Positions 1 to 64,000 of a stretch of 64,000 nt of DNA are shown piece by piece; within the stretch, counting starts at the first letter, position 1, and the number at the start of each line of letters is the position of its first letter. The notes below the pieces were generated by a model. The model was not told the origin of the DNA and searched no databases. It worked only from the letters and a program-made list of their open reading frames with translations. This stretch comes from Oscillospiraceae bacterium (lineage in GTDB: Bacteria; Bacillota; Clostridia; Oscillospirales; CAG-272), in the NCBI GenBank assembly GCA_015065385.1, contig SVQK01000056.1:186001-250000 (forward strand), given 5' to 3'. The translations under genes and the position numbers were made by a program.

Positions 1-80
1 CCGAGCTTCGCGAAATGAGGCTGAGAGCTGACGTGGATTATGTCGCTATGATGGCGGATATCGAACTGGAGGTGGAATAA
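1..80 (+). CDS. C-terminal end of a phage tail-region protein (partial)
   Basis: The frame starting at base 3 is open from the window edge and ends at TAA 78-80, giving 25 residues rich in Glu, Arg and Met. Its stop overlaps the next start (TAATG), so the two genes are translationally coupled. Too little is present to name a family. Position between an expected tail-fibre/DGR target gene and XkdX suggests a small tail-module protein. Confidence 0.5.
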   Translation, partial: ELREMRLRADVDYVAMMADIELEVE

Positions 81-223
81 TGGAACATTCTGCAAAATTC
101 GAGAAGGTAAAGGCTTACTATAAGTCTGGCCTCTGGAACATCACCAAGGTGAGAAACGCCGTCGTGAAGGGATGGATCACCGAAGCTGAGTTCGAGGAAA
201 TCACAGGAATTACCTACGAATGA
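80..223 (+). CDS. XkdX family phage protein
   Basis: A 47-residue protein starting at ATG 80, which overlaps the previous stop. It has the typical XkdX layout: a short basic N-terminus, a central aromatic stretch (KVKAYYKSGLW), a GWIT turn, then an acidic helix ending EEITGITYE. XkdX proteins are tiny conserved proteins at the end of the tail module of Bacillus and clostridial siphophages; their role is unknown. Its TGA overlaps the ATG of the following gene (ATGA). It is too short for ordinary gene callers, so its identity rests on length, pattern and position. Confidence 0.75.
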   Translation: MEHSAKFEKVKAYYKSGLWNITKVRNAVVKGWITEAEFEEITGITYE

Positions 224-729
224 GCGTAATCGTTCCGAAAAGGAAGCTCTCCCGGTACGAAGCGCTGATCTACGCCGAAACGCTGCAAAAAGAGCTGACT
301 GATTTAATGCTCAGAGATTTCGGGATAAAAGATATGAACCGTATGCTGAGGAATCAGGCGTTTGCAGCGTCCGGCTGTGATATTCGGTCTGAGGAAGAAT
401 ACAGGCTGGCCTGTCGGAAAACAGCGTGGCTGTTCAGTGAGATCAAGAAAAGGATCAATTATCTGACCTCTCTGCTCACAGCCAATCTCAGAGCGGCGCA
501 TTCGAGATTTCCGATGACTCTGCATGAATACGAGATCCGGAGGGACTGCCTGAACGGAGCGATCGTCAACTGTGAGCAGATCAAACAGGAACTGCAAAGA
601 TCCGTTGAAATGTTCGCAGTTGACTTAAACGTATACGAACGCTCTATAAAAGCGATCAACACAGAAATTGAGTTGATAAAGTCTTGGCGATCCCGCGATA
701 ATAAGATCCGAGTAAAGATCAAGGGGTAG
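220..729 (+). CDS. avd: DGR accessory variability protein (Avd-like four-helix bundle)
   Basis: This 169-residue, Lys/Arg-rich and almost wholly helical protein fits the Avd class, basic four-helix-bundle proteins that bind the DGR reverse transcriptase and template RNA. Visible Avd-like features are the N-terminal helix with LTDLMLRDFGI, the central ANLRAAHSRFP segment, an acidic EYEIRRD helix, and the C-terminal ELIKSWRSRDNKI block. It is somewhat longer than the classic Avd of about 125 residues, in line with the longer Avd-like proteins of Firmicutes phages. The start overlaps the XkdX stop and lacks a strong ribosome site, so translation is probably coupled. The adenine-rich template repeat follows directly after its TAG. 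Function is inferred from pattern and context. Confidence 0.7.
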   Translation: MSVIVPKRKLSRYEALIYAETLQKELTDLMLRDFGIKDMNRMLRNQAFAASGCDIRSEEEYRLACRKTAWLFSEIKKRINYLTSLLTANLRAAHSRFPMTLHEYEIRRDCLNGAIVNCEQIKQELQRSVEMFAVDLNVYERSIKAINTEIELIKSWRSRDNKIRVKIKG

Positions 730-731
730 TG

Positions 732-896
732 TCTATTTGCGTTTCTGCGACCAACTTCGCCAATGTCAACAACAATGGCAATGCGAACAACAACAACGCG
801 TCGAACAGCAATGGGGTTCGTCCAGATTCTCTGCCAACAACAGGGAAGGAGACATTATCAATTCCCGGAAGGGATGAAAAACAAAGCCGGACGTAA
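732..896 (+). repeat. DGR template repeat (TR), adenine-rich
   Basis: The space between avd and the reverse transcriptase is an AAC-rich stretch. Read in one frame it encodes ATNFANV, then the Asn-rich core VNNNGNANNNNASNSNG, then VRPDSLP, and it ends at TAA 894-896. This is the usual make-up of DGR templates: AAC codons in surface positions, where adenine-specific mutagenesis can give many residues, followed by a fixed VRPD segment typical of C-type-lectin/FGE-like variable domains. The frame has no start codon of its own, so it is a template and not a gene. The exact TR borders and the initiation of mutagenic homing (IMH) sequence need the matching variable repeat, which lies outside the window. 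Confidence 0.8.
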
Positions 897-929
897 TTTA
901 CTACGGTAAGTATTACTATAACGGTTAAT

Positions 930-2207
930 ATGGCAACAAAATACGAAGACCTTATTTGCGACGCCAATGTTCTTTATAAGGCCTACAAGGCCTCGGTCAA
1001 GGGCAGTAAGTGGAAAGAATCCACTCAGAAGTTCATGCTCAATTTTCTGAGCTATATTTTCGAGCTTCTTGACAAGCTCGTGACGCGGACATATGAAAAC
1101 GGTCCGACCGATGAGTTTGAACTGCATGAACGAGGCCGGATCAGGCCTATCACAAGTCTGTGCGTATCGGACAGAATTATCCGTCACGTTCTCTGCGACG
1201 AGGTGTTTCTGCCGGAAGTGCGGAAGAAGATCATCTACGACAACGGAGCATCCATCAACGGGCGCGGATTGGCTCATTCCAGAAAGAGATTTGAAGTACA
1301 TCTGCGCAGGTACTTCAAAGAATATGGAAACAATGGATACATCCTGTTCGGTGACTTCTCCAAATTCTATGATAATATCGTACATGAGATCGCAAAACGC
1401 GAATTGCTCAAACTGGTTGACGACGATGAATTTGTAGAGTGGCTGCTGACTTTGATATTTAACGGTTTCAGAGTTGACGTCTCTTTCATGACAGATGATG
1501 AATATTCGAAGTGCATGACTTCGTGTTTCAACAAGCTGGATTACCGAGAAATTCCAAAGAGCGAACTGACCGGCGAGAAATACATGGAGAAATCGGTCAA
1601 CATAGGAGATCAGCTGTCACAGATTATCGGAGTTTATTACCCATATAGGATCGACAACTATGTCAAATACGTCCGAAGTCAAAAGTATTACGGGAGATAC
1701 ATGGATGACTTCTATATCATGAATCCGTCAAAAGAAGCGCTTGCAGATATTATGGACCACATCAAAATCATTGCGAGTGAGCTGGGAATACATATCAACG
1801 ATAAGAAAACAAGAATCGTAAAGATCAAAGGGCCCTACCGTTACCTCCAATTTCGTTATGAATTGCTCGATAACGGAAAGATTGTTGTAAAAATCAATCA
1901 GAAGCGCGTGACGTGTATGAGGCAAAAGCTGAAAAAGCTGGCTGCGAAACTTGCTCGCGGTGAAAGAAAATATGAAAATATTGAAGGCATGTTCAGAGGA
2001 TGGATGTGCGAATTCTATAAATATATGTCAAAAGAACAGAGAAAGAATATGCTGTCTTTGTATGAGGATTTATTCAAGAAAACAATTCGGATCATAAAGA
2101 AGCCGAATAATAAGAACAAGATGATCATTGAAGACAGAAACGATGTTCAAAAGGAGGTATCACAGTATGGCTCTGACAATAAAGAAGGTCACAATGCCAG
2201 CGGATAA
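930..2207 (+). CDS. DGR reverse transcriptase
   Basis: A 425-residue RNA-directed DNA polymerase. Finger/palm motifs occur in order: RIRPITSL (motif 2), FGDFSKFYDN with the first catalytic Asp (about residue 143), IGDQLSQ at about 225-231, and GRYMDDFYIM with the catalytic YMDD at about 257-260. A thumb-like Lys-rich C-terminus follows. The [ILV]GxxxSQ form of motif 4 replaces the QGxxxSP of retroviral, retron and group II intron enzymes and is diagnostic of DGR enzymes. There is no maturase or endonuclease domain. The length matches DGR enzymes. The start at ATG 930 has a weak ribosome site. The C-terminus overlaps the start of the amidase gene. It should copy the template RNA with adenine errors into the target gene. 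Confidence 0.92.
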   Translation: MATKYEDLICDANVLYKAYKASVKGSKWKESTQKFMLNFLSYIFELLDKLVTRTYENGPTDEFELHERGRIRPITSLCVSDRIIRHVLCDEVFLPEVRKKIIYDNGASINGRGLAHSRKRFEVHLRRYFKEYGNNGYILFGDFSKFYDNIVHEIAKRELLKLVDDDEFVEWLLTLIFNGFRVDVSFMTDDEYSKCMTSCFNKLDYREIPKSELTGEKYMEKSVNIGDQLSQIIGVYYPYRIDNYVKYVRSQKYYGRYMDDFYIMNPSKEALADIMDHIKIIASELGIHINDKKTRIVKIKGPYRYLQFRYELLDNGKIVVKINQKRVTCMRQKLKKLAAKLARGERKYENIEGMFRGWMCEFYKYMSKEQRKNMLSLYEDLFKKTIRIIKKPNNKNKMIIEDRNDVQKEVSQYGSDNKEGHNASG

Positions 2208-3390
2208 AGTACCCATAAAGTGCCCGTATACAATGACGCCGACAAGAATCGTCATCCACAATACGGCGAATGACGCCAGCGCGCTGAATGAAATCAAATA
2301 CATGCAGTCCAACAATAATCAGGTTTCCTTTCATTATGCCGTTGACGATAAGATGGCTGTGCAGGGGATCGAGCTTTGGCGGAACGCATGGCACGCCGGA
2401 GACGGCGGAAGCGAGAAAAGCCTCGGAAATCGGCAGGGAATTGCCATCGAGATCTGTTATTCCAAGTCCGGCGGCGAGCGGTTTATCAAGGCCGAACAGA
2501 ACGCCGCAGAACTTGCCGCGCAGCTTTTGATCGATTTCGGCTGGGGGCTCGATAAAATCACGAAGCATCAGGATTACTCCGGCAAATACTGTCCGCACAG
2601 GACGCTTGACATGGGCTGGGATCGGTTTGTAAAAATGGTCGAAGAGAAACGCAACGCTCTGCTCAAAGCGAACAAAGCCGCGGATGTGACCAAAACGACG
2701 CTGAACGGCTATACGATCGAGCGGGCAAAAGACTTCTCCATCCTGTACTGGGACAAGTCCAAGAAGAAGGGAACCGCACAGTCTTACATCAACGGAGGAT
2801 TCTTCGGAGTTTACAAAGAGGGTAACATAACATTTACCCTGCCTGTCGGAAACCTCATTTGCGATGTGATCCCGGACAGTCGGCTTGTCTATTCGGTTCA
2901 GAAGTACTGGAAGCCTTATGTGAGCGGCGGAAAATTCCGTTACGGAACCGCTGACAATGTTTCGGGTCAGTTCCGTGGAAAGAAGGTCACGACGCTGGTT
3001 CTTCCGACAAACGGAGCTCCCTATGTGGACGAGCTGTCCGCTGCTCCCGTTTCCTCGCGCTATGCCATTTCCGGCATTCCGGTCATTCGGAATGGGGTGG
3101 ATGTTAGTTACAACAGTTTCGTCAAACCTCAGGGCTGGGACGATTCGCCTTTCTATGCGACGAGCCGTAATTTCATCGGGCTGAAGGGAACGTCTCTGTG
3201 GATCGTCACGGGAACTTCGAAAACCGCAAATTTCGTTGCCACATCGGAAGTTTATGAAAAGATCAAAGACTTTGGATTCAACGATCTGATCGCGCTGGAC
3301 GGCGGAGGCTCTTACTACCACAAGTATGAAGGAAAGGCGGCCTTTGTCTGGAGCGACCGGGATGTCAGCAATCTGGTGGCGTTCGGATGA
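2167..3390 (+). CDS. Phage endolysin: N-acetylmuramoyl-L-alanine amidase with C-terminal phosphodiester glycosidase (NAGPA) domain
   Basis: The start is ATG 2167, preceded by AAGGAGG at about 2151 and lying inside the 3' end of the reverse transcriptase gene; the product is 407 residues. Residues about 20-160 form an amidase_2 (T7 lysozyme-like) domain with likely zinc ligands in RIVIHNTAND, NAWHAGDGG and YCPHRTLD, expected to cut the MurNAc-L-Ala bond. Residues about 190-407 match the NAGPA-like phosphodiester alpha-GlcNAcase domain (INGGFFG near its start, DLIALDGGGS near its end). No signal peptide is seen, so it would need the holin to leave the cell. The two-domain layout is known in some clostridial prophages; the substrate of the second domain is not established. 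Confidence 0.85.
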   Translation: MALTIKKVTMPADKVPIKCPYTMTPTRIVIHNTANDASALNEIKYMQSNNNQVSFHYAVDDKMAVQGIELWRNAWHAGDGGSEKSLGNRQGIAIEICYSKSGGERFIKAEQNAAELAAQLLIDFGWGLDKITKHQDYSGKYCPHRTLDMGWDRFVKMVEEKRNALLKANKAADVTKTTLNGYTIERAKDFSILYWDKSKKKGTAQSYINGGFFGVYKEGNITFTLPVGNLICDVIPDSRLVYSVQKYWKPYVSGGKFRYGTADNVSGQFRGKKVTTLVLPTNGAPYVDELSAAPVSSRYAISGIPVIRNGVDVSYNSFVKPQGWDDSPFYATSRNFIGLKGTSLWIVTGTSKTANFVATSEVYEKIKDFGFNDLIALDGGGSYYHKYEGKAAFVWSDRDVSNLVAFG

Positions 3391-3746
3391 AGAAAGATAC
3401 GGTGCTTTGGGCGCGGCAGTACTCCAAGCGTCTGATTACATTTCTGCTCGCGGCGTGGGCCATCGGAGCCGTGATCGGGGTAATCTATGAATTCATACGT
3501 CTCATTGCGGCCCCGGAGATGGCTTCTATGGATTCCTTCTATATTTATCTCGCGGTTCCGTTGACGTGCGGGATCCCGTCTTATGTGATCCCGAATGTTT
3601 TCCTCAACAAGGAAAAGGTGCGGCAGGGGTACGATCCGGCATACGATTTGAAATATCTTGAAAAAGAAGACATGACCGGAGAAGGGATCGGAGAACCGAA
3701 CGAAGGCATGGAAACCGCAATCGAGCAGGTATCGATGGATATTTGA
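3387..3746 (+). CDS. Small phage membrane protein of the lysis cassette
   Basis: A 119-residue protein whose ATG overlaps the lysin stop (ATGA). Two hydrophobic segments are visible, at about residues 15-37 (LITFLLAAWAIGAVIGVIYE) and 52-70, followed by a charged tail rich in Glu and Lys. The layout fits a class II holin-like or spanin-like accessory membrane protein, but I cannot assign a family. Coupling to the lysin suggests a role in lysis or superinfection control. Confidence 0.6.
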   Translation: MKKDTVLWARQYSKRLITFLLAAWAIGAVIGVIYEFIRLIAAPEMASMDSFYIYLAVPLTCGIPSYVIPNVFLNKEKVRQGYDPAYDLKYLEKEDMTGEGIGEPNEGMETAIEQVSMDI

Positions 3747-3790
3747 AACAAACGTGGAAAGGACGCTGAACAGCGCACGGGTATATCACT

Positions 3791-4224
3791 TTGAAAGAAT
3801 TTCTGCTTGCCTTGCTCGGAGGCGGCGTGGCTGTAACGGTTGTCGAAACAATAAAAGAGGCAATCGCCTGGCATCGGAACCGTAAGGCTCAGCTCGAAGA
3901 CAGAAGGGAAGAGGAGCTGAAGCGAAAAACGGAAGAAAGAATCCGAAATCTCGAAACAACTGTAGAGAAAGTCGAAAAAATGGTGATGATCCTTCTGGAA
4001 AGCCAAAAGAATTCACTATTTGACCGGATACAGTATCTTGCAAGAAATACATTGCGGAAGGTGCGATCGATGTGGACGACCTTCGGGCATTGAACGCGCT
4101 CTACCGGAGTTATCACGGTTACACGGACGATCACGGTGTGTATCACGAAGGCGTCGGTGGAAACGGCGATCTTGAAGACCTGATGAAGATCGTTCGCAAG
4201 CTGCCGCTCAAAGATTTGAAATGA
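3791..4224 (+). pseudogene. Phage coiled-coil membrane-anchored protein, interrupted by a frameshift
   Basis: The reading frame begins at TTG 3791 with a short membrane anchor (LLALLGGGVAVTVVETI) and a long charged coiled coil. It continues correctly to about 4047 and then falls into a short nonsense tail ending at 4093. One base earlier the sequence continues as YIAEGAIDVDDLRALNALYR and VGGNGDLEDLM to TGA 4222-4224, the usual C-terminus of this family of phage lysis-region proteins. Adding a single A in the run AGAAATAC would restore LARKYIAEG. So this is either a one-base deletion, an assembly error in a homopolymer, or a programmed minus-one slip. No clear ribosome site precedes the TTG. 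Confidence 0.65.
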
Positions 4225-4237
4225 CGGAGGAATCAAA

Positions 4238-4492
4238 ATGAATTCTGAATTTGTAAAGAAATTCCTGTCGAGGAAGTTTCTCGTGTCTCTCATCGGAATG
4301 ATCGTCGGGCTGGCGATCGCTCTCGGTGCGGACAGTTCCGAAATCATGCAGGTTGCCGGAGCAATTACGTCCGCCGTATCCGCAGTCAGCTACATTTTCG
4401 GCGAGGCAAAGATCGACGCGGCCGCTGTGGAGCCGATTCCGCTTCTTCCCGCTCCCAAGAGCGATTCGGATGAAGTAAACGACTGGAAATGA
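4238..4492 (+). CDS. Putative phage holin
   Basis: An 84-residue protein with ATG 4238 behind an ACGGAGG ribosome site. A basic N-terminus (VKKFLSRKF) is followed by a hydrophobic helix (LVSLIGMIVGLAIALGA, about residues 15-31), a second weakly hydrophobic helix (about 35-53) and a short acidic soluble tail. Small proteins of this form next to the lysin are holins or holin-like proteins in clostridial phages; they permeabilise the membrane at the end of the lytic cycle. It closes the late operon, as a terminator follows directly. Confidence 0.7.
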   Translation: MNSEFVKKFLSRKFLVSLIGMIVGLAIALGADSSEIMQVAGAITSAVSAVSYIFGEAKIDAAAVEPIPLLPAPKSDSDEVNDWK

Positions 4493-4504
4493 TATTTGAA
4501 GAAG

Positions 4505-4535
4505 AGCCGCTTGGGGTATTCTCGAGCGGCTTTTT
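4505..4535 (+). terminator. Rho-independent terminator of the prophage late operon
   Basis: A GC-rich stem (AGCCGCT pairing with AGCGGCT) with a short loop is followed by a run of T, directly after the holin gene. Confidence 0.85.
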
Positions 4536-4618
4536 CATTCTCTCTTCTTTTTTTGTGCACGCGGGTGATGATGAAGTGTGGTAGAATCGCACCGGAACAA
4601 AACTCACGGAGGTGTTTT

Positions 4619-4822
4619 ATGAAAAGATCAGATCTGCCCATTGAGAGCCGTTACGCAATAACGATTGAGGAAGCTGCCGGTTATTCTTTGATTGGGGAGA
4701 ACCGACTGCGTAAGATCATAGAGTGCGATCAAACGCTCGAATGGGTCATGCATGTCGGATCACAGGTAAGAATCAAGAGGGAACTGTTTGAGAGGTGGCT
4801 GGATGAGCAGTACCATCTTTGA
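4619..4822 (+). CDS. xis: Excisionase (Tn916 Xis-like)
   Basis: A 67-residue protein starting at ATG 4619 behind ACGGAGG. The pattern RYAITIEEAAGYSLIGENRL with IKRELFERWLDEQ is the winged-helix MerR-like fold of Tn916-type excisionases, which bend DNA at the attachment site to drive excision. It lies directly upstream of the integrase, the usual xis-int order. Known family members have a similar length (about 67 residues). Confidence 0.85.
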   Translation: MKRSDLPIESRYAITIEEAAGYSLIGENRLRKIIECDQTLEWVMHVGSQVRIKRELFERWLDEQYHL

Positions 4823-4832
4823 AACGGAGAGC

Positions 4833-4861
4833 TTGACAAAGGAGACCATGAGTGGTATAAT
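4833..4861 (+). promoter_or_regulatory. Promoter of the integrase gene
   Basis: TTGACA at 4833-4838 and TATAAT at 4856-4861, both perfect consensus, with a 17-bp spacer. Confidence 0.85.
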
Positions 4862-4909
4862 GTCCCTAACACATATCTACCACGAGCATCTTTTGTCAGA
4901 AAGGAGCAA

Positions 4910-6181
4910 ATGATGCCGCAACGCAAAGACATGAAAAACCGGAACTTGCTTCCGGGTGAGTACCAAAAATCTGATGGGAGGTATGAGTATCGTTACACAG
5001 ATACAAATGGAAAACAGCGTTCTGTGTACAGTTGGATGCTGACACAGACTGATCGTCCCCCGGCAGGAAAATCATCACCGAAGTGCCTTCGGGAAATCGA
5101 ACGCGAGATCGCAAAAGATTTGCAGGACGAGATAGATAGATTCAAGGCACGAAAAATGACGCTCAACGCTTTCTATCTGGACTACATCGAGAATAAAAAG
5201 GAACTCAAGGAAACCACCAGAGTGAACTATAAATATATGTACAAAACCTTTGTGTGGGAGGAGTTTGGCGCAAAAAAGCTGCCGGACATTAAGTATTCCG
5301 ATGTAAAGAGATTCTACAATCATCTCATGCGGGACTGTCACATGAAACCCAACACACTTGAGACAATCCACACAATCTTGCATCCGATTTTCGGCACGGC
5401 GGTTCGCGACGGCTACATTCGCACAAACCCCACGGACGGGGTTATGGCAGAGATCAAGAAAAGTAACGATTGGGAGAAACCAAAACGTCATGCTTTGACT
5501 GAGTCGCAACAGATCGCGTTCATAGAGTACATTCGCGACCATCAAACCTATAGTCATTGGCTGCCGCTCATGACGGTTCTGCTCGGGACAGGCGGGCGTG
5601 TCGGAGAAATTCTCGGTCTGACTTGGGACGATGTGGATTTTAGCAATGAAGTTATCAATATCAATCATAATCTACTCTACCACATCAGCGAAGAAACTGG
5701 AAAGGCAAAACTGTCTGTCGGTACACCAAAGACCCGCTCCGGCGAAAGAGAGATTCCAATGTTTTCGGCAGTCAAGGAAACGCTGCTAAAGCTCTATGAG
5801 GAGCAAAAATGCGATGGCTTCTGTAAAACAAATGTGGACGGGTATACAGGTTTCATCTTTATGAACCGATTCGGAGACGTACTTACACCGCCTTGCGTAA
5901 ACCGGGTCATCAATCGTGTTCTACGTGATTATAATATTGAGGAAGGAATGCGCGCGGAAAAGGAAGACCGGGAGCCGACATATCTCCCACACTTCTCGGT
6001 GCACAATCTGCGGCACACATTCTGTACGAGGATGTGCGAGAACGAAACCAATCTGAAAATCATTCAAGAGATCATGGGCCACTCCGATATCACCACGACG
6101 ATGGACATCTACAACGAAGCGACGCGGGAAAAGAAGCGGGAATCGTTCTCCAATCTCGAAGGAAAGATGAAGATCTGCTGA
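4910..6181 (+). CDS. int: Tyrosine integrase (Tn916/Lambda type)
   Basis: A 423-residue site-specific recombinase with ATG 4910 behind AAGGAG (a second in-frame ATG follows at once). The N-terminus (about 1-60) resembles the AP2-like arm-binding domain, about 75-170 is the SAM-like core-binding domain, and about 190-420 is the catalytic domain. Catalytic residues are visible: Arg in GTGGRVGEILGL, His-x-x-Arg in HNLRHTF, His in MGHSD, and the nucleophile Tyr in TMDIY near the C-terminus. It inserts and, with Xis, excises this prophage. The attachment site lies just downstream, at the border with the metG fragment. Confidence 0.95.
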   Translation: MMPQRKDMKNRNLLPGEYQKSDGRYEYRYTDTNGKQRSVYSWMLTQTDRPPAGKSSPKCLREIEREIAKDLQDEIDRFKARKMTLNAFYLDYIENKKELKETTRVNYKYMYKTFVWEEFGAKKLPDIKYSDVKRFYNHLMRDCHMKPNTLETIHTILHPIFGTAVRDGYIRTNPTDGVMAEIKKSNDWEKPKRHALTESQQIAFIEYIRDHQTYSHWLPLMTVLLGTGGRVGEILGLTWDDVDFSNEVININHNLLYHISEETGKAKLSVGTPKTRSGEREIPMFSAVKETLLKLYEEQKCDGFCKTNVDGYTGFIFMNRFGDVLTPPCVNRVINRVLRDYNIEEGMRAEKEDREPTYLPHFSVHNLRHTFCTRMCENETNLKIIQEIMGHSDITTTMDIYNEATREKKRESFSNLEGKMKIC

Positions 6182-6385
6182 TTCTCCGGTCGTACCAGCT
6201 TTACCAATTTTACCATTTTTTCTACCAATTTTGGCGCGGCCACTTCATGAGATTTTAAGAAGTTTCGTGAAGGGAGGAAAGCGGCGGCCAAAAGTAAGCG
6301 TGATGCAGATAGCTGAAAATGACGTTATAGCACAATGTATCAAGTTATAAAAGCGTAGAATTTTGATGGGCAAAAATTCCCGACA
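6182..6385 (+). other. Right prophage end (attR region) with T-rich arm-like repeats
   Basis: A 204-base non-coding stretch between int and the metG fragment. It begins with T-rich direct repeats (ACCAATTTTACCA at about 6202 and TACCAATTTTGG at about 6223), which look like integrase arm sites. Base use changes from AT-rich phage DNA to GC-rich host DNA at about 6390, so the core crossover site is probably between about 6340 and 6395. The exact core cannot be fixed without the left end of the prophage. Confidence 0.5.
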
Positions 6386-6853
6386 ATGAAGAGCCTTGAC
6401 AAGAAGTCCGACGCTCCGAAGTCTGCGGCGGAAGAGCAGAAGACGGCGGACGCTGCTCCTGTTGCCGAGGAAAAGATCGACTTCTCGAATGTGGAGATCG
6501 AGCCGCTGTTTCAGGATTTCGTGGATTTTGAGACCTTCTCGAAGTCCGATTTCCGGGCGGTCAAAGTGCTGGCGTGCGAGGCGGTCCCGAAGTCGAAGAA
6601 GCTGTTGAAATTCACGTTGGACGACGGTACGGGCGAAAACCGGACGATCCTCTCCGGCATTCACGCCTTCTACGAGCCGGAAGAGCTTGTCGGCAAGACC
6701 TGCGTAGCCATCACCAACCTTCCGCCGCGCCCCATGATGGGGATCGATTCCTGCGGGATGCTTCTGAGCGCGATCCATCACGAGAACGGGGAAGAGAAGC
6801 TCCACCTTCTGATGCTGGATCCCCACATCCCCGCCGGCGCGAAACTGTATTGA
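6386..6853 (+). pseudogene. metG: C-terminal tRNA-binding domain of methionyl-tRNA synthetase, cut off by the prophage
   Basis: A 155-residue ORF made of a low-complexity linker (about 1-38) and an EMAP/Trbp111-type OB-fold domain, as found at the C-terminus of bacterial MetRS. Diagnostic stretches are FETFSKSDFRAVKV, LKFTLDDG, ILSGIHAFYEPEEL, NLPPRPMMGI and SCGMLLSA. The catalytic Rossmann domain and anticodon-binding domain are missing; in-frame stop TAG 6356 lies upstream. The simplest reading is that the prophage integrated within metG and that the catalytic part lies beyond the left prophage end. It could still be translated from ATG 6386 as a free tRNA-binding protein, but no ribosome site of note precedes it. 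Confidence 0.8.
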
Positions 6854-6874
6854 GCAAATCCGAATCAAACAAAG

Positions 6875-6908
6875 AACCGACTGTCGGACATACGGCAGCC
6901 GGTTTTTT
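6875..6908 (+). terminator. Rho-independent terminator downstream of metG
   Basis: AACCG-ACTGTCG pairs with CGGCAGC-CGGTT around a short loop and ends in TTTTTT. Confidence 0.85.
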
Positions 6909-6921
6909 CATGGGATGGAGA

Positions 6922-9369
6922 TTACTTCTCCCATCCGTCGAGGAGCCAGACTTCGTCGAGCGGGACGGAGGGATCGGAGGTGGTGTGAATGTTGGAGTAC
7001 GCCAGCGCGAAGAAGACGTCCGAAACGTTCGGAAGATCGCGCAGAAGATCGTGGATCCCGGTGTAAGTCTCGGAGCGGAGAACGACCTGATTTCCGTCAA
7101 AGGCGGCGTAATCGGCGGGCAGACCCAGCGCGGCGAGAATTTCCGGAACGGATCCGGCATGTTTCATTGCGTCGAAGTCGATCTTTCTCGTTTCAACGGG
7201 CTGGAACTCCTGTTTTTCCTCGCGCCCGAATCCGAACGGCTTTCCGTCGGGAACCGGAATCGGATCGGTCGGTCCCTCGTCCGCGGCGTACCCGACGAAA
7301 TAGGTGTAGCTCATGGGCGGTAAACTGACCGTCAGGACGAGGTTCCCGTTCCGGTCGATGGCCGCTTCTCTGCGGTTCTCAGGGAGGTCGTGTTCGTAGA
7401 GCGCGATGCGGATCCCGCTGTCCGGAGCCTCTTCTGCTTCTTCGAGGCAGTTTTCCAGATTTTGGGGGTAGGAGGGCGGCCAGGAACCGAAGGAGGGGAT
7501 CTTCACCTCGTCGAAGCTGCCGGACTGCGGGGCGGTGTGCGGGCGGTCCAGTCCGGTGAGTCCGGTGTAGAAAGCGGGGAGCAGGAAGGTCTTCGTCCGC
7601 TCCTCCTTCGTCTGATTGCAGACCATGAGGAAGAGCCGGTCCGGCGTGTCGCAGTTTTCCTGCAGGATCACGTCCATATCCTCGGCGACGGAGAGATCGG
7701 CCGTGGCCTTCGGCGGATAGGCGTGAACCGTGTTGGAGTTGAGCAGCTTTTTGTGCCGCCGGATCACGGAGGTCCAGTATTTCACAACAGCGCGGCACGC
7801 CTCGGTGTCGTAGAGCCGCTTTCCTCTCACGCAAGGCCACACGCCGGACGCCGCGGCCTCGGCCAGAGCCCAGTCGTACTCTGCAAGGTTTTCCGTCAGC
7901 GGTTCGAATTTCGCTGCCGCGCCTCCTCCATGGTATTCTTCGACCGGGAGGAATCCCCAGCCCATGGACGGGATCTTGTGGTAGGTGCCCATGTAGTTGT
8001 AGATCCGGTTCAGCAGGATCTGCGTGCGGCGGGGCTGGCTGAACCCGATTTCCTCGTATCCGACCGCGCATTTGTTCGTGCCGGAGAGATAGAACCAGTC
8101 GGGGGTGTTGACGTAGATCCCGAGGTTTTTCAGCCGGATATAGATCTCCACCGTGGAGCGGAGCCACTGCATATACCGGGAGTCGGAGAAGCCCTTGTGC
8201 AAATGCTCCGTCTGTCCGGGCCGGTTCCCGGTGCAGGTGTTGAAGTGATACGGTCCGTCGATCTCGATGAAATCCGATCCCGTCCTGTCGAGGAAGTTCA
8301 CCACGCGGTTCCAGTAATCCTTCGACCATTTGGTGCAGAGGCAGCGCGAGATCTGATTGTGATCTCCGTTTGTCGCGCAGTCGTGATTCATGGGCCTGTA
8401 GTCCCGGATGAGGGCGAGGGTGTAGCCTCCGACGGCGATACCGCGGCTGTGGATGTAGTCGTAGTCCTTCTTCACCCGTTCGATGTAGGCGGGATCCTCG
8501 TTTTCGACGTCGATCCCGGAGGCGAAGGACAGGATGATCATGTCAAATCCCACGTCAGCGAGCATGTCGGCGGTATCGCGCAGGACCTGGCTCTCGTCGG
8601 AGATCAGGTGGATGAACAGCGGCGCCTCCGAGACCCACGGAGCGACGCGGCGGTACATGTTCTGAATCTCGTTCATCCGGTGGTCGAAGCTGACGCTCTG
8701 GCAGTACAGCTCGTACACCTGCATGCCGCGGAAGGTCTCGCCCGGATTCAGATCGTAGTCCGGCCCCATATCGAAATGCGCGGACACCAGATCCCCTTCG
8801 CGGAAAATCGAAGTCCCATGGTTGAATCCCGTTCCGTTGCTTCCCGTGTAATCCGATTCGAGATAGAACCGGAGCGCGCCGTCTTCGTTCAGCCGGAGGG
8901 CTTCGGTCTCGGCGGTGTTCACGGTGACGGTCTTCTCCCCATTGTTTTTCACATAGAGGGATTTGCGCAGGATGGGCATATCGTCGAAGATCTCATAGAT
9001 CACCGTGATTTCCAGTGTTCCGCGGGTATAGACAACCTCGGCGGTTTTCCCCGGCGCGGGATAGGGATAGGGGTGCGTGTTGTATGGGCGGGGCGTATAG
9101 TCGAATTTGGCAATGGTCTGCCGTCCTTCCCGAATCCGGAACTCACAGGGACCTTCGAACGGACAGAACGTGCCGTCCGCCGTGATCGAACCCTCGCGGA
9201 CCGGAGCGGACAGAGCCTCGCATCCGTCCCCGTCTTTGAGGGAAACGGTGATCCCGGCTTTTCGGTCGATGACGCGGCGGAGATAGCGGTTTTCGAGAAT
9301 CAGCGCGTCTTCCGTCAAAACGGCGGAGGACGGCGCGTGTGTTTGTTCCAGCACCCAGAACGGAGTCAT
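6922..9369 (-). CDS. TIM-barrel glycoside hydrolase, alpha-galactosidase-like
   Basis: An 815-residue cytoplasmic-type protein without a signal peptide. I chose ATG 9367-9369 because AAAGGAAA lies a few bases upstream; a longer frame to 9435 lacks a ribosome site. The N-terminal third looks like the beta-sandwich of clan GH-D enzymes (FYLESDYTGSNGTGFNHG). The middle forms a TIM barrel with FIHLISDESQ, GFDMIILSFASG, GIAVGGYTLAL and the acidic strand end FIEIDGPYH, where the nucleophile would sit. The C-terminus is another beta domain. I cannot fix the CAZy family (GH36-like is my best guess). It lies downstream of a sugar-binding lipoprotein on the same strand, in line with use of an imported oligosaccharide. 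Confidence 0.6.
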   Translation of the reverse strand: MTPFWVLEQTHAPSSAVLTEDALILENRYLRRVIDRKAGITVSLKDGDGCEALSAPVREGSITADGTFCPFEGPCEFRIREGRQTIAKFDYTPRPYNTHPYPYPAPGKTAEVVYTRGTLEITVIYEIFDDMPILRKSLYVKNNGEKTVTVNTAETEALRLNEDGALRFYLESDYTGSNGTGFNHGTSIFREGDLVSAHFDMGPDYDLNPGETFRGMQVYELYCQSVSFDHRMNEIQNMYRRVAPWVSEAPLFIHLISDESQVLRDTADMLADVGFDMIILSFASGIDVENEDPAYIERVKKDYDYIHSRGIAVGGYTLALIRDYRPMNHDCATNGDHNQISRCLCTKWSKDYWNRVVNFLDRTGSDFIEIDGPYHFNTCTGNRPGQTEHLHKGFSDSRYMQWLRSTVEIYIRLKNLGIYVNTPDWFYLSGTNKCAVGYEEIGFSQPRRTQILLNRIYNYMGTYHKIPSMGWGFLPVEEYHGGGAAAKFEPLTENLAEYDWALAEAAASGVWPCVRGKRLYDTEACRAVVKYWTSVIRRHKKLLNSNTVHAYPPKATADLSVAEDMDVILQENCDTPDRLFLMVCNQTKEERTKTFLLPAFYTGLTGLDRPHTAPQSGSFDEVKIPSFGSWPPSYPQNLENCLEEAEEAPDSGIRIALYEHDLPENRREAAIDRNGNLVLTVSLPPMSYTYFVGYAADEGPTDPIPVPDGKPFGFGREEKQEFQPVETRKIDFDAMKHAGSVPEILAALGLPADYAAFDGNQVVLRSETYTGIHDLLRDLPNVSDVFFALAYSNIHTTSDPSVPLDEVWLLDGWEK

Positions 9370-9449
9370 GGCGGTTTCCTTTCCGATGGTGAAATGTTCC
9401 GAATCAAGTTTACAGGAAACGGACGGAAAAGTCAAGGAGAAATGAAAGA

Positions 9450-9485
9450 ATCCCGCGGAGAACTCTTTGCGGGAGTCCGCGGGAT
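9450..9485 (-). terminator. Hairpin between the binding-protein gene and the glycosidase gene
   Basis: ATCCCGCGGA pairs with TCCGCGGGAT; on the minus strand the stem is followed by TTCTTTCATTT. It could end or attenuate transcription after the solute-binding protein gene. The T tract is broken, so strength is uncertain. Confidence 0.6.
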
Positions 9486-9506
9486 CGTACGGTCTGCGCG
9501 AGAAGA

Positions 9507-11012
9507 TCAGCCGCCCTGCTCCGGCGTGCTTTCGATTTCCCGATAGGCATCGATCATCTTGTCGATCGTTTTGGTGATGACCTTGGAGCGGGATTTGACG
9601 GCGGAGGCAAGGTCCTTATTGTTGTTGTAGAACATCGCCACCACAAAGGTGTCGCGGATCGAATCCACCATGATGGTGTCGCCGAAGTCCACGATCCGGT
9701 GCTCCAGATAGACGTCGATCATCGCGGAGGAATCCTCGTCCCGGGCGAACTTGGATTTCAGCGCGATGTCCTTGTAGGCGGGAACGACGCTGTTGAAGGA
9801 TTCGCAGTTCAGGGCTTCGAGCACAATGGAGGACATTTCCGGACTCGGCACGGTGACCGGGATCACGGAGGCGTCGTAGAAGGAGATCCGGCTGTAGTAG
9901 TCGGCCTGATTCTCGTCGAACTTCGGGAAGGGCACGATGCCGAAGTCGTAGTCCATGTCGCGGAGGGATTCGATGTAGTAGAAGATCGTGGCGAGGAAGA
10001 GTCCCTGATTGTTGCGGAACATATCGTGGTATTCCACAGCCTCGTTCGTGGTGTCGTTCGTGAGATACCACGCGTTGTTGTCGTTCAGCACGGCGAAGGT
10101 CTTTTCGAACACGGAGAGGAAGTGCTCGTCGGTGTTCATCGTGAGAACCGGGATGTTGTCCGCGTTCTTCGAGATGTACCACGCGCCGCCGGCGGGAAGG
10201 AACGCGCAGTGCAGGAATTTGCATGTGCCGAGCGCGCCCCACTGATCGCTGTTGTTCAGTACGCCGTCGCCGTCGAGATCCATCGTGACGGACGAAGCCA
10301 TGGTCCCGAACAGATCGAAGGTCCACTTGCCCTCCCGCACCGTCGCATACAGATCGTCGAACTGATACCGGGCGAAGAGATCCTTGTTGAACAGCAGGAC
10401 GTCCATGAAGTCGATCGTGGTCAGGTTCGCCGATCCGATCGCCGTGAAATACCGGTTACCGACCGCGATCATACGGGTCAGTTCGTCGTCCCAGTAGGGC
10501 TTGTCGAGCTTGATGTACTCCATCTTGCTGATGTCGAAGCACATGCTCTTCTGCGCCATCTTGTCCGCGGCGGTACACCGGACGTTCATGAGGGAAAAGG
10601 TGTCGTCCCCGGACTGGACGTTGTTCTGCGCCATGATTTCGTCGGAATAGACGGTCTCGGTGAACGCGATGTTGAACCGGTCCGCGGTTTTCAGATTCCG
10701 CTCGTAGATCGCGTCGTTGAGGACCTCACCGGTCATCTCCTCGGCAAGATAGGCGTAGTGGGTGGTGTTGGAGCGGGTGTAGATGTTGAAGGCGGCTCCG
10801 TCGTAGTTCCGCTCGGGCAGATCGTCCGTGACCGTCTCCGGCTCGTCGGGTTCGGCTTCGGCGGCGCTGCCCGGATCGGCGGATGAGGCCGCGCTGTTCT
10901 GCGAGGCGGGCGCGTCTTCGGCGGCGTTTTCCGTCTGCTGCGAGCAGGAGGAGAGCACGGGGAGCGCGCACGTCAGCAGCGCGAGAAGAAGGGCGGCTGT
11001 TTTTTGTCTCAT
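9507..11012 (-). CDS. Extracellular solute-binding lipoprotein of a sugar ABC transporter
   Basis: A 501-residue lipoprotein. It has a signal peptide with lipobox VLSSC (Cys about residue 23), then an acidic low-complexity linker (to about 65), then a periplasmic-binding-protein fold of family 1 (sugar type). Visible blocks are FNIAFTETVYSDEIMAQNNV, a central DLDGDGVLNNSDQWG segment resembling a calcium-binding loop, and the Trp/Tyr-rich GGAWYISKN segment. No permease genes are adjacent, so the transporter partner is elsewhere. It has its own promoter and an AGAGGT ribosome site, and the glycosidase follows downstream, suggesting linked oligosaccharide uptake and breakdown. Confidence 0.85.
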   Translation of the reverse strand: MRQKTAALLLALLTCALPVLSSCSQQTENAAEDAPASQNSAASSADPGSAAEAEPDEPETVTDDLPERNYDGAAFNIYTRSNTTHYAYLAEEMTGEVLNDAIYERNLKTADRFNIAFTETVYSDEIMAQNNVQSGDDTFSLMNVRCTAADKMAQKSMCFDISKMEYIKLDKPYWDDELTRMIAVGNRYFTAIGSANLTTIDFMDVLLFNKDLFARYQFDDLYATVREGKWTFDLFGTMASSVTMDLDGDGVLNNSDQWGALGTCKFLHCAFLPAGGAWYISKNADNIPVLTMNTDEHFLSVFEKTFAVLNDNNAWYLTNDTTNEAVEYHDMFRNNQGLFLATIFYYIESLRDMDYDFGIVPFPKFDENQADYYSRISFYDASVIPVTVPSPEMSSIVLEALNCESFNSVVPAYKDIALKSKFARDEDSSAMIDVYLEHRIVDFGDTIMVDSIRDTFVVAMFYNNNKDLASAVKSRSKVITKTIDKMIDAYREIESTPEQGG

Positions 11013-11050
11013 GATAAACCTCTATTTTTGAATGAATGAAAGATAATGAA

Positions 11051-11079
11051 ATTATAGCACACTATGAAGGATAAATCAA
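11051..11079 (-). promoter_or_regulatory. Promoter of the solute-binding protein gene
   Basis: On the minus strand: TTGATT, 17 bp, TATAAT. It is divergent from the promoter at 11193-11221, about 110 bp away. Confidence 0.75.
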
Positions 11080-11192
11080 GAAGCGAAGATGAATTTTTAC
11101 ATCTTTCGGCGGGCTTTTATCAAATTCCGGGGACAGATCCTGAGAAGGGGAAATGAACGGTTCTTTTTTCATCTTTCGTTCATATTTCCTCC

Positions 11193-11221
11193 TTGTTTCC
11201 GGGGAGAACTTCCCATATAAT
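11193..11221 (+). promoter_or_regulatory. Promoter of the DegT-type aminotransferase gene
   Basis: TTGTTT, 17 bp, TATAAT; the -35 box is weak and the -10 box perfect. Confidence 0.65.
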
Positions 11222-11300
11222 ACAATTGAATCGCCGGATCGATTCCCGGATCCGGCAGAACCGCCGTCGAACGACGCACAGAGCAGGAAAAGGAGGCAGT

Positions 11301-12620
11301 ATGGAACAGCTTGCGCTATTGGGCGGAACGCCCGTCCTGACAGCCGAACCGGAGGAGCTCTTCCGGTGGCCGATCATGGGGCAGGAGGACTATGACGCCG
11401 CCATGGACGTGGTCGTGAACAACAAGTTCTCGGGGACCGACATCACGGAGAAGTTTCAGGGGGAGTTCGCCGCGTGGCAGGGGGTAAAGTACGCCATCGC
11501 CTACTGCAACGGAACCATGTCCCTGACCGCCGCCATGTTTGCCGTCGGACTCGGACACGGGGACGAGATCATCTGCCCGACCAAGACCTACTGGGGGAGC
11601 GTTTCGCAGGCGGTCAACTTCGGCGCGTCCCCTGTCTTCTGCAACATCAACGAGATGCTGAGCATGGATCCCGCAGACCTCGAGCGGTGCATCACGCCCC
11701 GGACCCGCGCGATCATGGTCGTGCATTATTTCGGGTATCCCTGCGATATGGACGCGATCATGGCCGTGGCGAAGAAGCACGGGCTCCGGGTGATCGAGGA
11801 CGTCTCCCACGCGCAGGGAGGACTCTATAAGGGCAAAAAACTCGGAACCTTCGGCGACGTCGCGGCCATGTCCCTCATGAGCGGGAAATCCTTCGCCGCG
11901 GGTGAGCTCGGGATCCTTGTCACGGACGACCGGGAACTCTACGAGCGGGCGATGGCTTTCGGACACTACGAGCGGAACAACGGTCGGTACATCACGGAGT
12001 CGGAGGACCTGAAACCCTACTACCATATCGCGCTCGGCGGGATGAAGGGACGGGCGAATCAGCTCTGCTCCGCGCTGGCCCGCGTACAGCTCAAATACTA
12101 CGACGAGCGGTGCGCCGAGATCCGGCGGGCGATGAACCGCTTCTGGGATTCCCTCGGAGGTCTGCCGGGGATCTATGCCATCCGCGTGGACGAATCGACG
12201 GGATCCAATATGGCGGGCTGGTATTCCGCGCAGGGCGGGTACCGGGCGTCGGAGCTGGGCGGGCTGTCCGTCGGGCGCTTCTGCGAGGCGGTCCGGGCGG
12301 AGGGCTATTCCGGATGCTGGAGCGGCGGGAACTTCTGCCTGCATACGCATCCCTTCTTCAAGACCTTCGATCTGCGTCACGAAGGCACCCCTTCCCGTAT
12401 CGTGTACAACGACCGGGACGTGCGGGAGGACGACGCGCTCTGCAAACCATCCGAATCCATCGACTGCTATAACGTCCCGTGGTTCAAGCACTATGATCCC
12501 GAGTGGATCGACCGGTACGCTGCCGCCTTCCGCAAGGTCGTCGAGAATCACGAACTGCTACTCGAAGCGGATCGGAACAAAGCCCGGGACGGCCGCTGGT
12601 ACGGACTCGGAAACGCATAA
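11301..12620 (+). CDS. DegT/DnrJ/EryC1/StrS family PLP-dependent aminotransferase
   Basis: A 439-residue PLP enzyme of fold type I; ATG 11301 follows AGGAGG by four bases. The N-terminus (ALLGGTPV) is typical of this family. Cofactor-binding stretches include YCNGTMSLTAAMFA, EIICPTKTYWGS, VVHYFGYPCDMDAI and VIEDVSHAQGG with the Asp that holds the pyridine nitrogen. The Schiff-base Lys is expected in MSLMSGKSFAAGELG (about residue 196). Family members aminate keto-sugars, or in related branches act as dehydratases or have a scyllo-inosamine-type role. It stands alone between divergent genes for carbohydrate processing, so the substrate is not evident. Confidence 0.85.
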   Translation: MEQLALLGGTPVLTAEPEELFRWPIMGQEDYDAAMDVVVNNKFSGTDITEKFQGEFAAWQGVKYAIAYCNGTMSLTAAMFAVGLGHGDEIICPTKTYWGSVSQAVNFGASPVFCNINEMLSMDPADLERCITPRTRAIMVVHYFGYPCDMDAIMAVAKKHGLRVIEDVSHAQGGLYKGKKLGTFGDVAAMSLMSGKSFAAGELGILVTDDRELYERAMAFGHYERNNGRYITESEDLKPYYHIALGGMKGRANQLCSALARVQLKYYDERCAEIRRAMNRFWDSLGGLPGIYAIRVDESTGSNMAGWYSAQGGYRASELGGLSVGRFCEAVRAEGYSGCWSGGNFCLHTHPFFKTFDLRHEGTPSRIVYNDRDVREDDALCKPSESIDCYNVPWFKHYDPEWIDRYAAAFRKVVENHELLLEADRNKARDGRWYGLGNA

Positions 12621-12631
12621 CGGAACGAAAA

Positions 12632-12684
12632 AGCTCTCCGACCTTGAACCGGACCGGAATCCGGAGATCGGAGAGCTGTTTTTA
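12632..12684. terminator. Terminator between convergent genes
   Basis: AGCTCTCCGA and TCGGAGAGCT form a 10-bp stem followed by GTTTTTATT on the plus strand; on the minus strand the stem is followed by TTTTTCG, so it can serve both convergent genes. Confidence 0.85.
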
Positions 12685-12695
12685 TTCCGACGGAA

Positions 12696-14507
12696 TCAGA
12701 GCGATTTTCCTTCGTCTCTTGCCTTCTGCCTGATCGCGATGTAGCCGAGCAGGCCGCCCCAGTGGTAGAAGTTGTTGCTGTTGGGCTTGTCGCATCCCTC
12801 GCCGTCGTAGCCGCTGTAGTTCTCATGGACGTGGCCGTGCTCCTCCCATTCCTTCAGGAGCACCCGGCGGGAGGATTCGGCGAGCAGGCGCATTTCGTCC
12901 TCCATCCCGGCCTCGGTCAGAGCTTCGTACACCAGATAGTTCATCGGAGCCCAGATCCGTCCGCGCCAGTAGTCCTGATCGGGGAACGCGGGATCGGAGC
13001 GGGAGATGGAGGGGAGCATGAACGGCCCGCCCAGCTCGTCCGGGTTGCGGAGATAGCGTTCGGACATGGACTTCTTCTGTTCCGGCGTGACGTCCTGGGA
13101 GAAGAGACTGTAAAGGTTGGTCGGGGAGATCCGGTGGCTGAACTGTCCTGTCACCGCGTCCCGGTTCTCGTAGATCCCGGTCTCGGGATTCCAGAGGGTC
13201 GCCATGGCGCGCTCGGTCTCCTCCAACCGCTCCTTCAGCACAGGGATCGCGTCGGTCTCCCCGGCGATTTCCGCGAGCCGGATCAGACAGCGGCAGTCCT
13301 CGATGTACAGCCCGGTCAGGCCGACGTCGGAAAGGAGCATGATCTGCCGCTCCGGATCGAAGGCCGCGCCGTCGTACATCGGGGAGTTGTCGAGCCCGGA
13401 TTCGAATTTCGCTCCTTGGAGATCGCCGACGCTGTTCAGCTCGAAGTGGGATCCGTTCCGCGGCTTGTATTTCTCGGAGCCCCAGCACAGCGTCCCGTCA
13501 GGCAGCGTCCGATGTTCGCGGAACCAGGTGTTCCAGCGGTACAGGGTGGGGAAGAGTTCCTTCACGACCCAGTCATCCCGGAACCGTTCCCAGAGCCGCA
13601 GGACCACCAGCGATCCGACGGGCGGCTGCGACCGGTCACGGCTCTTGTTGTCGTCGGAGGAACCGAAGTTCGGGACAAAACCGTCCTCCGTCACCTCGTT
13701 CGTGATGGCGAAGGCGTTGAGATAGGCCAGCTCCGGACTGCCGAACTGACTCATGAGCGCGGCGAAATAGGTGTCCCAGTCAAAGAGGACGTACCCGCCC
13801 CATCCTTCGCTCCACGCCCGGCTGACGGGAGAGCAGATCCGGTCGTGCTCGGGTTCGTAGATCGTGTCCCACGCGAGACAGCTGCGCATGGCCTGATACG
13901 CCCCGGCGTTCTCCCCGTATGCCGCCTCCCCCGCGAGTGCTTTCTCCTTCTCACGGTCCAGCATCGCGCGCACTTCATCTACCGTCGCCGGTACGGTGGA
14001 AACCACGACGGGCCTGTCCAGCGTGACGGCGAGATACGGGCAAAGCGCGTCCGGATAAACATAGGCGTCGCGGTTTCCGGTCGTGTGGATCACGATCGTC
14101 TTTCCGTCCTCGAACGTCCCCCCGATCGTTCCGTCTCGCTGAAAGACGGTTCCCGGTTTGCCCCAGAGAAGCGCGGCCCCGATCACAAGAGCCGGATCCC
14201 GCACCGATTTCCCAGAGGGAGTCACGAGGATGTACTGCTCACCGTTCTGCGCCGTGCTTTCGACGGTGATATCCGTTCCGCCGGCTTTGAAGGTCAGGCT
14301 GGTGTAGGATCCGTCCCAGGTGCGGGAACCGGGCTTTAACCCGTGGTCGCCCACCTTGAGATTCCGGATCAGGGCCGTGTTTCCGAAATCCTTGAAGCCC
14401 AGCCAGACGCAGAATCCGCAGGGCAGCAGCACATGGGCGGTCATGGAGCGCGAATACCATGTGTTCCACCCCCGGTTGGTCTGTTTTCTCAGTTCGTCGT
14501 AGGTCAT
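12696..14507 (-). CDS. GH63-like (alpha/alpha)6-barrel glycoside hydrolase
   Basis: A 603-residue protein without a signal peptide. ATG at 14505-14507 has GAGGTGG in front. Residues about 1-200 form a beta domain. From about 215 on, an (alpha/alpha)6 toroid typical of the GH63/GH37/MGH1 superfamily is visible: YVLFDWDTYFAALM, TEDGFVPNF, QPPVGSLVVLRLW, and near the C-terminus DYWRGRIWAPMNYLVYEAL, HVHENYSGYDGEG and FYHWGGLLGY. Members act on alpha-glucosides or on glucosyl/mannosylglycerate. The Asp in WDTYF and the Glu in HENYS are the likely acid/base pair. Cytoplasmic location suggests breakdown of an imported sugar. Confidence 0.75.
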   Translation of the reverse strand: MTYDELRKQTNRGWNTWYSRSMTAHVLLPCGFCVWLGFKDFGNTALIRNLKVGDHGLKPGSRTWDGSYTSLTFKAGGTDITVESTAQNGEQYILVTPSGKSVRDPALVIGAALLWGKPGTVFQRDGTIGGTFEDGKTIVIHTTGNRDAYVYPDALCPYLAVTLDRPVVVSTVPATVDEVRAMLDREKEKALAGEAAYGENAGAYQAMRSCLAWDTIYEPEHDRICSPVSRAWSEGWGGYVLFDWDTYFAALMSQFGSPELAYLNAFAITNEVTEDGFVPNFGSSDDNKSRDRSQPPVGSLVVLRLWERFRDDWVVKELFPTLYRWNTWFREHRTLPDGTLCWGSEKYKPRNGSHFELNSVGDLQGAKFESGLDNSPMYDGAAFDPERQIMLLSDVGLTGLYIEDCRCLIRLAEIAGETDAIPVLKERLEETERAMATLWNPETGIYENRDAVTGQFSHRISPTNLYSLFSQDVTPEQKKSMSERYLRNPDELGGPFMLPSISRSDPAFPDQDYWRGRIWAPMNYLVYEALTEAGMEDEMRLLAESSRRVLLKEWEEHGHVHENYSGYDGEGCDKPNSNNFYHWGGLLGYIAIRQKARDEGKSL

Positions 14508-14556
14508 GATGCCACCTCGTCCGTCCGATTCGCGGTGAATGCCGCGTTCTTTTGCT

Positions 14557-14585
14557 ATTATACATCGATTTGCGATTCCTGTCAA
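14557..14585 (-). promoter_or_regulatory. Promoter of the GH63-like gene
   Basis: On the minus strand: TTGACA, 17 bp, TATAAT, perfect consensus, about 50 bases upstream of the start codon. Confidence 0.85.
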
Positions 14586-14606
14586 TCCGCTTTTCCCGCG
14601 CTTTTG

Positions 14607-15188
14607 TCAGATTGCCCGCCAGCCCGTCCCTTTGCCCGCGGGATCGATCGTGACTTCATATCCTCCGCCGGGCTTGGGCTGCCATTCGTACCGGTTTTTG
14701 CCCTCCTCCGGGAAAAGCGCGGTCATGATGTGCGCGATCACGCCGCCGTGGGTGACGAGCAGGGTGTCCCTGCCGTCCCGCGAAATCTGCGCGAGTCCGG
14801 AGAGAACGCGGGCTTTCACAAGGTTTCCGCTTTCCCCTCCCGGCGTGACATTGGCCTCGTTGTCGCCCGTGATCCACGCCTGATAGTCCGGGTCGTCCTT
14901 CATCTCCTCGTAGGAGCGCATCTCGAAGGCTCCGAACGCCATTTCCCGGAAATCCGCGTCGGTCTCATGGGGAAGGTCTCCGAAGAGGCAGGCGAGCGTT
15001 TCTTCGCACCGGATCATGCCGCTTGTGAGAACGCGGACTGCGCCCGAAATCTCCGGAAGCGTCCCGCTCTCTCTTTTCTCTGTGAGGGCCAGCCGACCCG
15101 CCTCTGAAAGGGGAAGGTCGGTCGAGCCGCAGTAGAGGTGCTTTTCGTTTGCCTCCGTCAGGCCGTGGCGAATGAGAATCAGTTTCAT
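14607..15188 (-). CDS. cobC: Histidine phosphatase family protein, probable alpha-ribazole phosphatase
   Basis: A 193-residue phosphoglycerate-mutase-like phosphatase. The catalytic His is in LILIRHGLTEAN (residue about 8), further phosphate ligands are in LTSGMIRCEETL and Glu in EMAFGAFE, and the second His is in LLVTHGGVIAHIM. The ATG at 15186-15188 overlaps the previous stop (ATGA), so it is the last gene of the cobalamin operon. In this setting it most likely removes the phosphate from alpha-ribazole-5'-phosphate or from adenosylcobalamin-5'-phosphate. The longer frame upstream of this start only overlaps the neighbouring gene. Confidence 0.8.
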   Translation of the reverse strand: MKLILIRHGLTEANEKHLYCGSTDLPLSEAGRLALTEKRESGTLPEISGAVRVLTSGMIRCEETLACLFGDLPHETDADFREMAFGAFEMRSYEEMKDDPDYQAWITGDNEANVTPGGESGNLVKARVLSGLAQISRDGRDTLLVTHGGVIAHIMTALFPEEGKNRYEWQPKPGGGYEVTIDPAGKGTGWRAI

Positions 15189-15583
15189 TTCAGTCTTTGC
15201 TCCAATCCGCAGAATACCCGCGTCACCGTGTCCGCCTCGGACGCCAGATAGGCGCAGAGACGTCCGGTCATTTCCCGCCATGCTCTCATATCCGCTCCGA
15301 GCGGGACCACGCCGCAGAAAATGTCCGCGCAGATCAGCACGGAATCGCGCCACGATTCCCGGTTCCGCCGGAAAAGCTCCGCGGCGTCGAGCGCTTCGTT
15401 CCGGTTCTCTTCGTTCTGCCGGACGCAGTGGAGGGTGAATTCCTCGAGGCGGTTGATGCAGCGGGATCCGAACGCGATGCTGTCCGTCTCCGTACAGGTA
15501 AAAATGTCTTCATCACGGACGCCGAAGGTCCGTCTGGCGCAGTCCAGCTTGCCCTGATACGCGCCTCCGATGATCAGATCCAT
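15185..15583 (-). CDS. Short CobU-like P-loop protein
   Basis: A 132-residue protein that starts like CobU with a P-loop-like GGAYQGKL and ends like CobU (DIFCGVVPLGADMRAWREMTGR, then ADTVTRVFCGLEQRLK). The middle part of CobU, with the guanylylated His and the DEEM-type helix, is missing, so it is about 50 residues shorter than a normal CobU. It cannot be the standard bifunctional kinase/guanylyltransferase, and a full-length CobU is encoded two genes upstream. ATG 15583 follows AAAGGATGG; its TGA overlaps cobC. Such short CobU-like genes recur in clostridial cob operons; the role is not established. Confidence 0.65.
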   Translation of the reverse strand: MDLIIGGAYQGKLDCARRTFGVRDEDIFTCTETDSIAFGSRCINRLEEFTLHCVRQNEENRNEALDAAELFRRNRESWRDSVLICADIFCGVVPLGADMRAWREMTGRLCAYLASEADTVTRVFCGLEQRLK

Positions 15584-15601
15584 ATGGGTCCATCCTTTCT
15601 T

Positions 15602-16351
15602 TCAGATCAGTGCGAATACGGCGATCCCGCAGAGCTCGCCGACGGTCAGCGCGTAACCCGAGATATCGCCCGACATGCCGTCGAGGGATTTGAACGCCCT
15701 CCGTAGCATCCAGAGGTACCCCGCGATCACCGCGAGAGAGGCGAATCCGGCCTTTCCGAGGAAGACGAATCCGAGCGCGGCCGAAATCGCCAGCACGACG
15801 GACAGCGCGATCACATGGGACCGCTTCACACCGCGCCGGTACGTCCCCGCGTATTCGCTCGTGGAGAGGGGGCGCAGGACCGTGACGCAGAGTCCCGCCG
15901 TCGCCCGGGAGACCGTCGGGATGAGGATCAGGGCGTACAGGTTCGCGTCCTCCTTCGCCGAGAGGAACAGGGAAAACTGGCAGAGGATCAGAAGGATCGC
16001 GGCGATCACGGCGAAGGAACCGACGTTCGGATCCTTCAGAATGCGCCGCCGTTCGTCCAGATCCCGCCACGATTTCACGGCGTCTGTCACGTCGAGGTAC
16101 CCGTCCATGTGCATCCCGCCGGTCACGAGAAAGGGGTAGGCGCAGAGCAGGAACGCGCTCACCGGAGCAGGCGCGTGAAGCAGGCGCAGGACGAACCCGA
16201 GCGCGAACCAGAGAACGCCGATCCAGAGGCCCACGGCGGGCAGAAACAGGGTCATGAGGGGCCGCGCGTCCTCGTCCCATTTTTTATAGGGGCATGGGAT
16301 GGCGCAGAACATGCTCATGCACATCATAAACGCGCGGAAACAGCGGATCAT
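15602..16351 (-). CDS. cobS: Adenosylcobinamide-GDP ribazoletransferase (cobalamin synthase)
   Basis: A 249-residue integral membrane enzyme. It joins adenosylcobinamide-GDP and alpha-ribazole (or its 5'-phosphate) in the last step of cobalamin assembly. The family motif near the N-terminal third is GGMHMDGYLDVTDA (acidic, metal-binding), followed by VGSFAVIA and SRATAGL. About six hydrophobic helices are visible. I chose ATG 16349-16351, which overlaps the cobU stop (ATGA); the upstream frame extends only into cobU. Confidence 0.9.
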   Translation of the reverse strand: MIRCFRAFMMCMSMFCAIPCPYKKWDEDARPLMTLFLPAVGLWIGVLWFALGFVLRLLHAPAPVSAFLLCAYPFLVTGGMHMDGYLDVTDAVKSWRDLDERRRILKDPNVGSFAVIAAILLILCQFSLFLSAKEDANLYALILIPTVSRATAGLCVTVLRPLSTSEYAGTYRRGVKRSHVIALSVVLAISAALGFVFLGKAGFASLAVIAGYLWMLRRAFKSLDGMSGDISGYALTVGELCGIAVFALI

Positions 16352-16920
16352 TGCGGAAGTCCTCCTTTGTGAACGACGGCGAGGCCGCACGACAGCTCGA
16401 TCACCGTGTCGCAGATCTCGGCAAGCGCGCGGTCGATGGAGGCGAGGTCGGCCCGGTACCGTTCGGTGAAGTCGTCGTAGCGGGCGGCATCGGAATAGAT
16501 GTAGTCCGAGACGAACACGGCGTTTCCCGCTCCCCGGGCGAGACCGGCCAGTCCCCGCCGGCAGCGTTCCGCGGCCATGGGATCGGCCGGAGCAGAGTAG
16601 TCGCCGGGATACATTTCGTTGAGCAGCAGGGCGGTCGTGCTGTCCACGAGAAAGGTGGAGGCCGCCGGATCCGCCCCGTCCTCTTTTACCAGATCCAGCG
16701 CGGAGGCGATGTTCCGGGCGATCTCCAGCGTTGTGAAGCCGAGTCCCGCTCTTTCCTCGATGTGCAGCTCGACCCGTTTTCTGTCCTCGTCGTCGTAGGG
16801 GATCATCGTGGCGACGTAGTACCGCTTTCCGCAGGACGCCGATCCCGCGAGGGCGAGGGCGGCTCGTTCGGCGAAGGCGGTCTTGCCGTTCTTGCTGCCG
16901 CCGGATATGAGTACGTTCAT
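16348..16920 (-). CDS. cobU: Adenosylcobinamide kinase / adenosylcobinamide-phosphate guanylyltransferase
   Basis: A 190-residue cytoplasmic enzyme with a P-loop (ISGGSKNGKTAFAE), the segment YYVATMIPYDDEDRKRVELH with the His that takes the GMP, and STFLVDSTTALLLNEMY. It phosphorylates adenosylcobinamide and then transfers GMP from GTP. Its length is that of normal CobU. The start overlaps the cobT stop and its stop overlaps the cobS start, so the three are tightly coupled. Confidence 0.9.
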   Translation of the reverse strand: MNVLISGGSKNGKTAFAERAALALAGSASCGKRYYVATMIPYDDEDRKRVELHIEERAGLGFTTLEIARNIASALDLVKEDGADPAASTFLVDSTTALLLNEMYPGDYSAPADPMAAERCRRGLAGLARGAGNAVFVSDYIYSDAARYDDFTERYRADLASIDRALAEICDTVIELSCGLAVVHKGGLPQ

Positions 16921-18044
16921 CCGTTTTCTCCTTCCTCTCCGCGGTTCACCGAGAAGGCGTCGCCCTCCCGGATGGGATCGAGATACCCGTCGTCGATGCC
17001 CGCCTCGTCGAAGGTCGCCATATCGTTGATGACCGTGCAGGCGGCGTCGATCATGCTCATGGCGATGGGAACCCCGCTCCCCTCTCCGAGCCGCATTTGC
17101 AGGTCGAAAAGCGGTTCGAGTCCGAGCTCCTCCGCCGCCAGCCGGTAGCCGATCTCATACGACGCGTGCGAAGGGATGAGGTAGTCCCGGACGGTCGGAC
17201 AGAGCCGCGCCGCTGAGAGAGCCGCCACGATGGAGATGAATCCGTCCACTACGGCGGGTACGCGGTTGCTCGCCGCTCCGAGAAACGCGCCCGTCATGGC
17301 GGCGAGATCGAATCCCCCCACCTTTGCGAGCACGTCGGCGGGATCGGCGGGATCGGGCCGGTTGAGGGAGACGGCCTGCTCGATCACGCGGAGCTTTTTC
17401 CGATAAGCTTCGTCAGTGATGCCCGCGCCCCGTCCGGTCACGTCCCGGATCGACGCCCCGGTCAGAACGGACAGCACGGCGGACGAGGTGGTGGTGTTGC
17501 CGATGCCCATCTCTCCGACGCCCAAAGCCCGCGCCCCTTCCCGGACAGCCTGATCCGCCAGATCCGCGCCCGTGAGGATTGCCCGGAGCGCTTCGTCCCG
17601 GGTCATGGCGGGGCCTTTTGCGATGTTTTTCGTACCGAAGGCGATTTTTCGGTCAATGACGGCAGGTTCCCGGATCCTGGCCGCCACGCCCACGTCGCAG
17701 ACCAGAAGGCGGCATCCGAACGCCCGGGACAGGACCGCCGCGCCCGTTTTTCCGCGGGTGAGGTTGATCGTCTGGGCCAGCGTCACGGATCGGGGAGCGG
17801 AGGCCACGCCCTCCTCGGTCACACCGTTGTCCGCGCAGAACACGAGCAGGGCCCGGTTCCGGAAGTCGTTATGAACCTCCCCGGTGATTCCGGCCAGCTT
17901 GACGGACAGGCGTTCCAGACGTCCGAGGCTCCCCGGCGGTTTGGCCAGTTCCGCCTGCCGTTTTTCCGCCCGTTCCATGGCTTCCCGATCGGCCGGCCGG
18001 ATCGAAGAGATCAAACGGGCGAGCTCGTTCTCAAGTGATTCCAT
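16917..18044 (-). CDS. cobT: Nicotinate-nucleotide--dimethylbenzimidazole phosphoribosyltransferase
   Basis: A 375-residue enzyme making alpha-ribazole phosphate from nicotinate mononucleotide and the lower-ligand base. Family stretches are KPPGSLGRLE, VFCADNGVTEEGVASAP, GVGEMGIGNTTTSSAVL and RLGEGSGVPIAM with the catalytic Glu near the C-terminus. It is the first gene of a five-gene operon (cobT-cobU-cobS-short cobU-like-cobC). I see no cobalamin riboswitch in the 220 bases upstream. The gene set points to completion and salvage of cobalamin from cobinamide rather than full synthesis. Confidence 0.93.
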   Translation of the reverse strand: MESLENELARLISSIRPADREAMERAEKRQAELAKPPGSLGRLERLSVKLAGITGEVHNDFRNRALLVFCADNGVTEEGVASAPRSVTLAQTINLTRGKTGAAVLSRAFGCRLLVCDVGVAARIREPAVIDRKIAFGTKNIAKGPAMTRDEALRAILTGADLADQAVREGARALGVGEMGIGNTTTSSAVLSVLTGASIRDVTGRGAGITDEAYRKKLRVIEQAVSLNRPDPADPADVLAKVGGFDLAAMTGAFLGAASNRVPAVVDGFISIVAALSAARLCPTVRDYLIPSHASYEIGYRLAAEELGLEPLFDLQMRLGEGSGVPIAMSMIDAACTVINDMATFDEAGIDDGYLDPIREGDAFSVNRGEEGENG

Positions 18045-18076
18045 TCCGATGCTCCGTTGGTTTTCGTTACTCCCGT

Positions 18077-18105
18077 ATTGTACACCATCCGGCGGAAAAA
18101 AGCAA
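18077..18105 (-). promoter_or_regulatory. Promoter of the cob operon
   Basis: On the minus strand: TTGCTT, 17 bp, TACAAT, about 35 bases before the cobT start. Confidence 0.65.
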
Positions 18106-18184
18106 TCCTTTCCGGAAAACCGGTTTGCACGTCGGGAACGCTTTCGGATACATTCGCTTTTTCCGTCATTTTTCTCACCGGGAC

Positions 18185-18213
18185 TTGCCCTGAGCCCGAT
18201 CCTGTGTTATACT
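18185..18213 (+). promoter_or_regulatory. Promoter of the GH9 gene
   Basis: TTGCCC, 17 bp, TATACT, about 55 bases upstream of the start codon. Confidence 0.65.
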
Positions 18214-18267
18214 GGGAAAAAGACCGTTCGCCGGGAAAAAACGGCCTGCGGAAAACAGGAGGGTCAG

Positions 18268-20634
18268 ATGAACGAGGAATTCCTGCGGGAACTGCGGGAG
18301 AGTCTGTACGTCCACAAGCCGCTCCCCCTGCATCGGGAGAGGGAATTCGAATCCCGCTTTGCCCGGGTACAGATCGAGGAGAGCGAGCCCATCCGTTCGA
18401 TCCCCGCGGCGGAGGGATCCGCTGAAGCGGCGGGCCTTGACACTTCATGCGGGGCGTACACGATCCGGGCTCCCCTGCGGTGCGATCCGTGGCCGAAGGA
18501 TACGCCCGGGGACGTCGGATACCGGAATTTTGGGGTGGCGCGGCTGGTGTTCCGCTTTGACCCCGAGGACTGGAGCCGCTTCGACCGCCTCCGCTTTTCC
18601 GTTTGTCCGCGGATTTCGGGCGGGCGTGTGTTCCATCTCAACGCCGCGGTTGTGAGCGACGGAAAAGTCCCGATCCCCGACCGGTACTGGCGGGAAGGGG
18701 CGACGGTCTTCGATCTGGACGGAGAACGCTGGAACGACTGTATCTGGGAGTTCGGCTCCATGCCCCGGGACGCGGTGCGCGAAGTTCAGTTTTACGTCTT
18801 CTGCTCCGGACACGACACGGGCGCCGGAGATTCCCTGACATATTCCTTCAGGGACATTCGTCTCGAACGGGTGAGGAGGACGGACGCGGCGGTCTACCCG
18901 GGCAGAGCGGACAGCATCCACACCCTCGGATGGGAGAATCCGATCCCCGGGATCCGGCAGTCCTCCGCGGGATACTTCCCGGAAGGCGGCAAAACGGCCA
19001 TAGCGGAAACGGACGCCGAGACTTTTTCTCTGATCTGCGAGGAGAGCGGGGAGACCGTGTTCGAGGCCACCGTCAGGCGTGTGGAGAACGAGCGGGGGCG
19101 GTTCGCGGTGCTCGATTTCTCCGAGGTGCGCACACCCGGCCTCTACCGGCTCCGCGCGGGGGATCTGACCGGCCCGGCCTTCCCGATCGGGGAGGAGCTT
19201 GCGGAAGAGGCGCTGTGGAAGGCTTTGAACTTCCTCTTCTGCCAGAGGTGCGGATATCCCGTCCCCGGAAAGCACGGCGCGTGTCACCTCGATTTTCTCG
19301 GGGAGCACAACGGGGAGATCATCCCGTTCCACGGAGGCTGGCACGACGCGGGGGATACCTCCCAGCAATCCGCGCAGACGGCGGAGACGGTGGAGATCCT
19401 CTGCGAGCACGCGATCCGGCGGGGCGGATGTGACGAGCTGACGCTCCGGCTGACGGAAGAGGCGGCATGGGGACTGGACTTCATTCTGCGCACGCGTTTC
19501 GGGGACGGGTACCGGGTCACAAGCGCGGGCTCCACCCGGTGGTCGGACAACAGGATCGGCACCTTCGACGACGTGGCGTGCCGGGTGTTCGACCATTCCT
19601 ACGAGAACTTCCTGTTCGCCGGAGCCGAAGCCGCCGCCGCAGAGCTCTTCCGGGAATCCGACCCGGGCCTCGCGGACTGCGCCCTGAACGCCGCGCGGGA
19701 GGATTTCGCCTTTGCGGAAAAGAAGTTCGCGGCATGCGGCGTCGATCCTGCCCACATGTTCGAGCACACCTACAACAGCGGACTCAGCCAGTATTACGCG
19801 GTGATCGTCCGGTCGGTGTGCCGTCTGTACCGTCTCACGGGAGGTGAGGATTACGAGCGGGCGGCGAAGGAGTACGGGGCAAAGCTCGCGGCCTGTCAGG
19901 AGACGGGGGATCTGCCCTTCGCCGGGTTCTTCTATCGGGATGAAACCCACCGGACGCCGGTCCACTTCAACCATCAGGCAAGAGAACATCAGTTCCCGGA
20001 GGCGTTCGCCGCGCTCTGCCGGACTTTCCCGGACTCGCAGGAGAAAGAATCGTGGGAGGCGGTTCTCTTCCGCTACGGGCGGTACCTGAAATTCATCGCG
20101 CCGAACACCGCTCCCTACGGCATGCTTCCGGCGGGCGTACACAGGACGGACGAGGCGGAGGACCGGGAACTCTTCCCCTATCTGCATGTGACCTGCGGCT
20201 ACGACGCGGAGAGGGAGAACTGGCAGAAGCAGCTCGCGGCCGGGCGGGATCTCGGGGGCGGATTTGTCCTCCGGAATTTCCCGGTTTGGTTCTCCTTCCG
20301 GGGAGGGAGCGCGGTGATGCTCTCCATGGGACGCGCCGCCGGAGTGGTCGGAAACCTGCTCGGGGATCGGGAGCTTCTGTCGATCGCGCGGGAACAGCTC
20401 TACTGGATGTGGGGCAAGAATCCCTTCGGGCAGTCGCTGGTCTACGGCATGGGGAGCGACTACGCGAAGCTCTACACCGTCCACATGGGCGAGACCGTCG
20501 GGGCGGTTCCGGTCGGGATCGAGACCTGCGAAAACGGAGACGAGCCCTACTGGCCGGGGAACAACAACGCCACCTATCGGGAAATCTGGATCGGCGCGGT
20601 CTGCCGGTACCTTGAGACGCTGGCGTGCGTATAA
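18268..20634 (+). CDS. Glycoside hydrolase family 9 protein (endoglucanase/exo-glucosidase type)
   Basis: A 788-residue protein; ATG 18268 follows AGGAGGG. No signal peptide is seen, so it is probably cytoplasmic and may act on imported oligosaccharides. Residues about 90-210 look like a carbohydrate-binding beta-sandwich, about 215-310 like the CelD-type Ig domain, and about 315-785 are the GH9 (alpha/alpha)6 barrel. The catalytic base Asp pair lies in GGWHDAGD (about 356-363), and the acid Glu in NNATYREIWIG (about residue 770). KNPFGQSLVYGMG is also a GH9 block. The closest family use is beta-glucan or chitosan oligosaccharide cleavage; nagB directly downstream favours an amino-sugar substrate. 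Confidence 0.88.
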   Translation: MNEEFLRELRESLYVHKPLPLHREREFESRFARVQIEESEPIRSIPAAEGSAEAAGLDTSCGAYTIRAPLRCDPWPKDTPGDVGYRNFGVARLVFRFDPEDWSRFDRLRFSVCPRISGGRVFHLNAAVVSDGKVPIPDRYWREGATVFDLDGERWNDCIWEFGSMPRDAVREVQFYVFCSGHDTGAGDSLTYSFRDIRLERVRRTDAAVYPGRADSIHTLGWENPIPGIRQSSAGYFPEGGKTAIAETDAETFSLICEESGETVFEATVRRVENERGRFAVLDFSEVRTPGLYRLRAGDLTGPAFPIGEELAEEALWKALNFLFCQRCGYPVPGKHGACHLDFLGEHNGEIIPFHGGWHDAGDTSQQSAQTAETVEILCEHAIRRGGCDELTLRLTEEAAWGLDFILRTRFGDGYRVTSAGSTRWSDNRIGTFDDVACRVFDHSYENFLFAGAEAAAAELFRESDPGLADCALNAAREDFAFAEKKFAACGVDPAHMFEHTYNSGLSQYYAVIVRSVCRLYRLTGGEDYERAAKEYGAKLAACQETGDLPFAGFFYRDETHRTPVHFNHQAREHQFPEAFAALCRTFPDSQEKESWEAVLFRYGRYLKFIAPNTAPYGMLPAGVHRTDEAEDRELFPYLHVTCGYDAERENWQKQLAAGRDLGGGFVLRNFPVWFSFRGGSAVMLSMGRAAGVVGNLLGDRELLSIAREQLYWMWGKNPFGQSLVYGMGSDYAKLYTVHMGETVGAVPVGIETCENGDEPYWPGNNNATYREIWIGAVCRYLETLACV

Positions 20635-20666
20635 AGAGAAACGAACGATTTGAGGAGGAATATGAG

Positions 20667-21407
20667 ATGTTTGACATCCGGATCATGAAGGACGAGCGCG
20701 CGTTCGATATCGCGGCGGCGTGGGAGATCATCGGGCAGATTCTGAAAAAGCCGGACTCGGTGATCGGCTTTTCGACCGGCCAGACCACGAAAAACATGCA
20801 CGCGATCGTCGCGGACATTTACAGGCAGTATCCCTTTGACACGAGCCGGGTCACGTTTTTCAACGTGGACGAGCTGACGAATCTGCCGCGGAGCTATGCG
20901 GGCTGCTGCTGGACCATGATCGAGGAGCAGATCGCCGGACCGCTCGGGATCCCGGAGGACCGCTTCATCATGCCCGCCACGATCTCGGACGACTTCGAGG
21001 CGGAATGCCGGGCGTTTCAGGAGGCGATCGAGGCGCGGGGCGGCGCGGACCTGCAGATGCTCGGCCTCGGATACAACGGGCACATCGGGATCAATCAGCC
21101 CGGAACGCCGTTCGGGAGCGAGACGTGGGTGTCCCCCATGGATCCCGTGTTCGAGGAGAGGGTGCGCCGCGAGACCGGAGTCGCCCCGGACTACCCGCTT
21201 GGCGGGCTGACCCTCGGGATCCGGACCATCATGCGCACCCGCCGGATCGTGCTGATCGCCAAGGGAGAGCACAAGGCGGAGATGGTGCGGAAGATGCTCA
21301 AAGGCCCGGTGACGGAGGACATTCCGGCGTCCGTTCTGCAGCTGCACCCGAACTGTACGTTCCTGCTCGACGCGGACGCGGGCAAATATGTCGCGGATCT
21401 TGTCTGA
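20667..21407 (+). CDS. nagB: Glucosamine-6-phosphate deaminase
   Basis: A 246-residue enzyme converting glucosamine-6-phosphate to fructose-6-phosphate and ammonia. Family motifs: IGFSTGQTT (phosphate loop), FFNVDEL with the catalytic Asp, and LGLGYNGHIGINQPG. I chose ATG 20667 because GAGGAGG lies eight bases upstream; the longer frame overlaps the GH9 gene. The gap to GH9 is 32 bases, so the two are likely one operon, suggesting that the GH9 enzyme releases glucosamine or GlcNAc. Confidence 0.9.
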   Translation: MFDIRIMKDERAFDIAAAWEIIGQILKKPDSVIGFSTGQTTKNMHAIVADIYRQYPFDTSRVTFFNVDELTNLPRSYAGCCWTMIEEQIAGPLGIPEDRFIMPATISDDFEAECRAFQEAIEARGGADLQMLGLGYNGHIGINQPGTPFGSETWVSPMDPVFEERVRRETGVAPDYPLGGLTLGIRTIMRTRRIVLIAKGEHKAEMVRKMLKGPVTEDIPASVLQLHPNCTFLLDADAGKYVADLV

Positions 21408-21420
21408 ATCCAATCAAAAA

Positions 21421-21460
21421 GCCGCTCGCCGGTATGTGATCCGACGGGCGGTTCTGTGTG
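21421..21460 (+). terminator. Weak hairpin terminator after nagB
   Basis: GCCGCTCG-CCGG pairs imperfectly with CCG-ACGGGCGGT, followed by a T/G-rich tail rather than a clean T run. Confidence 0.4.
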
Positions 21461-21473
21461 TTTGTGAGGGCGA

Positions 21474-22580
21474 TTATTCCGCCGGGCCGAAGACGTCGCG
21501 GATAGCGTCGAGATACCCGGTTCCGTAGACGTCGTCCGGTTCGAGATAGCTCATTTCGGTCCACTCGTTCCAGGAGTTGATCGTGATGAGGGGCGTGTCG
21601 TTGTGGGCGTCGCTCCACTCTTTTGCCATTTCGAGGCCCTTCTTGAAGTTCTCCGGGGTGTTGTCCTTCATAATGGGGCCGACGAGATGGGTGAAGCGCG
21701 GGTTGTTGTCCCAGCCGACGGTGACGTGGGGATAGTACGGAACCTTGTAGTCCCGCCCGATGCGCTCCCACTCCCGCCTGACGTCCGGGAGGATCTCCAT
21801 GTAGCTCCGGTTGCAGTCCACAAAGTGTACGAACTGATAGTGGGTCATGGAGTCGAATCCGAGGGCGGGGACGATATCCTTCGTGGAACCGGTGCGCCCG
21901 GAGTCCACGCCGCTGATATCCACCGCGTTCTCGCCCCAGATGGTGAGCTGGAGATGCAGATCCGGGAAGCCGGCGGCCCTGACCTGTTCGCGGAACCACT
22001 CGAGCGCTTCGCGGGTCTTTTCCAGTCCGCCGAGACCGCGCACGAGGTTCATGACGTCGTAGATCATGAAGACGGGGCAGCCGTTGATCTTGTAGTAGTT
22101 CGGACGGGTGAAGTACTTTTCGATGACCCGGTGGACCACGACCTCAAACTCCGGTCTGGGCTGGGAGCCGAGCCAGATGATCCCGTTGTGCCGGCAGAGC
22201 CGCTTGTCCCAGAGGAACCCGGCGTCGTGATTGGCCCACATGAGGAAGAACTTCATCTTCCCGTTGTTCGGCGCGCCGAGGAATCCTTCGTTCAGGCACT
22301 GTTCGAGGAACGGCCTGCGGTCGTACCAGTACCAGTCGTAAATAAAAACGTTCACGCCGTGGGAGAGAGCTTCATTGATCTGAAACTCCATGACGGCGGG
22401 ATCCGCCTCGTCCTGCGCGCCCCAGAGAGGCTTCCGGGGGAGGATGTGATCCGGAGAACGCTTTTCCGCCGTGAGGACCGTCTGCCATTCTCCGTGACCT
22501 TCGGGCCAGAAGGGGATGGAGCGCGGTTCGCGTCCGGTATAGGAGGGCCAGATGTAGGCCGCGATGTCGTAATGCTTCAT
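21474..22580 (-). CDS. WbsX / GH99-like glycan-processing protein
   Basis: A 368-residue protein with ATG at 22578-22580 behind GAGGTG. The start (YDIAAYIWPSYTGR), the block NVFIYDWYWYDRRPFLEQCL, MWANHDAG, YYKINGCPVFMIYD and the C-terminal INSWNEWTEMSYLEPD are those of the WbsX family, which shares the GH99 endo-mannosidase fold. The Glu of NSWNEW is the probable acid/base. WbsX members are found in O-antigen loci and as free glycosidases in gut bacteria. There is no signal peptide. It has a strong promoter of its own; no neighbour fixes its substrate. Confidence 0.8.
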   Translation of the reverse strand: MKHYDIAAYIWPSYTGREPRSIPFWPEGHGEWQTVLTAEKRSPDHILPRKPLWGAQDEADPAVMEFQINEALSHGVNVFIYDWYWYDRRPFLEQCLNEGFLGAPNNGKMKFFLMWANHDAGFLWDKRLCRHNGIIWLGSQPRPEFEVVVHRVIEKYFTRPNYYKINGCPVFMIYDVMNLVRGLGGLEKTREALEWFREQVRAAGFPDLHLQLTIWGENAVDISGVDSGRTGSTKDIVPALGFDSMTHYQFVHFVDCNRSYMEILPDVRREWERIGRDYKVPYYPHVTVGWDNNPRFTHLVGPIMKDNTPENFKKGLEMAKEWSDAHNDTPLITINSWNEWTEMSYLEPDDVYGTGYLDAIRDVFGPAE

Positions 22581-22610
22581 GGGAACACCTCGCTTTTCTT
22601 GGTTTGATCC

Positions 22611-22639
22611 ATTGTACCACGAAAGAAAAGTTTTGTCAA
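22611..22639 (-). promoter_or_regulatory. Promoter of the WbsX-like gene
   Basis: On the minus strand: TTGACA, 17 bp, TACAAT. It is back to back with the promoter at 22644-22672, only four bases apart. Confidence 0.85.
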
Positions 22640-22643
22640 TTCC

Positions 22644-22672
22644 TTGCAGAGCATGCGCGTTTATGCTATAAT
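22644..22672 (+). promoter_or_regulatory. Promoter of the M18 peptidase operon
   Basis: TTGCAG, 17 bp, TATAAT with a TG-type extended -10 (TATGC upstream). Confidence 0.75.
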
Positions 22673-22728
22673 CAGAATCTGAACCAGAAATCAACGGACG
22701 GGCCCCGGAGCCCGGAAAGAGGTGCGGC

Positions 22729-24057
22729 ATGACAGCAGCGGAAAACAGAGCGGCGACGGAGCGGCTCATCGCGTTTATCGAAAAGAGTCCCACGGCGTTC
22801 CACGCGGTGGCGGCAGCGGCGCAGATGCTTGAGGAAAAGGGATTCCGGCGTCTCAGGGAGAGCGAGCGGTGGACGCTCGAAGCCGGCGGAAAATACTATG
22901 TGACGCGGAATCAGTCCTCGGTGATCGCGTTCGCGGTTCCGGAGAGGGAAGAGGCCCGGCACAGCTTTCTCATTGCCGCCAGCCACACGGACAGCCCGAC
23001 CTACAAGCTCAAATCCGAGGCGGAAACCGAAGCCTGCGGGCGGTATATCAAGCTGAATGTGGAGGGTTACGGCGGCATGATCGCGCCCTCGTGGATGGAC
23101 CGACCCCTGTCTCTTGCGGGCCGAGCGGTGATCCGGAAGGAAGGGGTCATCGAAGCGCGTCTTGTGAAGATCGACCGCGACCTTGTTCTGATCCCGAACG
23201 TCGCCGTTCACCAGAACCGTTCGATCAACAACGGCTACAACTACAACCCCGCCGTGGATCTGATGCCCCTCTTCGCGGAGAAGGAGCGGAAGGGCGCCTT
23301 GAAGAAACTCCTCGCCGCCGAACTGGACTGCGCGGAAGAGGACATTCTCGGGGCGGATCTGTTCCTGTACAACCGGACGAAGGGGACCGTCTGGGGAGCT
23401 GCGGACGAATTCTATTCCTGCCCGCGGATCGACAACCTCCAGTGCGCCTATACCACGCTCTGCGGATTCCTCGACGCGGTCTGCGCAGGGGAGACGAGAT
23501 CCGTTCCCGTCTGGGCAGCCTTCGACAACGAGGAGACCGGATCCGCCACGAAACAGGGCGCGCACTCTCAGTTCCTCTGGGATACGCTCGAGCGGTATGC
23601 GGACGCGTTCGGGATCCGTCTTCCGGAAGCTCTGGCGTCTTCCTTCATGGTTTCCGCCGACAACGGGCACGCAAGGCATCCGAACCACCCCGAGCTCTCA
23701 GACGCCCAGAACGCGCCGAACATGAACGGGGGCGTAGTGATCAAATCGAACGCCGCGCAGAAATACACCACGGACGCTGTCTCCGCCGCCGTGTTCGGGG
23801 AGATCTGCCGCCGGGCGGGCGTGCCGGTACAGGTTTTTGCCAATCGGAGCGATATGGCAGGCGGCGGCACTCTCGGATCCATCTCCAACACCCACGTCGC
23901 TCTTCCGACCGTGGATATCGGACTGGCTCAGCTGGCGATGCACTCCTCCTACGAGACGGGCGGAACGGCGGACACGGGCTATATGACCGACGCGATGAAG
24001 GCCTTCTACCGCTCCGGACTCCGGTTCAGCGACGACGGCGTCTGCTCGCTTGACTGA
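22729..24057 (+). CDS. M18 family aspartyl aminopeptidase
   Basis: A 442-residue cytosolic zinc aminopeptidase. Metal ligands and catalytic residues are in AASHTDSPTYKLK (His/Asp), FDNEETGS (Glu-Glu), SADNGHARHPNH, and near the end MHSSYETGGTADTGYM. The length matches the family. It removes N-terminal acidic or neutral residues. ATG follows GAGGTG. It leads an operon with a Nudix hydrolase (11 bases downstream) and a HAD phosphatase. Confidence 0.9.
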   Translation: MTAAENRAATERLIAFIEKSPTAFHAVAAAAQMLEEKGFRRLRESERWTLEAGGKYYVTRNQSSVIAFAVPEREEARHSFLIAASHTDSPTYKLKSEAETEACGRYIKLNVEGYGGMIAPSWMDRPLSLAGRAVIRKEGVIEARLVKIDRDLVLIPNVAVHQNRSINNGYNYNPAVDLMPLFAEKERKGALKKLLAAELDCAEEDILGADLFLYNRTKGTVWGAADEFYSCPRIDNLQCAYTTLCGFLDAVCAGETRSVPVWAAFDNEETGSATKQGAHSQFLWDTLERYADAFGIRLPEALASSFMVSADNGHARHPNHPELSDAQNAPNMNGGVVIKSNAAQKYTTDAVSAAVFGEICRRAGVPVQVFANRSDMAGGGTLGSISNTHVALPTVDIGLAQLAMHSSYETGGTADTGYMTDAMKAFYRSGLRFSDDGVCSLD

Positions 24058-24068
24058 CGGAGGCGCGG

Positions 24069-24596
24069 ATGGAACTCTGGGATTTATACGACAAGAACCG
24101 CGTGAAGACCGGGGAGACTGCGGTCCGAGGCGGCGATCCGATCCCCGAAGGGCGGTATCACATCGTGGTTCACGCGGCGGTGTTCAACGACCGGGGCGAG
24201 ATGCTGATCCAGCAAAGACAGCCGTGGAAGGACGTCTTTCCGGATCTCTGGGACATCTCCGTGGGCGGATCCGCGGTGGCGGGGGAGGACGCGCCCCTCG
24301 CCTGCTTCAGAGAGCTTGAGGAGGAGGTCGGACTCTCCCTCGACTCCATCCGGAACGGACGGGCGGTTTTCACCGTCAATTTCGGAAACGGATTCGACGA
24401 CTATTTCGTAGGTCACTGGAACGGGGATCCGGCGGCGCTTTCTTTGCAGGAGAGCGAAGTAAAGGCGGTCCGGTTCGCGTCTCGGGAGGAAATCGCCCAA
24501 ATGACCGCGGACGGGACCTTCATCCCGTATCATCCGGGGCTGATGGATCTCTTGTTCCTGTACGCGTCGGGGACTTCCATCTACGGCTGGAAATGA
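24069..24596 (+). CDS. Nudix hydrolase
   Basis: A 175-residue protein of the YfcD / isopentenyl-diphosphate-isomerase-like Nudix branch. The N-terminus (WDLYDKNRVKTGE) and the Nudix box GGSAVAGEDAPLACFRELEE, continuing EVGL, are complete, with the catalytic REXXEE present. Such proteins hydrolyse nucleoside-diphosphate-X compounds; the substrate is unknown. The gene is 11 bases after the M18 peptidase and has a GGAGG ribosome site. Confidence 0.88.
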   Translation: MELWDLYDKNRVKTGETAVRGGDPIPEGRYHIVVHAAVFNDRGEMLIQQRQPWKDVFPDLWDISVGGSAVAGEDAPLACFRELEEEVGLSLDSIRNGRAVFTVNFGNGFDDYFVGHWNGDPAALSLQESEVKAVRFASREEIAQMTADGTFIPYHPGLMDLLFLYASGTSIYGWK

Positions 24597-24606
24597 CGGA
24601 GGGGAT

Positions 24607-25272
24607 ATGGCATACAAAGCGGTTCTATTTGATATGGACGGGACGCTGCTCGACACGCTGGACGACCTGTGGGGAGCGGTGAACGCCACCATGCGCCGTT
24701 TCGGCTATCCGGAGCGCACCCGGGACGAGGTCCGGCAGTTCGTCGGAAACGGCGTGACGCGCCTGCTCGAGCTGGCTCTCCCCGGCGGAGCGTCCGATCC
24801 GCGCTTTGACGAGGCTATCGCGGCGTACCGGGCCTATTATGCCTCCCATTCCGAGGAGAAGACCGGGCCGTATCCGGGGGTGTCCTCTCTCGTGGCCCGG
24901 CTGACGGAGGAGGGGATCGCCTGCGCCGTAGTGTCGAACAAGCCGGACGTCACGACAAAGCTCCTCGCCCGGAAGTTCTTCCCGGAGATCGCCGTGGCGG
25001 CGGGGGAGAACGAGGCTGCCGGGATCCGGAGAAAGCCCGCGCCGGATATGGTGTTCGCGGCGGTCCGGGAGCTCGGAGTATCCCTCTCCGACTGCGTCTA
25101 TGTTGGCGACTCCGAGGTGGATCTTTACACCGGACGCGCCGCGGGGATGGACGTCGTCTCCGTCCTCTGGGGCTTCCGGGACAGGGATCTGCTCGAGCGG
25201 GAGGGGGCGGAGCGGTTCGCCGGGACTCCCGAAGAGCTCTACCGGCTCGTGGTGTCTCCCAAAGTGGGATGA
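24607..25272 (+). CDS. HAD-superfamily phosphatase, phosphoglycolate phosphatase-like
   Basis: A 221-residue HAD hydrolase. Motif I is VLFDMDGTLLDT (nucleophile Asp and acid/base Asp), motif II is CAVVSNKP, motif III is the Lys in RRKPAPDMV, and motif IV is YVGDSEVDLYTGRAAGM. An alpha-helical C1 cap lies between motifs I and II, as in Gph/PGP enzymes. ATG follows GGAGGGG and the gene ends the three-gene operon. Confidence 0.88.
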   Translation: MAYKAVLFDMDGTLLDTLDDLWGAVNATMRRFGYPERTRDEVRQFVGNGVTRLLELALPGGASDPRFDEAIAAYRAYYASHSEEKTGPYPGVSSLVARLTEEGIACAVVSNKPDVTTKLLARKFFPEIAVAAGENEAAGIRRKPAPDMVFAAVRELGVSLSDCVYVGDSEVDLYTGRAAGMDVVSVLWGFRDRDLLEREGAERFAGTPEELYRLVVSPKVG

Positions 25273-25317
25273 AATGTAAATCCTTTTGAAATTTCACGTT
25301 TCCATGTCGAAAAATTG

Positions 25318-25346
25318 TTTACAAACCCCCGTCCCGATGGTATAAT
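25318..25346 (+). promoter_or_regulatory. Promoter of the O-acetylation operon
   Basis: TTTACA, 17 bp, TATAAT, about 50 bases upstream of the algI-like gene. Confidence 0.8.
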
Positions 25347-25398
25347 AGAATAAGCCGCAGTCTGCAAACCGGCGGCTCGGGGAAAGGGTCTGTCCGAC

Positions 25399-26799
25399 AT
25401 GGTATTCTCAAATCTGTTTTTTCTGTACGTTTTTCTGCCGGTCCTGTTTCTGGCTTATTTTGTCATAAAAAACAACGCATACCGCCGCGGGGTCCTCGTG
25501 GCGTTTTCCCTGCTGTTCTACGCGTGGGGAGAACCGGTATGCGTTTTCCTCATGATCGGACTCGTGGCGGCCGATTACCTCTTCGGCCGGCTGATCGGAG
25601 CGACTCGGATCCAGTCGAGGCGGAAGCTCTGGCTGACGCTGGCGATCATCTCGAACCTCGGCGTGCTCGGTTTCTATAAATACCTCGGATTTGTGATTGA
25701 GACCTTGAACGCGGTCTTCAACGTGACGATCCCGACGGTGAACGTGACCATGCCGATCGGTATCAGCTTTTTCACCTTCCAGACCATGTCCTATGTGATC
25801 GACGTGTACCGCGAGGACGCGGAGGTGCAGAAGTCTTTCTTCCGCCTCCTGCTCTACGTTTCCTTCTTCCCGCAGCTGATCGCGGGCCCGATCGTGCGCT
25901 ACAAGGATATCGAAGCCCAGCTGGATTCCCGCGCGGTGAGCGTTTCGGAATTCAATGAAGGCCTGTTCCGCTTCTCCCGTGGACTGGCGAAAAAAGCGCT
26001 GATCGCCGACTCCTGCGCCACGGTGATCAGTTCCCTCTACGGACTTTCGGACGTGACGCTGCTGTCCCGGTGGGCGGGCGCGCTCTTTTTCACCCTTCAG
26101 CTCTATTTCGATTTCTCCGGCTACTCCGATATGGCGATCGGACTCGGTCGGATGTTCGGATTCCGGTTCCTCGAAAACTTCGACTATCCGCTGATCTCGA
26201 AAAACGCGACGGAGTTCTGGCGGAGGTGGCACATGTCCCTCGGCACGTTCTTCCGCGATTACGTCTATATTCCTCTCGGCGGCAACCGGCATGACCAGCA
26301 GCGGAACATCCTCGTGGTCTGGTTCCTGACCGGACTCTGGCACGGCGCGGCTTGGAACTTCATCCTCTGGGGCCTGTACTACGCCTTCCTTCTGATGTTT
26401 GAAAAGCGGATCCTTCTCGGATGGTTCAAGAAAATCCCGAAAATCGCGGCGGACATCGTCGGACACGTTTACACCGTGTTCATCACCGTGTTCGGCTTCG
26501 CCATCTTCTACTTTGACAAGGGGCTGTTCAAGAATCTCGGTTATCTTTTCGGGATCGGGACGGCTTCGGGAACGGATATCTTCACGGAGTCCATCCTGCT
26601 CGACAATATCCTGCTTCTGGCGGCTGCGGTGTTCTTCGCCATCCCGGTGATCCCCGCGCTGTGGGAGAAGGTCAAGGGGAAAATCCCCTATCCTGCCGAG
26701 CGGATCGTCAAGACCGCCGTGGTCGTCGTGCTGATCGGTGCGGCCACGGTCCGGCTCGTCGGCAACAGCTACAGCCCGTTCCTCTATTTCCGGTTCTGA
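25399..26799 (+). CDS. MBOAT family O-acyltransferase (AlgI/DltB-like)
   Basis: A 466-residue polytopic membrane protein of the MBOAT family, which moves acetyl groups across the membrane onto extracellular glycans. Family blocks are MVFSNLFFLYVFLPVLF, NATEFWRRWHMSLGTFFRDY and TGLWHGAAWNFILWG with the invariant catalytic His (about residue 314). About ten or more hydrophobic helices are visible. The downstream gene encodes the AlgJ/AlgX-like partner that finishes the transfer outside the cell. Together they probably O-acetylate a surface polysaccharide. Confidence 0.93.
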   Translation: MVFSNLFFLYVFLPVLFLAYFVIKNNAYRRGVLVAFSLLFYAWGEPVCVFLMIGLVAADYLFGRLIGATRIQSRRKLWLTLAIISNLGVLGFYKYLGFVIETLNAVFNVTIPTVNVTMPIGISFFTFQTMSYVIDVYREDAEVQKSFFRLLLYVSFFPQLIAGPIVRYKDIEAQLDSRAVSVSEFNEGLFRFSRGLAKKALIADSCATVISSLYGLSDVTLLSRWAGALFFTLQLYFDFSGYSDMAIGLGRMFGFRFLENFDYPLISKNATEFWRRWHMSLGTFFRDYVYIPLGGNRHDQQRNILVVWFLTGLWHGAAWNFILWGLYYAFLLMFEKRILLGWFKKIPKIAADIVGHVYTVFITVFGFAIFYFDKGLFKNLGYLFGIGTASGTDIFTESILLDNILLLAAAVFFAIPVIPALWEKVKGKIPYPAERIVKTAVVVVLIGAATVRLVGNSYSPFLYFRF

Positions 26800-26816
26800 T
26801 CTGACAGGTGTGCGTG

Positions 26817-28751
26817 ATGAAAAACAAACTCGTAGATATCGTGTGTCTCTGCGCGGTGGGCGTGATTTTCGGCGGGACCGCTCTCTGGAACCTGATCCAG
26901 CCGAACCGCCCCACGATTTCGGAGACGGAAAAGCGGACGCTGGCGACCATGCCCGAGCTGACCGTTTCTTCCCTGACGGACGGGAGCTATTTTGCCGGAG
27001 TGTCCGCCTTTGTTTCGGATACCTTCGTGGAGCGCGACCGTCTGGTGAGCCTCTCGAAGAAGATGGATACCCTGAAGGGATTCGACTATTCGCTGAACGG
27101 GGAGGACAATTTCGTGCTGCTCGGCCCGGCGGAAGGCCCGAAAAATCAGGAGGCCGAGGATCCCGACACCTCCGACGCCATCGACGCGTTCTTCGCCTCC
27201 CTCCTCAACCCGACGGAGGAGAGCGGGAATCCCGCTGACGGGGAAGAGAAGACGGAGCCCGTTCCCCCCGCGACGGATCCGACACCCGCCGGACAAGGGG
27301 AGGAGCAGAATCCCCCCGAGCCCGCGGAACCTTCCGGCAGCGGATCCGAACCGGACAGCGGAGAGAGTCAGCAGGACGCGAACCTCCCCGAGATCGGAAC
27401 CGGTGACTCCGCAGAAGACGGCGGGGACGAGACCGAAGCGGCTACCACGGATCCCGACGGCGCCGAACAGACGGACGAACCCGGGGAGGGGAGCGGCGGC
27501 GAGGGATCGGAGGAGAACTCCGAAGGCTCCGGAACGGACGCGAAACCGGAAGAACCCGTATATGAAGTGAAGAGCCTCAAGCTCTCGAAGGAGACCATCA
27601 ATCTGACCGTCGGGAGCGGGACCGTGCTCTATGCCTACGCGGAATCCACGGATCCGGCGGGCGCGATCGTACACTGGAGCAATTCGGACAAGAGCGTCGC
27701 CACGATTTCCATCAATCCGTCCGGCGGCATCGACGTCAAGGCGGTCGGACCGGGCACGGCGGAGGTGGCCTGCACGGCGGACGATTTCCGGGTCGTCTGC
27801 AAGGTGAACGTCTCCGAGCTGACCGTGGGCGTGGACTTCACCCCTCCGTCGGACGACGTCAGCCAGAGCGCGGACTTCCTCCCGGACGGCCTCTTCATCT
27901 ACGGCGACGGGGTCTACACGCAGGCCTTCTATTCTCCTGCGAACGCCAACTGGTACGCCCAGACCGCCGCGGCTTACGCGAAGCTCTTCGGATGCCGGGT
28001 CAGCGTGGTCGTGGCCCCCGTCTCGTCCATGGTGATCGACAATCCGAACGTCAAGGCGAAGATCAGCGATCAGGGGGATATCCTCTCGAAGATGCGGGGC
28101 CTGTGCGACGCGTCGGTGAACTTTGTGGACACCTACACGCCCCTCTATGAGCACCGGGACGAATACCTCTTCTTCCGGACGGACCACCACTGGACCCAGA
28201 GAGGCGCGTACTACGCCTACACCGCCTTCGCGGAATCCCTGGGCATGACGCCCACGCCGCTCTCCTTCTTCGAGTTCAAGGTCCATCAGGACGAATACCA
28301 CGGCTCCATGGATCTCTATACCAGCGACGAGCGGGTGAGCTCCTTCAAGGACAGCGTGGAGGTGTTCTACCCCACCAAGCAGAACACCATGACCCTGACG
28401 GACAAGAAGGGCAAGACGTGGCAGTATTCCTCCTGCATCAACAACAACAGCGGATACCTCTGCTTCATCGGGGGCGACCACCCCTACACTGTCATCAACG
28501 TGCCGGAGAATCCGCAGGACAAGAACATCCTCGTGCTCAAGGACTCCTTCGGAAACGCGTTCGTCCCGTATCTCTGCGAGCACTACGGAAATATCATCGT
28601 CGTGGACGTGCGGCACACGAATATGAACGTCTACGAACAGCTCAAGGATTACGGCCTGACGGATATCGTCTTCGTCAACAATATCCAGGCGGCAAACTCC
28701 TACGCATGGTCGAAAATGTTCATGGCAGCCATCGGCTACACCCTGCCGTAA
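26817..28751 (+). CDS. AlgJ/AlgX-like DHHW acetyltransferase partner with inserted Pro/Glu-rich linker and bacterial Ig-like domain
   Basis: A 644-residue membrane-anchored extracellular protein. I chose ATG 26817, with AGGTG seven bases upstream, over the GTG at 26808. An N-terminal signal anchor (about 8-25) is followed by the start of the SGNH-like fold (FVSDTFVERDRLV). Then comes an unusual acidic low-complexity stretch (about 110-245) and a BIG2-type Ig domain (about 250-335, LKLSKETINLTVGSG). Last is the catalytic half with RTDHHWTQRGAYYAYTAF (about 453-470), NNNSGYLCFIGGDHP and ILVLKDSFGNAFVPYL holding the Ser. The DHHW and Ser positions are those of glycan O-acetyltransferases acting with MBOAT proteins. 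Confidence 0.85.
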   Translation: MKNKLVDIVCLCAVGVIFGGTALWNLIQPNRPTISETEKRTLATMPELTVSSLTDGSYFAGVSAFVSDTFVERDRLVSLSKKMDTLKGFDYSLNGEDNFVLLGPAEGPKNQEAEDPDTSDAIDAFFASLLNPTEESGNPADGEEKTEPVPPATDPTPAGQGEEQNPPEPAEPSGSGSEPDSGESQQDANLPEIGTGDSAEDGGDETEAATTDPDGAEQTDEPGEGSGGEGSEENSEGSGTDAKPEEPVYEVKSLKLSKETINLTVGSGTVLYAYAESTDPAGAIVHWSNSDKSVATISINPSGGIDVKAVGPGTAEVACTADDFRVVCKVNVSELTVGVDFTPPSDDVSQSADFLPDGLFIYGDGVYTQAFYSPANANWYAQTAAAYAKLFGCRVSVVVAPVSSMVIDNPNVKAKISDQGDILSKMRGLCDASVNFVDTYTPLYEHRDEYLFFRTDHHWTQRGAYYAYTAFAESLGMTPTPLSFFEFKVHQDEYHGSMDLYTSDERVSSFKDSVEVFYPTKQNTMTLTDKKGKTWQYSSCINNNSGYLCFIGGDHPYTVINVPENPQDKNILVLKDSFGNAFVPYLCEHYGNIIVVDVRHTNMNVYEQLKDYGLTDIVFVNNIQAANSYAWSKMFMAAIGYTLP

Positions 28752-28806
28752 CGGTTCCCGGTGAACGGAATGCGCGCGGCATGAAATCAGAAAGTGAGGA
28801 ACCAGC

Positions 28807-29631
28807 ATGAAACTCGGTATCATCAACGGATGGGATGAGGCGTCGTTCCGGTATGTGTCGGATCTCGGTCTCGAGGCGGTGGAATTCTGCTGCAACCACA
28901 ATTACGACAGCATGGAGGTCGCGGGGCATGTGGACGAGATCCGCGGCTATTCCGAGAAGTACGGCGTCGCGGTCGGATCCATCGGACGGTGGGGACATCG
29001 GCGCATCGACGGGGACGGTCATGTGATCGCCTCCGCGCTTCAGCACGACAAAAACCTCATCGACGCTGCCTCCGCGCTCGGCTGTCCCGTCTTCAACGCG
29101 GGCGTCAACCCGGTTTCCGGCAAATCCTTCGAGGAAAACTGCAAGATCGCCGTGGACTACTTCGGAGGCCTGCTCGACTACGCGAAGGGGAAGAATGTAA
29201 AGATCGCTGCGTACAACTGCGACTGGGAGAACTTCGTGTGCTGTGACCCGGCGTGGACCGCGGTTCTCGGCGCGCTCCCGGAGCTCGGGATCAAGTACGA
29301 CACCTCTCACTGCCTCGGCCGCCGCGGGGACTATCTCTCCGAAATGAAGAAGTGGGGCGAGCGGATCTATCACTTCCACATCAAGGGCTCCCTCTACATC
29401 GACGGCGAGCACTACGACGATCCGCCGGCCGGACTGGATCAGGTCAACTGGGGCGCGGTGTTCAACATGCTCTACACCAAGGGCTACAACGGCATGCTGT
29501 CCATCGAGCCGCACTCAGGCCGCTGGATGGGCGTGCGCGGTCAGTGGGGCGTGGAGTTCACCATCCGCTTCATCCGCCCGTTCATCATGCCCGCGGACTA
29601 TTCCTTCAACGGCACGCCGTACATGCCGTAA
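28807..29631 (+). CDS. Sugar phosphate isomerase/epimerase (xylose isomerase-like TIM barrel)
   Basis: A 274-residue protein of the AP-endonuclease-2-like TIM-barrel superfamily. Metal-binding residues are expected in AVEFCCNHNYDS, NCDWENFVC, KYDTSHCLGR, YHFHIKGSLY and LSIEPHSGRW. ATG follows GTGAGGA. It lies between the O-acetylation pair and the transglutaminase genes, so it may shape the sugar precursor of the same surface glycan; the substrate cannot be read from the sequence. Confidence 0.82.
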   Translation: MKLGIINGWDEASFRYVSDLGLEAVEFCCNHNYDSMEVAGHVDEIRGYSEKYGVAVGSIGRWGHRRIDGDGHVIASALQHDKNLIDAASALGCPVFNAGVNPVSGKSFEENCKIAVDYFGGLLDYAKGKNVKIAAYNCDWENFVCCDPAWTAVLGALPELGIKYDTSHCLGRRGDYLSEMKKWGERIYHFHIKGSLYIDGEHYDDPPAGLDQVNWGAVFNMLYTKGYNGMLSIEPHSGRWMGVRGQWGVEFTIRFIRPFIMPADYSFNGTPYMP

Positions 29632-29636
29632 AAGCC

Positions 29637-30521
29637 ATGAAGGACGGACGGTCAGACCGCCTTTCGCTCAGAATTGGGGCGCTTATCCTGTCCCTCGTCT
29701 TCGCATCCTGTTCCGCTCAGCGGAAGGAAATGGAAGAAGAGTCAAAGGATTTCACTCCTCCCGGAATCCTGAATGTGCAGCGGATCCAAATTCAGGTTGG
29801 AGAAGAACCGGATTATCACGGGGAAGTGCGCGCGTACGACATCCGCGACGGGGACGTACCCGTGGAAATCGACGCATCCGCCGTCAATCCGGACGTCCCG
29901 GGGTATTATACCGTCGTTTACCGTGCGCAAGACAAGGCGGGTAATATTGCGGAGCGAACTGCGACTGTAGAGGTGACCGAATATGCGGTCGAGGGCTGGA
30001 ATGGAACAGCAGCAGATCCCGCAGAAGTCCGTGCCTTGATCGAAGAGACATGCGCAGAACTGTTTCCCGACGGCTTTGATGGACTGACGGAGCTCGAACG
30101 CGCGCGGGTCATCTATGACTGGATCACACAGAATATCCGATACCGAAGCGATCCCGATGTGCTGTCCGTCATGTACGATGACAGGTTTGCCGAAGCGGTT
30201 AAAGCAGCTCTCTCCGAGCGGTGCGGCAACTGCTATACATATTACGCCGTTTCCGCCGCGCTTCTTTCCCGCGCGGGATTTGAAGTGAAGCGGGCATGGA
30301 CAGTCGAACCGGCGGCGATGCCCGGGCAGGTGAGGTATCACTATTGGAATCTGGTCCTTCTGAACGGCGTGTGGATGCACTTCGATACGACGCCGAATTT
30401 CGACGGAACGATCTTGAATCGGTTTATGCTGACCGACGAAGAAATCGCCGCGAAGCACGCGCAGGACTGGACCTATACGGTTGAAGAAGAAGATTTTAAT
30501 GATCTGTTTGATGAATCATAA
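29637..30521 (+). CDS. Lipoprotein with DUF5011 Ig-like domain and transglutaminase-like domain (copy 1)
   Basis: A 294-residue lipoprotein. The signal peptide ends at lipobox VFASC (Cys about residue 24). A DUF5011-type Ig repeat follows (about 45-115, DIRDGDVPVEID, DKAGNIAERTATVEVTE). Then a transglutaminase/protease-like core with Cys in SERCGNCYTYYAVSA, His in RYHYWNLVLLNGVW and Asp in HFDTTPNF. ATG is five bases after the isomerase stop. The catalytic triad looks complete. Such proteins act on the cell surface, often as peptidases or in cell-wall work; the substrate is unknown. Confidence 0.85.
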   Translation: MKDGRSDRLSLRIGALILSLVFASCSAQRKEMEEESKDFTPPGILNVQRIQIQVGEEPDYHGEVRAYDIRDGDVPVEIDASAVNPDVPGYYTVVYRAQDKAGNIAERTATVEVTEYAVEGWNGTAADPAEVRALIEETCAELFPDGFDGLTELERARVIYDWITQNIRYRSDPDVLSVMYDDRFAEAVKAALSERCGNCYTYYAVSAALLSRAGFEVKRAWTVEPAAMPGQVRYHYWNLVLLNGVWMHFDTTPNFDGTILNRFMLTDEEIAAKHAQDWTYTVEEEDFNDLFDES

Positions 30522-30536
30522 TCCAAGGTGGCTTCT

Positions 30537-31400
30537 ATGAAACGAAGAAACCGCAGAATCATTCCGGTAGGGAGGACTTTATCCGTTCTCCTTGCCCTCT
30601 GCTGTTTTGTTTTCGGCTCCTGCGGGGCGGGGGAGACTGCGGACGCGGAAACGGAGGCAAAGGACTATGCCGCGCCGATCATCAAAGGCGTGCCGTCGGA
30701 GCTTCGGATCCCGGTCGGCGGGGAGGCGGACCTCATGGAGGGCGTCTCGGCGCATGATACTGTCGACGGAGACGTGGACGTGGAGCTGGACGATTCGGAA
30801 CTCCGGACCGACAAACCGGGGCATTATCAGGTCCGCTATACCGCGAAGGATCGGGCCGGAAACAAGGCGGAAAAAACGCTCTTCGTCACCGTCAGCAATT
30901 GGGACGGTGTCCCGGCGGATCCCGCGGCGGTGGACGGGATGATCGGGGAGATCGCCGGATCGATCCTGACCGACGCCATGTCGGAGCGGGAACGGGCCGA
31001 GGCGGTTTACGACTGGATTTCGGAGCATATCCGTTATCGCGCGGACTTCGAGACGCTGGAGTATATGAGCGAGGGCATAAAGACGGGCGACCATGCCACC
31101 GCCGCCTATTTCGGCCTGACAAAGGGATACGGAGCCTGCTGGACCTTTTATACCGTTTCCGAGCTGCTCCTGACAAGGGCAGGACTTGAGAACAGGATGA
31201 TCCGGCGCTCGACGCCCTCGCATTACTGGAATCTGGTTCGGGTGGACGGGGAATGGTTCCACTTTGACACAACGCCCTCCATAACCGATCCGGATCGCCG
31301 CGTGTTTCTCCTGACGGACGCGGAGCTTGCGGAATACAACGGGGAAGACGGATACTATGTGTTTGATCCGTCGCTCTACCCGCCGAGACACGAGGATTGA
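30537..31400 (+). CDS. Lipoprotein with DUF5011 Ig-like domain and transglutaminase-like domain (copy 2)
   Basis: A 287-residue paralogue of the preceding gene with the same layout: lipobox FGSC (Cys about 26), DUF5011 Ig repeat (about 50-115, DTVDGDVDVELDDSEL, KDRAGNKAEKTLFVTV), then the transglutaminase-like core with Cys in YGACWTFYTVSELLL, His in SHYWNLVRVDGEW and Asp in HFDTTPSI. I chose ATG 30537, five bases after AAGGTGG, rather than GTG 30528. Clear divergence from copy 1, including loss of the SERCGN start of the active-site loop, suggests an old tandem duplication with different substrates. Confidence 0.85.
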   Translation: MKRRNRRIIPVGRTLSVLLALCCFVFGSCGAGETADAETEAKDYAAPIIKGVPSELRIPVGGEADLMEGVSAHDTVDGDVDVELDDSELRTDKPGHYQVRYTAKDRAGNKAEKTLFVTVSNWDGVPADPAAVDGMIGEIAGSILTDAMSERERAEAVYDWISEHIRYRADFETLEYMSEGIKTGDHATAAYFGLTKGYGACWTFYTVSELLLTRAGLENRMIRRSTPSHYWNLVRVDGEWFHFDTTPSITDPDRRVFLLTDAELAEYNGEDGYYVFDPSLYPPRHED

Positions 31401-31402
31401 AT

Positions 31403-32005
31403 ATGAATATCATCGGCCATTACAAAACCGTCTCCCGGCACCGCGCGCTGGTGAGAAAGCACTGCTTCATGGCGGGGATCCCGTTCCGCGGGCTGGTGCA
31501 CGACCTCTCGAAGTATTCCCCGACGGAGTTCATCCCCGGCGCGCTGTATTATGAGGCGGGAAAGCGCTCCCCCAACGAACACGAGCGCGAGGTGAAGGGC
31601 TATTCCGCCGCGTGGGTCCATCACAAGGGGAGAAATCCCCATCATTGGGAGTACTGGTATGACGTGAATCCGGTTTCCCACCGCTACGAGCCCGTGCCCA
31701 TGCCGATCGACGCGCTGAAAGAGTCCTTCTGCGACCGGGTGGCGGCGTCGAAGATCTACAAGGGGAAGGACTATACCGACCGCTCCGCCCTCGACTATTT
31801 CGAGAGCAAGCGGAGGATGGAGTCGCGGATGCACCCCTGTACCGCCTGTATCCTCGAGAAATGGCTCCGGATGCTGGCCGAGGAGGGGGAAGCAAAGACC
31901 TTTGCCTATCTCCGCCGCGTCGGGGATATCCGCTGTCATCCCGAAACCTGCCCGAAATACGCCGCCTGGCGCGAGCTTCAGGACAGACGCAACCGCACGG
32001 AATAA
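31403..32005 (+). CDS. DUF5662 family protein
   Basis: A 200-residue soluble protein; ATG 31403 has GAGG seven bases upstream (the in-frame TTG 31397 is too close to it). Conserved DUF5662 blocks are HRALVRKHCFMAGIPFRGL, VHDLSKYSPTEF, AWVHHKGRNPHHWEYW and DRVAASKIYKGKDY. The many His and Asp residues in HDLSK and HHKGRNPHH look like a metal-binding HD-type helical fold, but no activity is established. It ends the operon. Confidence 0.8.
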   Translation: MNIIGHYKTVSRHRALVRKHCFMAGIPFRGLVHDLSKYSPTEFIPGALYYEAGKRSPNEHEREVKGYSAAWVHHKGRNPHHWEYWYDVNPVSHRYEPVPMPIDALKESFCDRVAASKIYKGKDYTDRSALDYFESKRRMESRMHPCTACILEKWLRMLAEEGEAKTFAYLRRVGDIRCHPETCPKYAAWRELQDRRNRTE

Positions 32006-32024
32006 AACCGCAGAAACAAAATAC

Positions 32025-32072
32025 CGGAGGAGTCATCCGATCCGATTCGGACAGCTCCTCCGTTTTTTATTT
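32025..32072 (+). terminator. Rho-independent terminator of the O-acetylation operon
   Basis: CGGAGGAG and CTCCTCCG form a strong stem with an inner CCGA/TCGG stem, followed by TTTTTTATTTT. Confidence 0.9.
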
Positions 32073-32101
32073 TGATTTTCGCGCGGGGATGGGGTGACTC
32101 A

Positions 32102-32376
32102 TACTATTCTCAGCCTAAAAAGCTAAACTATATGGGTTTTGATCGCCACATGTAGGGTGCGAACGGCCTTCTTGCTCAACTCGTTGAGCGGGTGAGCATC
32201 GCGTGCGAAAACTCTGATAAGGTTGGATAGTTATATTGGTGTGCCAAAGTTTCAGCTTCACTCAATTGGTACAGCTAATCCTTTTTTCCCTTTTGAGAGT
32301 TCTTTGCCGGCTCAACTTGTTGGGCGAGCTTTCATCCGAAAGAAAGCCGCGTTTCCCTTTTAGCTTGAGATTAGTA
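32102..32376 (+). mobile_element. MITE-like element, copy A
   Basis: A 275-bp non-coding element. Its ends are imperfect inverted repeats (TACTATTCTCAGCCTAAA and, from the other side, TACTAATCTCAAGCTAAA). It is flanked by a 3-bp duplication TCA (32099-32101 and 32377-32379). It holds two internal short palindromes: GCTCAAC-TC-GTTGAGC at 32174-32189 and a degenerate copy at 32310-32325. No ORF is present. A second, inverted copy lies at 38512-38815. The right-hand TCA is the stop codon (TGA) of metY. Confidence 0.8.
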
Positions 32377-33657
32377 TCACACTGCCGCGAAGCCCTGTTC
32401 CAGATCGGCGATGATGTCGTCGATGTGCTCCGTACCGATGGAGAGACGGATGGTGGCCTGCGTGATGCCCTGATCCGCCAGTTCTTCGTCGGTCAGCTGG
32501 GAGTGGGTCGTGGTCGCCGGATGGATCACGAGGGATTTCACGTCTGCCACGTTGGCGAGCAGGGAGAAGAGCGTCAGATGGTCGATGAACCGGTGCGCCT
32601 CGGCCTGACCGCCCTTGATCTCGAATGTGAAGATCGACGCGCCTCCGTTCGGGAAGTATTTCTCGTAGAGGGCGTGATCCGGATGGTCGGGCAGGGAAGG
32701 ATGGTTCACCTTCGACACCTTCGGATGATTCACGAGATATTCCACGACCTTCTTCGTGTTCTCAGCGTGCCGTTCAAGGCGGAGGGACAGGGTCTCCGTG
32801 CCCTGCAGGAGCAGAAACGCCGCGAAGGGGGAGATCGCCGCGCCCTCGTCCCGCAGAAGGATCGCGCGGATGTAGGTGACGAACGCTGCCGGACCGACCG
32901 CATCCGCAAAGGAGATGCCGTGATAGCTCGGATTCGGCTCCGCGATCGGGGCGTACTTGCCGGACGCCTTCCAGTCGAACTTGCCGGAGTCCACAACGAC
33001 GCCGCCGAGGGTCGTACCGTGGCCGCCGATGAACTTGGTTGCGGAGTGGACGACAATGTCCGCGCCGTGCTCGAAGGGCCGGATCAGATAGGGCGTGCCG
33101 AAGGTGTTGTCCACGACGACCGGGAGGCCGTGCCCGTGGGCGAGTTCGGAAATTGCGTCGATATCCGGAATGTCGCTGTTCGGGTTGCCGAGGGTCTCAA
33201 GGTAGACAGCTTTGGTGTTCGGACGGATCGCCGCCTCGATCTCTGCAAGGTTATGCGCGTCCACGAAGGTAGTTTCCACGCCGAACTGTTTCAGTGTGTG
33301 GGCCAGAAGATTGTAGGTGCCGCCGTAGATGGTCTTCTGGGCTACGATATGATCCCCGGCCTGAGCAAGAGCCTGTATGGTATAGGTGATGGCCGCCGCG
33401 CCGGACGCAACCGCCAGAGCCGCGACGCCGCCTTCGAGGGCCGCGATCCGCTTTTCGAACACGTCCTGCGTGGAGTTGGTCAGACGTCCGTAGATGTTTC
33501 CGGCGTCGGTCAGACCGAAGCGGGCAGCCGCGTGGGCGGAGTTGTGGAAGACGTAGGAGGTGGTGGCGTAGATCGGGACGGCGCGGGAATCGGTGGCGGG
33601 ATCGGCCTGTTCCTGACCGACGTGAAGCTGGAGAGTTTCAAATTTATATGCGCTCAT
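32377..33657 (-). CDS. metY: O-acetylhomoserine aminocarboxypropyltransferase (O-acetylhomoserine sulfhydrylase)
   Basis: A 426-residue PLP enzyme of the Cys/Met metabolism family, making homocysteine (or methionine) from O-acetylhomoserine and sulfide (or methanethiol). Family blocks: FETLQLHVGQE, PIYATTSYVFHNSAHAAARF, YGRLTNSTQDVFE, ASGAAAITYTI, VVDNTFGTPYLIRPFEHGAD and the Schiff-base Lys in HSATKFIGGHGTT (about residue 207). ATG follows AGAGGT. The stop codon touches the MITE copy A. A leader ORF and a consensus promoter lie upstream, so expression is probably controlled through the leader. Confidence 0.95.
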   Translation of the reverse strand: MSAYKFETLQLHVGQEQADPATDSRAVPIYATTSYVFHNSAHAAARFGLTDAGNIYGRLTNSTQDVFEKRIAALEGGVAALAVASGAAAITYTIQALAQAGDHIVAQKTIYGGTYNLLAHTLKQFGVETTFVDAHNLAEIEAAIRPNTKAVYLETLGNPNSDIPDIDAISELAHGHGLPVVVDNTFGTPYLIRPFEHGADIVVHSATKFIGGHGTTLGGVVVDSGKFDWKASGKYAPIAEPNPSYHGISFADAVGPAAFVTYIRAILLRDEGAAISPFAAFLLLQGTETLSLRLERHAENTKKVVEYLVNHPKVSKVNHPSLPDHPDHALYEKYFPNGGASIFTFEIKGGQAEAHRFIDHLTLFSLLANVADVKSLVIHPATTTHSQLTDEELADQGITQATIRLSIGTEHIDDIIADLEQGFAAV

Positions 33658-33755
33658 GAGAGACCTCTTTCTGATTTTTTATTTTTTCAGGTTCCGGGGA
33701 ATATCCCTCCGGTCTGCCGGGATGGCGGTTCGTTCTGATCGGAAACGGACGGCGG

Positions 33756-33812
33756 TCACATTCGCCCGAAACGGAAATTGGCTCTCACGAGCGTTTCAAA
33801 TATGTCCTTCAT
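33756..33812 (-). CDS. Putative 18-residue leader peptide upstream of metY
   Basis: Between the promoter and metY an ATG at 33810-33812 follows AAGGAG at a good distance and opens an 18-codon ORF: MKDIFETLVR ANFRFGRM, then TGA. The ribosome site is better than that of metY itself. The ORF lies about 40 bases into the expected transcript and about 98 bases before the metY start, the place for an attenuator or sensing peptide. I know no named leader with this sequence; a non-coding reading is possible. Confidence 0.45.
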   Translation of the reverse strand: MKDIFETLVRANFRFGRM

Positions 33813-33858
33813 GGCCTTGCTCCTTGCTAAACTACTACTCACTTAGGAGGTTGGTGTT

Positions 33859-33887
33859 AATATACCACTGCGCGAAGGATTTGTCAA
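33859..33887 (-). promoter_or_regulatory. Promoter of metY
   Basis: On the minus strand: TTGACA, 17 bp, TATATT; gives a leader of about 195 bases before the metY start. Confidence 0.8.
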
Positions 33888-34023
33888 GAGGATTTTTCAA
33901 AAAAATCGAAAAAACCTCAAACCCGGGGAAAATGGAGAAAAGACCGATCCCGCGCGGAATCGGGTTTCGGTTCATTCGATTCTCAGCTCGAAAGGCGATC
34001 TTCATGATGATTGTAAAAAATGA

Positions 34024-34052
34024 TTGACACCGTAAGACAGGAATGCTATAAT
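34024..34052 (+). promoter_or_regulatory. Promoter of the methyltransferase-like/GNAT pair
   Basis: TTGACA, 17 bp, TATAAT, perfect consensus. A leader of about 135 bases (34060-34194) with no ORF I can support separates it from the first gene. Confidence 0.85.
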
Positions 34053-34194
34053 ACAACCGAAAAACGGGGGCGGGGACGGGTTCGGACGCGGGGAGAAGGA
34101 CGCGGAGATCTTCGGTTGAAGACCTTACGCGCCGGAGCGGCACGGCATTATCCTTCGAGGTTGAAGCACAAAGAAAAAGGAGTTATCGTTTCTC

Positions 34195-34704
34195 ATGGGA
34201 AGAATGCAGATTCGCTGCCACGGCGATGATACCAGATTTGAAGTGCTTGCAGACTTTGTTTATGAGCGCTATGGAAAATCGGTCAAGTACATCGCCGACG
34301 TGGCGGGAGGTCAGGGTGTGTTAAGCAGACTTCTCAACAAAAGGTATAACTATGTCAGTGAAGTGATCGACCCTCGTGTTTACGTTGTGAAGGGTGTTAA
34401 ACAGACGGTTTCAGAATATGACTCGGAAATGGCTTCCTATTATGATCTGATTATCGGTCTGCATCCCGACGAAGCGACACGCCCGGTTGTCGAGAGCGCT
34501 TTCTCGAGGCCGGTGATCGTTGTACCTTGCTGTAATTATTGGGACAAAACAAGAAAACTCGGCTCAAAGGCTATCGCCGAAGACATAGCGCTGTATTACG
34601 AAAAGAACGGAATCGAGTTCAAAATGGAGACGCTCCCAATGAAGTATCCCAATATTGTTGTATATACTTCCGGGAAGAAAACGTCAGACAGGGGGAAGAA
34701 ATGA
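34195..34704 (+). CDS. SAM-dependent methyltransferase-like protein
   Basis: A 169-residue protein with a motif I-like glycine loop (VKYIADVAGGQGVLSRLL, about 27-44) followed by an acidic strand end (EVIDPRVYV) and YDLIIGLHPDEATRPVV, the order of a small Rossmann-fold class I methyltransferase. The substrate is unknown; related short proteins in Clostridia are uncharacterised. Ribosome site AAGGAG is 12 bases from the ATG, a long gap. Codons are more AT-rich than in the following gene, which may mean transfer. Its stop overlaps the next ATG. Confidence 0.6.
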   Translation: MGRMQIRCHGDDTRFEVLADFVYERYGKSVKYIADVAGGQGVLSRLLNKRYNYVSEVIDPRVYVVKGVKQTVSEYDSEMASYYDLIIGLHPDEATRPVVESAFSRPVIVVPCCNYWDKTRKLGSKAIAEDIALYYEKNGIEFKMETLPMKYPNIVVYTSGKKTSDRGKK

Positions 34705-35333
34705 AAATCGAAACAGAAAGACTGATCGTCCGTCCGTTCCGCGAGGAAGACGCCGACGCGCTGTACAGGATCAAAACCGATCCGCAGGTGAAGGAATACT
34801 GCCCGGATTTTCTGGATGTTGACGTCAGTCGGGAGGACATGCCCGACTGGATCCGCAGATTCCGGCAGGTCGAGGAAGACGGGGACATGGACTCGTGGCG
34901 CTGTTACGCGATCGAGAACAGGGAAACCGGAGAGGTCATGGGTTGCCTTTCCTTCTGCAAACAGAATATGCTCCGCGAATACGATCTGGGGTGGATGATG
35001 ATCGGCACATACACCGGGCGGGGATACGCGTCCGAAGCGGCAGAGGCGTTTGCCGAAACCTTCTGCCGGACGCACGGGATCGACTATCTGACCGTCGTCA
35101 TGGACGTGGACAATCCGGCTTCCCGGCGGACGGCGGAGAAAAGCGGATTCCGCCTCTTCGAGAAGCGGACGGTTTACGACTATTCTTACAACCGTTTTTG
35201 CGACGACTATTACTACTTTCGCCGTTACTGGTCCGGCTGTACGTTGAAGGAGCGGTATTATGGAGATATCCCTTATTACGGACGGTCAACATCGGATGGA
35301 AAGGACGAGCCGCACGGACAAGATGCGGACTGA
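34701..35333 (+). CDS. GNAT family N-acetyltransferase (RimJ/RimL type)
   Basis: A 210-residue acetyltransferase with the N-terminal TERLIVRPFREEDADAL typical of the RimJ/RimL branch, the acetyl-CoA loop region GWMMIGTYTGRGYASEAAEA and the C-terminal VVMDVDNPASRRTAEKSGF. It may acetylate a protein N-terminus or a small amine. The ATG overlaps the methyltransferase-like stop (ATGA), with AGGGGGA as the ribosome site. Confidence 0.88.
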   Translation: MKIETERLIVRPFREEDADALYRIKTDPQVKEYCPDFLDVDVSREDMPDWIRRFRQVEEDGDMDSWRCYAIENRETGEVMGCLSFCKQNMLREYDLGWMMIGTYTGRGYASEAAEAFAETFCRTHGIDYLTVVMDVDNPASRRTAEKSGFRLFEKRTVYDYSYNRFCDDYYYFRRYWSGCTLKERYYGDIPYYGRSTSDGKDEPHGQDAD

Positions 35334-35347
35334 AGTGAAAAAAACGA

Positions 35348-35387
35348 GGCAGTCGTTCGATTCGAATCGGACGGCTGCCGTATTTGA
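35348..35387. terminator. Terminator between convergent genes
   Basis: GGCAGTCGTTCGAT pairs with ATCGGACGGCTGCC around TCGA; the T tract (GTATTTG) is short. Confidence 0.6.
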
Positions 35388-35461
35388 TTGATGTGAGACT
35401 GTCGCGTTTACCAAATCCTGTATGACAGATGCAGCGTTTTGATATCTTCCCTGCATCGTTG

Positions 35462-36040
35462 TCATACGGAGGTGAACGTTTCTTTCCTCCCTTTTCTCTC
35501 ATCCAGCGCGCGGCGGATGGCCTTCATGTCCCGGTACATGTCCTCGCGCTTCGAGGGATCGCGCAGCAGGGCGGAGGGGTGATAGACCGCCGTCATGAGG
35601 AACGCGCCGCGGGTCACGAACTGCCCGTGTTCCCGCGTGATCCTGTAGTCCGGGCGGATCAGGCGCATAGCGGAGATCCTTCCGAGGCAGACGATCATGG
35701 ACGGGCGGATCAGCTTTACCTGCTCCCTCAGGTGCGTCATGCAGGCATCGCCCTCCTCGGGCAGGGGATCCCTGTTGTGCGGCGGGCGGCATTTCAGGAT
35801 ATTGGCGATGTAGACCGATTCCCGCGGGATGTCCGCCGCCTCCAGATACAGGTCGAGCAGCTGTCCCGCGGCTCCGACGAAGGGAATCCCCGTGAGATCC
35901 TCCTGCTCGCCGGGCGCTTCGCCCACGAACATCAGATCCGCGTCCCGTGAGCCCGTTCCGAACACGAGATTCGTCCGCGTTTTCCAGAGGGAACACCCGC
36001 GGCAGGCGGCACACCGCTCTTCAAGCTCGCTCCATTCCAT
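35462..36040 (-). CDS. Type-4 (family 4) uracil-DNA glycosylase
   Basis: A 192-residue iron-sulfur DNA repair enzyme that removes uracil from DNA. Four Cys for the 4Fe-4S cluster are in CAACRGC, ILKCRPP and MIVCLG. The active-site motif is VGEAPGEQED, and the second motif is VYHPSALLRD. Start and stop fit the family's length of about 190-200 residues. Its start lies inside the 3' end of the upstream kinase-like gene, so the two are co-transcribed. Confidence 0.93.
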   Translation of the reverse strand: MEWSELEERCAACRGCSLWKTRTNLVFGTGSRDADLMFVGEAPGEQEDLTGIPFVGAAGQLLDLYLEAADIPRESVYIANILKCRPPHNRDPLPEEGDACMTHLREQVKLIRPSMIVCLGRISAMRLIRPDYRITREHGQFVTRGAFLMTAVYHPSALLRDPSKREDMYRDMKAIRRALDERKGRKETFTSV

Positions 36041-36605
36041 TCGATTCCCTCCTGAAGTTCTTGCCGTTTGCGGAGCCGGTCAGTTCTCTGAGAAACCGGT
36101 CCGCCTCTCTCCGCGTTTTGAAGACGATCACCCGCTTGCCCGGACAGCCTTCCAGCAGCGCCGCGATCCGCGTGTGCGTCTTCCGGGCTCCCCAGAGGGT
36201 GCGGTGGAAGAAGCGCAGTTTTTCGAGGCTGAAGGTCTCCGGACAGTCCCCGCCCATGTCGTCCCGCGTCTTTCCGTAATTCTTGAAGAATCGCTCCGCT
36301 ACGCCGATGAAACAGCGGATCCCGGAGAAATCGAACCAGATCACCGTGTCCGCGCGGGCAAGCCGGGCCGGGAGCGTGCGGCTGTAATTGCCGTCGATGA
36401 TCCAGTCGTCCCTGGCCGTCTCACGGGCGAGGAGCGCGTCGAATTCCTCCCGGGGGACCGCTTCCCACGTTCCGCGCCAGCCCAGCCGGTCGAGATGGAT
36501 CAGGGGCAGTCCGGTGAGGGAGGCGAGCTTTTTCGAGAAGGTGGATTTTCCCGCGCCGCATCCGCCCACTACCATGATCCGGCGTCCGATCCCGCGCTCT
36601 TCCAC
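36021..36605 (-). CDS. Adenylate kinase-like P-loop NTPase (topology modulation / FlaR-like)
   Basis: A 194-residue P-loop kinase-like protein. I chose GTG at 36603-36605, behind GGAGGGAG, giving MEERGIGRRIMVVGGCGAGKST; a start at the later ATG would begin right at the P-loop. Other blocks are PLIHLDRLGWRGTW, WIIDGNYSRTL and ADTVIWFDFSG, as in the FlaR/topology-modulation family. The substrate is not known. It overlaps the udg start by 20 bases. Confidence 0.8.
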   Translation of the reverse strand: MEERGIGRRIMVVGGCGAGKSTFSKKLASLTGLPLIHLDRLGWRGTWEAVPREEFDALLARETARDDWIIDGNYSRTLPARLARADTVIWFDFSGIRCFIGVAERFFKNYGKTRDDMGGDCPETFSLEKLRFFHRTLWGARKTHTRIAALLEGCPGKRVIVFKTRREADRFLRELTGSANGKNFRRESNGMERA

Positions 36606-36625
36606 GGCGGTCTCCCTCCGATCTG

Positions 36626-36654
36626 TTGACAACGACTCAACGGAATGATATAAT
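36626..36654 (+). promoter_or_regulatory. Promoter of the GH76 lipoprotein gene
   Basis: TTGACA, 17 bp, TATAAT, perfect consensus, just inside the divergent promoter pair. Confidence 0.85.
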
Positions 36655-36666
36655 ACGGATGATAGT

Positions 36667-36695
36667 ATTATACGCTGGGGCGGAGGACAAGTCAA
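36667..36695 (-). promoter_or_regulatory. Promoter of the P-loop NTPase/udg pair
   Basis: On the minus strand: TTGACT, 17 bp, TATAAT. Its -35 box ends one base before the ATG of the GH76 gene, so the two transcripts start facing each other and overlap. Confidence 0.8.
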
Positions 36696-36696
36696 C

Positions 36697-38415
36697 ATGA
36701 AAAAGAAAAATATCGCAGAAGGAACTGCCGCTGAGATCCGACGGGCGGATGCGGGCAGTCGGATCGGGCTCAGGATGACGGCGCTTTTGCTTTCCGCTGC
36801 GCTTTTGGCTCCCGCGTTTCTCTCCTGCTCCGATTCGGAAGGCTCCGGAGGTCAGGGGGACAGCGGAATCGGCGAAACGACCGCGTCCCCCGTCCTCTCC
36901 GAACCCGCCGCCTCCGAGGTTCAACCCGATCCCGAACCCGAACCGACGGCAGAACCCGAACAGGACGCGCCCTCCGAACCCGCCGCTCCCGAGCCGGAGC
37001 CTGTCCCCGATCCCGAACCGGCGGAGGAAACGCCCGCACCGGAACAGGCTGCGGAAGAAGCACAGGCGGACACGGCGTCGAAGAGCTGGTCCGATCCCGA
37101 GCGGTACGCCCTCTATTTGGGACGGGCGAAGGAATACGCCGGGATCCTGCACGATCTGTACTGGGACGCGGGATCGGAGCTGTCCAGCCTGACGCCGGGG
37201 GCAGGCGTTCCCCATCTCTGGCCCTATACGGAACAGCTTGGCATGGTCAACGGCATCCTCGCGGCGATGGGAGCAGACGATCCGGACCGGGCGTTCTATG
37301 TGAGCTGGCTCGACGAACTGGTCGGAGGACTGCGGCACTACCGGATCCGCCGGGTCAAACTGGTTGACGGGCAGTCGTGGAACGATCCGGACAATGTCCT
37401 CGCCGCCTTCGGTGAGAACGACGGAACGGCCCATTCCTACGCCCTCTACTCCTCCTCGCGCCACGACAAGAAGCAGGATTATCTGATCGTCACGCCGGAC
37501 GCCGTCTATTTTGACGACAACGTCTGGGTGGCGAAGGAACTCGTCGCGGCGTACGTCAACACCGGAAACGAGGCGTACCTGAACGAGGCTGTGAACGTCG
37601 TCAACTGGATCCTCGGGGAGGGATACGAGAACGCCGGAGCGCTGGCCGGGATCTACTGGAAATGGTCGGCGAAATTCCTCTTCGCGGGCGGGAACTACAG
37701 CGATTCCGACCACGCGTCCCTCAACGCATGCTCGACCGTCTCCTGCGCCATGGTGCTGGCCGAGCTCTGCGAAGCGGTTCCGGGGACGGCATACGAAGAC
37801 CGGGCGGCTGACTGGCTCGCAAAAGCGGACGCCATTCTCCGCTTCTCCGACGAGGCCTTCCGGGATCGCGGCACGAAATGCCTGTACGACAAGGTGTTTT
37901 TGAAGAAAGGCTTTGAAAAATCGTCGGATCTGAAAAGCCAGATCCAGAAGACCGACAACGCGCAGTACGCCTACAACACGGGGACTTATCTGACGGCGGG
38001 CGCGGTGTTGTTCCGCCTGCTGTCCCCCGCGGATCCCGACCGGGCGGCGGAGATCCTCTCGAACGCGCTCGCCTCGGCCAAGGGAGCGGACAAGAAGTTT
38101 GCCGATAAAACCGTGAAGGCGGGGCAGTACTCCTATCCCTCCCACAGCTGGTTCACCTCGTTCCTCCTCTCCGGCTTCTCGGATCTCAGGCCGTACGGCG
38201 AGGACTGCGGAGAATACGCGGATCACATGCGGTCGGCGCTGGATTACGCATGGGAAAACAACCGCGCGTCGGACGGGCTGGTCTCGCCCTCGTGGATCAA
38301 GGGCTGGTCACGCTTCACGAACAACAGCCCCACAAGCGAGGACAACCCGCGCCAGATCCTCTATCAGTCCGCGAACGTCCACTGCTACGCGATGCTGGCG
38401 GAGTATTACGGATGA
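36697..38415 (+). CDS. Secreted GH76-like lipoprotein (alpha-1,6-mannanase type)
   Basis: A 572-residue lipoprotein. The signal peptide ends in lipobox AFLSC (Cys about 44), followed by a Pro/Glu/Ala-rich linker (about 60-125). The (alpha/alpha)6 barrel of GH76 covers about 130-572, with the neighbouring catalytic Asp pair in VYFDDNVWVAKEL (about 272-273) and further blocks AGIYWKWSAKF, NACSTVSCAMVLAEL and AYNTGTYLTAGAV. GH76 enzymes cut alpha-1,6-mannan or related glycans. Surface exposure suggests use of yeast or host mannan, or remodelling of its own envelope. The ribosome site is GGAGG. Confidence 0.85.
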   Translation: MKKKNIAEGTAAEIRRADAGSRIGLRMTALLLSAALLAPAFLSCSDSEGSGGQGDSGIGETTASPVLSEPAASEVQPDPEPEPTAEPEQDAPSEPAAPEPEPVPDPEPAEETPAPEQAAEEAQADTASKSWSDPERYALYLGRAKEYAGILHDLYWDAGSELSSLTPGAGVPHLWPYTEQLGMVNGILAAMGADDPDRAFYVSWLDELVGGLRHYRIRRVKLVDGQSWNDPDNVLAAFGENDGTAHSYALYSSSRHDKKQDYLIVTPDAVYFDDNVWVAKELVAAYVNTGNEAYLNEAVNVVNWILGEGYENAGALAGIYWKWSAKFLFAGGNYSDSDHASLNACSTVSCAMVLAELCEAVPGTAYEDRAADWLAKADAILRFSDEAFRDRGTKCLYDKVFLKKGFEKSSDLKSQIQKTDNAQYAYNTGTYLTAGAVLFRLLSPADPDRAAEILSNALASAKGADKKFADKTVKAGQYSYPSHSWFTSFLLSGFSDLRPYGEDCGEYADHMRSALDYAWENNRASDGLVSPSWIKGWSRFTNNSPTSEDNPRQILYQSANVHCYAMLAEYYG

Positions 38416-38508
38416 TCGGACAAACAAATGCTTGACAGAATTGGTGTCCGGTGTCTGAAAGCAAAGGCTGTCAAAGGCTCCGGCGGCTGCACGTTTGTAA
38501 ATAAACTT
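38416..38508. other. Short non-coding spacer after the GH76 gene
   Basis: Sequence between the GH76 stop and MITE copy B. It holds a partial inverted repeat around TGTCCGGTGTC but no clear terminator or gene. Confidence 0.4.
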
Positions 38509-38511
38509 TTA

Positions 38512-38815
38512 TACTAATCTCAAGCTAAAGGGAAACGCGGCTTTCTTTCGGATGAAAGCTCGCTCAACAAGTTGAGCCGGCAAAGAACTTCATTGGGAAG
38601 GGGACAAAGGGTAGGCTATACCAATCAAGTGAAGCTGAAGCTTTGACACACCAACGAAGCTTCGCGCAGAGCGCGAACTTCTGAAGACATCCAACCTTAT
38701 CAGAGTTATCGCACGCGATGCTCACCCGCTCAACGAGTTGAGCAAGAGGGCCGTTCGCACCCTACATGAAGCGATCAAAACCCATACAGTTTAGCTTTTT
38801 AGGCTGAGAATAGTA
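38512..38815 (-). mobile_element. MITE-like element, copy B (inverted relative to copy A)
   Basis: A 304-bp element that, read on the minus strand, follows copy A closely over both ends and most of the body. It differs mainly by about 29 extra bases in the middle, including the hairpin TTCGCGCTCTGCGCGAA. The flanking duplication is TTA (38509-38511 and 38816-38818). Both internal palindromes (GCTCAAC-NN-GTTGAGC) are intact here. No ORF is present. Confidence 0.8.
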
Positions 38816-38835
38816 TTAGTCTTCTGTCTCGGCAA

Positions 38836-38880
38836 TAAAACGGCTGACGGAGCAAAAAACTCCGGATCAGCCGTTTTTTC
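38836..38880. terminator. Bidirectional terminator between GH76 and ruvB
   Basis: AAAACGGCTGA-CGGAG pairs with CTCCG-ATCAGCCGTTTT around AAAAAA; T runs are present on both strands. Confidence 0.85.
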
Positions 38881-38881
38881 G

Positions 38882-39961
38882 TCAGTTGTTTTCGTCCTCC
38901 GTCATCGAAACCTGAGCGTTGATCCCGGGATCGGGACGGGCGGGCTTTTCGGGGTAGGGAATGCCGAGGTGTTCGTAGCCCTGCCGCGTGACCATTCTGC
39001 CGCGGAGGGTGCGGGCGAGGAATCCGATCTGCAAAAGATACGGCTCGCAGACGTCCTCTAACGTTACGGCCTCCTCTCCGATGGTGGCGGCGAGCGCTTC
39101 CAGACCGACGGGACCGCCGCCGTAAAAGCGGATGATGGTTTCGAGCATCTTCCGGTCGGTGGTGTCCAGTCCCAGCTCGTCGATCTCCATCATGGCAAGA
39201 CCTTCCTGCGCCATCCGGAGGTTGATCCTCCCGTCGCCCACCACCTGCGCGTAATCGCGGACCCGTTTCAGAAGGCGGTTGGCAATACGCGGGGTCCCTC
39301 TCGAGCGGGAGGCGATCTCAAGCGCGGCGTCCCCGTCGATCGGCACGTCGAGGATGGAGGCGGATCGTCTCACGATGGTGGAGAGCTCCTCCGGGGTGTA
39401 CAGTTCCAGCCGCATCTGAACGCCGAAGCGGTCCCTGAGCGGCGTCGAGAGCTGTCCGGCCCGGGTGGTCGCGCCGATCAGAGTGAACTTGTTGAGCGGC
39501 AGGTGGATGGAGTGCGCGCCGGGGCCTGTCCCAACTACAATATCGAGCGCGTAGTCCTCCATGGCGGGGTAGAGGATTTCCTCGATTGTGCGGGGCAGGC
39601 GGTGGATCTCGTCGATGAAGAGGATGTCGCCCTCGTTCAGGTTGGTGAGGATCGCGGCCAGATCCCCCTTTTTGTCAATGGCGGGACCGGCGGTGATCCG
39701 CAGATTGACGCCCCTCTCCCGCGCGATGATCATGGAGAGGGTGGTCTTCCCGAGTCCGGGCGGGCCGTAGAACAGCATATGATCCAGCGGATCCCCCCGG
39801 AGCTTCGCCGCCCCGATGATGATTTTCAGGTTTTCCTTTGCCTTCTCCTGACCGATGTATTCGTCCAGCGTTTTCGGCCGGAGGGCGTTGTCGGTGTCGG
39901 AATCCTCCTCGGTGAAGGTGGAGGACACGATGCGGTTTTCAAAGTCAAATTCTTCGTCCAC
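38882..39961 (-). CDS. ruvB: Holliday junction branch migration DNA helicase RuvB
   Basis: A 359-residue AAA+ motor of the RuvAB complex. Walker A is [12 protein letters not shown] (about 64-75), Walker B is [10 protein letters not shown], sensor 1 is LIGATTRAG, and the arginine finger region is [10 protein letters not shown]. The C-terminal winged helix ([22 protein letters not shown]) is intact. It follows ruvA by 14 bases, the normal order. Confidence 0.97.
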
Positions 39962-39975
39962 GGTTCATCCCTCCG

Positions 39976-40629
39976 TCAGGTTTTCAATAGAACCGCCAGC
40001 GCGGTCCGGATGATCTCGTCCGCCTCGGCTCCTTCGTCCGCGTATTTCAGGGCGGAAGCGATTTCGGAACGGGAGTACCCCAGCGCGGCGAGGGCGTCCC
40101 GGGCGTCGGCCATCGCGCCGGAGGATCCCTTTTTCTTCGGGGCGGGGATCTCTCCGTCGTCCGCGGGCCCCATGAAGAAGGCGGGGAACTGCTTCGGGAT
40201 CTTGTCCTTGAGCTTGAGCACCACCATGGCCGCGGTTTTCTCTCCGACGCCGGGTGCTTTGGCGATGGCTTTGGTGTCCCCGTTCGCCACGGCAAAGGCC
40301 AGCTTTTTCGGCGGCAGCAGGGAGAGGATGGAGAGCCCGGCCTTCGGTCCCACGCCCGAGACGGTGAGCAGCAGGCGGTACATCGTCAGCTCCTCCCGGT
40401 CGGCAAATCCGTAGAGATCGGCCGCGTCCTCCCTCAGCGCGAGATGGGTCCAGATGCGGACGGGCGGGGAGGCGAGCTTCGTGCCGTCTGGGGCGAACGC
40501 GGGAGCGGGAAGGGAGGAGAGGGTCCGGGAGGTCACGGTCACGCGGAACCCCACTCCCGCGCATTCGATCGTGACGGAGGAGGCCGCCGCGTCGAGTTCA
40601 AGAATCTGTCCGTATAACGTTTCAATCAT
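39976..40629 (-). CDS. ruvA: Holliday junction branch migration protein RuvA
   Basis: A 217-residue junction-binding protein: OB fold (1-65, MIETLYGQILELDAAA), helix-hairpin-helix domain (LLTVSGVGPKAGLSIL and KAPGVGEKTAAMVVLKLKDK) and a C-terminal RuvB-binding domain (DARDALAALGYSRSEI) after a flexible linker. The start lies eight bases inside the end of the yfhO gene. Confidence 0.96.
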   Translation of the reverse strand: MIETLYGQILELDAAASSVTIECAGVGFRVTVTSRTLSSLPAPAFAPDGTKLASPPVRIWTHLALREDAADLYGFADREELTMYRLLLTVSGVGPKAGLSILSLLPPKKLAFAVANGDTKAIAKAPGVGEKTAAMVVLKLKDKIPKQFPAFFMGPADDGEIPAPKKKGSSGAMADARDALAALGYSRSEIASALKYADEGAEADEIIRTALAVLLKT

Positions 40630-43489
40630 GGAGTTTCCTCTTTCGTTTGATGGGTACGAATCCCTCCGTCAGGCATCCGGCGATGAAGACGAGGGAGCCC
40701 GCGACGGTCAGGGCCCAGCCGTTTCTCACGCAGGCCGGACGGTAGGCAAAGCGAACCTCGTGTTCCCCCGCCGGGATGCGGACGGCGAGCAGGGTGTCGT
40801 TCAGAACCGCCGTCGTTCCGTATTCCCGGCCGTCCACCGTCACCTGCCAGCCTTCGTCGAAGGGGATGGTGGTGAACAATAGCTCGCGGCCCGCGGGAAC
40901 GGTCACGGTTCCGAAAAGCTCGTCGTCCCGTTCGGATTCGACGGCCATCACGCCGCTTTTCAGATCTTCGATCGCAGACTTGAACGCGTCCTCGTCGAAG
41001 TACCAGAAGTACGGAACGCCGGAGCGGATGTACATCTCGTCCTTTTTCATCACCAGCGAGGCGTTGATGATCTCGCCGGGCGCAAAGCAGCCGAGCTCGC
41101 GGATGGAGAAGTCCTCGCCGTCGAAGTATTTGCCGATCTTCGATCCGTTTAGCATGAGGGATGCCTCTCTCGGCCATTTGGAGGGGAAGTAGCAGTAAAG
41201 GGGAGCGGACGAATCGACCGACACGGAGAAGATCACCGACGCGCCGCCGGACCCCGTTTTCTGATAGCCTTTGTGGCCCGTTGCGAAGATCAGGTCGCAG
41301 CCCACGGTGTCAATCCCCATGAGCTCCGCGCGCCGCCACACGGACACGGTTTTGCCCGTCATGGCGGAGAGCAGCTTGTTCATGTAGGTGAAGGGATCGG
41401 TATATGTTTCCAGATCTTCGTCGTACTCCGCCGCGTCGGACTTTCCGAAGGAGACCACGGACGGATCTGTCGCGTAGGCGAGGGAGAGGCACCACGGATT
41501 TTCGTACACGTCGATGTGAGTGTCCGTGGAGCCGATCAGATCGTACAGGTCGTGGATGTAGGACATGACGGGCTTGTCGTCGGTCTCGTCCGCCATGACG
41601 TAGCGGATGCCGAAGAGGGCGTCGGTGACCGCGGTCGCTCCCGCGTACATCGACCAGTGGGACTGCGCCGCGTAGCCGAACTGTCCGAGAAGCTCCACGG
41701 CTCTCGCGTTCAGGGTGGAGGTGGAGTTGCTCATGCCGCGGATTCCGAGGGCGAAGTTGTCGTTCTTTTTCCGGTGTACCAGCTTTTCGGAGCGGAAGAA
41801 GCCCGGCTTGTCCGCGTACAGGGCCACGGCGGGCTCGTAGGTGGAGATCATCTGCCGGTAGGATTTGTTCGTGGAATAGGACACGTCCTCGTCCAGCGCG
41901 ACCATCATGAGGATCCCGTTTGCAGCTGCCTCGAGCACCGCGAAGACGCACAGGGAAAGCGCGGCGATCTGCTTGAACCGGGCAGGGCGTGGGGAACGCG
42001 GGGCGCGGCGGGGTTCCGCTTCATCGGGCAGAGGCAGATCCGCTTCGGCTTCTTCGGGTTCGGTCGGTTCGACCGGATCGGAGCTGTCGGAGGGGAGTTC
42101 TTCGGGAGGGGCGGCACAGCGGCGCGGAGTTCTTTTCCTGTCTCCGAGGGGCGGGATCAGGAAGGCGGCCAGAACCAGGCACAAGAGCTGCGGCCAGACG
42201 GATTTGAAGGTCGGAAGGTGCTCGTATCCGATCTTCGAGCAGATAAGCAGCAGCGCGCTCCACCCGGAGGCCGAGACAAGAGGTGCCCGCTTCCCGATCT
42301 CCCGGATCCGCACCAGAGCCTCCGCCGCCATCCAGAGAGCAAGCGCGGTGAACATGTAGGCAAAGCGCGCGTTGAGCCAGTTGGGCCGCTGCATGCCGTG
42401 CCAGATGATGTCGAGCGGGCTGAAATTGAAGCTGACGAAGAGGAAGAGCATGACCGCGGCAAATCCCGCCTTCCGACGGCGCGGAATCGATTTGGTCACG
42501 AAGAAAAGCGGGGAAAGCACGAGGGCGACCGTGCCGCAGTAGAGAAACGGCATTCCCGTGGGCCGCACCGTGTCGTAGGAGCCGAGATAGGATTTTGTCA
42601 GGATATCGAGAAATTCAAAGAGCTGCTTCGGTTTCCAGTCCGGCGTCGAGAATTCCAGCTTGCCGAAGGACAGGGAATAGACCGTGGGCAGAAGGATCAC
42701 CCCGGCAGCGGCCACGGCGGCGGCGGACCAGAGCGCGACCCGCAATAGGCTCTTGACGAAGTGCGCGGTCTCGTCCATGGGATTGCGCTCCCCGGGCGTG
42801 AGCATGAAATACCGCGCGAAGAACCAGACGAGGACGAACAGGCACGCCATATAGCCGATATAGAAATTTGACGCGACGGCGTAGGCGAGGCTGACCGTGA
42901 AGAGCCGGAACTTCCGCCGCTCGATCAGGGCGTCCAGTCCCGAGAGGATCAGGGGAAAGGCGATGAGGTTGTCCGTCCACATGACGTTGTGCTGCATGAC
43001 CACGGCGAAGGAGGTCAGCGCGTAAAGGACGGAAAACAGAACGGTCAGGGAACGGCGGGTCTTCACCTTTTCGTCGATGAAGTATCCGAACGCAAGGCCC
43101 GTGCATCCGCATTTGAGAACCAGAATCAGCTCCATCGCGTCGAGGATCCTGTCCTTCGGGAACAGGGCGACGATGAGGGAGAAGGGGCTTGCGAGGTAGT
43201 AGGCGAAGACCCCCATGAACTCCCCGCCGAGCGCGCGCTTGAAGGAGTAGAGGATCGTCTCGCCGGAGCGGATGATCTCGCGGAACTGCTCGAAATAATA
43301 GATGTACTGCGCGTTCAGATCCAGCACCAGCACGGAGCGGTCCGAGCCGGGATAGACGCCGATCACCGCGTAAAGGACCGCCATCAGCGCAGTGGGCAGG
43401 GCGAAGCACAAAAGCAGGGTGATTCTCCGCCGTCCGACTGCGCTCCTCTCGTCGAGGGGAGGCAGGAGAAGGTCGTTCGGTTTAGCCAT
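40622..43489 (-). CDS. YfhO family multipass membrane protein
   Basis: A 955-residue membrane protein of the YfhO family, related to GT-C glycosyltransferases and involved in Gram-positive bacteria in glycosylation of lipoteichoic acid or similar surface polymers. The N-terminal block (VYPGSDRSVLVLDLNAQYI, then YYFEQFREII) with an Asp in the first extracellular loop fits the GT-C active site. About 13 membrane helices follow, broken by an acidic cytoplasmic loop (about 470-535), then a large extracellular beta domain and a last helix near the C-terminus. I chose ATG 43487-43489, which overlaps the DUF951 gene. Confidence 0.9.
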   Translation of the reverse strand: MAKPNDLLLPPLDERSAVGRRRITLLLCFALPTALMAVLYAVIGVYPGSDRSVLVLDLNAQYIYYFEQFREIIRSGETILYSFKRALGGEFMGVFAYYLASPFSLIVALFPKDRILDAMELILVLKCGCTGLAFGYFIDEKVKTRRSLTVLFSVLYALTSFAVVMQHNVMWTDNLIAFPLILSGLDALIERRKFRLFTVSLAYAVASNFYIGYMACLFVLVWFFARYFMLTPGERNPMDETAHFVKSLLRVALWSAAAVAAAGVILLPTVYSLSFGKLEFSTPDWKPKQLFEFLDILTKSYLGSYDTVRPTGMPFLYCGTVALVLSPLFFVTKSIPRRRKAGFAAVMLFLFVSFNFSPLDIIWHGMQRPNWLNARFAYMFTALALWMAAEALVRIREIGKRAPLVSASGWSALLLICSKIGYEHLPTFKSVWPQLLCLVLAAFLIPPLGDRKRTPRRCAAPPEELPSDSSDPVEPTEPEEAEADLPLPDEAEPRRAPRSPRPARFKQIAALSLCVFAVLEAAANGILMMVALDEDVSYSTNKSYRQMISTYEPAVALYADKPGFFRSEKLVHRKKNDNFALGIRGMSNSTSTLNARAVELLGQFGYAAQSHWSMYAGATAVTDALFGIRYVMADETDDKPVMSYIHDLYDLIGSTDTHIDVYENPWCLSLAYATDPSVVSFGKSDAAEYDEDLETYTDPFTYMNKLLSAMTGKTVSVWRRAELMGIDTVGCDLIFATGHKGYQKTGSGGASVIFSVSVDSSAPLYCYFPSKWPREASLMLNGSKIGKYFDGEDFSIRELGCFAPGEIINASLVMKKDEMYIRSGVPYFWYFDEDAFKSAIEDLKSGVMAVESERDDELFGTVTVPAGRELLFTTIPFDEGWQVTVDGREYGTTAVLNDTLLAVRIPAGEHEVRFAYRPACVRNGWALTVAGSLVFIAGCLTEGFVPIKRKRKLHD

Positions 43490-43703
43490 GGGACGGTTCC
43501 GCGCCTCCTTCCGGTATCGCCGGGGTGATCTTCCGGATCGCCTTTTCCAGCTTTTCACGGGGCAGGACCAGATCGCGCCCGCAGCCGGTACACACGATGC
43601 GGATGTCGCTCCCCACCCGGAGCACCTCGAAGACGGACACGCCGCAGGGATGCTTCTTTTTCAGCTCCAGTCTGTCCCCGACGGCGATTTTCGGAATGTT
43701 CAT
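43482..43703 (-). CDS. DUF951 family protein
   Basis: A 73-residue protein; ATG 43701-43703 follows GAAGGAG. The block VGDRLELKKKHPCGVSVFEV and the following IVCTGCGRDLVLPREKLEKAI define DUF951, with CGxxxF and a CTGC pair that may bind zinc or nucleic acid. It heads the operon with yfhO, ruvA and ruvB. The function is unknown; in many Clostridia it sits near chromosome segregation or ribosome-related genes. Confidence 0.88.
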   Translation of the reverse strand: MNIPKIAVGDRLELKKKHPCGVSVFEVLRVGSDIRIVCTGCGRDLVLPREKLEKAIRKITPAIPEGGAEPSHG

Positions 43704-43737
43704 GCCGGTCTCCTTCGCATATAATATCACAATCTAT

Positions 43738-43766
43738 ATTATACCACAAGGAGAAAGGTTTGTAAA
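43738..43766 (-). promoter_or_regulatory. Promoter of the DUF951-yfhO-ruvAB operon
   Basis: On the minus strand: TTTACA, 17 bp, TATAAT. Confidence 0.8.
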
Positions 43767-43841
43767 GAGCGGCGGGGAAAAAGGAAAAGCGGCAGGGATA
43801 ACCGCGGAGGACGGAAAGATTCTTTTTCTTTGTTCTTTCCC

Positions 43842-43870
43842 TTGCAATCGTTGATACGATCGTGTATAAT
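43842..43870 (+). promoter_or_regulatory. Promoter of the CD3324-family gene and its leader
   Basis: TTGCAA, 17 bp, TATAAT. The transcript would carry a leader of about 210 bases with a 12-codon ORF and a strong hairpin. Confidence 0.75.
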
Positions 43871-43922
43871 GAAATCACGGTAACCGGTGACCGAATACGG
43901 AAGAACAGGAGGGATTGAGAAG

Positions 43923-43961
43923 ATGATTGCCAGATTTTATTGCGAGGTGGCCGCGCTGTAA
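43923..43961 (+). CDS. Putative 12-residue leader peptide upstream of the CD3324-family gene
   Basis: ATG 43923 has AGGAGGG 10-15 bases upstream and opens MIARFYCEVAAL, then TAA. It lies in the same frame as the CD3324 ORF at 44091 (56 codons apart), with TAA 43959 and TGA 44058 between them. It may be a regulatory leader, or the first exon-like part of a decoding event; a chance ORF is also possible. Confidence 0.4.
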   Translation: MIARFYCEVAAL

Positions 43962-44000
43962 TCCCGCCCGGGATACGAACCGCCCCGCCTCATAATAAGC

Positions 44001-44041
44001 CGCGGACCGCAGCCGGACAACCCACGTCCGGCCTGTCCGCG
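44001..44041 (+). promoter_or_regulatory. Strong leader hairpin upstream of the CD3324-family gene
   Basis: Nested stems CGCGGAC/GTCCGCG and GCCGGAC/GTCCGGC around loop AACCCAC. No T run follows, so it is not a simple terminator; it lies about 50 bases before the ORF and could mask or present its ribosome site. Confidence 0.6.
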
Positions 44042-44090
44042 TTTCGGAAAGCGGGTCTGACCCGCCGCAGGATCGAAAGGTGGTTCTCTT

Positions 44091-44366
44091 ATCAACTATG
44101 TCAACGCGGAAGAAGTCCTTCCGAAAAATCTGATTGACGAAATCAGACGGTATTTCGAAGGCGGCGCCCTCTATGTTCCGAAATCCGACCCACGCGCCGG
44201 ATGGGGAACGGGCAGCGGCATGAGAGCCGAGCTGGACGAACGCAACCGCGCCATCCGAAGGGAATACGCGGAAGGCGGAGACGCGTCTGCTCTGGCGGAC
44301 AAATACTGTCTTTCCCCGGACAGCATCCGGAAAATCGTGCGGGAAAAGCGCGAGAGCCGGAAATAG
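44091..44366 (+). CDS. CD3324 family (Mor-like) DNA-binding protein with a non-standard start codon
   Basis: A 91-residue protein: INYVNAEEVLPKNLIDEIR at the start matches the M-x-YVN-xx-VLP start of CD3324 proteins, and the C-terminal LADKYCLSPDSIRKIVREK is their helix-turn-helix. The codon where family members have Met is ATC (44091-44093), with AAAGGTGG seven to eight bases upstream. The frame has no ATG, GTG or TTG between the upstream TGA (44058) and the conserved body. So either ATC is used as a rare start, or the start has been lost, or translation enters from the leader ORF in the same frame. The family is thought to be regulatory. Confidence 0.75.
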   Translation: MNYVNAEEVLPKNLIDEIRRYFEGGALYVPKSDPRAGWGTGSGMRAELDERNRAIRREYAEGGDASALADKYCLSPDSIRKIVREKRESRK

Positions 44367-44376
44367 GGATCGTCAC

Positions 44377-44409
44377 GACCGTGCGGAACAGCTCCGCGCG
44401 GTTTTTTTC
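44377..44409 (+). terminator. Rho-independent terminator after the CD3324-family gene
   Basis: GACCGTGCGGA pairs with TCCGCGCGGTT, then TTTTTTT. Confidence 0.85.
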
Positions 44410-44428
44410 GTCCGAACCGCTTTTTTTC

Positions 44429-44457
44429 TTTACAACCGGGCGGGAAAGTTGTATAAT
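44429..44457 (+). promoter_or_regulatory. Promoter of the GH5 operon
   Basis: TTTACA, 17 bp, TATAAT, about 50 bases before the GH5 start. Confidence 0.8.
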
Positions 44458-44508
44458 AAGAACAGAAAACGGACGGTTCGAGCGGATTGAGCGGATAGGG
44501 AGGACGAA

Positions 44509-46044
44509 ATGGGACTGAACGAAAAACTGTCGCGGGACAGAGTATTTGGATTCCTGCGCGGCGAAAACGGACGGATCGTGAACGGGCGGGGAGAGGAGAT
44601 CCTGCTGGTCGGCATGGGGATCGGCAACTGGCTTCTTCCCGAGGGATACATGTGGAAGTTCGGCGGTCCGTACAACAGGCCGCACAGGATCGGACGGCTG
44701 GTGCGCGATCTCTGCGGGACGGAATACGCCGTGAACTTCTGGCGGGAGTTCCGGGCGAATTATGTCACCGAGGCGGATATCCGCGCGATGGCCGAATACG
44801 GATTCAACTCCGTGCGCCTGCCCGTGAACTGGCGGGTGGTGATGGAGGACGAGCCGGGGATCCACTGGCGTCCGAACGGATTCCGGATCATCGACCGGTT
44901 CCTCGACTGGTGCGAAAAGTGGAAGCTCTATGTGATCCTCGATCTGCACGGCGCGCCCGGAGGACAGACCGGACACAACATCGACGACAGTCTGGACGAT
45001 ATCCCGCGCCTCTTCACGGACACCGAGTCCGATTCCCGCGGGAAGACGATCGCCCTGTGGGAGGAATTCGCCCGCCGGTACCGCGACCGCTGGATCGTGG
45101 GAATGTACGACCTTCTGAACGAGCCCGTGCGCACGCCGGTCGAGGGAGCGAAGGAGCTGCCCGATCTCTCGGAAGAGCTGAAGCAGTTCTACAGGGACTG
45201 CATCGCCGCTGTCAGAAAGATCGACGCGCGCCACATGTTCTCGCTCGAGAGCGTCTTTTGGGCCTCCCGGTCGGACTTCTTCACGGAGCGGTTCGACGAC
45301 AACGCCTGCGCCCACTTCCACCGCTACTGGTGTCCGCCGGACCGTTCCGCGCTCGATGGCTTCCTCGGCGTGCGGGAGAAGCTCGGCATGCCCCTCTTCC
45401 TCGGGGAGACGGGCGAGAATACCGGGGAGTGGTTCGCCGCCATGTATCCGCTGGCCCTGTCACACGATATCGGCGTGAACGTCTGGCCGTGGAAGAAGCT
45501 CGAAACGAACAACTCCGGCTGCTCCGTGAAGGCTCCCGCCGAATGGGACTGGATCCGGAACTATACCGTGGGCGGGGACCGGCCGTCCTACGAGCGCGCG
45601 CAGAGGATCTTCGACGAGTATCTCACGAACATCCGGTATGAGAACTGCGTCAAGCTGCCCCGGGTGATCGCCTCCATCACGCGCAGTCCGGGATGCGTCT
45701 TCCGGGCGTGTGATTATTCCGCCTGCTCCGGGGACGTGCGCCGGGTGGACCATGAGGGCAATCCGGCGGAGAAGTGGGAGAACACCCTCGTCTCCTTCGG
45801 CCCGGACGGGGAGGCGTCGTGGTCGCTCCATACCGATGGGGAAGCGGGCGTCGTGACGGTCGAGGCGGATTTCGGAAGCTCCGCGCTCGAGGTACAGGCG
45901 GACGGGGAGACCGTTCTCCGGACTTCCGTCTCGGGAAAACGCGAGCTCCGGATCCCCCTGCAGAAGAGCGAAGCGTTCACTCTGACCCTGCGCTGCGTCC
46001 GCGGCGGCTTTACGCTGGACCGCATCGGATGGGAAAAGGCGTGA
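44509..46044 (+). CDS. Glycoside hydrolase family 5 protein (cellulase/beta-glucosidase type)
   Basis: A 511-residue protein; ATG follows AGGGAGG. Residues about 15-360 form the GH5 TIM barrel: MAEYGFNSVRLPVNWRV, LYVILDLHGAPGGQTG, the acid/base Glu in YDLLNEPV (about 204) and the nucleophile Glu in LFLGETGENTG (about 298). The C-terminal 120 residues are a beta-rich domain resembling a carbohydrate-binding module. No signal peptide is seen, so the substrate is probably an imported oligosaccharide. It leads an operon with an amidohydrolase and an esterase. Confidence 0.88.
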   Translation: MGLNEKLSRDRVFGFLRGENGRIVNGRGEEILLVGMGIGNWLLPEGYMWKFGGPYNRPHRIGRLVRDLCGTEYAVNFWREFRANYVTEADIRAMAEYGFNSVRLPVNWRVVMEDEPGIHWRPNGFRIIDRFLDWCEKWKLYVILDLHGAPGGQTGHNIDDSLDDIPRLFTDTESDSRGKTIALWEEFARRYRDRWIVGMYDLLNEPVRTPVEGAKELPDLSEELKQFYRDCIAAVRKIDARHMFSLESVFWASRSDFFTERFDDNACAHFHRYWCPPDRSALDGFLGVREKLGMPLFLGETGENTGEWFAAMYPLALSHDIGVNVWPWKKLETNNSGCSVKAPAEWDWIRNYTVGGDRPSYERAQRIFDEYLTNIRYENCVKLPRVIASITRSPGCVFRACDYSACSGDVRRVDHEGNPAEKWENTLVSFGPDGEASWSLHTDGEAGVVTVEADFGSSALEVQADGETVLRTSVSGKRELRIPLQKSEAFTLTLRCVRGGFTLDRIGWEKA

Positions 46045-46094
46045 AGATCCGAAAAACCGATGAGTGAAAAACGGATGCACGGGAGGGCGGTTCC

Positions 46095-46991
46095 ATGAAA
46101 ATTCTGCCGAAGATCGATGTGCACGTCCACGCGGTCCCCGAGGTCCTGATCCGGAGGGAGAGAGGGGACGGGTATCCCACGCCCCGCGAGATCCGGGCCA
46201 TCTACGACGCCTACGGGATCGAAAAAGGCGTGCTTCTGCCGGACGGCTGCTATCCCGAGGGCTCGTCCGATATCTGCTCTCCGAGAGAAGCGAGAGCCAT
46301 GGTCCGGGACTATCCCGAGACCTTCGGATGGTGGTTCGCGCCCCTGTCCTGCGCCGCCGGCGGCAATTCCCCCGACACCGATCTCTCGTACTTCCTCAGA
46401 CAGTACAGGGAGGCCGGAGCGCGCGGGGTGGGCGAGGTCAGCGAAAACAGGCCCTTCGACGACCCGATGATGCTCAACCTCTTCCGCCACTGCGAGGCCT
46501 GCGGGATGCCGGTGCTCTTTCACATCGGACGGCAGGGCGGGGACTACGGGATCGTGGACGAGCTCGGCCTGCCGCGGCTCGAAAAGGTTCTCGGGATGTT
46601 CCCGAAGCTGATTTTGCTCGGCCATTCCCAGAAGTTCTGGGCGGAGATCGGTCAGACGGACGAGGCGTCCCGCGACGGCTATCCGTCGGGAAAGGTGATC
46701 CCGGGCCGCGTGCCGGAGCTCTTGCGGAAGTACCCGAACCTCCGCGGGGATCTGTCGGCGGGATCGGGCTATAATGCCGTCACGCGGGATCCGGAATTCG
46801 GCTGGGCGTTTCTCGAGGAGTTCGCCGATCAGCTCTACTTCGGGACGGATATATGCGCGCCCTGCAACATGCACAGCGACATGATGAAGCTCTCCGCCTT
46901 CCTCGACGACGCGATGGAGCGCGGAAAGATCTCCTACCGCGCCTATGAGAAGATCTGCCGCGGAAACGCGCTGGATCTTCTGGAAGGATAG
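46095..46991 (+). CDS. Amidohydrolase-2 family TIM-barrel protein
   Basis: A 298-residue metal-dependent hydrolase. Metal ligands are expected in KIDVHVHAVPE (HxH), VLFHIGRQGG, LLGHSQKFW and YFGTDICAP. The family includes decarboxylases and lactone or amide hydrolases. ATG follows GGAGGG, 50 bases after GH5. The substrate is unknown; linkage to GH5 and an esterase suggests work on a decorated plant glycan or its aglycone. Confidence 0.82.
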   Translation: MKILPKIDVHVHAVPEVLIRRERGDGYPTPREIRAIYDAYGIEKGVLLPDGCYPEGSSDICSPREARAMVRDYPETFGWWFAPLSCAAGGNSPDTDLSYFLRQYREAGARGVGEVSENRPFDDPMMLNLFRHCEACGMPVLFHIGRQGGDYGIVDELGLPRLEKVLGMFPKLILLGHSQKFWAEIGQTDEASRDGYPSGKVIPGRVPELLRKYPNLRGDLSAGSGYNAVTRDPEFGWAFLEEFADQLYFGTDICAPCNMHSDMMKLSAFLDDAMERGKISYRAYEKICRGNALDLLEG

Positions 46992-47024
46992 CGGGATCTA
47001 TAGCTGAGCGGAAAGGATACGGAC

Positions 47025-47837
47025 ATGAACGACACTTTTGTGCTTTTTGAAAACGCGCCCTACGGGGACCACGAACGCCAGCGGTACGACCTGATCCTGC
47101 CGGAGGAAAATGCCGGAGAACGCGGACTGATCCTCTTCATACACGGCGGGTCGTGGATCCACGGGGATAAAGCGGCCTATCGGGACGATCTCGATTTCTG
47201 GGCGGGTAAGGGATTCGCGGCGGCTTCCGTCAACTACCACTATCTCGCGCCGGATGTCCATATGGACACGCTGGTCTCGGACATCGCGCTCGCCGTCTTT
47301 GCGATCCGAAGGAAGGCGGAGGCGCACGGCGTGAAGCTCGGGAAGGCCCTTCTCACCGGAGCCTCGGCGGGGGGCCATCTCTCCCTGCTCTACGCCTATT
47401 CCATGGCGGAGATTTCGGCGATTAAGCCTGCGTGCGTGGTGGACTACTGCGGCCCCGCGCTTCTGTCGGACGAAAAGCTCCTGTTTACCGCGCCCGAACA
47501 CCATCCGCCGATGGATCAGTGGATCGAGCTCTTTTCCAACCTGACGGGGATCCCCTTTACTCTTGAAAACTGGAAGGCTGTCATACGGGAGCTGGACCGC
47601 TACTCGCCCGTGACCTATATTTCGGACTCCTCCGTACCGACGATCCTTGTGTACGGGATGAAGGACGACGTGGTGCCGTTCTCGAACGCAAAGGCGCTCC
47701 GGGACGGACTCGAGGCGCACGGAGTGGAGTATGTTTTCCTTCCCATGCCGGAGGCGGGACACGGACTGGAACAGCCGGAGATCTTCGAGGAATCGAAGGC
47801 GCTCTTCGGCCTGTACGCGGAGCGGTTTCTGCGGTGA
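47025..47837 (+). CDS. Alpha/beta-hydrolase fold esterase (BD-FAE-like)
   Basis: A 270-residue esterase. The oxyanion motif is LFIHGGSWIHGD, the nucleophile Ser is in LLTGASAGGHLS (GxSxG), the Asp is in GMKDDVVPF and the His in EAGHGLEQPE, so the triad is complete. It resembles BD-FAE-type carbohydrate esterases that remove acyl groups from polysaccharides. The start is 33 bases after the amidohydrolase, in the GH5 operon. Cytoplasmic. Confidence 0.85.
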   Translation: MNDTFVLFENAPYGDHERQRYDLILPEENAGERGLILFIHGGSWIHGDKAAYRDDLDFWAGKGFAAASVNYHYLAPDVHMDTLVSDIALAVFAIRRKAEAHGVKLGKALLTGASAGGHLSLLYAYSMAEISAIKPACVVDYCGPALLSDEKLLFTAPEHHPPMDQWIELFSNLTGIPFTLENWKAVIRELDRYSPVTYISDSSVPTILVYGMKDDVVPFSNAKALRDGLEAHGVEYVFLPMPEAGHGLEQPEIFEESKALFGLYAERFLR

Positions 47838-47881
47838 CGGCGGGAGAGCGGCAAGTTTTCCGATGTTTTCCGTTTTTTTCC

Positions 47882-47910
47882 TTGACGGGAGACCGATCGC
47901 GTGATATACT
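47882..47910 (+). promoter_or_regulatory. Promoter of the DUF3048 lipoprotein gene
   Basis: TTGACG, 17 bp, TATACT with an extended TG. Confidence 0.75.
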
Positions 47911-47955
47911 TGCACTAACGTTTGGATCGCTATCTGCTGAATTGAAGGATGGATT

Positions 47956-49575
47956 ATGGCAAACAGACTGTTTCGGAAAGCTGCCGCGGCGTTGACGGCG
48001 GTATGGATGCTTCTCTCCTCCGCCGGATGCGCGACAGAGGTCCCATTGGACGAACTGCCCGCGGAAACGACGGGGACGGAGGCACCTTTGACGGAACCCG
48101 GCGCGGAACCGGAGGAGAAGATCGAAGACTCGACGCCTGCGACGGAAGCGTCCGTTGAGTTCTTGCCCGCCGAGACGGAGTCCTTCGAGACCGTCCCCGC
48201 AGAGCCTGAACCGGAGCCCGAAGAGTCTGAGCCTGAGTCTGAGCCCGAATCCGAGCCGGAACCGGTCGAGCCCGAGCCGGAACCTGAGGAGCCCGAGACG
48301 GAATCCGCCGAACCGGATCCCGGGACAGAGGCGCCGGACCCCATAGACGCGGAGGACACGGAGAAACCGGCGGACGCGGAACCCGACGGCAAGTCCGAGG
48401 ACAGCGAACCGGAAGGGAAAGAGAAATCCGAAGAGCAGGCCGATCCCGATGAAGAGAAAGAACCCGAGGAGACCAACATCGCCGGAGTGAAAATGTCCGA
48501 GGTCCTTCTTCTGAGAGAGCGGGACGAAGCGCGGAAAAAGGCGGAGAAAGCCGAAAAAGCCGAGCAGGAGAAGAAGGAAGCAGCGCGGCTGGCTGCCGAG
48601 GCGGCGATCCGGAACGCGAGAGGAACCGGCGCGTACAGCTATTTCGACGGAATCACCTGCTCTCCTGAACAGCAGCAGAAGCGGCCCGTCGCCATCATGC
48701 TGAACAACCTGAAGCTCCAGCTGCCCCAGTACGGGCTGGACTACGGACAGATCTTCTTCGAGTGCGTCACGGAGGGATCCATCACCCGTTTGATGATGCT
48801 CACCACGAATTATGAGAGTCTGGGGACAGTGGGCTCCATCCGGTCCTCCCGTGAGATCTTCGCGGATTTCGTCCCCGACTTCGACGCGATCTACGTCCAC
48901 GCCGGCGGAAGTCCCGGAGCGTACGCCACCATCATGAACCGCGGCATCGACAGCCTGGACGGTGCGAATATGTACCTTCCGTCCACTTACTTCCGCGATC
49001 AGTGGAGACTGAACAACATCGGCTATGAGCACAGCCTCATGACAAACGGCGCGGGGATCGTCTCCGGCATCCAGTTCAAGGGCTACCGGACGCAGCTGAG
49101 AGCGGGTTTCACGCCTACTTTCAATTTCTACGACGAGAACACCAACAACGTCATCGGAGGCGCGGCGGCGGAGCATGTCCGGGTCTATTCCACCCCCATC
49201 CAGACGGTGGACTTCGTCTATAACGCCTGGACGGGTCAGTATGTGCGCTACCATTACAACGGAATCGCCCATGTGGACGGAAACTCCGGCACGCAGATCG
49301 CCGTGAAAAACGTGATTCTCCTGTTTATGGACATCGGCGTCATCCCCGGAGACGAGAAGAGCCGCGTCGCGGTGTCGAACGTGGGAACCGGAACGGGCTA
49401 TTACATGACGAACGGCCAGTGGCGGCAGATCGCGTGGTCCCGGAGCAGCTCGACCGACTCCATGCATTACTCCTACGCCGACGGAACGCCCCTGATCCTC
49501 AACGCGGGGAAGACCTTCGTCTGCGTGGTGGAAAAGTCCGTCGCAAATTCCGTGGAGTTCAACCACCAGTGGTGA
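47956..49575 (+). CDS. DUF3048 (YerB-like) lipoprotein with long Pro/Glu-rich linker
   Basis: A 539-residue lipoprotein: lipobox SSAGC (Cys about 24), then a long acidic linker with PEPEPEE-type repeats (about 30-170), a basic/Ala coiled stretch (about 175-215), and the DUF3048 domain (about 220-539). Domain blocks are KRPVAIMLNNLKLQLPQYGL, FFECVTEGSITRLMML, GSIRSSREIFADF and YMTNGQWRQIAWSR. YerB-type proteins are extracellular and of unknown function, sometimes linked to spore or cell-wall work. The linker is much longer than usual and shares its style with the neighbouring GH76 and AlgJ-like proteins. Confidence 0.88.
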   Translation: MANRLFRKAAAALTAVWMLLSSAGCATEVPLDELPAETTGTEAPLTEPGAEPEEKIEDSTPATEASVEFLPAETESFETVPAEPEPEPEESEPESEPESEPEPVEPEPEPEEPETESAEPDPGTEAPDPIDAEDTEKPADAEPDGKSEDSEPEGKEKSEEQADPDEEKEPEETNIAGVKMSEVLLLRERDEARKKAEKAEKAEQEKKEAARLAAEAAIRNARGTGAYSYFDGITCSPEQQQKRPVAIMLNNLKLQLPQYGLDYGQIFFECVTEGSITRLMMLTTNYESLGTVGSIRSSREIFADFVPDFDAIYVHAGGSPGAYATIMNRGIDSLDGANMYLPSTYFRDQWRLNNIGYEHSLMTNGAGIVSGIQFKGYRTQLRAGFTPTFNFYDENTNNVIGGAAAEHVRVYSTPIQTVDFVYNAWTGQYVRYHYNGIAHVDGNSGTQIAVKNVILLFMDIGVIPGDEKSRVAVSNVGTGTGYYMTNGQWRQIAWSRSSSTDSMHYSYADGTPLILNAGKTFVCVVEKSVANSVEFNHQW

Positions 49576-49602
49576 GACTGCCGCCTTTGGAACAAAAAAC
49601 TC

Positions 49603-49638
49603 AAAACCGTCTTTCCGTGAACCGGAGGGCGGTTTTTT
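49603..49638 (+). terminator. Rho-independent terminator after the DUF3048 gene
   Basis: AAAACCGTCTTTCCG pairs with CGGAGGGCGGTTTT and ends in T. Confidence 0.8.
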
Positions 49639-49675
49639 CCGTCCGATCCGGGCAGCTCCGGCAGGGACGGACGGC

Positions 49676-49704
49676 TTGCAAACGGCAGGGCGATATGGTA
49701 TAAT
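49676..49704 (+). promoter_or_regulatory. Promoter of the GH127 gene
   Basis: TTGCAA, 17 bp, TATAAT, about 35 bases before the ATG. Confidence 0.8.
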
Positions 49705-49739
49705 GGGGCAAATCCGACCGAACGAAAAGGAGTCCGCCC

Positions 49740-51533
49740 ATGAAACCAGCCGGACGCTACGTTTCCCTCGATTCCATCCGCCTTGCCCCGTCCCGCTTCG
49801 CCGACAACATGGCTCGGGACCTCGCCTATCTCCGGAAGCTGGATCCCGACCGGATGCTTTATAATTTCCGCAAAGCCTTCGGCGTTCCGACCGAAGCGGA
49901 ACCGCTGTACGGCTGGGACGAGGAAACCGGACTGCTCCGCGGCCATTCCGCCGGCCATTTCCTCTCCGCCCTCGCCATTGCCGTCACCGCGACGGGGGAT
50001 CATGCGCTCGCGGACAAGCTCTCGTATATGATCCATGAGCTCCGCTCGCTCCAGCTTCTTTCGCGCGGACGCGCACGGGAGTTTGTCACCGTCTGCACGC
50101 CCGAGGACTGCCCGCAGGAGAAGTGGAGCCGGGATCCCTCCGTCTGGGGAGAGGGCTTTCTCTCCGCCTATTCCCCCGATCAGTTCGCCCTGCTCGAGCA
50201 GTTCACACCCTACGCGAAGATCTGGGCGCCATACTATACGCTCCACAAGATCGCGGCGGGATTGATCGAAGCCTACGAGCGGACGGGGAACGAAGAGGCG
50301 CTGGCTTCGGCTCGCGGGATCGGCGACTGGGTCTGCGACCGCCTGTCCGCCCTGACGCCCGAGCACAGACGGAAGATGTGGAGCCTCTACATCGCGGGCG
50401 AGTACGGCGGCATGAACGAATCCATGGCCCGGCTCGCGCTTCTGACCGGGGAGGGGAAATACCTCGACTGCGCGCGGCTTTTCGACAACGAGAACATCTT
50501 CCCGGGACTGTCCGAGGGGATCGACACCTTCCAAGGGCTCCACGCCAATCAGCACATCCCGCAGATCATGGGCGCGATGCTGGAATACGAGGCGTCGGAC
50601 GATCCGAAATACCGCCGCGTTGCCCGCTCCTTCCTCTCCCACACGCTGGCCCATCACATGTACGCGATCGGCGGCGTCGGGCAGGGGGAGCGGTTCCACG
50701 AGCCGGACGCCCTCGCAAAGTGGATCAAAGAGGGCACCAACTGCGAGACCTGCGCCACCTACAATCTGTTGAAACTGGCGCGGGAGCTCTACGCCCACGA
50801 CCCAGAAGACGCCGGGCTGATGGACTATTACGAGCGGGGACTGTACAATCACATCCTTGCCTCTCAGAACCCGTTCGGAAACGAGCATGAAACGAATGCC
50901 GTCACCTATATGCTTCCCATCGGCCCCGGCGCGGAGAAGGAGTATTCGAACGACTGGTGGGCGTTCACCTGCTGTCACGGTACGGGGATGGAGAACCACG
51001 TCAAGTACCCGGACGCGGAGGTTTTCCGCACGGAGGACACTGTGTATCTCAATCAGTTTATCCCGTGCGTCACAGAGGAGGACGGGTTTGCGCTCGACGT
51101 TGCGGTCTCGTTCCCGGAGGGGCGGGGAACCGTCACCGCCTGCTCCGACCGGCCTCAGACCCTGAAACTGCGGATCCCGCTCTGGTGCGGAGAAAACCCC
51201 TTCCGGGCAGAAGGGCTGACGACCGCGGGCCGGTACGCCTCCGTGAAGCTCGAACCCGGCGTTTCTGTCACGATCGGCGTCCGGTTCCGGTACCGCGCGC
51301 GGTTTGAGTTCACGCCCGATCTGACACAGGACGGATACCGCCTCGCCGCGCTCCTATACGGTCCCTTCGTCATGGTCACGGAGGACGCCTCGAAGGAGTT
51401 CCTCACCCTTGACGCCGACCGCCTGCCGACGCCCGCTCCGGACCGCTTCGGACTCTGGTTCTGCGGACGGCTGTTCATCCCCATGTATGAAGCGCACGGG
51501 ATCCCGTATCACACCTACTTCAAGCTGAACTGA
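49740..51533 (+). CDS. Glycoside hydrolase family 127 (beta-L-arabinofuranosidase, DUF1680)
   Basis: A 597-residue cytoplasmic enzyme; ATG follows AAAGGAG. The (alpha/alpha)6 barrel begins with LYGWDEETGLLRGHSAGHFL. The zinc-binding and catalytic centre of GH127 is visible: Glu and Cys in CETCATYNLLKLAR (about 333-346) and the Cys pair in FTCCHGTGMENH (about 409-416). The C-terminal beta domains complete the fold. GH127 releases terminal beta-L-arabinofuranose from plant glycoproteins and pectin side chains. It has its own promoter and no linked transporter. Confidence 0.92.
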   Translation: MKPAGRYVSLDSIRLAPSRFADNMARDLAYLRKLDPDRMLYNFRKAFGVPTEAEPLYGWDEETGLLRGHSAGHFLSALAIAVTATGDHALADKLSYMIHELRSLQLLSRGRAREFVTVCTPEDCPQEKWSRDPSVWGEGFLSAYSPDQFALLEQFTPYAKIWAPYYTLHKIAAGLIEAYERTGNEEALASARGIGDWVCDRLSALTPEHRRKMWSLYIAGEYGGMNESMARLALLTGEGKYLDCARLFDNENIFPGLSEGIDTFQGLHANQHIPQIMGAMLEYEASDDPKYRRVARSFLSHTLAHHMYAIGGVGQGERFHEPDALAKWIKEGTNCETCATYNLLKLARELYAHDPEDAGLMDYYERGLYNHILASQNPFGNEHETNAVTYMLPIGPGAEKEYSNDWWAFTCCHGTGMENHVKYPDAEVFRTEDTVYLNQFIPCVTEEDGFALDVAVSFPEGRGTVTACSDRPQTLKLRIPLWCGENPFRAEGLTTAGRYASVKLEPGVSVTIGVRFRYRARFEFTPDLTQDGYRLAALLYGPFVMVTEDASKEFLTLDADRLPTPAPDRFGLWFCGRLFIPMYEAHGIPYHTYFKLN

Positions 51534-51544
51534 ATCAAGAAAAG

Positions 51545-51583
51545 CCGACGCCGATCCCGATCCCGAACCGCGCCGGTTTTTTC
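51545..51583. terminator. Terminator after the GH127 gene
   Basis: GCCGACGC and GCGCCGG form a stem around an A/C-rich loop, followed by TTTTTT on the plus strand. Confidence 0.6.
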
Positions 51584-51587
51584 GCGC

Positions 51588-52880
51588 TTATTCGCTTTTC
51601 CGGTTCAGCCCGCACGCCCGGATCCATGCGCACAGCTCGTCCCACGGACGGTCGGAATCCAGCCAGAGGTCGGGGAGCAGTCCGCGCCCCTCCTCGAAGC
51701 CCTCCATGTGAAAGACCTTGTATCCCATGGCGAAGGTCACACCGGAATGCGGAAGCGTCCATTTCATGAGGTCGCCGAACTGGCCGCATCCCATGGTCGC
51801 GCTCCCGACGAATACGGCGTTTTTTACGGACCGGGCGTACATCACCGCCGCTTCGCCGGAGGACGCCGTCTGCTTGTTCTGGAGCACGAAGAGGCGTCCG
51901 TCGTATTCCGAGCGGGAGAGATCGACGCGCGGGGAGCCGAACGTCTCGCATCTCACCTCAAATCCGGAGGGATCCGTCTGTGCGAGCTTCCTCTCGGCGC
52001 ACTCGCTCTCCCAAACGGCGTATCCGTTCAGACCTTCGACGAAGTGTTTGGGATACCCGCTGTCCCCGCCGTGATTTCCGAGCAGGGACCAGACGAGGAC
52101 GGGATCGCTCCGGTGGGACAGGCCGCGTTCGAAATGGACGTCGCCGGATTTGCCGAGAGACCGGTTGGTTTCCGCCACCCAGCCGCCGTCGAAGGAGACG
52201 TCCGCCGAGATCTTCACCCCGCCGTCCTCCCATTCCGACCAAGCGCCGCCGGGGACCTCGAAGCCGTCCGTCCGGCACGGGTGAAGGGGAACGGACCGCC
52301 CGCAGAGATCCATCGTCCCGGGATCCGACTCCGCGAGTGTTCCGACGAGATACAGGCGCGTGCCGTCCGGGGAGGGCAGGGTCTCGAAAAGGCGGTCCCT
52401 CACGTTCTCCGATGTAAGGAACCATCCCGCGGGGATATCCTCCCGTTTGGAACGGACGACCTCGTATCCCTTCTCCGCCTTCCGAACGGTGATCGCGGTG
52501 AAATACGCGCGGATCGGTTTGTCCAGTCTCCCGCCGCCCCGGAAGGAGAAATGGGAATCGGAGACGAAGGGCTTGAGCGACGCGCAGAGCAGCTCCCGCA
52601 GATGTGCCGCCGGAACGGGATCGGGAAGGGCGCCCATGATCCTGTCGCGGAGGGCGGAAAAATCGAACCGTTCGGCATAGTACGGATATCCGCTCCAGCA
52701 GTACCGGAGCAGGTCGAAAAAGAGGCGGACGTCCTCCCGCGCGTCTTCCACTGGCAGGGGGTCCGAAGTCTCTTCCGCCCCGTCCCTGTACTGCGCGGAA
52801 CGGATCCTTTCAAGCATTCCGGCGGGGAGCGGATCGGGAACTCTGTTCCGGTACAGGCGGTCAAAATCTTCCTGTCTCAC
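51588..52880 (-). CDS. S41 family (tail-specific protease-like) peptidase
   Basis: A 430-residue protein beginning at GTG 52878-52880. The S41 catalytic region is in the C-terminal half: RLFVLQNKQTASSGEAAVMY with the nucleophile Ser (about residue 340), then FVGSATMGCGQFGD and GYKVFHMEGFEEGRGLLPDL. No signal peptide and no PDZ domain are seen, so it is not a classic CtpA; similar stand-alone S41 proteins occur next to regulators in Clostridia. It lies four bases after the XRE regulator gene, so both are one transcript. Confidence 0.8.
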   Translation of the reverse strand: MRQEDFDRLYRNRVPDPLPAGMLERIRSAQYRDGAEETSDPLPVEDAREDVRLFFDLLRYCWSGYPYYAERFDFSALRDRIMGALPDPVPAAHLRELLCASLKPFVSDSHFSFRGGGRLDKPIRAYFTAITVRKAEKGYEVVRSKREDIPAGWFLTSENVRDRLFETLPSPDGTRLYLVGTLAESDPGTMDLCGRSVPLHPCRTDGFEVPGGAWSEWEDGGVKISADVSFDGGWVAETNRSLGKSGDVHFERGLSHRSDPVLVWSLLGNHGGDSGYPKHFVEGLNGYAVWESECAERKLAQTDPSGFEVRCETFGSPRVDLSRSEYDGRLFVLQNKQTASSGEAAVMYARSVKNAVFVGSATMGCGQFGDLMKWTLPHSGVTFAMGYKVFHMEGFEEGRGLLPDLWLDSDRPWDELCAWIRACGLNRKSE

Positions 52881-52884
52881 GCTC

Positions 52885-53691
52885 TCACCCCCGGAATCCC
52901 CGCCAATGGTTTCGGTTTGTCAGGAAGCGGTCGGCAAGCAGGATCAGCGGGTAGAGAAAGAGGCGGGCACTTCCTCGTCCCCACCGGCTGTAGACCTTGA
53001 GCGGCGCTTCGTCCATGTCTATCGTCTGCTCCATGATCTGCACGAAGCCATAGCGCCCGAGGGCTGTAAGCTCCCGCTCCGTTTCCTCCACGCTCAGCCC
53101 GCATTTCTTTGCGAGGGAGGCCGAGGTAAAGGCGGGGGGCTGCAGCTTGTCCGCAGGGCTTTCCGTCTCGATCAACACCCGCACAATATGGCGGAAGGTG
53201 GGGCGGGCAAGGGTGGCGAAGAAGTCGTCGAGCAGATCCTTGTCGAGCAGGGGAAGAACATCCTCATCCTTTTCATGCGATACGCAGGCGAAATCCCGCC
53301 ACAAAAGCACGGAGGCTCCCGAATCCGCCGCGACGCCCGAGTTCGTTTGGCCGTTTTCCCGGATCGCCCGGATCATGTCCGCCGGAGCCGTGTTGTCCGA
53401 CGAATCGGAGCACCAGCATTCCGCGTAGGTTTTGAGCAGGGCGTCGAAACACAGTTCGGGGAATTCCTCGAAGGAAACGTCTTTTCTCCGTCCCTCCCGT
53501 CCGAACAGCCCGTCGATGGACGTCCCGAACACATCCGCCAGCACGGGGAGCAGGGAAATGTCCGGAGCCGTGTTGCTGTTCTCCCATTTGCTTACGGTCT
53601 GCGCGGACACGCCGATGGTCTCCCCGAGCGCCTCCTGCGTCAGTCCCTTCTCCCGCCTCAGCTCCGCGATCCTTTCGCCGATCGTCTTCAT
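52885..53691 (-). CDS. Host XRE-family regulator with C-terminal effector domain
   Basis: A 268-residue protein starting at ATG 53689-53691 behind GAGGT. Residues 1-65 are an HTH_3 domain (IAELRREKGLTQEALGETIG, QTVSKWENSNTAPDI). The C-terminal part holds a second, winged-helix-like region (FTSASLAKKCGLSVEETERE). It is coupled to the S41 peptidase downstream. The prophage integrated just upstream, so the native -35 region may be lost (only a TACAAT-type -10 remains visible near 53740), and its expression may now depend on the phage recombinase transcript. Confidence 0.8.
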   Translation of the reverse strand: MKTIGERIAELRREKGLTQEALGETIGVSAQTVSKWENSNTAPDISLLPVLADVFGTSIDGLFGREGRRKDVSFEEFPELCFDALLKTYAECWCSDSSDNTAPADMIRAIRENGQTNSGVAADSGASVLLWRDFACVSHEKDEDVLPLLDKDLLDDFFATLARPTFRHIVRVLIETESPADKLQPPAFTSASLAKKCGLSVEETERELTALGRYGFVQIMEQTIDMDEAPLKVYSRWGRGSARLFLYPLILLADRFLTNRNHWRGFRG

Positions 53692-55455
53692 ATCTTCAAC
53701 CTCGTTCCTTTTGCGTCCGGTTTCCCGGTCTGCCTTTATTGTACCGGATCGCCGCGGAGAAATCCATCGACGAAACGGAGAGCGTCTCCCGGATCCGGGG
53801 AGTTTTTGCCGGGGAAACGAAAAAGGGAAGAAATCCCTGTTTCCAAGATTCCTTCCCGAAGTCACTGGGAGTGACGCGCGGCAGTCGAAACATCCCCCGT
53901 TTTCAGGGACTATTGTATCGCCTTCAATCATTTCTCCGGCATCCGGTATGTCCTCGTCTTCAATTTCGTCGAGTCGAATCACTCGGCTGTCGGAGGAGTA
54001 GTTATAATTCAGAATCAGGTAATCGTCGTAAACGTAAACCGAGTTGATGAAGATTTTGATTAGCCGCTTCTGGCAGTCGTGGTCCTCGTAGTCCAAGCTC
54101 CTGAGACTATAAAGAAAAAACTCAATTTTTTCACGGGTCAGTCCGTTTTCAGCGTTAAGGTTTAGCTCCGCGAGAGAGGCCTCCAGCGCCGTTTTCTGCG
54201 CCTCTAACTCGGCCATGCGCACTTGCGTGGCCTCGCTGAAAAAGCCCGCCTCAACCGCCCGTAGAAGGTTTCTGATGGATGTCTGGACGCCGTTGATCTG
54301 CGATTGTAGCGCCCGTTGCTTAGAATCATCCCCGGCTTTGATTTTATAATACGCCCACGTCCGGTCGATCACCTCGTTCAGCAACTCGTCGTCGTTCAGC
54401 AGGTCCAGTGTGAAGCGGACGATGAACGGTTCGATGAAGGACTGGCGTATTGCCTTGGCCTTGCAGTTGCCCCCGCGTTTGTGTTCGCGGCAGAGGTAAT
54501 AGCTGTACCGACGCTGGGCGCGGCCAAACCCGCTCTCCCCGGTCATCGGGGATCCACAGCGCCCGCAGAAGATCTTGTCCGCCAGCAGGTAGTCAGTTTT
54601 ATACCATGCTTTGGACGGGGTCTTCTGGTTGATGCGCATGAGGTCTTGGACTCTCTCAAAAACTTCTACACTGATTAACGGAGGGATAGCGCCCTCCGTT
54701 ACTGCTTTGTCCGGGCCGTGTTCGTAAATGCCGATGTACTTTTTGTTAGATAGAATACTACGAAGGCTGTTCTTGTTGAACTCACCGCCCTGAGCCGTGC
54801 GGACGCCTTTTTGATTCAAGTCCCGGCAGATTTCGGCGCAGGTGGCCCCGCTCAGATAGCTTTCAAAGATCCCCTGCACGATGGGAGCCGTATCCGGATC
54901 GATCTCGTAGGTTTTCTGCGGTGAGGCTCGGTATCCCAGCGGAAGTCGTCCGCCCATAATCTTCCCTTTTTTATAGTTCTCCCGGAGGCCGCGTTTCACG
55001 TTTTGAGACAGCTGGAGGCTGTAGTACTCCGCCATCCCTTCGAGCACGGATTCTAAGATCACACCTTCCGGGGATTCCGGGAGGTTTTCGGCCACATACT
55101 CCACACGGACCCCGTGACGCTTTGCGCGGTATTTATTAAAGGTGATTTCTTCGCGGTTCCGTCCGAAGCGGTCCACCTTCCAAACAATGATCACTTGGAA
55201 CTGTTTCTTGGCGCAGTCCGCCAACATCTGCTGGAAATCATCCCGGCAATCGTTCCGGCCCGTCTTAGCTCGGTCGATGTATTCGTGGATGATTGTGTAT
55301 CCCTTCACCTCGGCGTAGGCGTGGGCAGCTGCAAGCTGGCCTTCGATGGATTGCTCGGTCTGGTTGTGTGAGGAGTATCGAGCATACACTACGGCGATGT
55401 TGCCAGTGGATTCCGGGAGCTTGGACTTCTGGTTTTGATGGATGTCTACGTTCAT
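52885..55455 (-). CDS. Large serine recombinase (phage integrase) reading through into the host XRE gene
   Basis: ATG 55453-55455 follows GGGAGG. Residues 1-150 are the resolvase catalytic domain (VVYARYSSHNQTEQSIEGQL with the nucleophile Ser, IDRAKTGRNDCRDDFQQML, WKVDRFGRNREE). Residues about 160-260 are the recombinase domain (GRLPLGYRA), about 275-330 the zinc ribbon (IFCGRCGSPMTG, YYLCREHKRGGNC), and about 380-480 the coiled coil. The normal end of such proteins is near residue 510 (YDDYLILNYNYSSDSRVI). Here no stop appears: the frame runs across the attachment junction and into the host XRE gene, 856 codons in all. Confidence 0.88.
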   Translation of the reverse strand: MNVDIHQNQKSKLPESTGNIAVVYARYSSHNQTEQSIEGQLAAAHAYAEVKGYTIIHEYIDRAKTGRNDCRDDFQQMLADCAKKQFQVIIVWKVDRFGRNREEITFNKYRAKRHGVRVEYVAENLPESPEGVILESVLEGMAEYYSLQLSQNVKRGLRENYKKGKIMGGRLPLGYRASPQKTYEIDPDTAPIVQGIFESYLSGATCAEICRDLNQKGVRTAQGGEFNKNSLRSILSNKKYIGIYEHGPDKAVTEGAIPPLISVEVFERVQDLMRINQKTPSKAWYKTDYLLADKIFCGRCGSPMTGESGFGRAQRRYSYYLCREHKRGGNCKAKAIRQSFIEPFIVRFTLDLLNDDELLNEVIDRTWAYYKIKAGDDSKQRALQSQINGVQTSIRNLLRAVEAGFFSEATQVRMAELEAQKTALEASLAELNLNAENGLTREKIEFFLYSLRSLDYEDHDCQKRLIKIFINSVYVYDDYLILNYNYSSDSRVIRLDEIEDEDIPDAGEMIEGDTIVPENGGCFDCRASLPVTSGRNLGNRDFFPFSFPRQKLPGSGRRSPFRRWISPRRSGTIKADRETGRKRNEVEDMKTIGERIAELRREKGLTQEALGETIGVSAQTVSKWENSNTAPDISLLPVLADVFGTSIDGLFGREGRRKDVSFEEFPELCFDALLKTYAECWCSDSSDNTAPADMIRAIRENGQTNSGVAADSGASVLLWRDFACVSHEKDEDVLPLLDKDLLDDFFATLARPTFRHIVRVLIETESPADKLQPPAFTSASLAKKCGLSVEETERELTALGRYGFVQIMEQTIDMDEAPLKVYSRWGRGSARLFLYPLILLADRFLTNRNHWRGFRG
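53692..53930. other. Left prophage junction (attL region)
   Basis: The change from host-like GC-rich sequence to phage sequence happens in this stretch. It lies upstream of the host XRE gene and inside the chimeric recombinase ORF. An imperfect inverted repeat is visible (GGAAGAAATCCCTGTTT with AAGATTCCTTCCCG). The 2-bp crossover core of a serine recombinase cannot be set without the other end. Confidence 0.45.
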
Positions 55456-55469
55456 GAAGACCTCCCGGA

Positions 55470-55853
55470 TTACTTGCTCCCGGCCTCGGCCAACAGCCCG
55501 ATCATCAGGTTATCGACTCTTTCCCGGTCAACCGGGCGAAGGCGTTCATAACGGCTTATCAGCACCTTCGTGCGGATGTCCTCGTTGGACGCGGAGTACG
55601 ATATGGGTGGTATTTTGTCGGTGTGGAGTTTCGAGTAGTCGGTCGGATCGTCCGTCCGGCCCAGCAGATAGTCGATGGACACGTTAAACACATCCGCGAT
55701 AAGAATGAGGGTCTTGGCGTTCGGAACATAGCCGTGCTGTTTCCATTGTGTGACGTGGGCGCGTGAAATGCCAAGGGGCTTCGTGGTGCTGTCAGCTGCG
55801 GGCTTTATTCCCCGCGCTTCACACAGCGCGTTGTAACGATCAAAAAAGCTCAT
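55470..55853 (-). CDS. Phage repressor (XRE/cI-like)
   Basis: A 127-residue HTH protein: SFFDRYNALCEARGI, GISRAHVTQWKQHGYVP (recognition helix), IADVFNVSIDYLLGRTDD. The C-terminus is short and lacks a LexA-like peptidase domain. It is divergent from the early operon and precedes the recombinase on the same strand, the usual lysogeny-control layout. It should bind the 12-bp dyad at 55907-55951. Confidence 0.85.
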   Translation of the reverse strand: MSFFDRYNALCEARGIKPAADSTTKPLGISRAHVTQWKQHGYVPNAKTLILIADVFNVSIDYLLGRTDDPTDYSKLHTDKIPPISYSASNEDIRTKVLISRYERLRPVDRERVDNLMIGLLAEAGSK

Positions 55854-55899
55854 GACAGTCTCCGGAAAAGTTTTTTAACAGGAAATTGCCGGACCCCCC

Positions 55900-55951
55900 T
55901 TGACAAGTTAAAGTTCTTATGGTAATATAAGGGCTGTAAAAGAACTTTAAC
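55900..55951 (+). promoter_or_regulatory. Early promoter with flanking operator dyad
   Basis: TTGACA at 55900-55905 and TAATAT at 55923-55928, 17 bp apart. A perfect 12-bp inverted repeat (GTTAAAGTTCTT at 55907-55918 and AAGAACTTTAAC at 55940-55951) brackets the -10 box and start point, the layout of a repressor operator. Confidence 0.8.
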
Positions 55952-56103
55952 TCACGCCTCTCTGGTCCCGGCTTTTGCGAGAAGCCGTCCGGAGGCGGTA
56001 AGCGGAAGGTGCGGTGAGGCAACCCCATTATACCGCTAAGGTTAAAGAAATTCAACCCTTTTTTACGAAATTTAGATTCTACGCCCCAAGAGCGAAAGGA
56101 GGG

Positions 56104-56361
56104 ATGTGTTTGCTGCCTGATTGGATTGCCGACGTTGCGAGACGCCAGAAGCGTTCACGCATCACCGGTAAGGTCCTCGCAGACCGATGCGGCTACTCCC
56201 CGACTTACCTGTCCATGGTTCTGTCAGGGGCAAAAGAAAGCCCTCAAGCGCGGGAGAGGATTCTCAATGCGCTTACCGATCTCGAGCTGGAGCTCGGGAC
56301 CTACGAAGCGGAGGAAGCGGAAAATGGGGGTCAGGAAATCGGACGCAAGGCCGAAAATTGA
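56104..56361 (+). CDS. Small phage HTH protein (Cro-like or early regulator)
   Basis: About 83-85 residues. ATG 56104 is only two bases after AGGAGG; TTG 56110 has better spacing and may be the true start (LLPDWIADVAR). The HTH is KVLADRCGYSPTYLSMVLSG, followed by a helical, acidic tail. As the first gene behind the repressor-controlled promoter it may act as Cro. An ORF for the next protein overlaps its end. Confidence 0.7.
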   Translation: MCLLPDWIADVARRQKRSRITGKVLADRCGYSPTYLSMVLSGAKESPQARERILNALTDLELELGTYEAEEAENGGQEIGRKAEN

Positions 56362-56512
56362 CACAGCGCAAATAGAAGAGCTGGATTGGAATGTCTTAAC
56401 GTCTGCCCTTCTAACTGCGATAGAACGGTTTTACGATGATCCGGCTAACGTTGCACGTTTTAATTCGTGGAAAAAAGAAAATGGCACAAAAAAGGAGGCA
56501 AGCCATGATTGA
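56324..56512 (+). CDS. Small phage protein of unknown function
   Basis: A 62-residue protein from ATG 56324 (GAGGAAG upstream), overlapping the HTH gene by 38 bases in another frame, and overlapping the next gene by 8. It is hydrophilic with one likely helix (WNVLTSALLTAIERFYDD) and a basic end. I do not recognise it. Tight packing in the early operon supports it as real. Confidence 0.6.
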   Translation: MGVRKSDARPKIDTAQIEELDWNVLTSALLTAIERFYDDPANVARFNSWKKENGTKKEASHD

Positions 56513-56918
56513 GGTCAAAGTCAGCATCACAGCCCCTGAGCTGTCCGAGGCGATAACGAGACTCGCCGCGGCGCTCGAAAAGCATGGGATTTCCACGTTG
56601 CAGGATTCCATTGCGCAAAGCGCGGAACCTGTGAAAGCTCCGGAAGCACCCGCGCCGAAGACGGAGGCAACCCCGGAACCGGTAGCACCCGCCCCGGTGA
56701 CGGAAACCGCTCCTGAGAAACCGAGCGTTACCTACACCCTTGACGAGCTGGGCCGGGCCGCGGCTCCGTTGGTAGATAACGGCAGGACCGCCGAGTTGAT
56801 AGCCCTGCTCGAGACATTCGGTGTGAAAACGCTCATTGATCTGAAGGCATCGGACTATCCGGCGTTCGTTGCGGGATTAGCGGATAGATTCGGCGTATCG
56901 GTTAGGGGGGCTGCGTAA
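56505..56918 (+). CDS. Conserved phage early protein, often labelled rrp5-like
   Basis: A 137-residue protein; ATG 56505 follows AAAGGAGG. The N-terminal helix (APELSEAITRLAAALEK) leads to an Ala/Pro/Glu-rich linker (about 45-80) and a C-terminal helical domain (YTLDELGRAAAPLVDNGRT, VKTLIDLKASDYPAFV). Proteins with this layout lie directly before DUF2800 and DUF2815 in many clostridial prophages. The C-terminal part looks like a small DNA-binding or protein-interaction fold. Function is unknown. Its stop overlaps the next start (TAATG). Confidence 0.7.
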   Translation: MIEVKVSITAPELSEAITRLAAALEKHGISTLQDSIAQSAEPVKAPEAPAPKTEATPEPVAPAPVTETAPEKPSVTYTLDELGRAAAPLVDNGRTAELIALLETFGVKTLIDLKASDYPAFVAGLADRFGVSVRGAA

Positions 56919-58114
56919 TGCCCCATGCGGAGCTGTGCTCCCCCTCAGCTTTTGAGCGGTGGAGCCACTGTACAGCGGCTCCCCACTTCGAGCAGAACTT
57001 CCCTGAAGAGGCACCGAGCAGGTATGCAGAGGAGGGAACCTTAGCCCATCGTATCTGCGAACTGTACGGACGGAAAAAGTTTGATTCCGGTTTCTCGGAA
57101 GCGGACTTTCAGGCCGGTATGGACGAGGCGAAAGCTAATCCGTTGTACGATCCGGAAATGTTGAGGACCGCGGAGTTCTACCTCCAGTACCTGAACGAGA
57201 AGTCGATTTCATTCCCGGCCAAACCCTATGTGGTTTTTGAAACCCAAGTAGATCTGAGCGAGTACATCCCGGGTTGCTTCGGAACGTGCGACTGCATCAT
57301 GATCGGCGGCGGTCGGCTCCACATAACCGACTATAAACACGGTCAGCACATTCGGGTCTCAGCTATAGGCAACGGGCAAATGCGGCTCTACGCACTCGGT
57401 GCGCTGAGACGATACGCGGCGCTGTTCGGTGGAACGATTGAACGGGTTTCTACCGCAATCGTGCAACCGAGGATCACGGACGAAATCGTCGAAGACGATA
57501 TGAGCGTAGATGAACTGCTCGGGTGGTGGGAGGAACTCAAACCGACTGCGCAGGAAGCCTACAACGGCCCGGGAACGTTCGTCCCCGGTAGTCACTGCCA
57601 GTTCTGCCGAGGGAAGAACATGTGCCGGGCACGCGCCGAGGGGGTTCTCAAAATTGAGGACTACAGGCAGAGGCCGGTAACACCTCCGAACAAGCTCCCG
57701 TCACTGACCTACGACGAGATCGCCGACATTCTCAGCCGGGGAGACGGTTTGATCGAGTGGTACAACGGTATAAAAGCCCATGCCACTCAGCTTCTGTTAC
57801 AAGGGGAGGAGATCCCCGGCTGGAAGGTCGTCGAAGGGAAGTTAGGAAACCGCTCCTTTACAAACGCGGATAAGGCGTTCGAGGTTCTCGCCGAACAAGG
57901 CGTGGAATCCGAAATGCTTTATAAGCGCGAACCGAAATCACTGGCCGAGATCGAGAAGATGGTCGGTAAGAAGAAGTTCGCAGAAATCGCGGGGCCATTC
58001 ATAACCCGCGCTCCCGGAAAGCCCACGCTGGTAACAGCGGACGATCCGCGAGACAGAATCACGTCTACAGCCGCGGATGATTTCGCGGATATAGAAATAC
58101 AGGAAGCATCCTGA
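56918..58114 (+). CDS. DUF2800 family protein, Cas4/RecB-like nuclease
   Basis: A 398-residue phage replication/recombination protein. The N-terminus (SPSAFERWSHCTAAPHFEQN) and EEGTLAHRICELYG, with ITDYKHGQHIRV carrying the Asp and Lys of a PD-(D/E)XK nuclease, and CQFCRGKNMCRARAEG with Cys that could bind an iron-sulfur cluster, give a Cas4-like layout. The C-terminal third (VVEGKLGNRSFTNADKAFEV) is family-specific. It probably processes DNA ends in phage recombination together with DUF2815. Confidence 0.88.
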   Translation: MPHAELCSPSAFERWSHCTAAPHFEQNFPEEAPSRYAEEGTLAHRICELYGRKKFDSGFSEADFQAGMDEAKANPLYDPEMLRTAEFYLQYLNEKSISFPAKPYVVFETQVDLSEYIPGCFGTCDCIMIGGGRLHITDYKHGQHIRVSAIGNGQMRLYALGALRRYAALFGGTIERVSTAIVQPRITDEIVEDDMSVDELLGWWEELKPTAQEAYNGPGTFVPGSHCQFCRGKNMCRARAEGVLKIEDYRQRPVTPPNKLPSLTYDEIADILSRGDGLIEWYNGIKAHATQLLLQGEEIPGWKVVEGKLGNRSFTNADKAFEVLAEQGVESEMLYKREPKSLAEIEKMVGKKKFAEIAGPFITRAPGKPTLVTADDPRDRITSTAADDFADIEIQEAS

Positions 58115-58142
58115 AATTTGCACGGTAGAAAGGAAAACGCTT

Positions 58143-58766
58143 ATGTACGCTAACGATGCACAGAAAGTCAGAACGAGCGAGGTGCGGCTCTCCTACACGC
58201 ACCTCAACGAGCCCTACGCAAACCCCACCCTCGTGGATTCCAAACCGAGGTATTCCACTTCGCTCTTGATTCCCAAGTCGGACACGGCCCTGCTTGCCGA
58301 ACTTCGCGCGGCGATCAGCGCGGCGGCGGATGCGGCCACCTCCACGGTTTGGGGCGGGTACAGACTCCCCGATGACGTGCTCTACTCCCTTATTAAAGAT
58401 GGAGACGGTGTAAAGCGCGACGGTAAGCCTTACGGCCCCGAAGCCAAGGGGTGCTGGGTGCTCTCCGCGGCGGCAACTCCCAGCCAGAAGCCCACGGTGG
58501 TTCATATCAGCAACGTGAAAACGCCGCTGGCCCCCGAGGACATCTATTCCGGGATGTACGCTCAGGTGATGCTCCGGTTTTACGGCACGGCAAAGGGCGG
58601 GAACAAGGTCTGCTGCGGGCTCGGAAACGTGTGCAAGACTCGGGATGGTGAACACCTCGATAACGGCAGAACGGACGCCAGCGAGGACTTCGCTGACATC
58701 GAAGCCGCGGTTGCGACATCGGCTCCGCAGGTGAATCCTCTGACCGGTCTTCCGATGGTAGGATAA
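58143..58766 (+). CDS. DUF2815 family protein, probable single-strand DNA-binding protein
   Basis: A 207-residue protein; ATG follows AGAAAGGA. Blocks VRLSYTHLNEPYANPTL, YSTSLLIPKSD and YSGMYAQVMLRFYGT are those of DUF2815, which has an OB-like fold and works as a phage single-strand binding or annealing protein. The acidic C-terminal region (SEDFADIEA) is similar in style to that of SSB. It is coupled with the DUF2800 nuclease and the polymerase. Confidence 0.87.
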   Translation: MYANDAQKVRTSEVRLSYTHLNEPYANPTLVDSKPRYSTSLLIPKSDTALLAELRAAISAAADAATSTVWGGYRLPDDVLYSLIKDGDGVKRDGKPYGPEAKGCWVLSAAATPSQKPTVVHISNVKTPLAPEDIYSGMYAQVMLRFYGTAKGGNKVCCGLGNVCKTRDGEHLDNGRTDASEDFADIEAAVATSAPQVNPLTGLPMVG

Positions 58767-58769
58767 CAG

Positions 58770-58800
58770 GCAAACGGGGGTCCCACAGGCCCCCATTTGC
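58770..58800 (+). terminator. Hairpin between DUF2815 and the polymerase gene
   Basis: GCAAACGGGGG pairs with CCCCCATTTGC. No T run follows, so it is more likely an RNA processing or stability element than a full terminator. Confidence 0.5.
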
Positions 58801-58820
58801 ATATACGAGAGGGGTTGGCT

Positions 58821-60812
58821 ATGCGACTATCAATCGACCTTGAAACCTACTCCAGCGTGGATCTTGGCGACGCGGGACTTTACAAGTATGTGGAGAGTCC
58901 GGATTTTGAAATCCTTCTTCTCGCATACGCTGTAGACGACAATCCCGTTGACATCATCGATCTCGCGCAGGGTGAAGAGGTTCCCGATTGGCTGATAAAA
59001 GCGTTGCACGACCCCTCTACCATTAAGTACGCCCACAATGCGGCCTTTGAGTTCGACTGCCTCTCCAAATACTACGGGGAAATGGTTCCCGAACAGTGGC
59101 GTTGCACGATGTTCCACGCCCTGTATTGTGGATACCCCGGAAAACTTGAAGCGGTCGGCGCGGCGGTGGGTTTCGACGAAGACAAGAAAAAGCTGGCAAC
59201 GGGTAAAGAGCTGATCCGGTACTTCTGCAAGCCGGTGAACCCGACACAGAAGAACGGGGGCCGCACACGGAACTACCCTCACCACGATCCCGCGAAGTGG
59301 AATCTGTTCAAGGAATACTGCAAGCAGGACGTGGTGGCGGAAATGGAGATCGAAAATCGGCTCTCCATACATCCGGTTCCGGATTTCCTGCAGAAACAGT
59401 GGGAAACCGACCTTCGGATCAACCGGCGCGGTGTAGCAGTTGACCTCGATCTTACCTCGGGCGCTCAGGCAATCGACGCCAAGATCCGCGAGAGCCTTCT
59501 GATGGAGGCCACAGAGATTTCCGGGTTGTCAAACCCAAACAGCGTGTCACAACTTGTCGGGTGGCTTAATCAAAACGGCCAAACCGACATTACCGACCTG
59601 CGGAAGGAAACGGTCAATGACCTGCTTTCGGGGTGGAGCGGTACAGAGGAAGAGAAACGGATGCTCGAGATCCGACAGGAGCTTGGCAAGACATCCAACA
59701 AGAAGTACGACGCCATCAGCGAGTGCGTTTGCAACGATGGCCGGGTACGAGGCCTTCTCCAGTTCTACGGAGCCAACCGGACGGGCCGATGGGCTGGCCG
59801 ACTGGTTCAGGTTCAGAACCTCCCGCGGACCTACATCGGGTCGCTCGACTTGGCTCGGGATCTTGTGAAAGGGCGGAAGGGCGAGGCCCTTCGAGTGATT
59901 TACGGATCGATCCCTGATACCCTTTCTCAGCTTATCCGCACGGCTTTTGTGGCATCACCCGGAAACGTGTTGATCGATGCCGATTTCTCGGCAATCGAAG
60001 CCCGCGTGATTTCGTGGCTCGCGGGGGAGGAGTGGCGGTTGGAGATCTTCCGGACAACCGGTAAGATCTACGAGGCTTCGGCCTCCATGATCTACCACGT
60101 CCCCGTTGAAACCATAGCGAAGGGGCAACCGAACTACCACCTCCGACAGAGAGGAAAGGTGGCGGAGCTGGCTCTTGGCTATCAAGGTTCGGTAGGGGCC
60201 ATGCGCAGAATGGACGCGGCTCACGCGCTCGATGACCTCTCAGACGACGATCTTTTGGGAATCGTGAAGGGATGGCGGCAGAGCAACAACAAGATCCAGC
60301 AGCTGTGGTACGACGCGGAGGGCGCGGCCATTCATACGGTCGAAACCGGAGAGGCTTCGATGGTGAAGTGCCTGACTTTCCGGATGGAATACGACAGAGA
60401 ACACGGGGGCTCGTGCCTTAGCATTGAACTGCCGTCAAAGCGGAAGTTGTTTTACAACAACCCCACGCTTACGCGGAACCGGTGGAACAAGGCGTCGCTC
60501 CAATTCTCAGGCGTAAACCAAACGACGAAAAAATGGGAGCACGCGGAAACCTACGGTGGTAAGATCATTGAGAACTGCACTCAGGCAATCGCCCGGGATT
60601 GCTTAGCCGAGGCAATTGAGCGCCTTGAGGCCGCGGGATTCCCTATCGTGTTCCACATACACGATGAAGTCGTAATTGACACGAGGCCCTTTGCGGACGA
60701 TGAAAAAATGCTTCAGGCGGTGATTGACGTCATGAGACAACCGCCCGAATGGGCTCCCGGTCTTCCCTTAAACGGCGATGGCTGGGTGGGAACGTACTTC
60801 AAGAAGGATTAA
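58821..60812 (+). CDS. Phage family A DNA polymerase with 3'-5' exonuclease domain
   Basis: A 663-residue replicative polymerase; ATG 58821 behind AGAGGGG. Residues about 1-190 are the proofreading domain (LSIDLETYSS with DxE, KYAHNAAFEFDCL). Palm motif A is VLIDADFSAIEARVISWLA, motif B is LRQRGKVAELALGYQGS, and motif C is FPIVFHIHDEVVID with the second catalytic Asp. There is no 5'-3' exonuclease domain, as in T7-like enzymes. The lengths agree. It ends the early replication operon seen here; tRNA genes follow nine bases after its stop. Confidence 0.95.
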   Translation: MRLSIDLETYSSVDLGDAGLYKYVESPDFEILLLAYAVDDNPVDIIDLAQGEEVPDWLIKALHDPSTIKYAHNAAFEFDCLSKYYGEMVPEQWRCTMFHALYCGYPGKLEAVGAAVGFDEDKKKLATGKELIRYFCKPVNPTQKNGGRTRNYPHHDPAKWNLFKEYCKQDVVAEMEIENRLSIHPVPDFLQKQWETDLRINRRGVAVDLDLTSGAQAIDAKIRESLLMEATEISGLSNPNSVSQLVGWLNQNGQTDITDLRKETVNDLLSGWSGTEEEKRMLEIRQELGKTSNKKYDAISECVCNDGRVRGLLQFYGANRTGRWAGRLVQVQNLPRTYIGSLDLARDLVKGRKGEALRVIYGSIPDTLSQLIRTAFVASPGNVLIDADFSAIEARVISWLAGEEWRLEIFRTTGKIYEASASMIYHVPVETIAKGQPNYHLRQRGKVAELALGYQGSVGAMRRMDAAHALDDLSDDDLLGIVKGWRQSNNKIQQLWYDAEGAAIHTVETGEASMVKCLTFRMEYDREHGGSCLSIELPSKRKLFYNNPTLTRNRWNKASLQFSGVNQTTKKWEHAETYGGKIIENCTQAIARDCLAEAIERLEAAGFPIVFHIHDEVVIDTRPFADDEKMLQAVIDVMRQPPEWAPGLPLNGDGWVGTYFKKD

Positions 60813-60821
60813 GCAACATGG

Positions 60822-60898
60822 GCTGGTGTAGCTCAATTTGGCAGAGCGGGCGTCTTGTAATCGTCAGGTTTTTGCGGGTTCGATTCCCGCCGCCAGCT
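60822..60898 (+). tRNA. tRNA-Thr (anticodon TGT)
   Basis: Acceptor GCTGGTG/CGCCAGC, D stem GCTC/GAGC, anticodon loop CTTGTAA, T arm GCGGG-TTCGATT-CCCGC, discriminator T. One mismatch lies next to the anticodon loop. CCA is not encoded. Confidence 0.88.
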
Positions 60899-60901
60899 TT
60901 T

Positions 60902-60991
60902 GCCGGGGTAGCATAGTGGCCGAATGCGGCGGGCCTGAACCCCGTAGAGTGCTCGACAGAGGCTCCGTGAGTTCGAATCTCACCCCCGGCG
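60902..60991 (+). tRNA. tRNA-Ser (anticodon TGA), class II
   Basis: Acceptor GCCGGGG/CCCCGGC, D stem GCAT/ATGC, anticodon stem GCGGG/CCCGT with loop CCTGAAC, long variable arm, T arm GTGAG-TTCGAAT-CTCAC, discriminator G. Position 33 is C instead of the nearly universal T. CCA is not encoded. Confidence 0.78.
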
Positions 60992-61129
60992 TCTTCCGGA
61001 GAAATCCGGTCGGTGCGGAGTGTCCGCGCAGCGATACCGAAATCGTGTCTTAAGCGGTGAACCGAAAATACTGTCCGGTATGATTGGCTCGCATAGCAAC
61101 CGATTAGGGCGCACAAAAATCGCTTCTAT

Positions 61130-61203
61130 TCAGCCGTAGCTTTAGTAGGTCAGAGCACCGGGCCGTTAGCCCGGAGGATGCGGTTCGATTCCGCACAGCT
61201 GGC
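61130..61203 (+). tRNA. tRNA-Asn (anticodon GTT)
   Basis: Acceptor TCAGCCG pairs with CAGCTGG (one C-A mismatch), D stem GCTT/GAGC, anticodon stem CCGGG/CCCGG with loop CCGTTAG, T arm TGCGG-TTCGATT-CCGCA. Position 33 is C, as in the tRNA-Ser. CCA is not encoded. Confidence 0.72.
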
Positions 61204-61292
61204 CCTCTCTGGTATGCAGGGGGACATAAACGCATACTCGGTCGTGATGCAGGGCTGTAACGCGGGAAGGCCAACCGTGTCTGCATCAACAA

Positions 61293-61365
61293 GGGACGTT
61301 ACCTCAATTGGTAGAGACACCGGCTCATAACCGGTAAGTTGAAGGTTCGAGTCCTTCACGTCCCA
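61293..61365 (+). tRNA. tRNA-Met (anticodon CAT), elongator type
   Basis: Acceptor GGGACGT/ACGTCCC, anticodon stem ACCGG/CCGGT with loop CTCATAA, T arm GAAGG-TTCGAGT-CCTTC, discriminator A. The 1-72 pair is G-C, so it is not an initiator. Ile2 after lysidine modification is an alternative reading. Confidence 0.85.
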
Positions 61366-61367
61366 TC

Positions 61368-61516
61368 GGCGAAGTGGCGGAAAAGGTAACGCTGATTTCA
61401 CGGTGTCAAGAGGAATGCGAATAGGGGTTCGAGTCCCCCTGTCAACGGTGTTCGACTCCCGCTGGCGCATGGTGCAACAACATCCCCATGTGAGGTGCAA
61501 ATCCTCACCTTCGCTG
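61368..61516 (+). ncRNA. Long class-II tRNA-like element 1
   Basis: Acceptor-like ends GGCGAAG/CTTCGCT pair over seven positions (one G-T). A leucine-type D arm (TGGCGGAAAAGGTAACGC) follows the 5' end, and before the 3' end is a 6-bp T stem GTGAGG/CCTCAC with loop TGCAAAT (G at position 55 instead of T). The element is 149 nt, about 60 too long. The extra part holds another T-arm-like hairpin (AGGGG-TTCGAGT-CCCCCT). I cannot fix an anticodon. Confidence 0.5.
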
Positions 61517-61521
61517 AAAAA

Positions 61522-61631
61522 TATGCGGTGGCGGAATAGGTAGACGCACATCCGGAGTTGAGCCTTTCATCGGTTAACGGTTGCTCAACTCAGAAAACCG
61601 ATATGAGAGGTGCAAATCCTCTCCCGCATAA
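61522..61631 (+). ncRNA. Long class-II tRNA-like element 2
   Basis: Perfect 7-bp acceptor TATGCGG/CCGCATA, leucine-type D arm (TGGCGGAATAGGTAGACGC), T stem GAGAGG/CCTCTC with loop TGCAAAT. At 110 nt it is about 22 longer than a normal leucine tRNA. The middle has two interleaved perfect helices: GAGTTGAGC (61555-61563) with GCTCAACTC (61583-61591), and ATCGGTT (61569-61575) with AACCGAT (61596-61602). They could form a pseudoknot, or be alternatives. Leu is a guess. Confidence 0.5.
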
Positions 61632-61636
61632 TCTGA

Positions 61637-61784
61637 ACTGGGGTGGCGGAATAGGTAGACGCAGAGACGGTCAGGTGACAGGGGTACGGATAAAAACGTA
61701 ATCAGGTACTTCCCCTATGGGTTCGATTCCCTCCAATCCGGGCAGACGTCGGCCCATGTGAGGTGCAAATCCTCACCCCCGCCT
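61637..61784 (+). ncRNA. Long class-II tRNA-like element 3
   Basis: The same D-arm block (TGGCGGAATAGGTAGACGC) and 3' block (GTGAGG-TGCAAAT-CCTCAC) as its neighbours; acceptor ACTGGGG/CCCCGCC pairs over five of seven positions. At 148 nt it is about 60 too long. The extra part holds AGGGGTAC/GTACTTCCCCT and a T-arm-like GGG-TTCGATT-CCC, and a variable-arm hairpin GGGC/GCCC precedes the T stem. No anticodon can be set. Confidence 0.45.
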
Positions 61785-61807
61785 AAGTTGCAAAAATGGA
61801 GGAACAC

Positions 61808-62047
61808 ATGAATTTCAAGTGTAGTATAACAAGGCAGAAATGTCAAATCGATGATTTTGAATTTGACAATGTGTTATGCCCTTTTTATAAAAGTGGAAAC
61901 TACCGGTACAAACCCACAGAAGGGAATTTCCATTACGATCCTTCCAAAGGCGAACAGAGAACGGTTTTCTGTTTTGATGATACTTGCAGGTTTTATGGGA
62001 TAAAACGGTCAGAGGAAATCAAAGGCCGAGACTGGCTGGATAAATAA
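61808..62047 (+). CDS. Small Cys-rich phage protein of unknown function
   Basis: A 79-residue protein. I chose ATG 61808, seven bases after GGAGG; the in-frame ATG 61796 overlaps that site. Four or five Cys (FKCSITRQKCQ, VLCPFY, VFCFDDTCRFYG) are placed like a small zinc-binding fold. It is more AT-rich than the early operon and lies within the tRNA array. I do not recognise a family. Confidence 0.65.
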   Translation: MNFKCSITRQKCQIDDFEFDNVLCPFYKSGNYRYKPTEGNFHYDPSKGEQRTVFCFDDTCRFYGIKRSEEIKGRDWLDK

Positions 62048-62050
62048 TAT

Positions 62051-62123
62051 CGCGCGGTAGAGCAGAGGTCAGCTCGCCAGCTTCATAAGCTGGAGGTCGC
62101 AGGTCCGAATCCTGCCCGCGCAA
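62051..62123 (+). tRNA. tRNA-Met (anticodon CAT), initiator-like
   Basis: The start CGCGCGG pairs with CCGCGCA except that positions 1 and 72 are C and A, the mismatch typical of bacterial initiator tRNA. Anticodon stem CCAGC/GCTGG with loop TTCATAA, T arm GCAGG-TCCGAAT-CCTGC (C at position 55), discriminator A. It lacks the three G-C pairs next to the anticodon loop usual in initiators. CCA is not encoded. Confidence 0.72.
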
Positions 62124-62438
62124 TCAAATTGATCCGGAAGCGATACAGGAGATACAGGATCGCCCATCTGGTCCGTTGCCATCAAAAGGGATGGAGGTAA
62201 ATAGTTCCGTAGTCCTTACTGCGGAGCTTCCGTACAACGGCGTTATGACCCTACCGGCACGTAAGATCGGGGAACGTACATAGAGGGTTGATAATATACG
62301 ACGGCTGGTTATAGAAGGTACGGAACGACGGTCCGCCAAGGGCTTTGTGCGAAGTCCGCGCTGGTGGCAACGTGCGTAGAAGCGACTGTCGTTTTCGGGG
62401 AAGTCCTACCCGGCCCCATCTGAGAATGAGGAAAGAAA
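62124..62438 (+). other. Non-coding stretch in the tRNA array, possibly structured RNA
   Basis: No gene is clear here. A 30-codon ORF (ATG 62191 to TAG 62283, ending LPARKIGERT) is open far upstream but has only a weak AAAGGG site. The second half (about 62310-62438) is GC-rich with several self-complementary pieces (GGACTTCGCAC-type and CGGGG/CCCCG), as expected for a structured RNA, and touches the ribosome site of the next gene. I cannot match it to a known RNA. Confidence 0.3.
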
Positions 62439-62870
62439 ATGAACACACTGAAAGTCGAAGCCCTACTTGCAAAGAAGTATGGCTATAAACGTCTTCCCGG
62501 TGATTTGTCCGAAAAGTACCGGCAGTATTTTCATGAGAACATTCCGAGTTGGCTGAAGATTGAGGGAGAAACCAGACCTCTTTATACCGTGAAGGGATCG
62601 AAAGTGTGCGATTTCTATGACAGGATCGTCATTGGAGATTACGGAGCGTTCATTGAGTTCTTTGCCGAACCGGAAGAAACGCACTTCATTATCCAACCCG
62701 GTCAGGAATACAGGGTGAATGATCCGAGGTACAGCAACAACGTGAAGTATATCTGGATGACAGTTGATGATGGATCCGGAATCAAGATTTACAGACAGAG
62801 AAAAACCGTAACCTATGCAGACTACCTTCCGGACCGGTATTATGTGAGTGTGCATGAAGTAACGGCTTGA
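62439..62870 (+). CDS. Phage protein of unknown function
   Basis: A 143-residue protein; ATG follows GAGGAAAG. It starts with a short helical segment (VEALLAKKYGYKRLPGDL) and continues as a mostly beta-strand fold (IVIGDYGAFIEFFAEPEETH, YIWMTVDDGSGIKIYRQ, VTYADYLPDRYYVSVHEV). No catalytic motif is visible. It stands between the structured stretch and the split tRNA-Gln. Confidence 0.7.
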   Translation: MNTLKVEALLAKKYGYKRLPGDLSEKYRQYFHENIPSWLKIEGETRPLYTVKGSKVCDFYDRIVIGDYGAFIEFFAEPEETHFIIQPGQEYRVNDPRYSNNVKYIWMTVDDGSGIKIYRQRKTVTYADYLPDRYYVSVHEVTA

Positions 62871-62875
62871 AATTC

Positions 62876-62894
62876 GGGGGATTAGCGTAATGGT
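62876..62894 (+). other. 5' fragment of tRNA-Gln before the endonuclease gene
   Basis: GGGGGAT-TA-GCGT-AATGGT is the acceptor strand, positions 8-9, D stem and D loop of a tRNA. Its GGGGGAT pairs over all seven positions (one G-T) with ATCCCCT at 63697-63703. The GIY-YIG start codon (62890) lies inside the D loop. The last seven bases, TAATGGT, recur at 63646-63652. Confidence 0.7.
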
Positions 62895-63648
62895 TGGAAT
62901 TTATAAATTCACAAATGTAATTGATGGTAAGTCTTATATTGGAAAAAGCAAAAATATAACCAGAAGATATAATCACCATAAGCGTTTGGCTGGCGGTGAA
63001 GCAGATGGCTTTAATCTATATGTAGACTCTGTTATGCGAGAAGTGGGATTCCATAATTTTGAGTTTATGGTACTTGAAGAGTGCCATCCAGAAGAACTCG
63101 ATGAGAAGGAAAAATATTATATAAAAAAGTTTAACACCTTAATTCCGAACGGATACAATATAAGTTTTGGGGGAAGAGGAGGAAGGTTTCAATCCATAAA
63201 ATCATTTGAAGAAATAAAAGAAATCCAGAGGTTATTGAGCGATACAGTTTTATCGGAAGCAGAGATAGGGCGGAAATTTGGGGTTACAGATGTTACTATT
63301 TCATATATAAATGTTGGAAAAATATGGAAAAACGAAAATGTGAGTTATCCAATAAGAACCTTAAGCCTAAATCGTATAATCACTCCGGTACATTGTGAAC
63401 GATGCGGGAAAGCAATACATAAAAGAAATAAATTCCATTTATGCCAGAGCTGTTATTCAAAAAAGAAAGGCGAGCACATTCCGCCGAAAGAGTTGTTATT
63501 TGAGGAACTGATGGGATCAAGTTTTGAAGCGGTCGGTAGAAAATATGGTGTGACGGGAAACGCTGTAAAAAAATGGTGCGAGAAGTATGGTTTACCGAAT
63601 CACGCCTATGAATATCGAAAACTACGAGATTTGAGGGATAAACATTAA
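62890..63648 (+). CDS. GIY-YIG homing endonuclease inserted in a tRNA-Gln gene
   Basis: A 252-residue protein. The GIY-YIG nuclease domain (about 1-95) has VGIYKFTN and KSYIGKSKNITRRYNHH (GIY, YIG, Arg, His) and the metal Glu in the later helix of KEKYYIKKFN. The rest holds two HTH-like repeats (LSEAEIGRKFGVTDVTISYI, SSFEAVGRKYGVTGNAVKKW) around a four-Cys knuckle (CERCGKAIH, CQSCYSKKK), the DNA-binding part of homing enzymes. It is strikingly AT-rich beside its neighbours, a sign of separate transfer. Its ATG and TAA each lie in a copy of TAATGGT, so the gene exactly fills a break in the D loop of a tRNA-Gln. Confidence 0.9.
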   Translation: MVGIYKFTNVIDGKSYIGKSKNITRRYNHHKRLAGGEADGFNLYVDSVMREVGFHNFEFMVLEECHPEELDEKEKYYIKKFNTLIPNGYNISFGGRGGRFQSIKSFEEIKEIQRLLSDTVLSEAEIGRKFGVTDVTISYINVGKIWKNENVSYPIRTLSLNRIITPVHCERCGKAIHKRNKFHLCQSCYSKKKGEHIPPKELLFEELMGSSFEAVGRKYGVTGNAVKKWCEKYGLPNHAYEYRKLRDLRDKH

Positions 63649-63704
63649 TGGTAATGTGCATGACTTTGAATCATGAAAAGAAGGTTCGATTCCTTCATCC
63701 CCTG
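63633..63704 (+). tRNA. tRNA-Gln (anticodon TTG), overlapping the endonuclease 3' end
   Basis: The 3' body is complete: D strand ATGT, anticodon stem CATGA/TCATG with loop CTTTGAA, T arm GAAGG-TTCGATT-CCTTC, acceptor strand ATCCCCT, discriminator G. A replacement 5' part made of the endonuclease end (GAGGGAT, AA, ACAT) folds with one acceptor mismatch but lacks T at position 8. Joining the fragment at 62876-62887 to base 63646 gives a better tRNA. Confidence 0.75.
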
Positions 63705-63707
63705 TTT

Positions 63708-63740
63708 AACTTGCAACCAACTTGCAACTAACTTGCAACC
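63708..63740 (+). repeat. Three tandem copies of an 11-bp repeat
   Basis: AACTTGCAACC, AACTTGCAACT and AACTTGCAACC follow each other without gaps, right after the tRNA-Gln. Too short and too close for CRISPR; could be protein-binding iterons. Confidence 0.8.
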
Positions 63741-63761
63741 TTGAAAGGGGGTGATCCTACT

Positions 63762-63989
63762 GTGGACGGAGCAGGTAACGAGTTTCCGTTGACTATATCG
63801 CCGCCCGGAATTGATGAAATCATCGAATCTCTAAAGGGAGTAGGGATTGAAGTTGTTCCGGGCGAATCAACAGAGTATGTTATCGCTGAAGAACCGGATG
63901 GTAAGCGGTACAAACTTCCGAAGGATTTCAATATCTTCACGAATCCGATTAAGATTCCGATTGAAGAAAATGGAGGTGGGAAGATATGA
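63762..63989 (+). CDS. Small phage protein of unknown function
   Basis: A 75-residue protein. I chose GTG 63762, with AAAGGGGGTG about 8 bases upstream, over the in-frame TTG 63741, which lies in the ribosome site. It has a short alpha/beta domain (GIDEIIESLKGVGIEVVPG, STEYVIAEEPDGKRYKLP) that looks like a small capping or regulatory fold. Its stop overlaps the next ATG (ATGA). No family recognised. Confidence 0.65.
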   Translation: MDGAGNEFPLTISPPGIDEIIESLKGVGIEVVPGESTEYVIAEEPDGKRYKLPKDFNIFTNPIKIPIEENGGGKI

Positions 63990-64000
63990 TCTATACAGAG
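63986..64000 (+). CDS. Start of a further phage gene (partial)
   Basis: ATG 63986 behind GGAGGTGGG, overlapping the previous stop; only MIYTE is inside the window. Confidence 0.6.

Follow-up and report, generated by a model that had tools for sequence, protein, structure and literature searches.

A prophage diversity-generating retroelement whose single template very probably serves a tail-adjacent gene and a remote early gene

Which genes does the mutagenic cassette at the left edge of this stretch of DNA rewrite, and do they all belong to the phage tail? Diversity-generating retroelements (DGRs) of phages have mostly been understood as a means of switching tropism; here, one template repeat (TR) very probably feeds an early, replication-side gene as well. 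The stretch analysed (the window) comprises 64,000 nucleotides and corresponds to positions 186001–250000 of contig C45 in an Oscillospiraceae genome of 4.3 Mb and 128 contigs. Positions prefixed with C45 are those of the contig, all others those of the window.

The first-pass annotation had proposed an Avd-like protein, an AAC-rich template and a reverse transcriptase (RT) with YMDD and IGDQLSQ at 220–2207, and all three were found there on the forward strand. The RT (930..2207; 425 aa) matched PF00078 (E = 3.3e-16) and phrog_1423, ‘Reverse transcriptase’ (E = 2.4e-58), and an alignment of six RTs had as its top solved-structure match 8ub7, ‘Reverse transcriptase’ (E = 4.5e-13), which we take to be the RT of phage BPP-1. 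Besides YMDD, its IGDQLSQ follows the [ILV]GxxxSQ form that marks DGR-type RTs. The avd-like gene (220..729) encodes 169 aa and is, as had been noted from the sequence, longer than the classic Avd of about 128 aa. Searched alone, its product matched phrog_3206, ‘Avd protein of DGR’, only weakly (E = 0.038) and not at E ≤ 0.001; as 16 of the 18 proteins in an alignment of homologues (A4) matched phrog_3206, with a best E of 1.5e-19, the window protein is taken as an Avd. A sequence search for solved Avd relatives gave no convincing match. The template, first placed at 732–896, is indeed present and adjoins the RT gene, with a shorter core (about 740–833) as judged from its alignments with two variable repeats (VRs) and from an adenine-masked pattern.

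These VRs were located by a whole-genome search with the template, which returned two strong further matches, both on C45. VR1 (C45:185579–185664, about –421 in the window) forms the 3′ end of a 277-aa tail-adjacent gene, 1.16 kb left of the TR, and differs from it at 14 of 86 nt, 13 of these at template adenines. VR2 (C45:136672–136762, about –49328) forms the 3′ end of a 168-aa gene in the early region, 50 kb upstream of the TR, with 20 of its 21 mismatches over 91 nt at template adenines. A repeat had thus been predicted correctly for VR1’s position, to be reached by extending the window leftward and aligning the template; the first-pass reading would have lost its footing with no VR in the genome or with differences away from template adenines, neither of which occurred. 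When the TR adenines were masked, the resulting pattern (≤3 mismatches) had three sites in the 4.3-Mb genome, namely the TR, VR1 and VR2, and its reversed control had none. All three repeats share the conserved 3′ end GGGGTTCGTCC. An identical 25-nt hairpin directly follows VR1 and VR2, and its sequence occurs nowhere else in the genome at ≤3 mismatches. Adenine-focused VRs, a conserved repeat 3′ end and a hairpin after the VR, with none after the TR, are among the hallmarks of a DGR, and in all likelihood this is a two-target system in which one template rewrites both the tail-adjacent and the remote early gene.

Both targets lie in one prophage. Its right end is marked by an integrase gene (4910..6181, forward strand; PF00589, E = 2.1e-27), and G+C content climbs from about 0.48 to 0.57–0.60 past about 6–7 kb of the window. 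An IMG/VR contig of 80,076 bases, which by its coordinates would cover about C45:112,106–192,181 with the integrase at its end, was identical in both stretches compared (12,504 and 11,252, together 23,756 bases); it probably represents the same assembly as the window’s, and no variation was seen in the window’s own copy. The VR1 gene comes after tail genes (tape measure, Dit, tail protein), and the cassette is directly followed by an amidase endolysin gene (2128..3390, forward strand; PF01510, E = 2.1e-18; phrog_3088, E = 9.4e-73; its start at 2128 is a TTG, the first possible one), in keeping with the original placement of the DGR between tail module and lysis genes. VR2 is preceded by genes for a DNA polymerase (C45:123117) and a helicase (C45:133187) and followed by a phrog_4291 polymerase gene (C45:151867–154773) and the terminase (C45:159795). 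A 17-bp repeat at C45:114176 and C45:190556 was considered as a pair of attachment sites and found unconvincing, its second copy being located upstream of the integrase. The endolysin combines its amidase with a C-terminal phosphodiester-glycosidase-like (NAGPA) part that falls just under the Pfam cut-off. Further, two head-region genes of the prophage (C45:157613–158701 and C45:162644–163144) share HHGILGMKWG[VI]RRYQN near their N-termini.

The pairing of tail-side and early VRs is kept across many prophages. Relatives of the early target were collected from IMG/VR (13 loci, or 25 with an alignment as query) and from species genomes (35 loci, by title mostly Lachnospiraceae and other Clostridia). 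The RT search took 30 of these 35 genome loci, in 28 genomes, and left out L063, L076, L089, L091 and L093, of which L076 lies in a genome already covered. Twenty-four of the 28 genomes matched the window-clade RT profile at E ≤ 1e-15 and four had no such RT at this threshold; all 24 RT-bearing genomes had, in the early locus, a TR match with adenine-specific differences. The first IMG/VR set (12 records without the window’s own) contained the RT in six records, five of them with an early match, and 12 further records gave the same counts (RT in six, early match in five). Five more records were reached via the RT; three had an early homologue, in one case in two pieces, and all three an early match. 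Altogether, 37 of 39 records with both RT and early homologue showed an adenine-specific early TR match, a partly redundant count, with the 45 early VR sites reducing to 41 different VR and 32 different TR sequences and some loci being identical (L027/L076, L101/L102). The match was absent from two records: in G007 the TR probably lies past the contig end, and in G052 the homologue is cut by it. For G033 and G034, the matched site is located about 3 kb beyond the bait gene, within the same locus, and eight of the 37 records carry two TR-matched sites in their early loci. On the tail side, where a TR match of at least 70 nt was required, a VR was found in 33 of 40 RT loci and in all six of the other seven for which longer stretches were taken, giving a tail-side VR in 39 of 40.

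How specific to adenines are the early sites? Over trimmed segments of the 45 sites in 37 records (L094:424, being the tail-side VR of its record, was left out), 687 of 1093 template adenines were changed, compared with 17 of 2737 other bases; two of 408 VR adenines faced a non-adenine in the template. Trimmed counts flatter this pattern, because both the trimming score and the site-finding rule disfavour non-adenine mismatches; fixed 90-nt windows, which include some flank, gave 698 of 1106 adenines versus 201 of 2944 other bases. General TR similarity among relatives was considered as the whole cause of the early match and rejected on a template-swap control. At 35 of 46 sites (11 lacked an anchor and were omitted; one of the 46 later proved to be a tail-side VR), the record’s own template left a mean of 0.23 non-adenine mismatches per 59 nt, with none at 30 of the 35 sites, compared to 3.10 for the templates of other records, where 61 of 1174 comparisons were free of them. 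Hairpins of at least 5 bp followed 42 of the 45 VRs and none of the 45 TRs, with a shuffled expectation of 0.69; for at least 6 bp, the counts were 25 of 45 VRs versus no TR.

The strongest evidence for a two-target DGR is natural variation between near-identical phages. Twenty-five pairs of early loci were at least 97% alike and spanned the VR. For instance, L022 and L031 differed at 16 positions in the VR window and at 0 of 10,865 outside it, all 16 falling on adenines of a template taken from a relative. Likewise, there were 17 differences inside and 0 of 12,438 outside for L085/L086 (by title two isolates), 16 and 0 of 6,553 for L028/L084, and 13 and 3 of 12,435 for L068/L090. Pooled over seven pairs, 102 of 106 VR differences fell on template adenines. 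No difference in the VR window used was found for four of the 25 pairs (L025/L026, L027/L076, L078/L079 and L101/L102); in L078/L079, a TR-matched gene further on differed at 15 sites, 14 of them template adenines. Since such near-identical phages differ almost only within the early VR, this target evidently undergoes natural diversification, as seen in relatives and not in the window’s copy: in these relatives the early gene varies and its surroundings do not. This is in accord with RT-dependent mutagenic homing.

The DGR of phage BPP-1 is arranged as mtd-avd-TR-brt and has one target. The system described here resembles it in the order target-avd-TR-RT, in the VR at the 3′ end of the tail-side gene, in the hairpin after the VR and in adenine mutagenesis, and differs in its longer Avd and in the second, remote early target. 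By analogy with BPP-1, the TR would be transcribed and copied by RT and Avd with errors at adenines, and homing of the cDNA would replace the 3′ ends of two putative C-type-lectin-like genes. Going by position, the first of these would be a tail-adjacent gene, probably of the adsorption apparatus, and the second an early gene whose product probably acts inside the cell, in host takeover or counter-defence.

Isolated cases of phage DGRs with two targets and a distal VR have already been published. The Quimbyvirus DGR, in the passages of PMC8008677 that describe it, has one target after the tail genes and a second, distal and non-structural one with a C-type lectin domain, and by this description is like ours in combining a tail-side with a distal target; unlike here, its carriers are Bacteroides phages, its RT is spread over three overlapping frames, and its second target is encoded within a defence-related island, on the other strand. 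Passages of PMC12629997 report four species of gut prophage in which a second VR, distal from the RT, lies close to counter-defence genes, again similar by description, and name no conserved target family. The Roseburia phage Shimadzu (LR596903.1), whose two targets are mentioned in part of a paper on Faecalibacterium prophages (PMC11792537), carries its second VR in orf43, a gene flanked by those for a DNA methyltransferase and the Erf recombinase. This orf43 resembles the early family (tblastn, E = 2e-5 over 47% of the query), whereas Shimadzu differs in having an annotated tail sheath and an RT only 28.9% identical. The Acutalibacter phage Fontainebleau (ON453893.1) shares the layout of TR (35100–35203), tail-side VR (34379–34483, in the gene after the tail genes) and early VR (9795–9898, in the gene after DNA polymerase I), and its early protein is 38% identical; it differs in its 39-kb genome and an RT of 40% identity. 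In the openly accessible literature, we found nothing joining Acutalibacter and DGRs. The two-target layout hence reaches beyond the window clade, as Fontainebleau and Shimadzu demonstrate.

Other phages offer looser parallels. Phages nd4 and nd12 have two targets according to the relevant passages of PMC10743442, and nd4 and Lelie each have a large and a small DUF6273 target served by one TR in the descriptions excerpted from PMC10743442 and PMC11792537. The second VR of nd4 lies in the gene directly before an annotated DNA polymerase III alpha gene, that of Lelie in orf58, some 14 kb away from the RT, among neighbours without a named function in the record; a tblastn comparison of both phages with an early-target relative gave no match at E ≤ 1e-3. 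For prophage 3 of C. clostridioforme LM41, a table in PMC11318856 gives an Avd (Orf73), an RT (Orf76) and formylglycine-generating-enzyme-like genes at Orf13 and Orf71, which, judged from that table, seems to repeat the late-plus-early arrangement. According to the passages on method of a large DGR census (PMC8144416), its approach would miss remote targets, so two-target pairings are likely undercounted. A conserved early-target family with population evidence of its diversification was not found in the openly accessible literature. With such a conserved, varying early target, what phage DGRs diversify besides tail proteins becomes testable in cultured hosts.

What, then, do the two target proteins do? 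The tail-adjacent one is probably part of the adsorption apparatus, judging from its position. The earlier proposal that this prophage varies its receptor-binding protein stands insofar as the tail-side gene carries a VR; its receptor-binding identity is plausible by position. Family matches of the tail-side target were weak, limited to DUF6273 and phrog_21980 and to its last residues. For DUF6273 (PF19789; gathering cut-off 23.5 bits), both targets scored below the cut-off, the early one at 20.8 and the tail-side one at 13.1 bits; the early target matched phrog_21980 at E = 1.4e-31. A Foldseek search of the early protein against the PDB gave no match at E ≤ 0.001. Its scaffold is conserved over 43 aligned proteins. 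Among 50 reading frames of early targets, eight are longer than 260 aa (268–292 aa). In the model of one of these (L068), which is weak overall (pLDDT 70.4, pTM 0.57), the extension is largely helical and sits behind a poorly predicted linker. The coiled-coil-like extension of some early targets (L068:6001–6879) carries PRRSGRYPWG, a peptide also found near the start of the window prophage’s phrog_4291 polymerase (MPRRSGRYPWGSG) and possibly a shared targeting peptide.

For the early target we tentatively favour, at close to even probability, an intracellular binder directed against host defences or rival phages, because the gene is replication-side in otherwise unlike phages and stands among proteins of unknown function. 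That both targets are instead virion proteins, the early one being a decoration or accessory adsorption protein with its gene lying apart from the structural module and both VRs serving attachment, seems somewhat unlikely. Such a role would suit two putatively C-type-lectin-like targets, a weak match to phrog_10993 ‘Hoc-like head decoration’ at the VR end of the early protein (E = 0.0023), and the host-binding function that authors propose for the second target of nd4 in the corresponding passages of PMC10743442; however, in the window prophage, Fontainebleau and Shimadzu alike, the early gene has replication genes around it and stands apart from those for head and tail. The commonest neighbours of the early target are DUF6353 proteins, encoded close by in 40 of 46 loci and frequently more than once (e.g. 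L085:8694–9617), and a 55-aa protein just upstream of it, present in 38 of 46. By eye both look membrane-anchored, and the phages that carry the early target are temperate, as one would expect if the early target acted in the lysogen, for example as a membrane superinfection-exclusion factor or a sensor; this is unlikely, though, the early protein itself having, by eye, no membrane or secretion signal. Finally, with 168 aa against about 182 in its relatives (a 13-column gap in alignment A1), the window’s early protein is short, as a functionless relic or a passive recipient sharing template sequence might be, but the conserved scaffold, the hairpin kept at 42 of 45 VRs and the differences at template adenines between near-identical phages make this highly improbable.

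If the early target is an intracellular binder, its binding surface would track a variable bacterial or rival-phage partner. By extension, and with some reserve, since we would put it short of an even chance, a widespread lineage of temperate phages may use one mutagenic template for both a tail-side surface protein and an antibody-like intracellular early protein, the latter recognising fast-changing proteins of host defence or of rival phages, either as infection begins or during lysogeny.

The genome’s other RT was considered as part of the same system and set aside, as it belongs to a separate DGR on the same contig, outside the window (C45:311767–313380, L018), with its own VR, TR and RT. 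Its VR (C45:311767–311874) ends a 1994-aa tail-like gene, and relative to the TR (C45:312079–312186), 14 of 27 template adenines and 3 of 81 other bases are changed, all three of the latter near the end. An identical contig gave no VR difference. The RT of this second DGR (359 aa) has VGFYINQ in place of [ILV]GxxxSQ, and among its relatives (80 loci kept) a minority likewise have N or C at that motif position.
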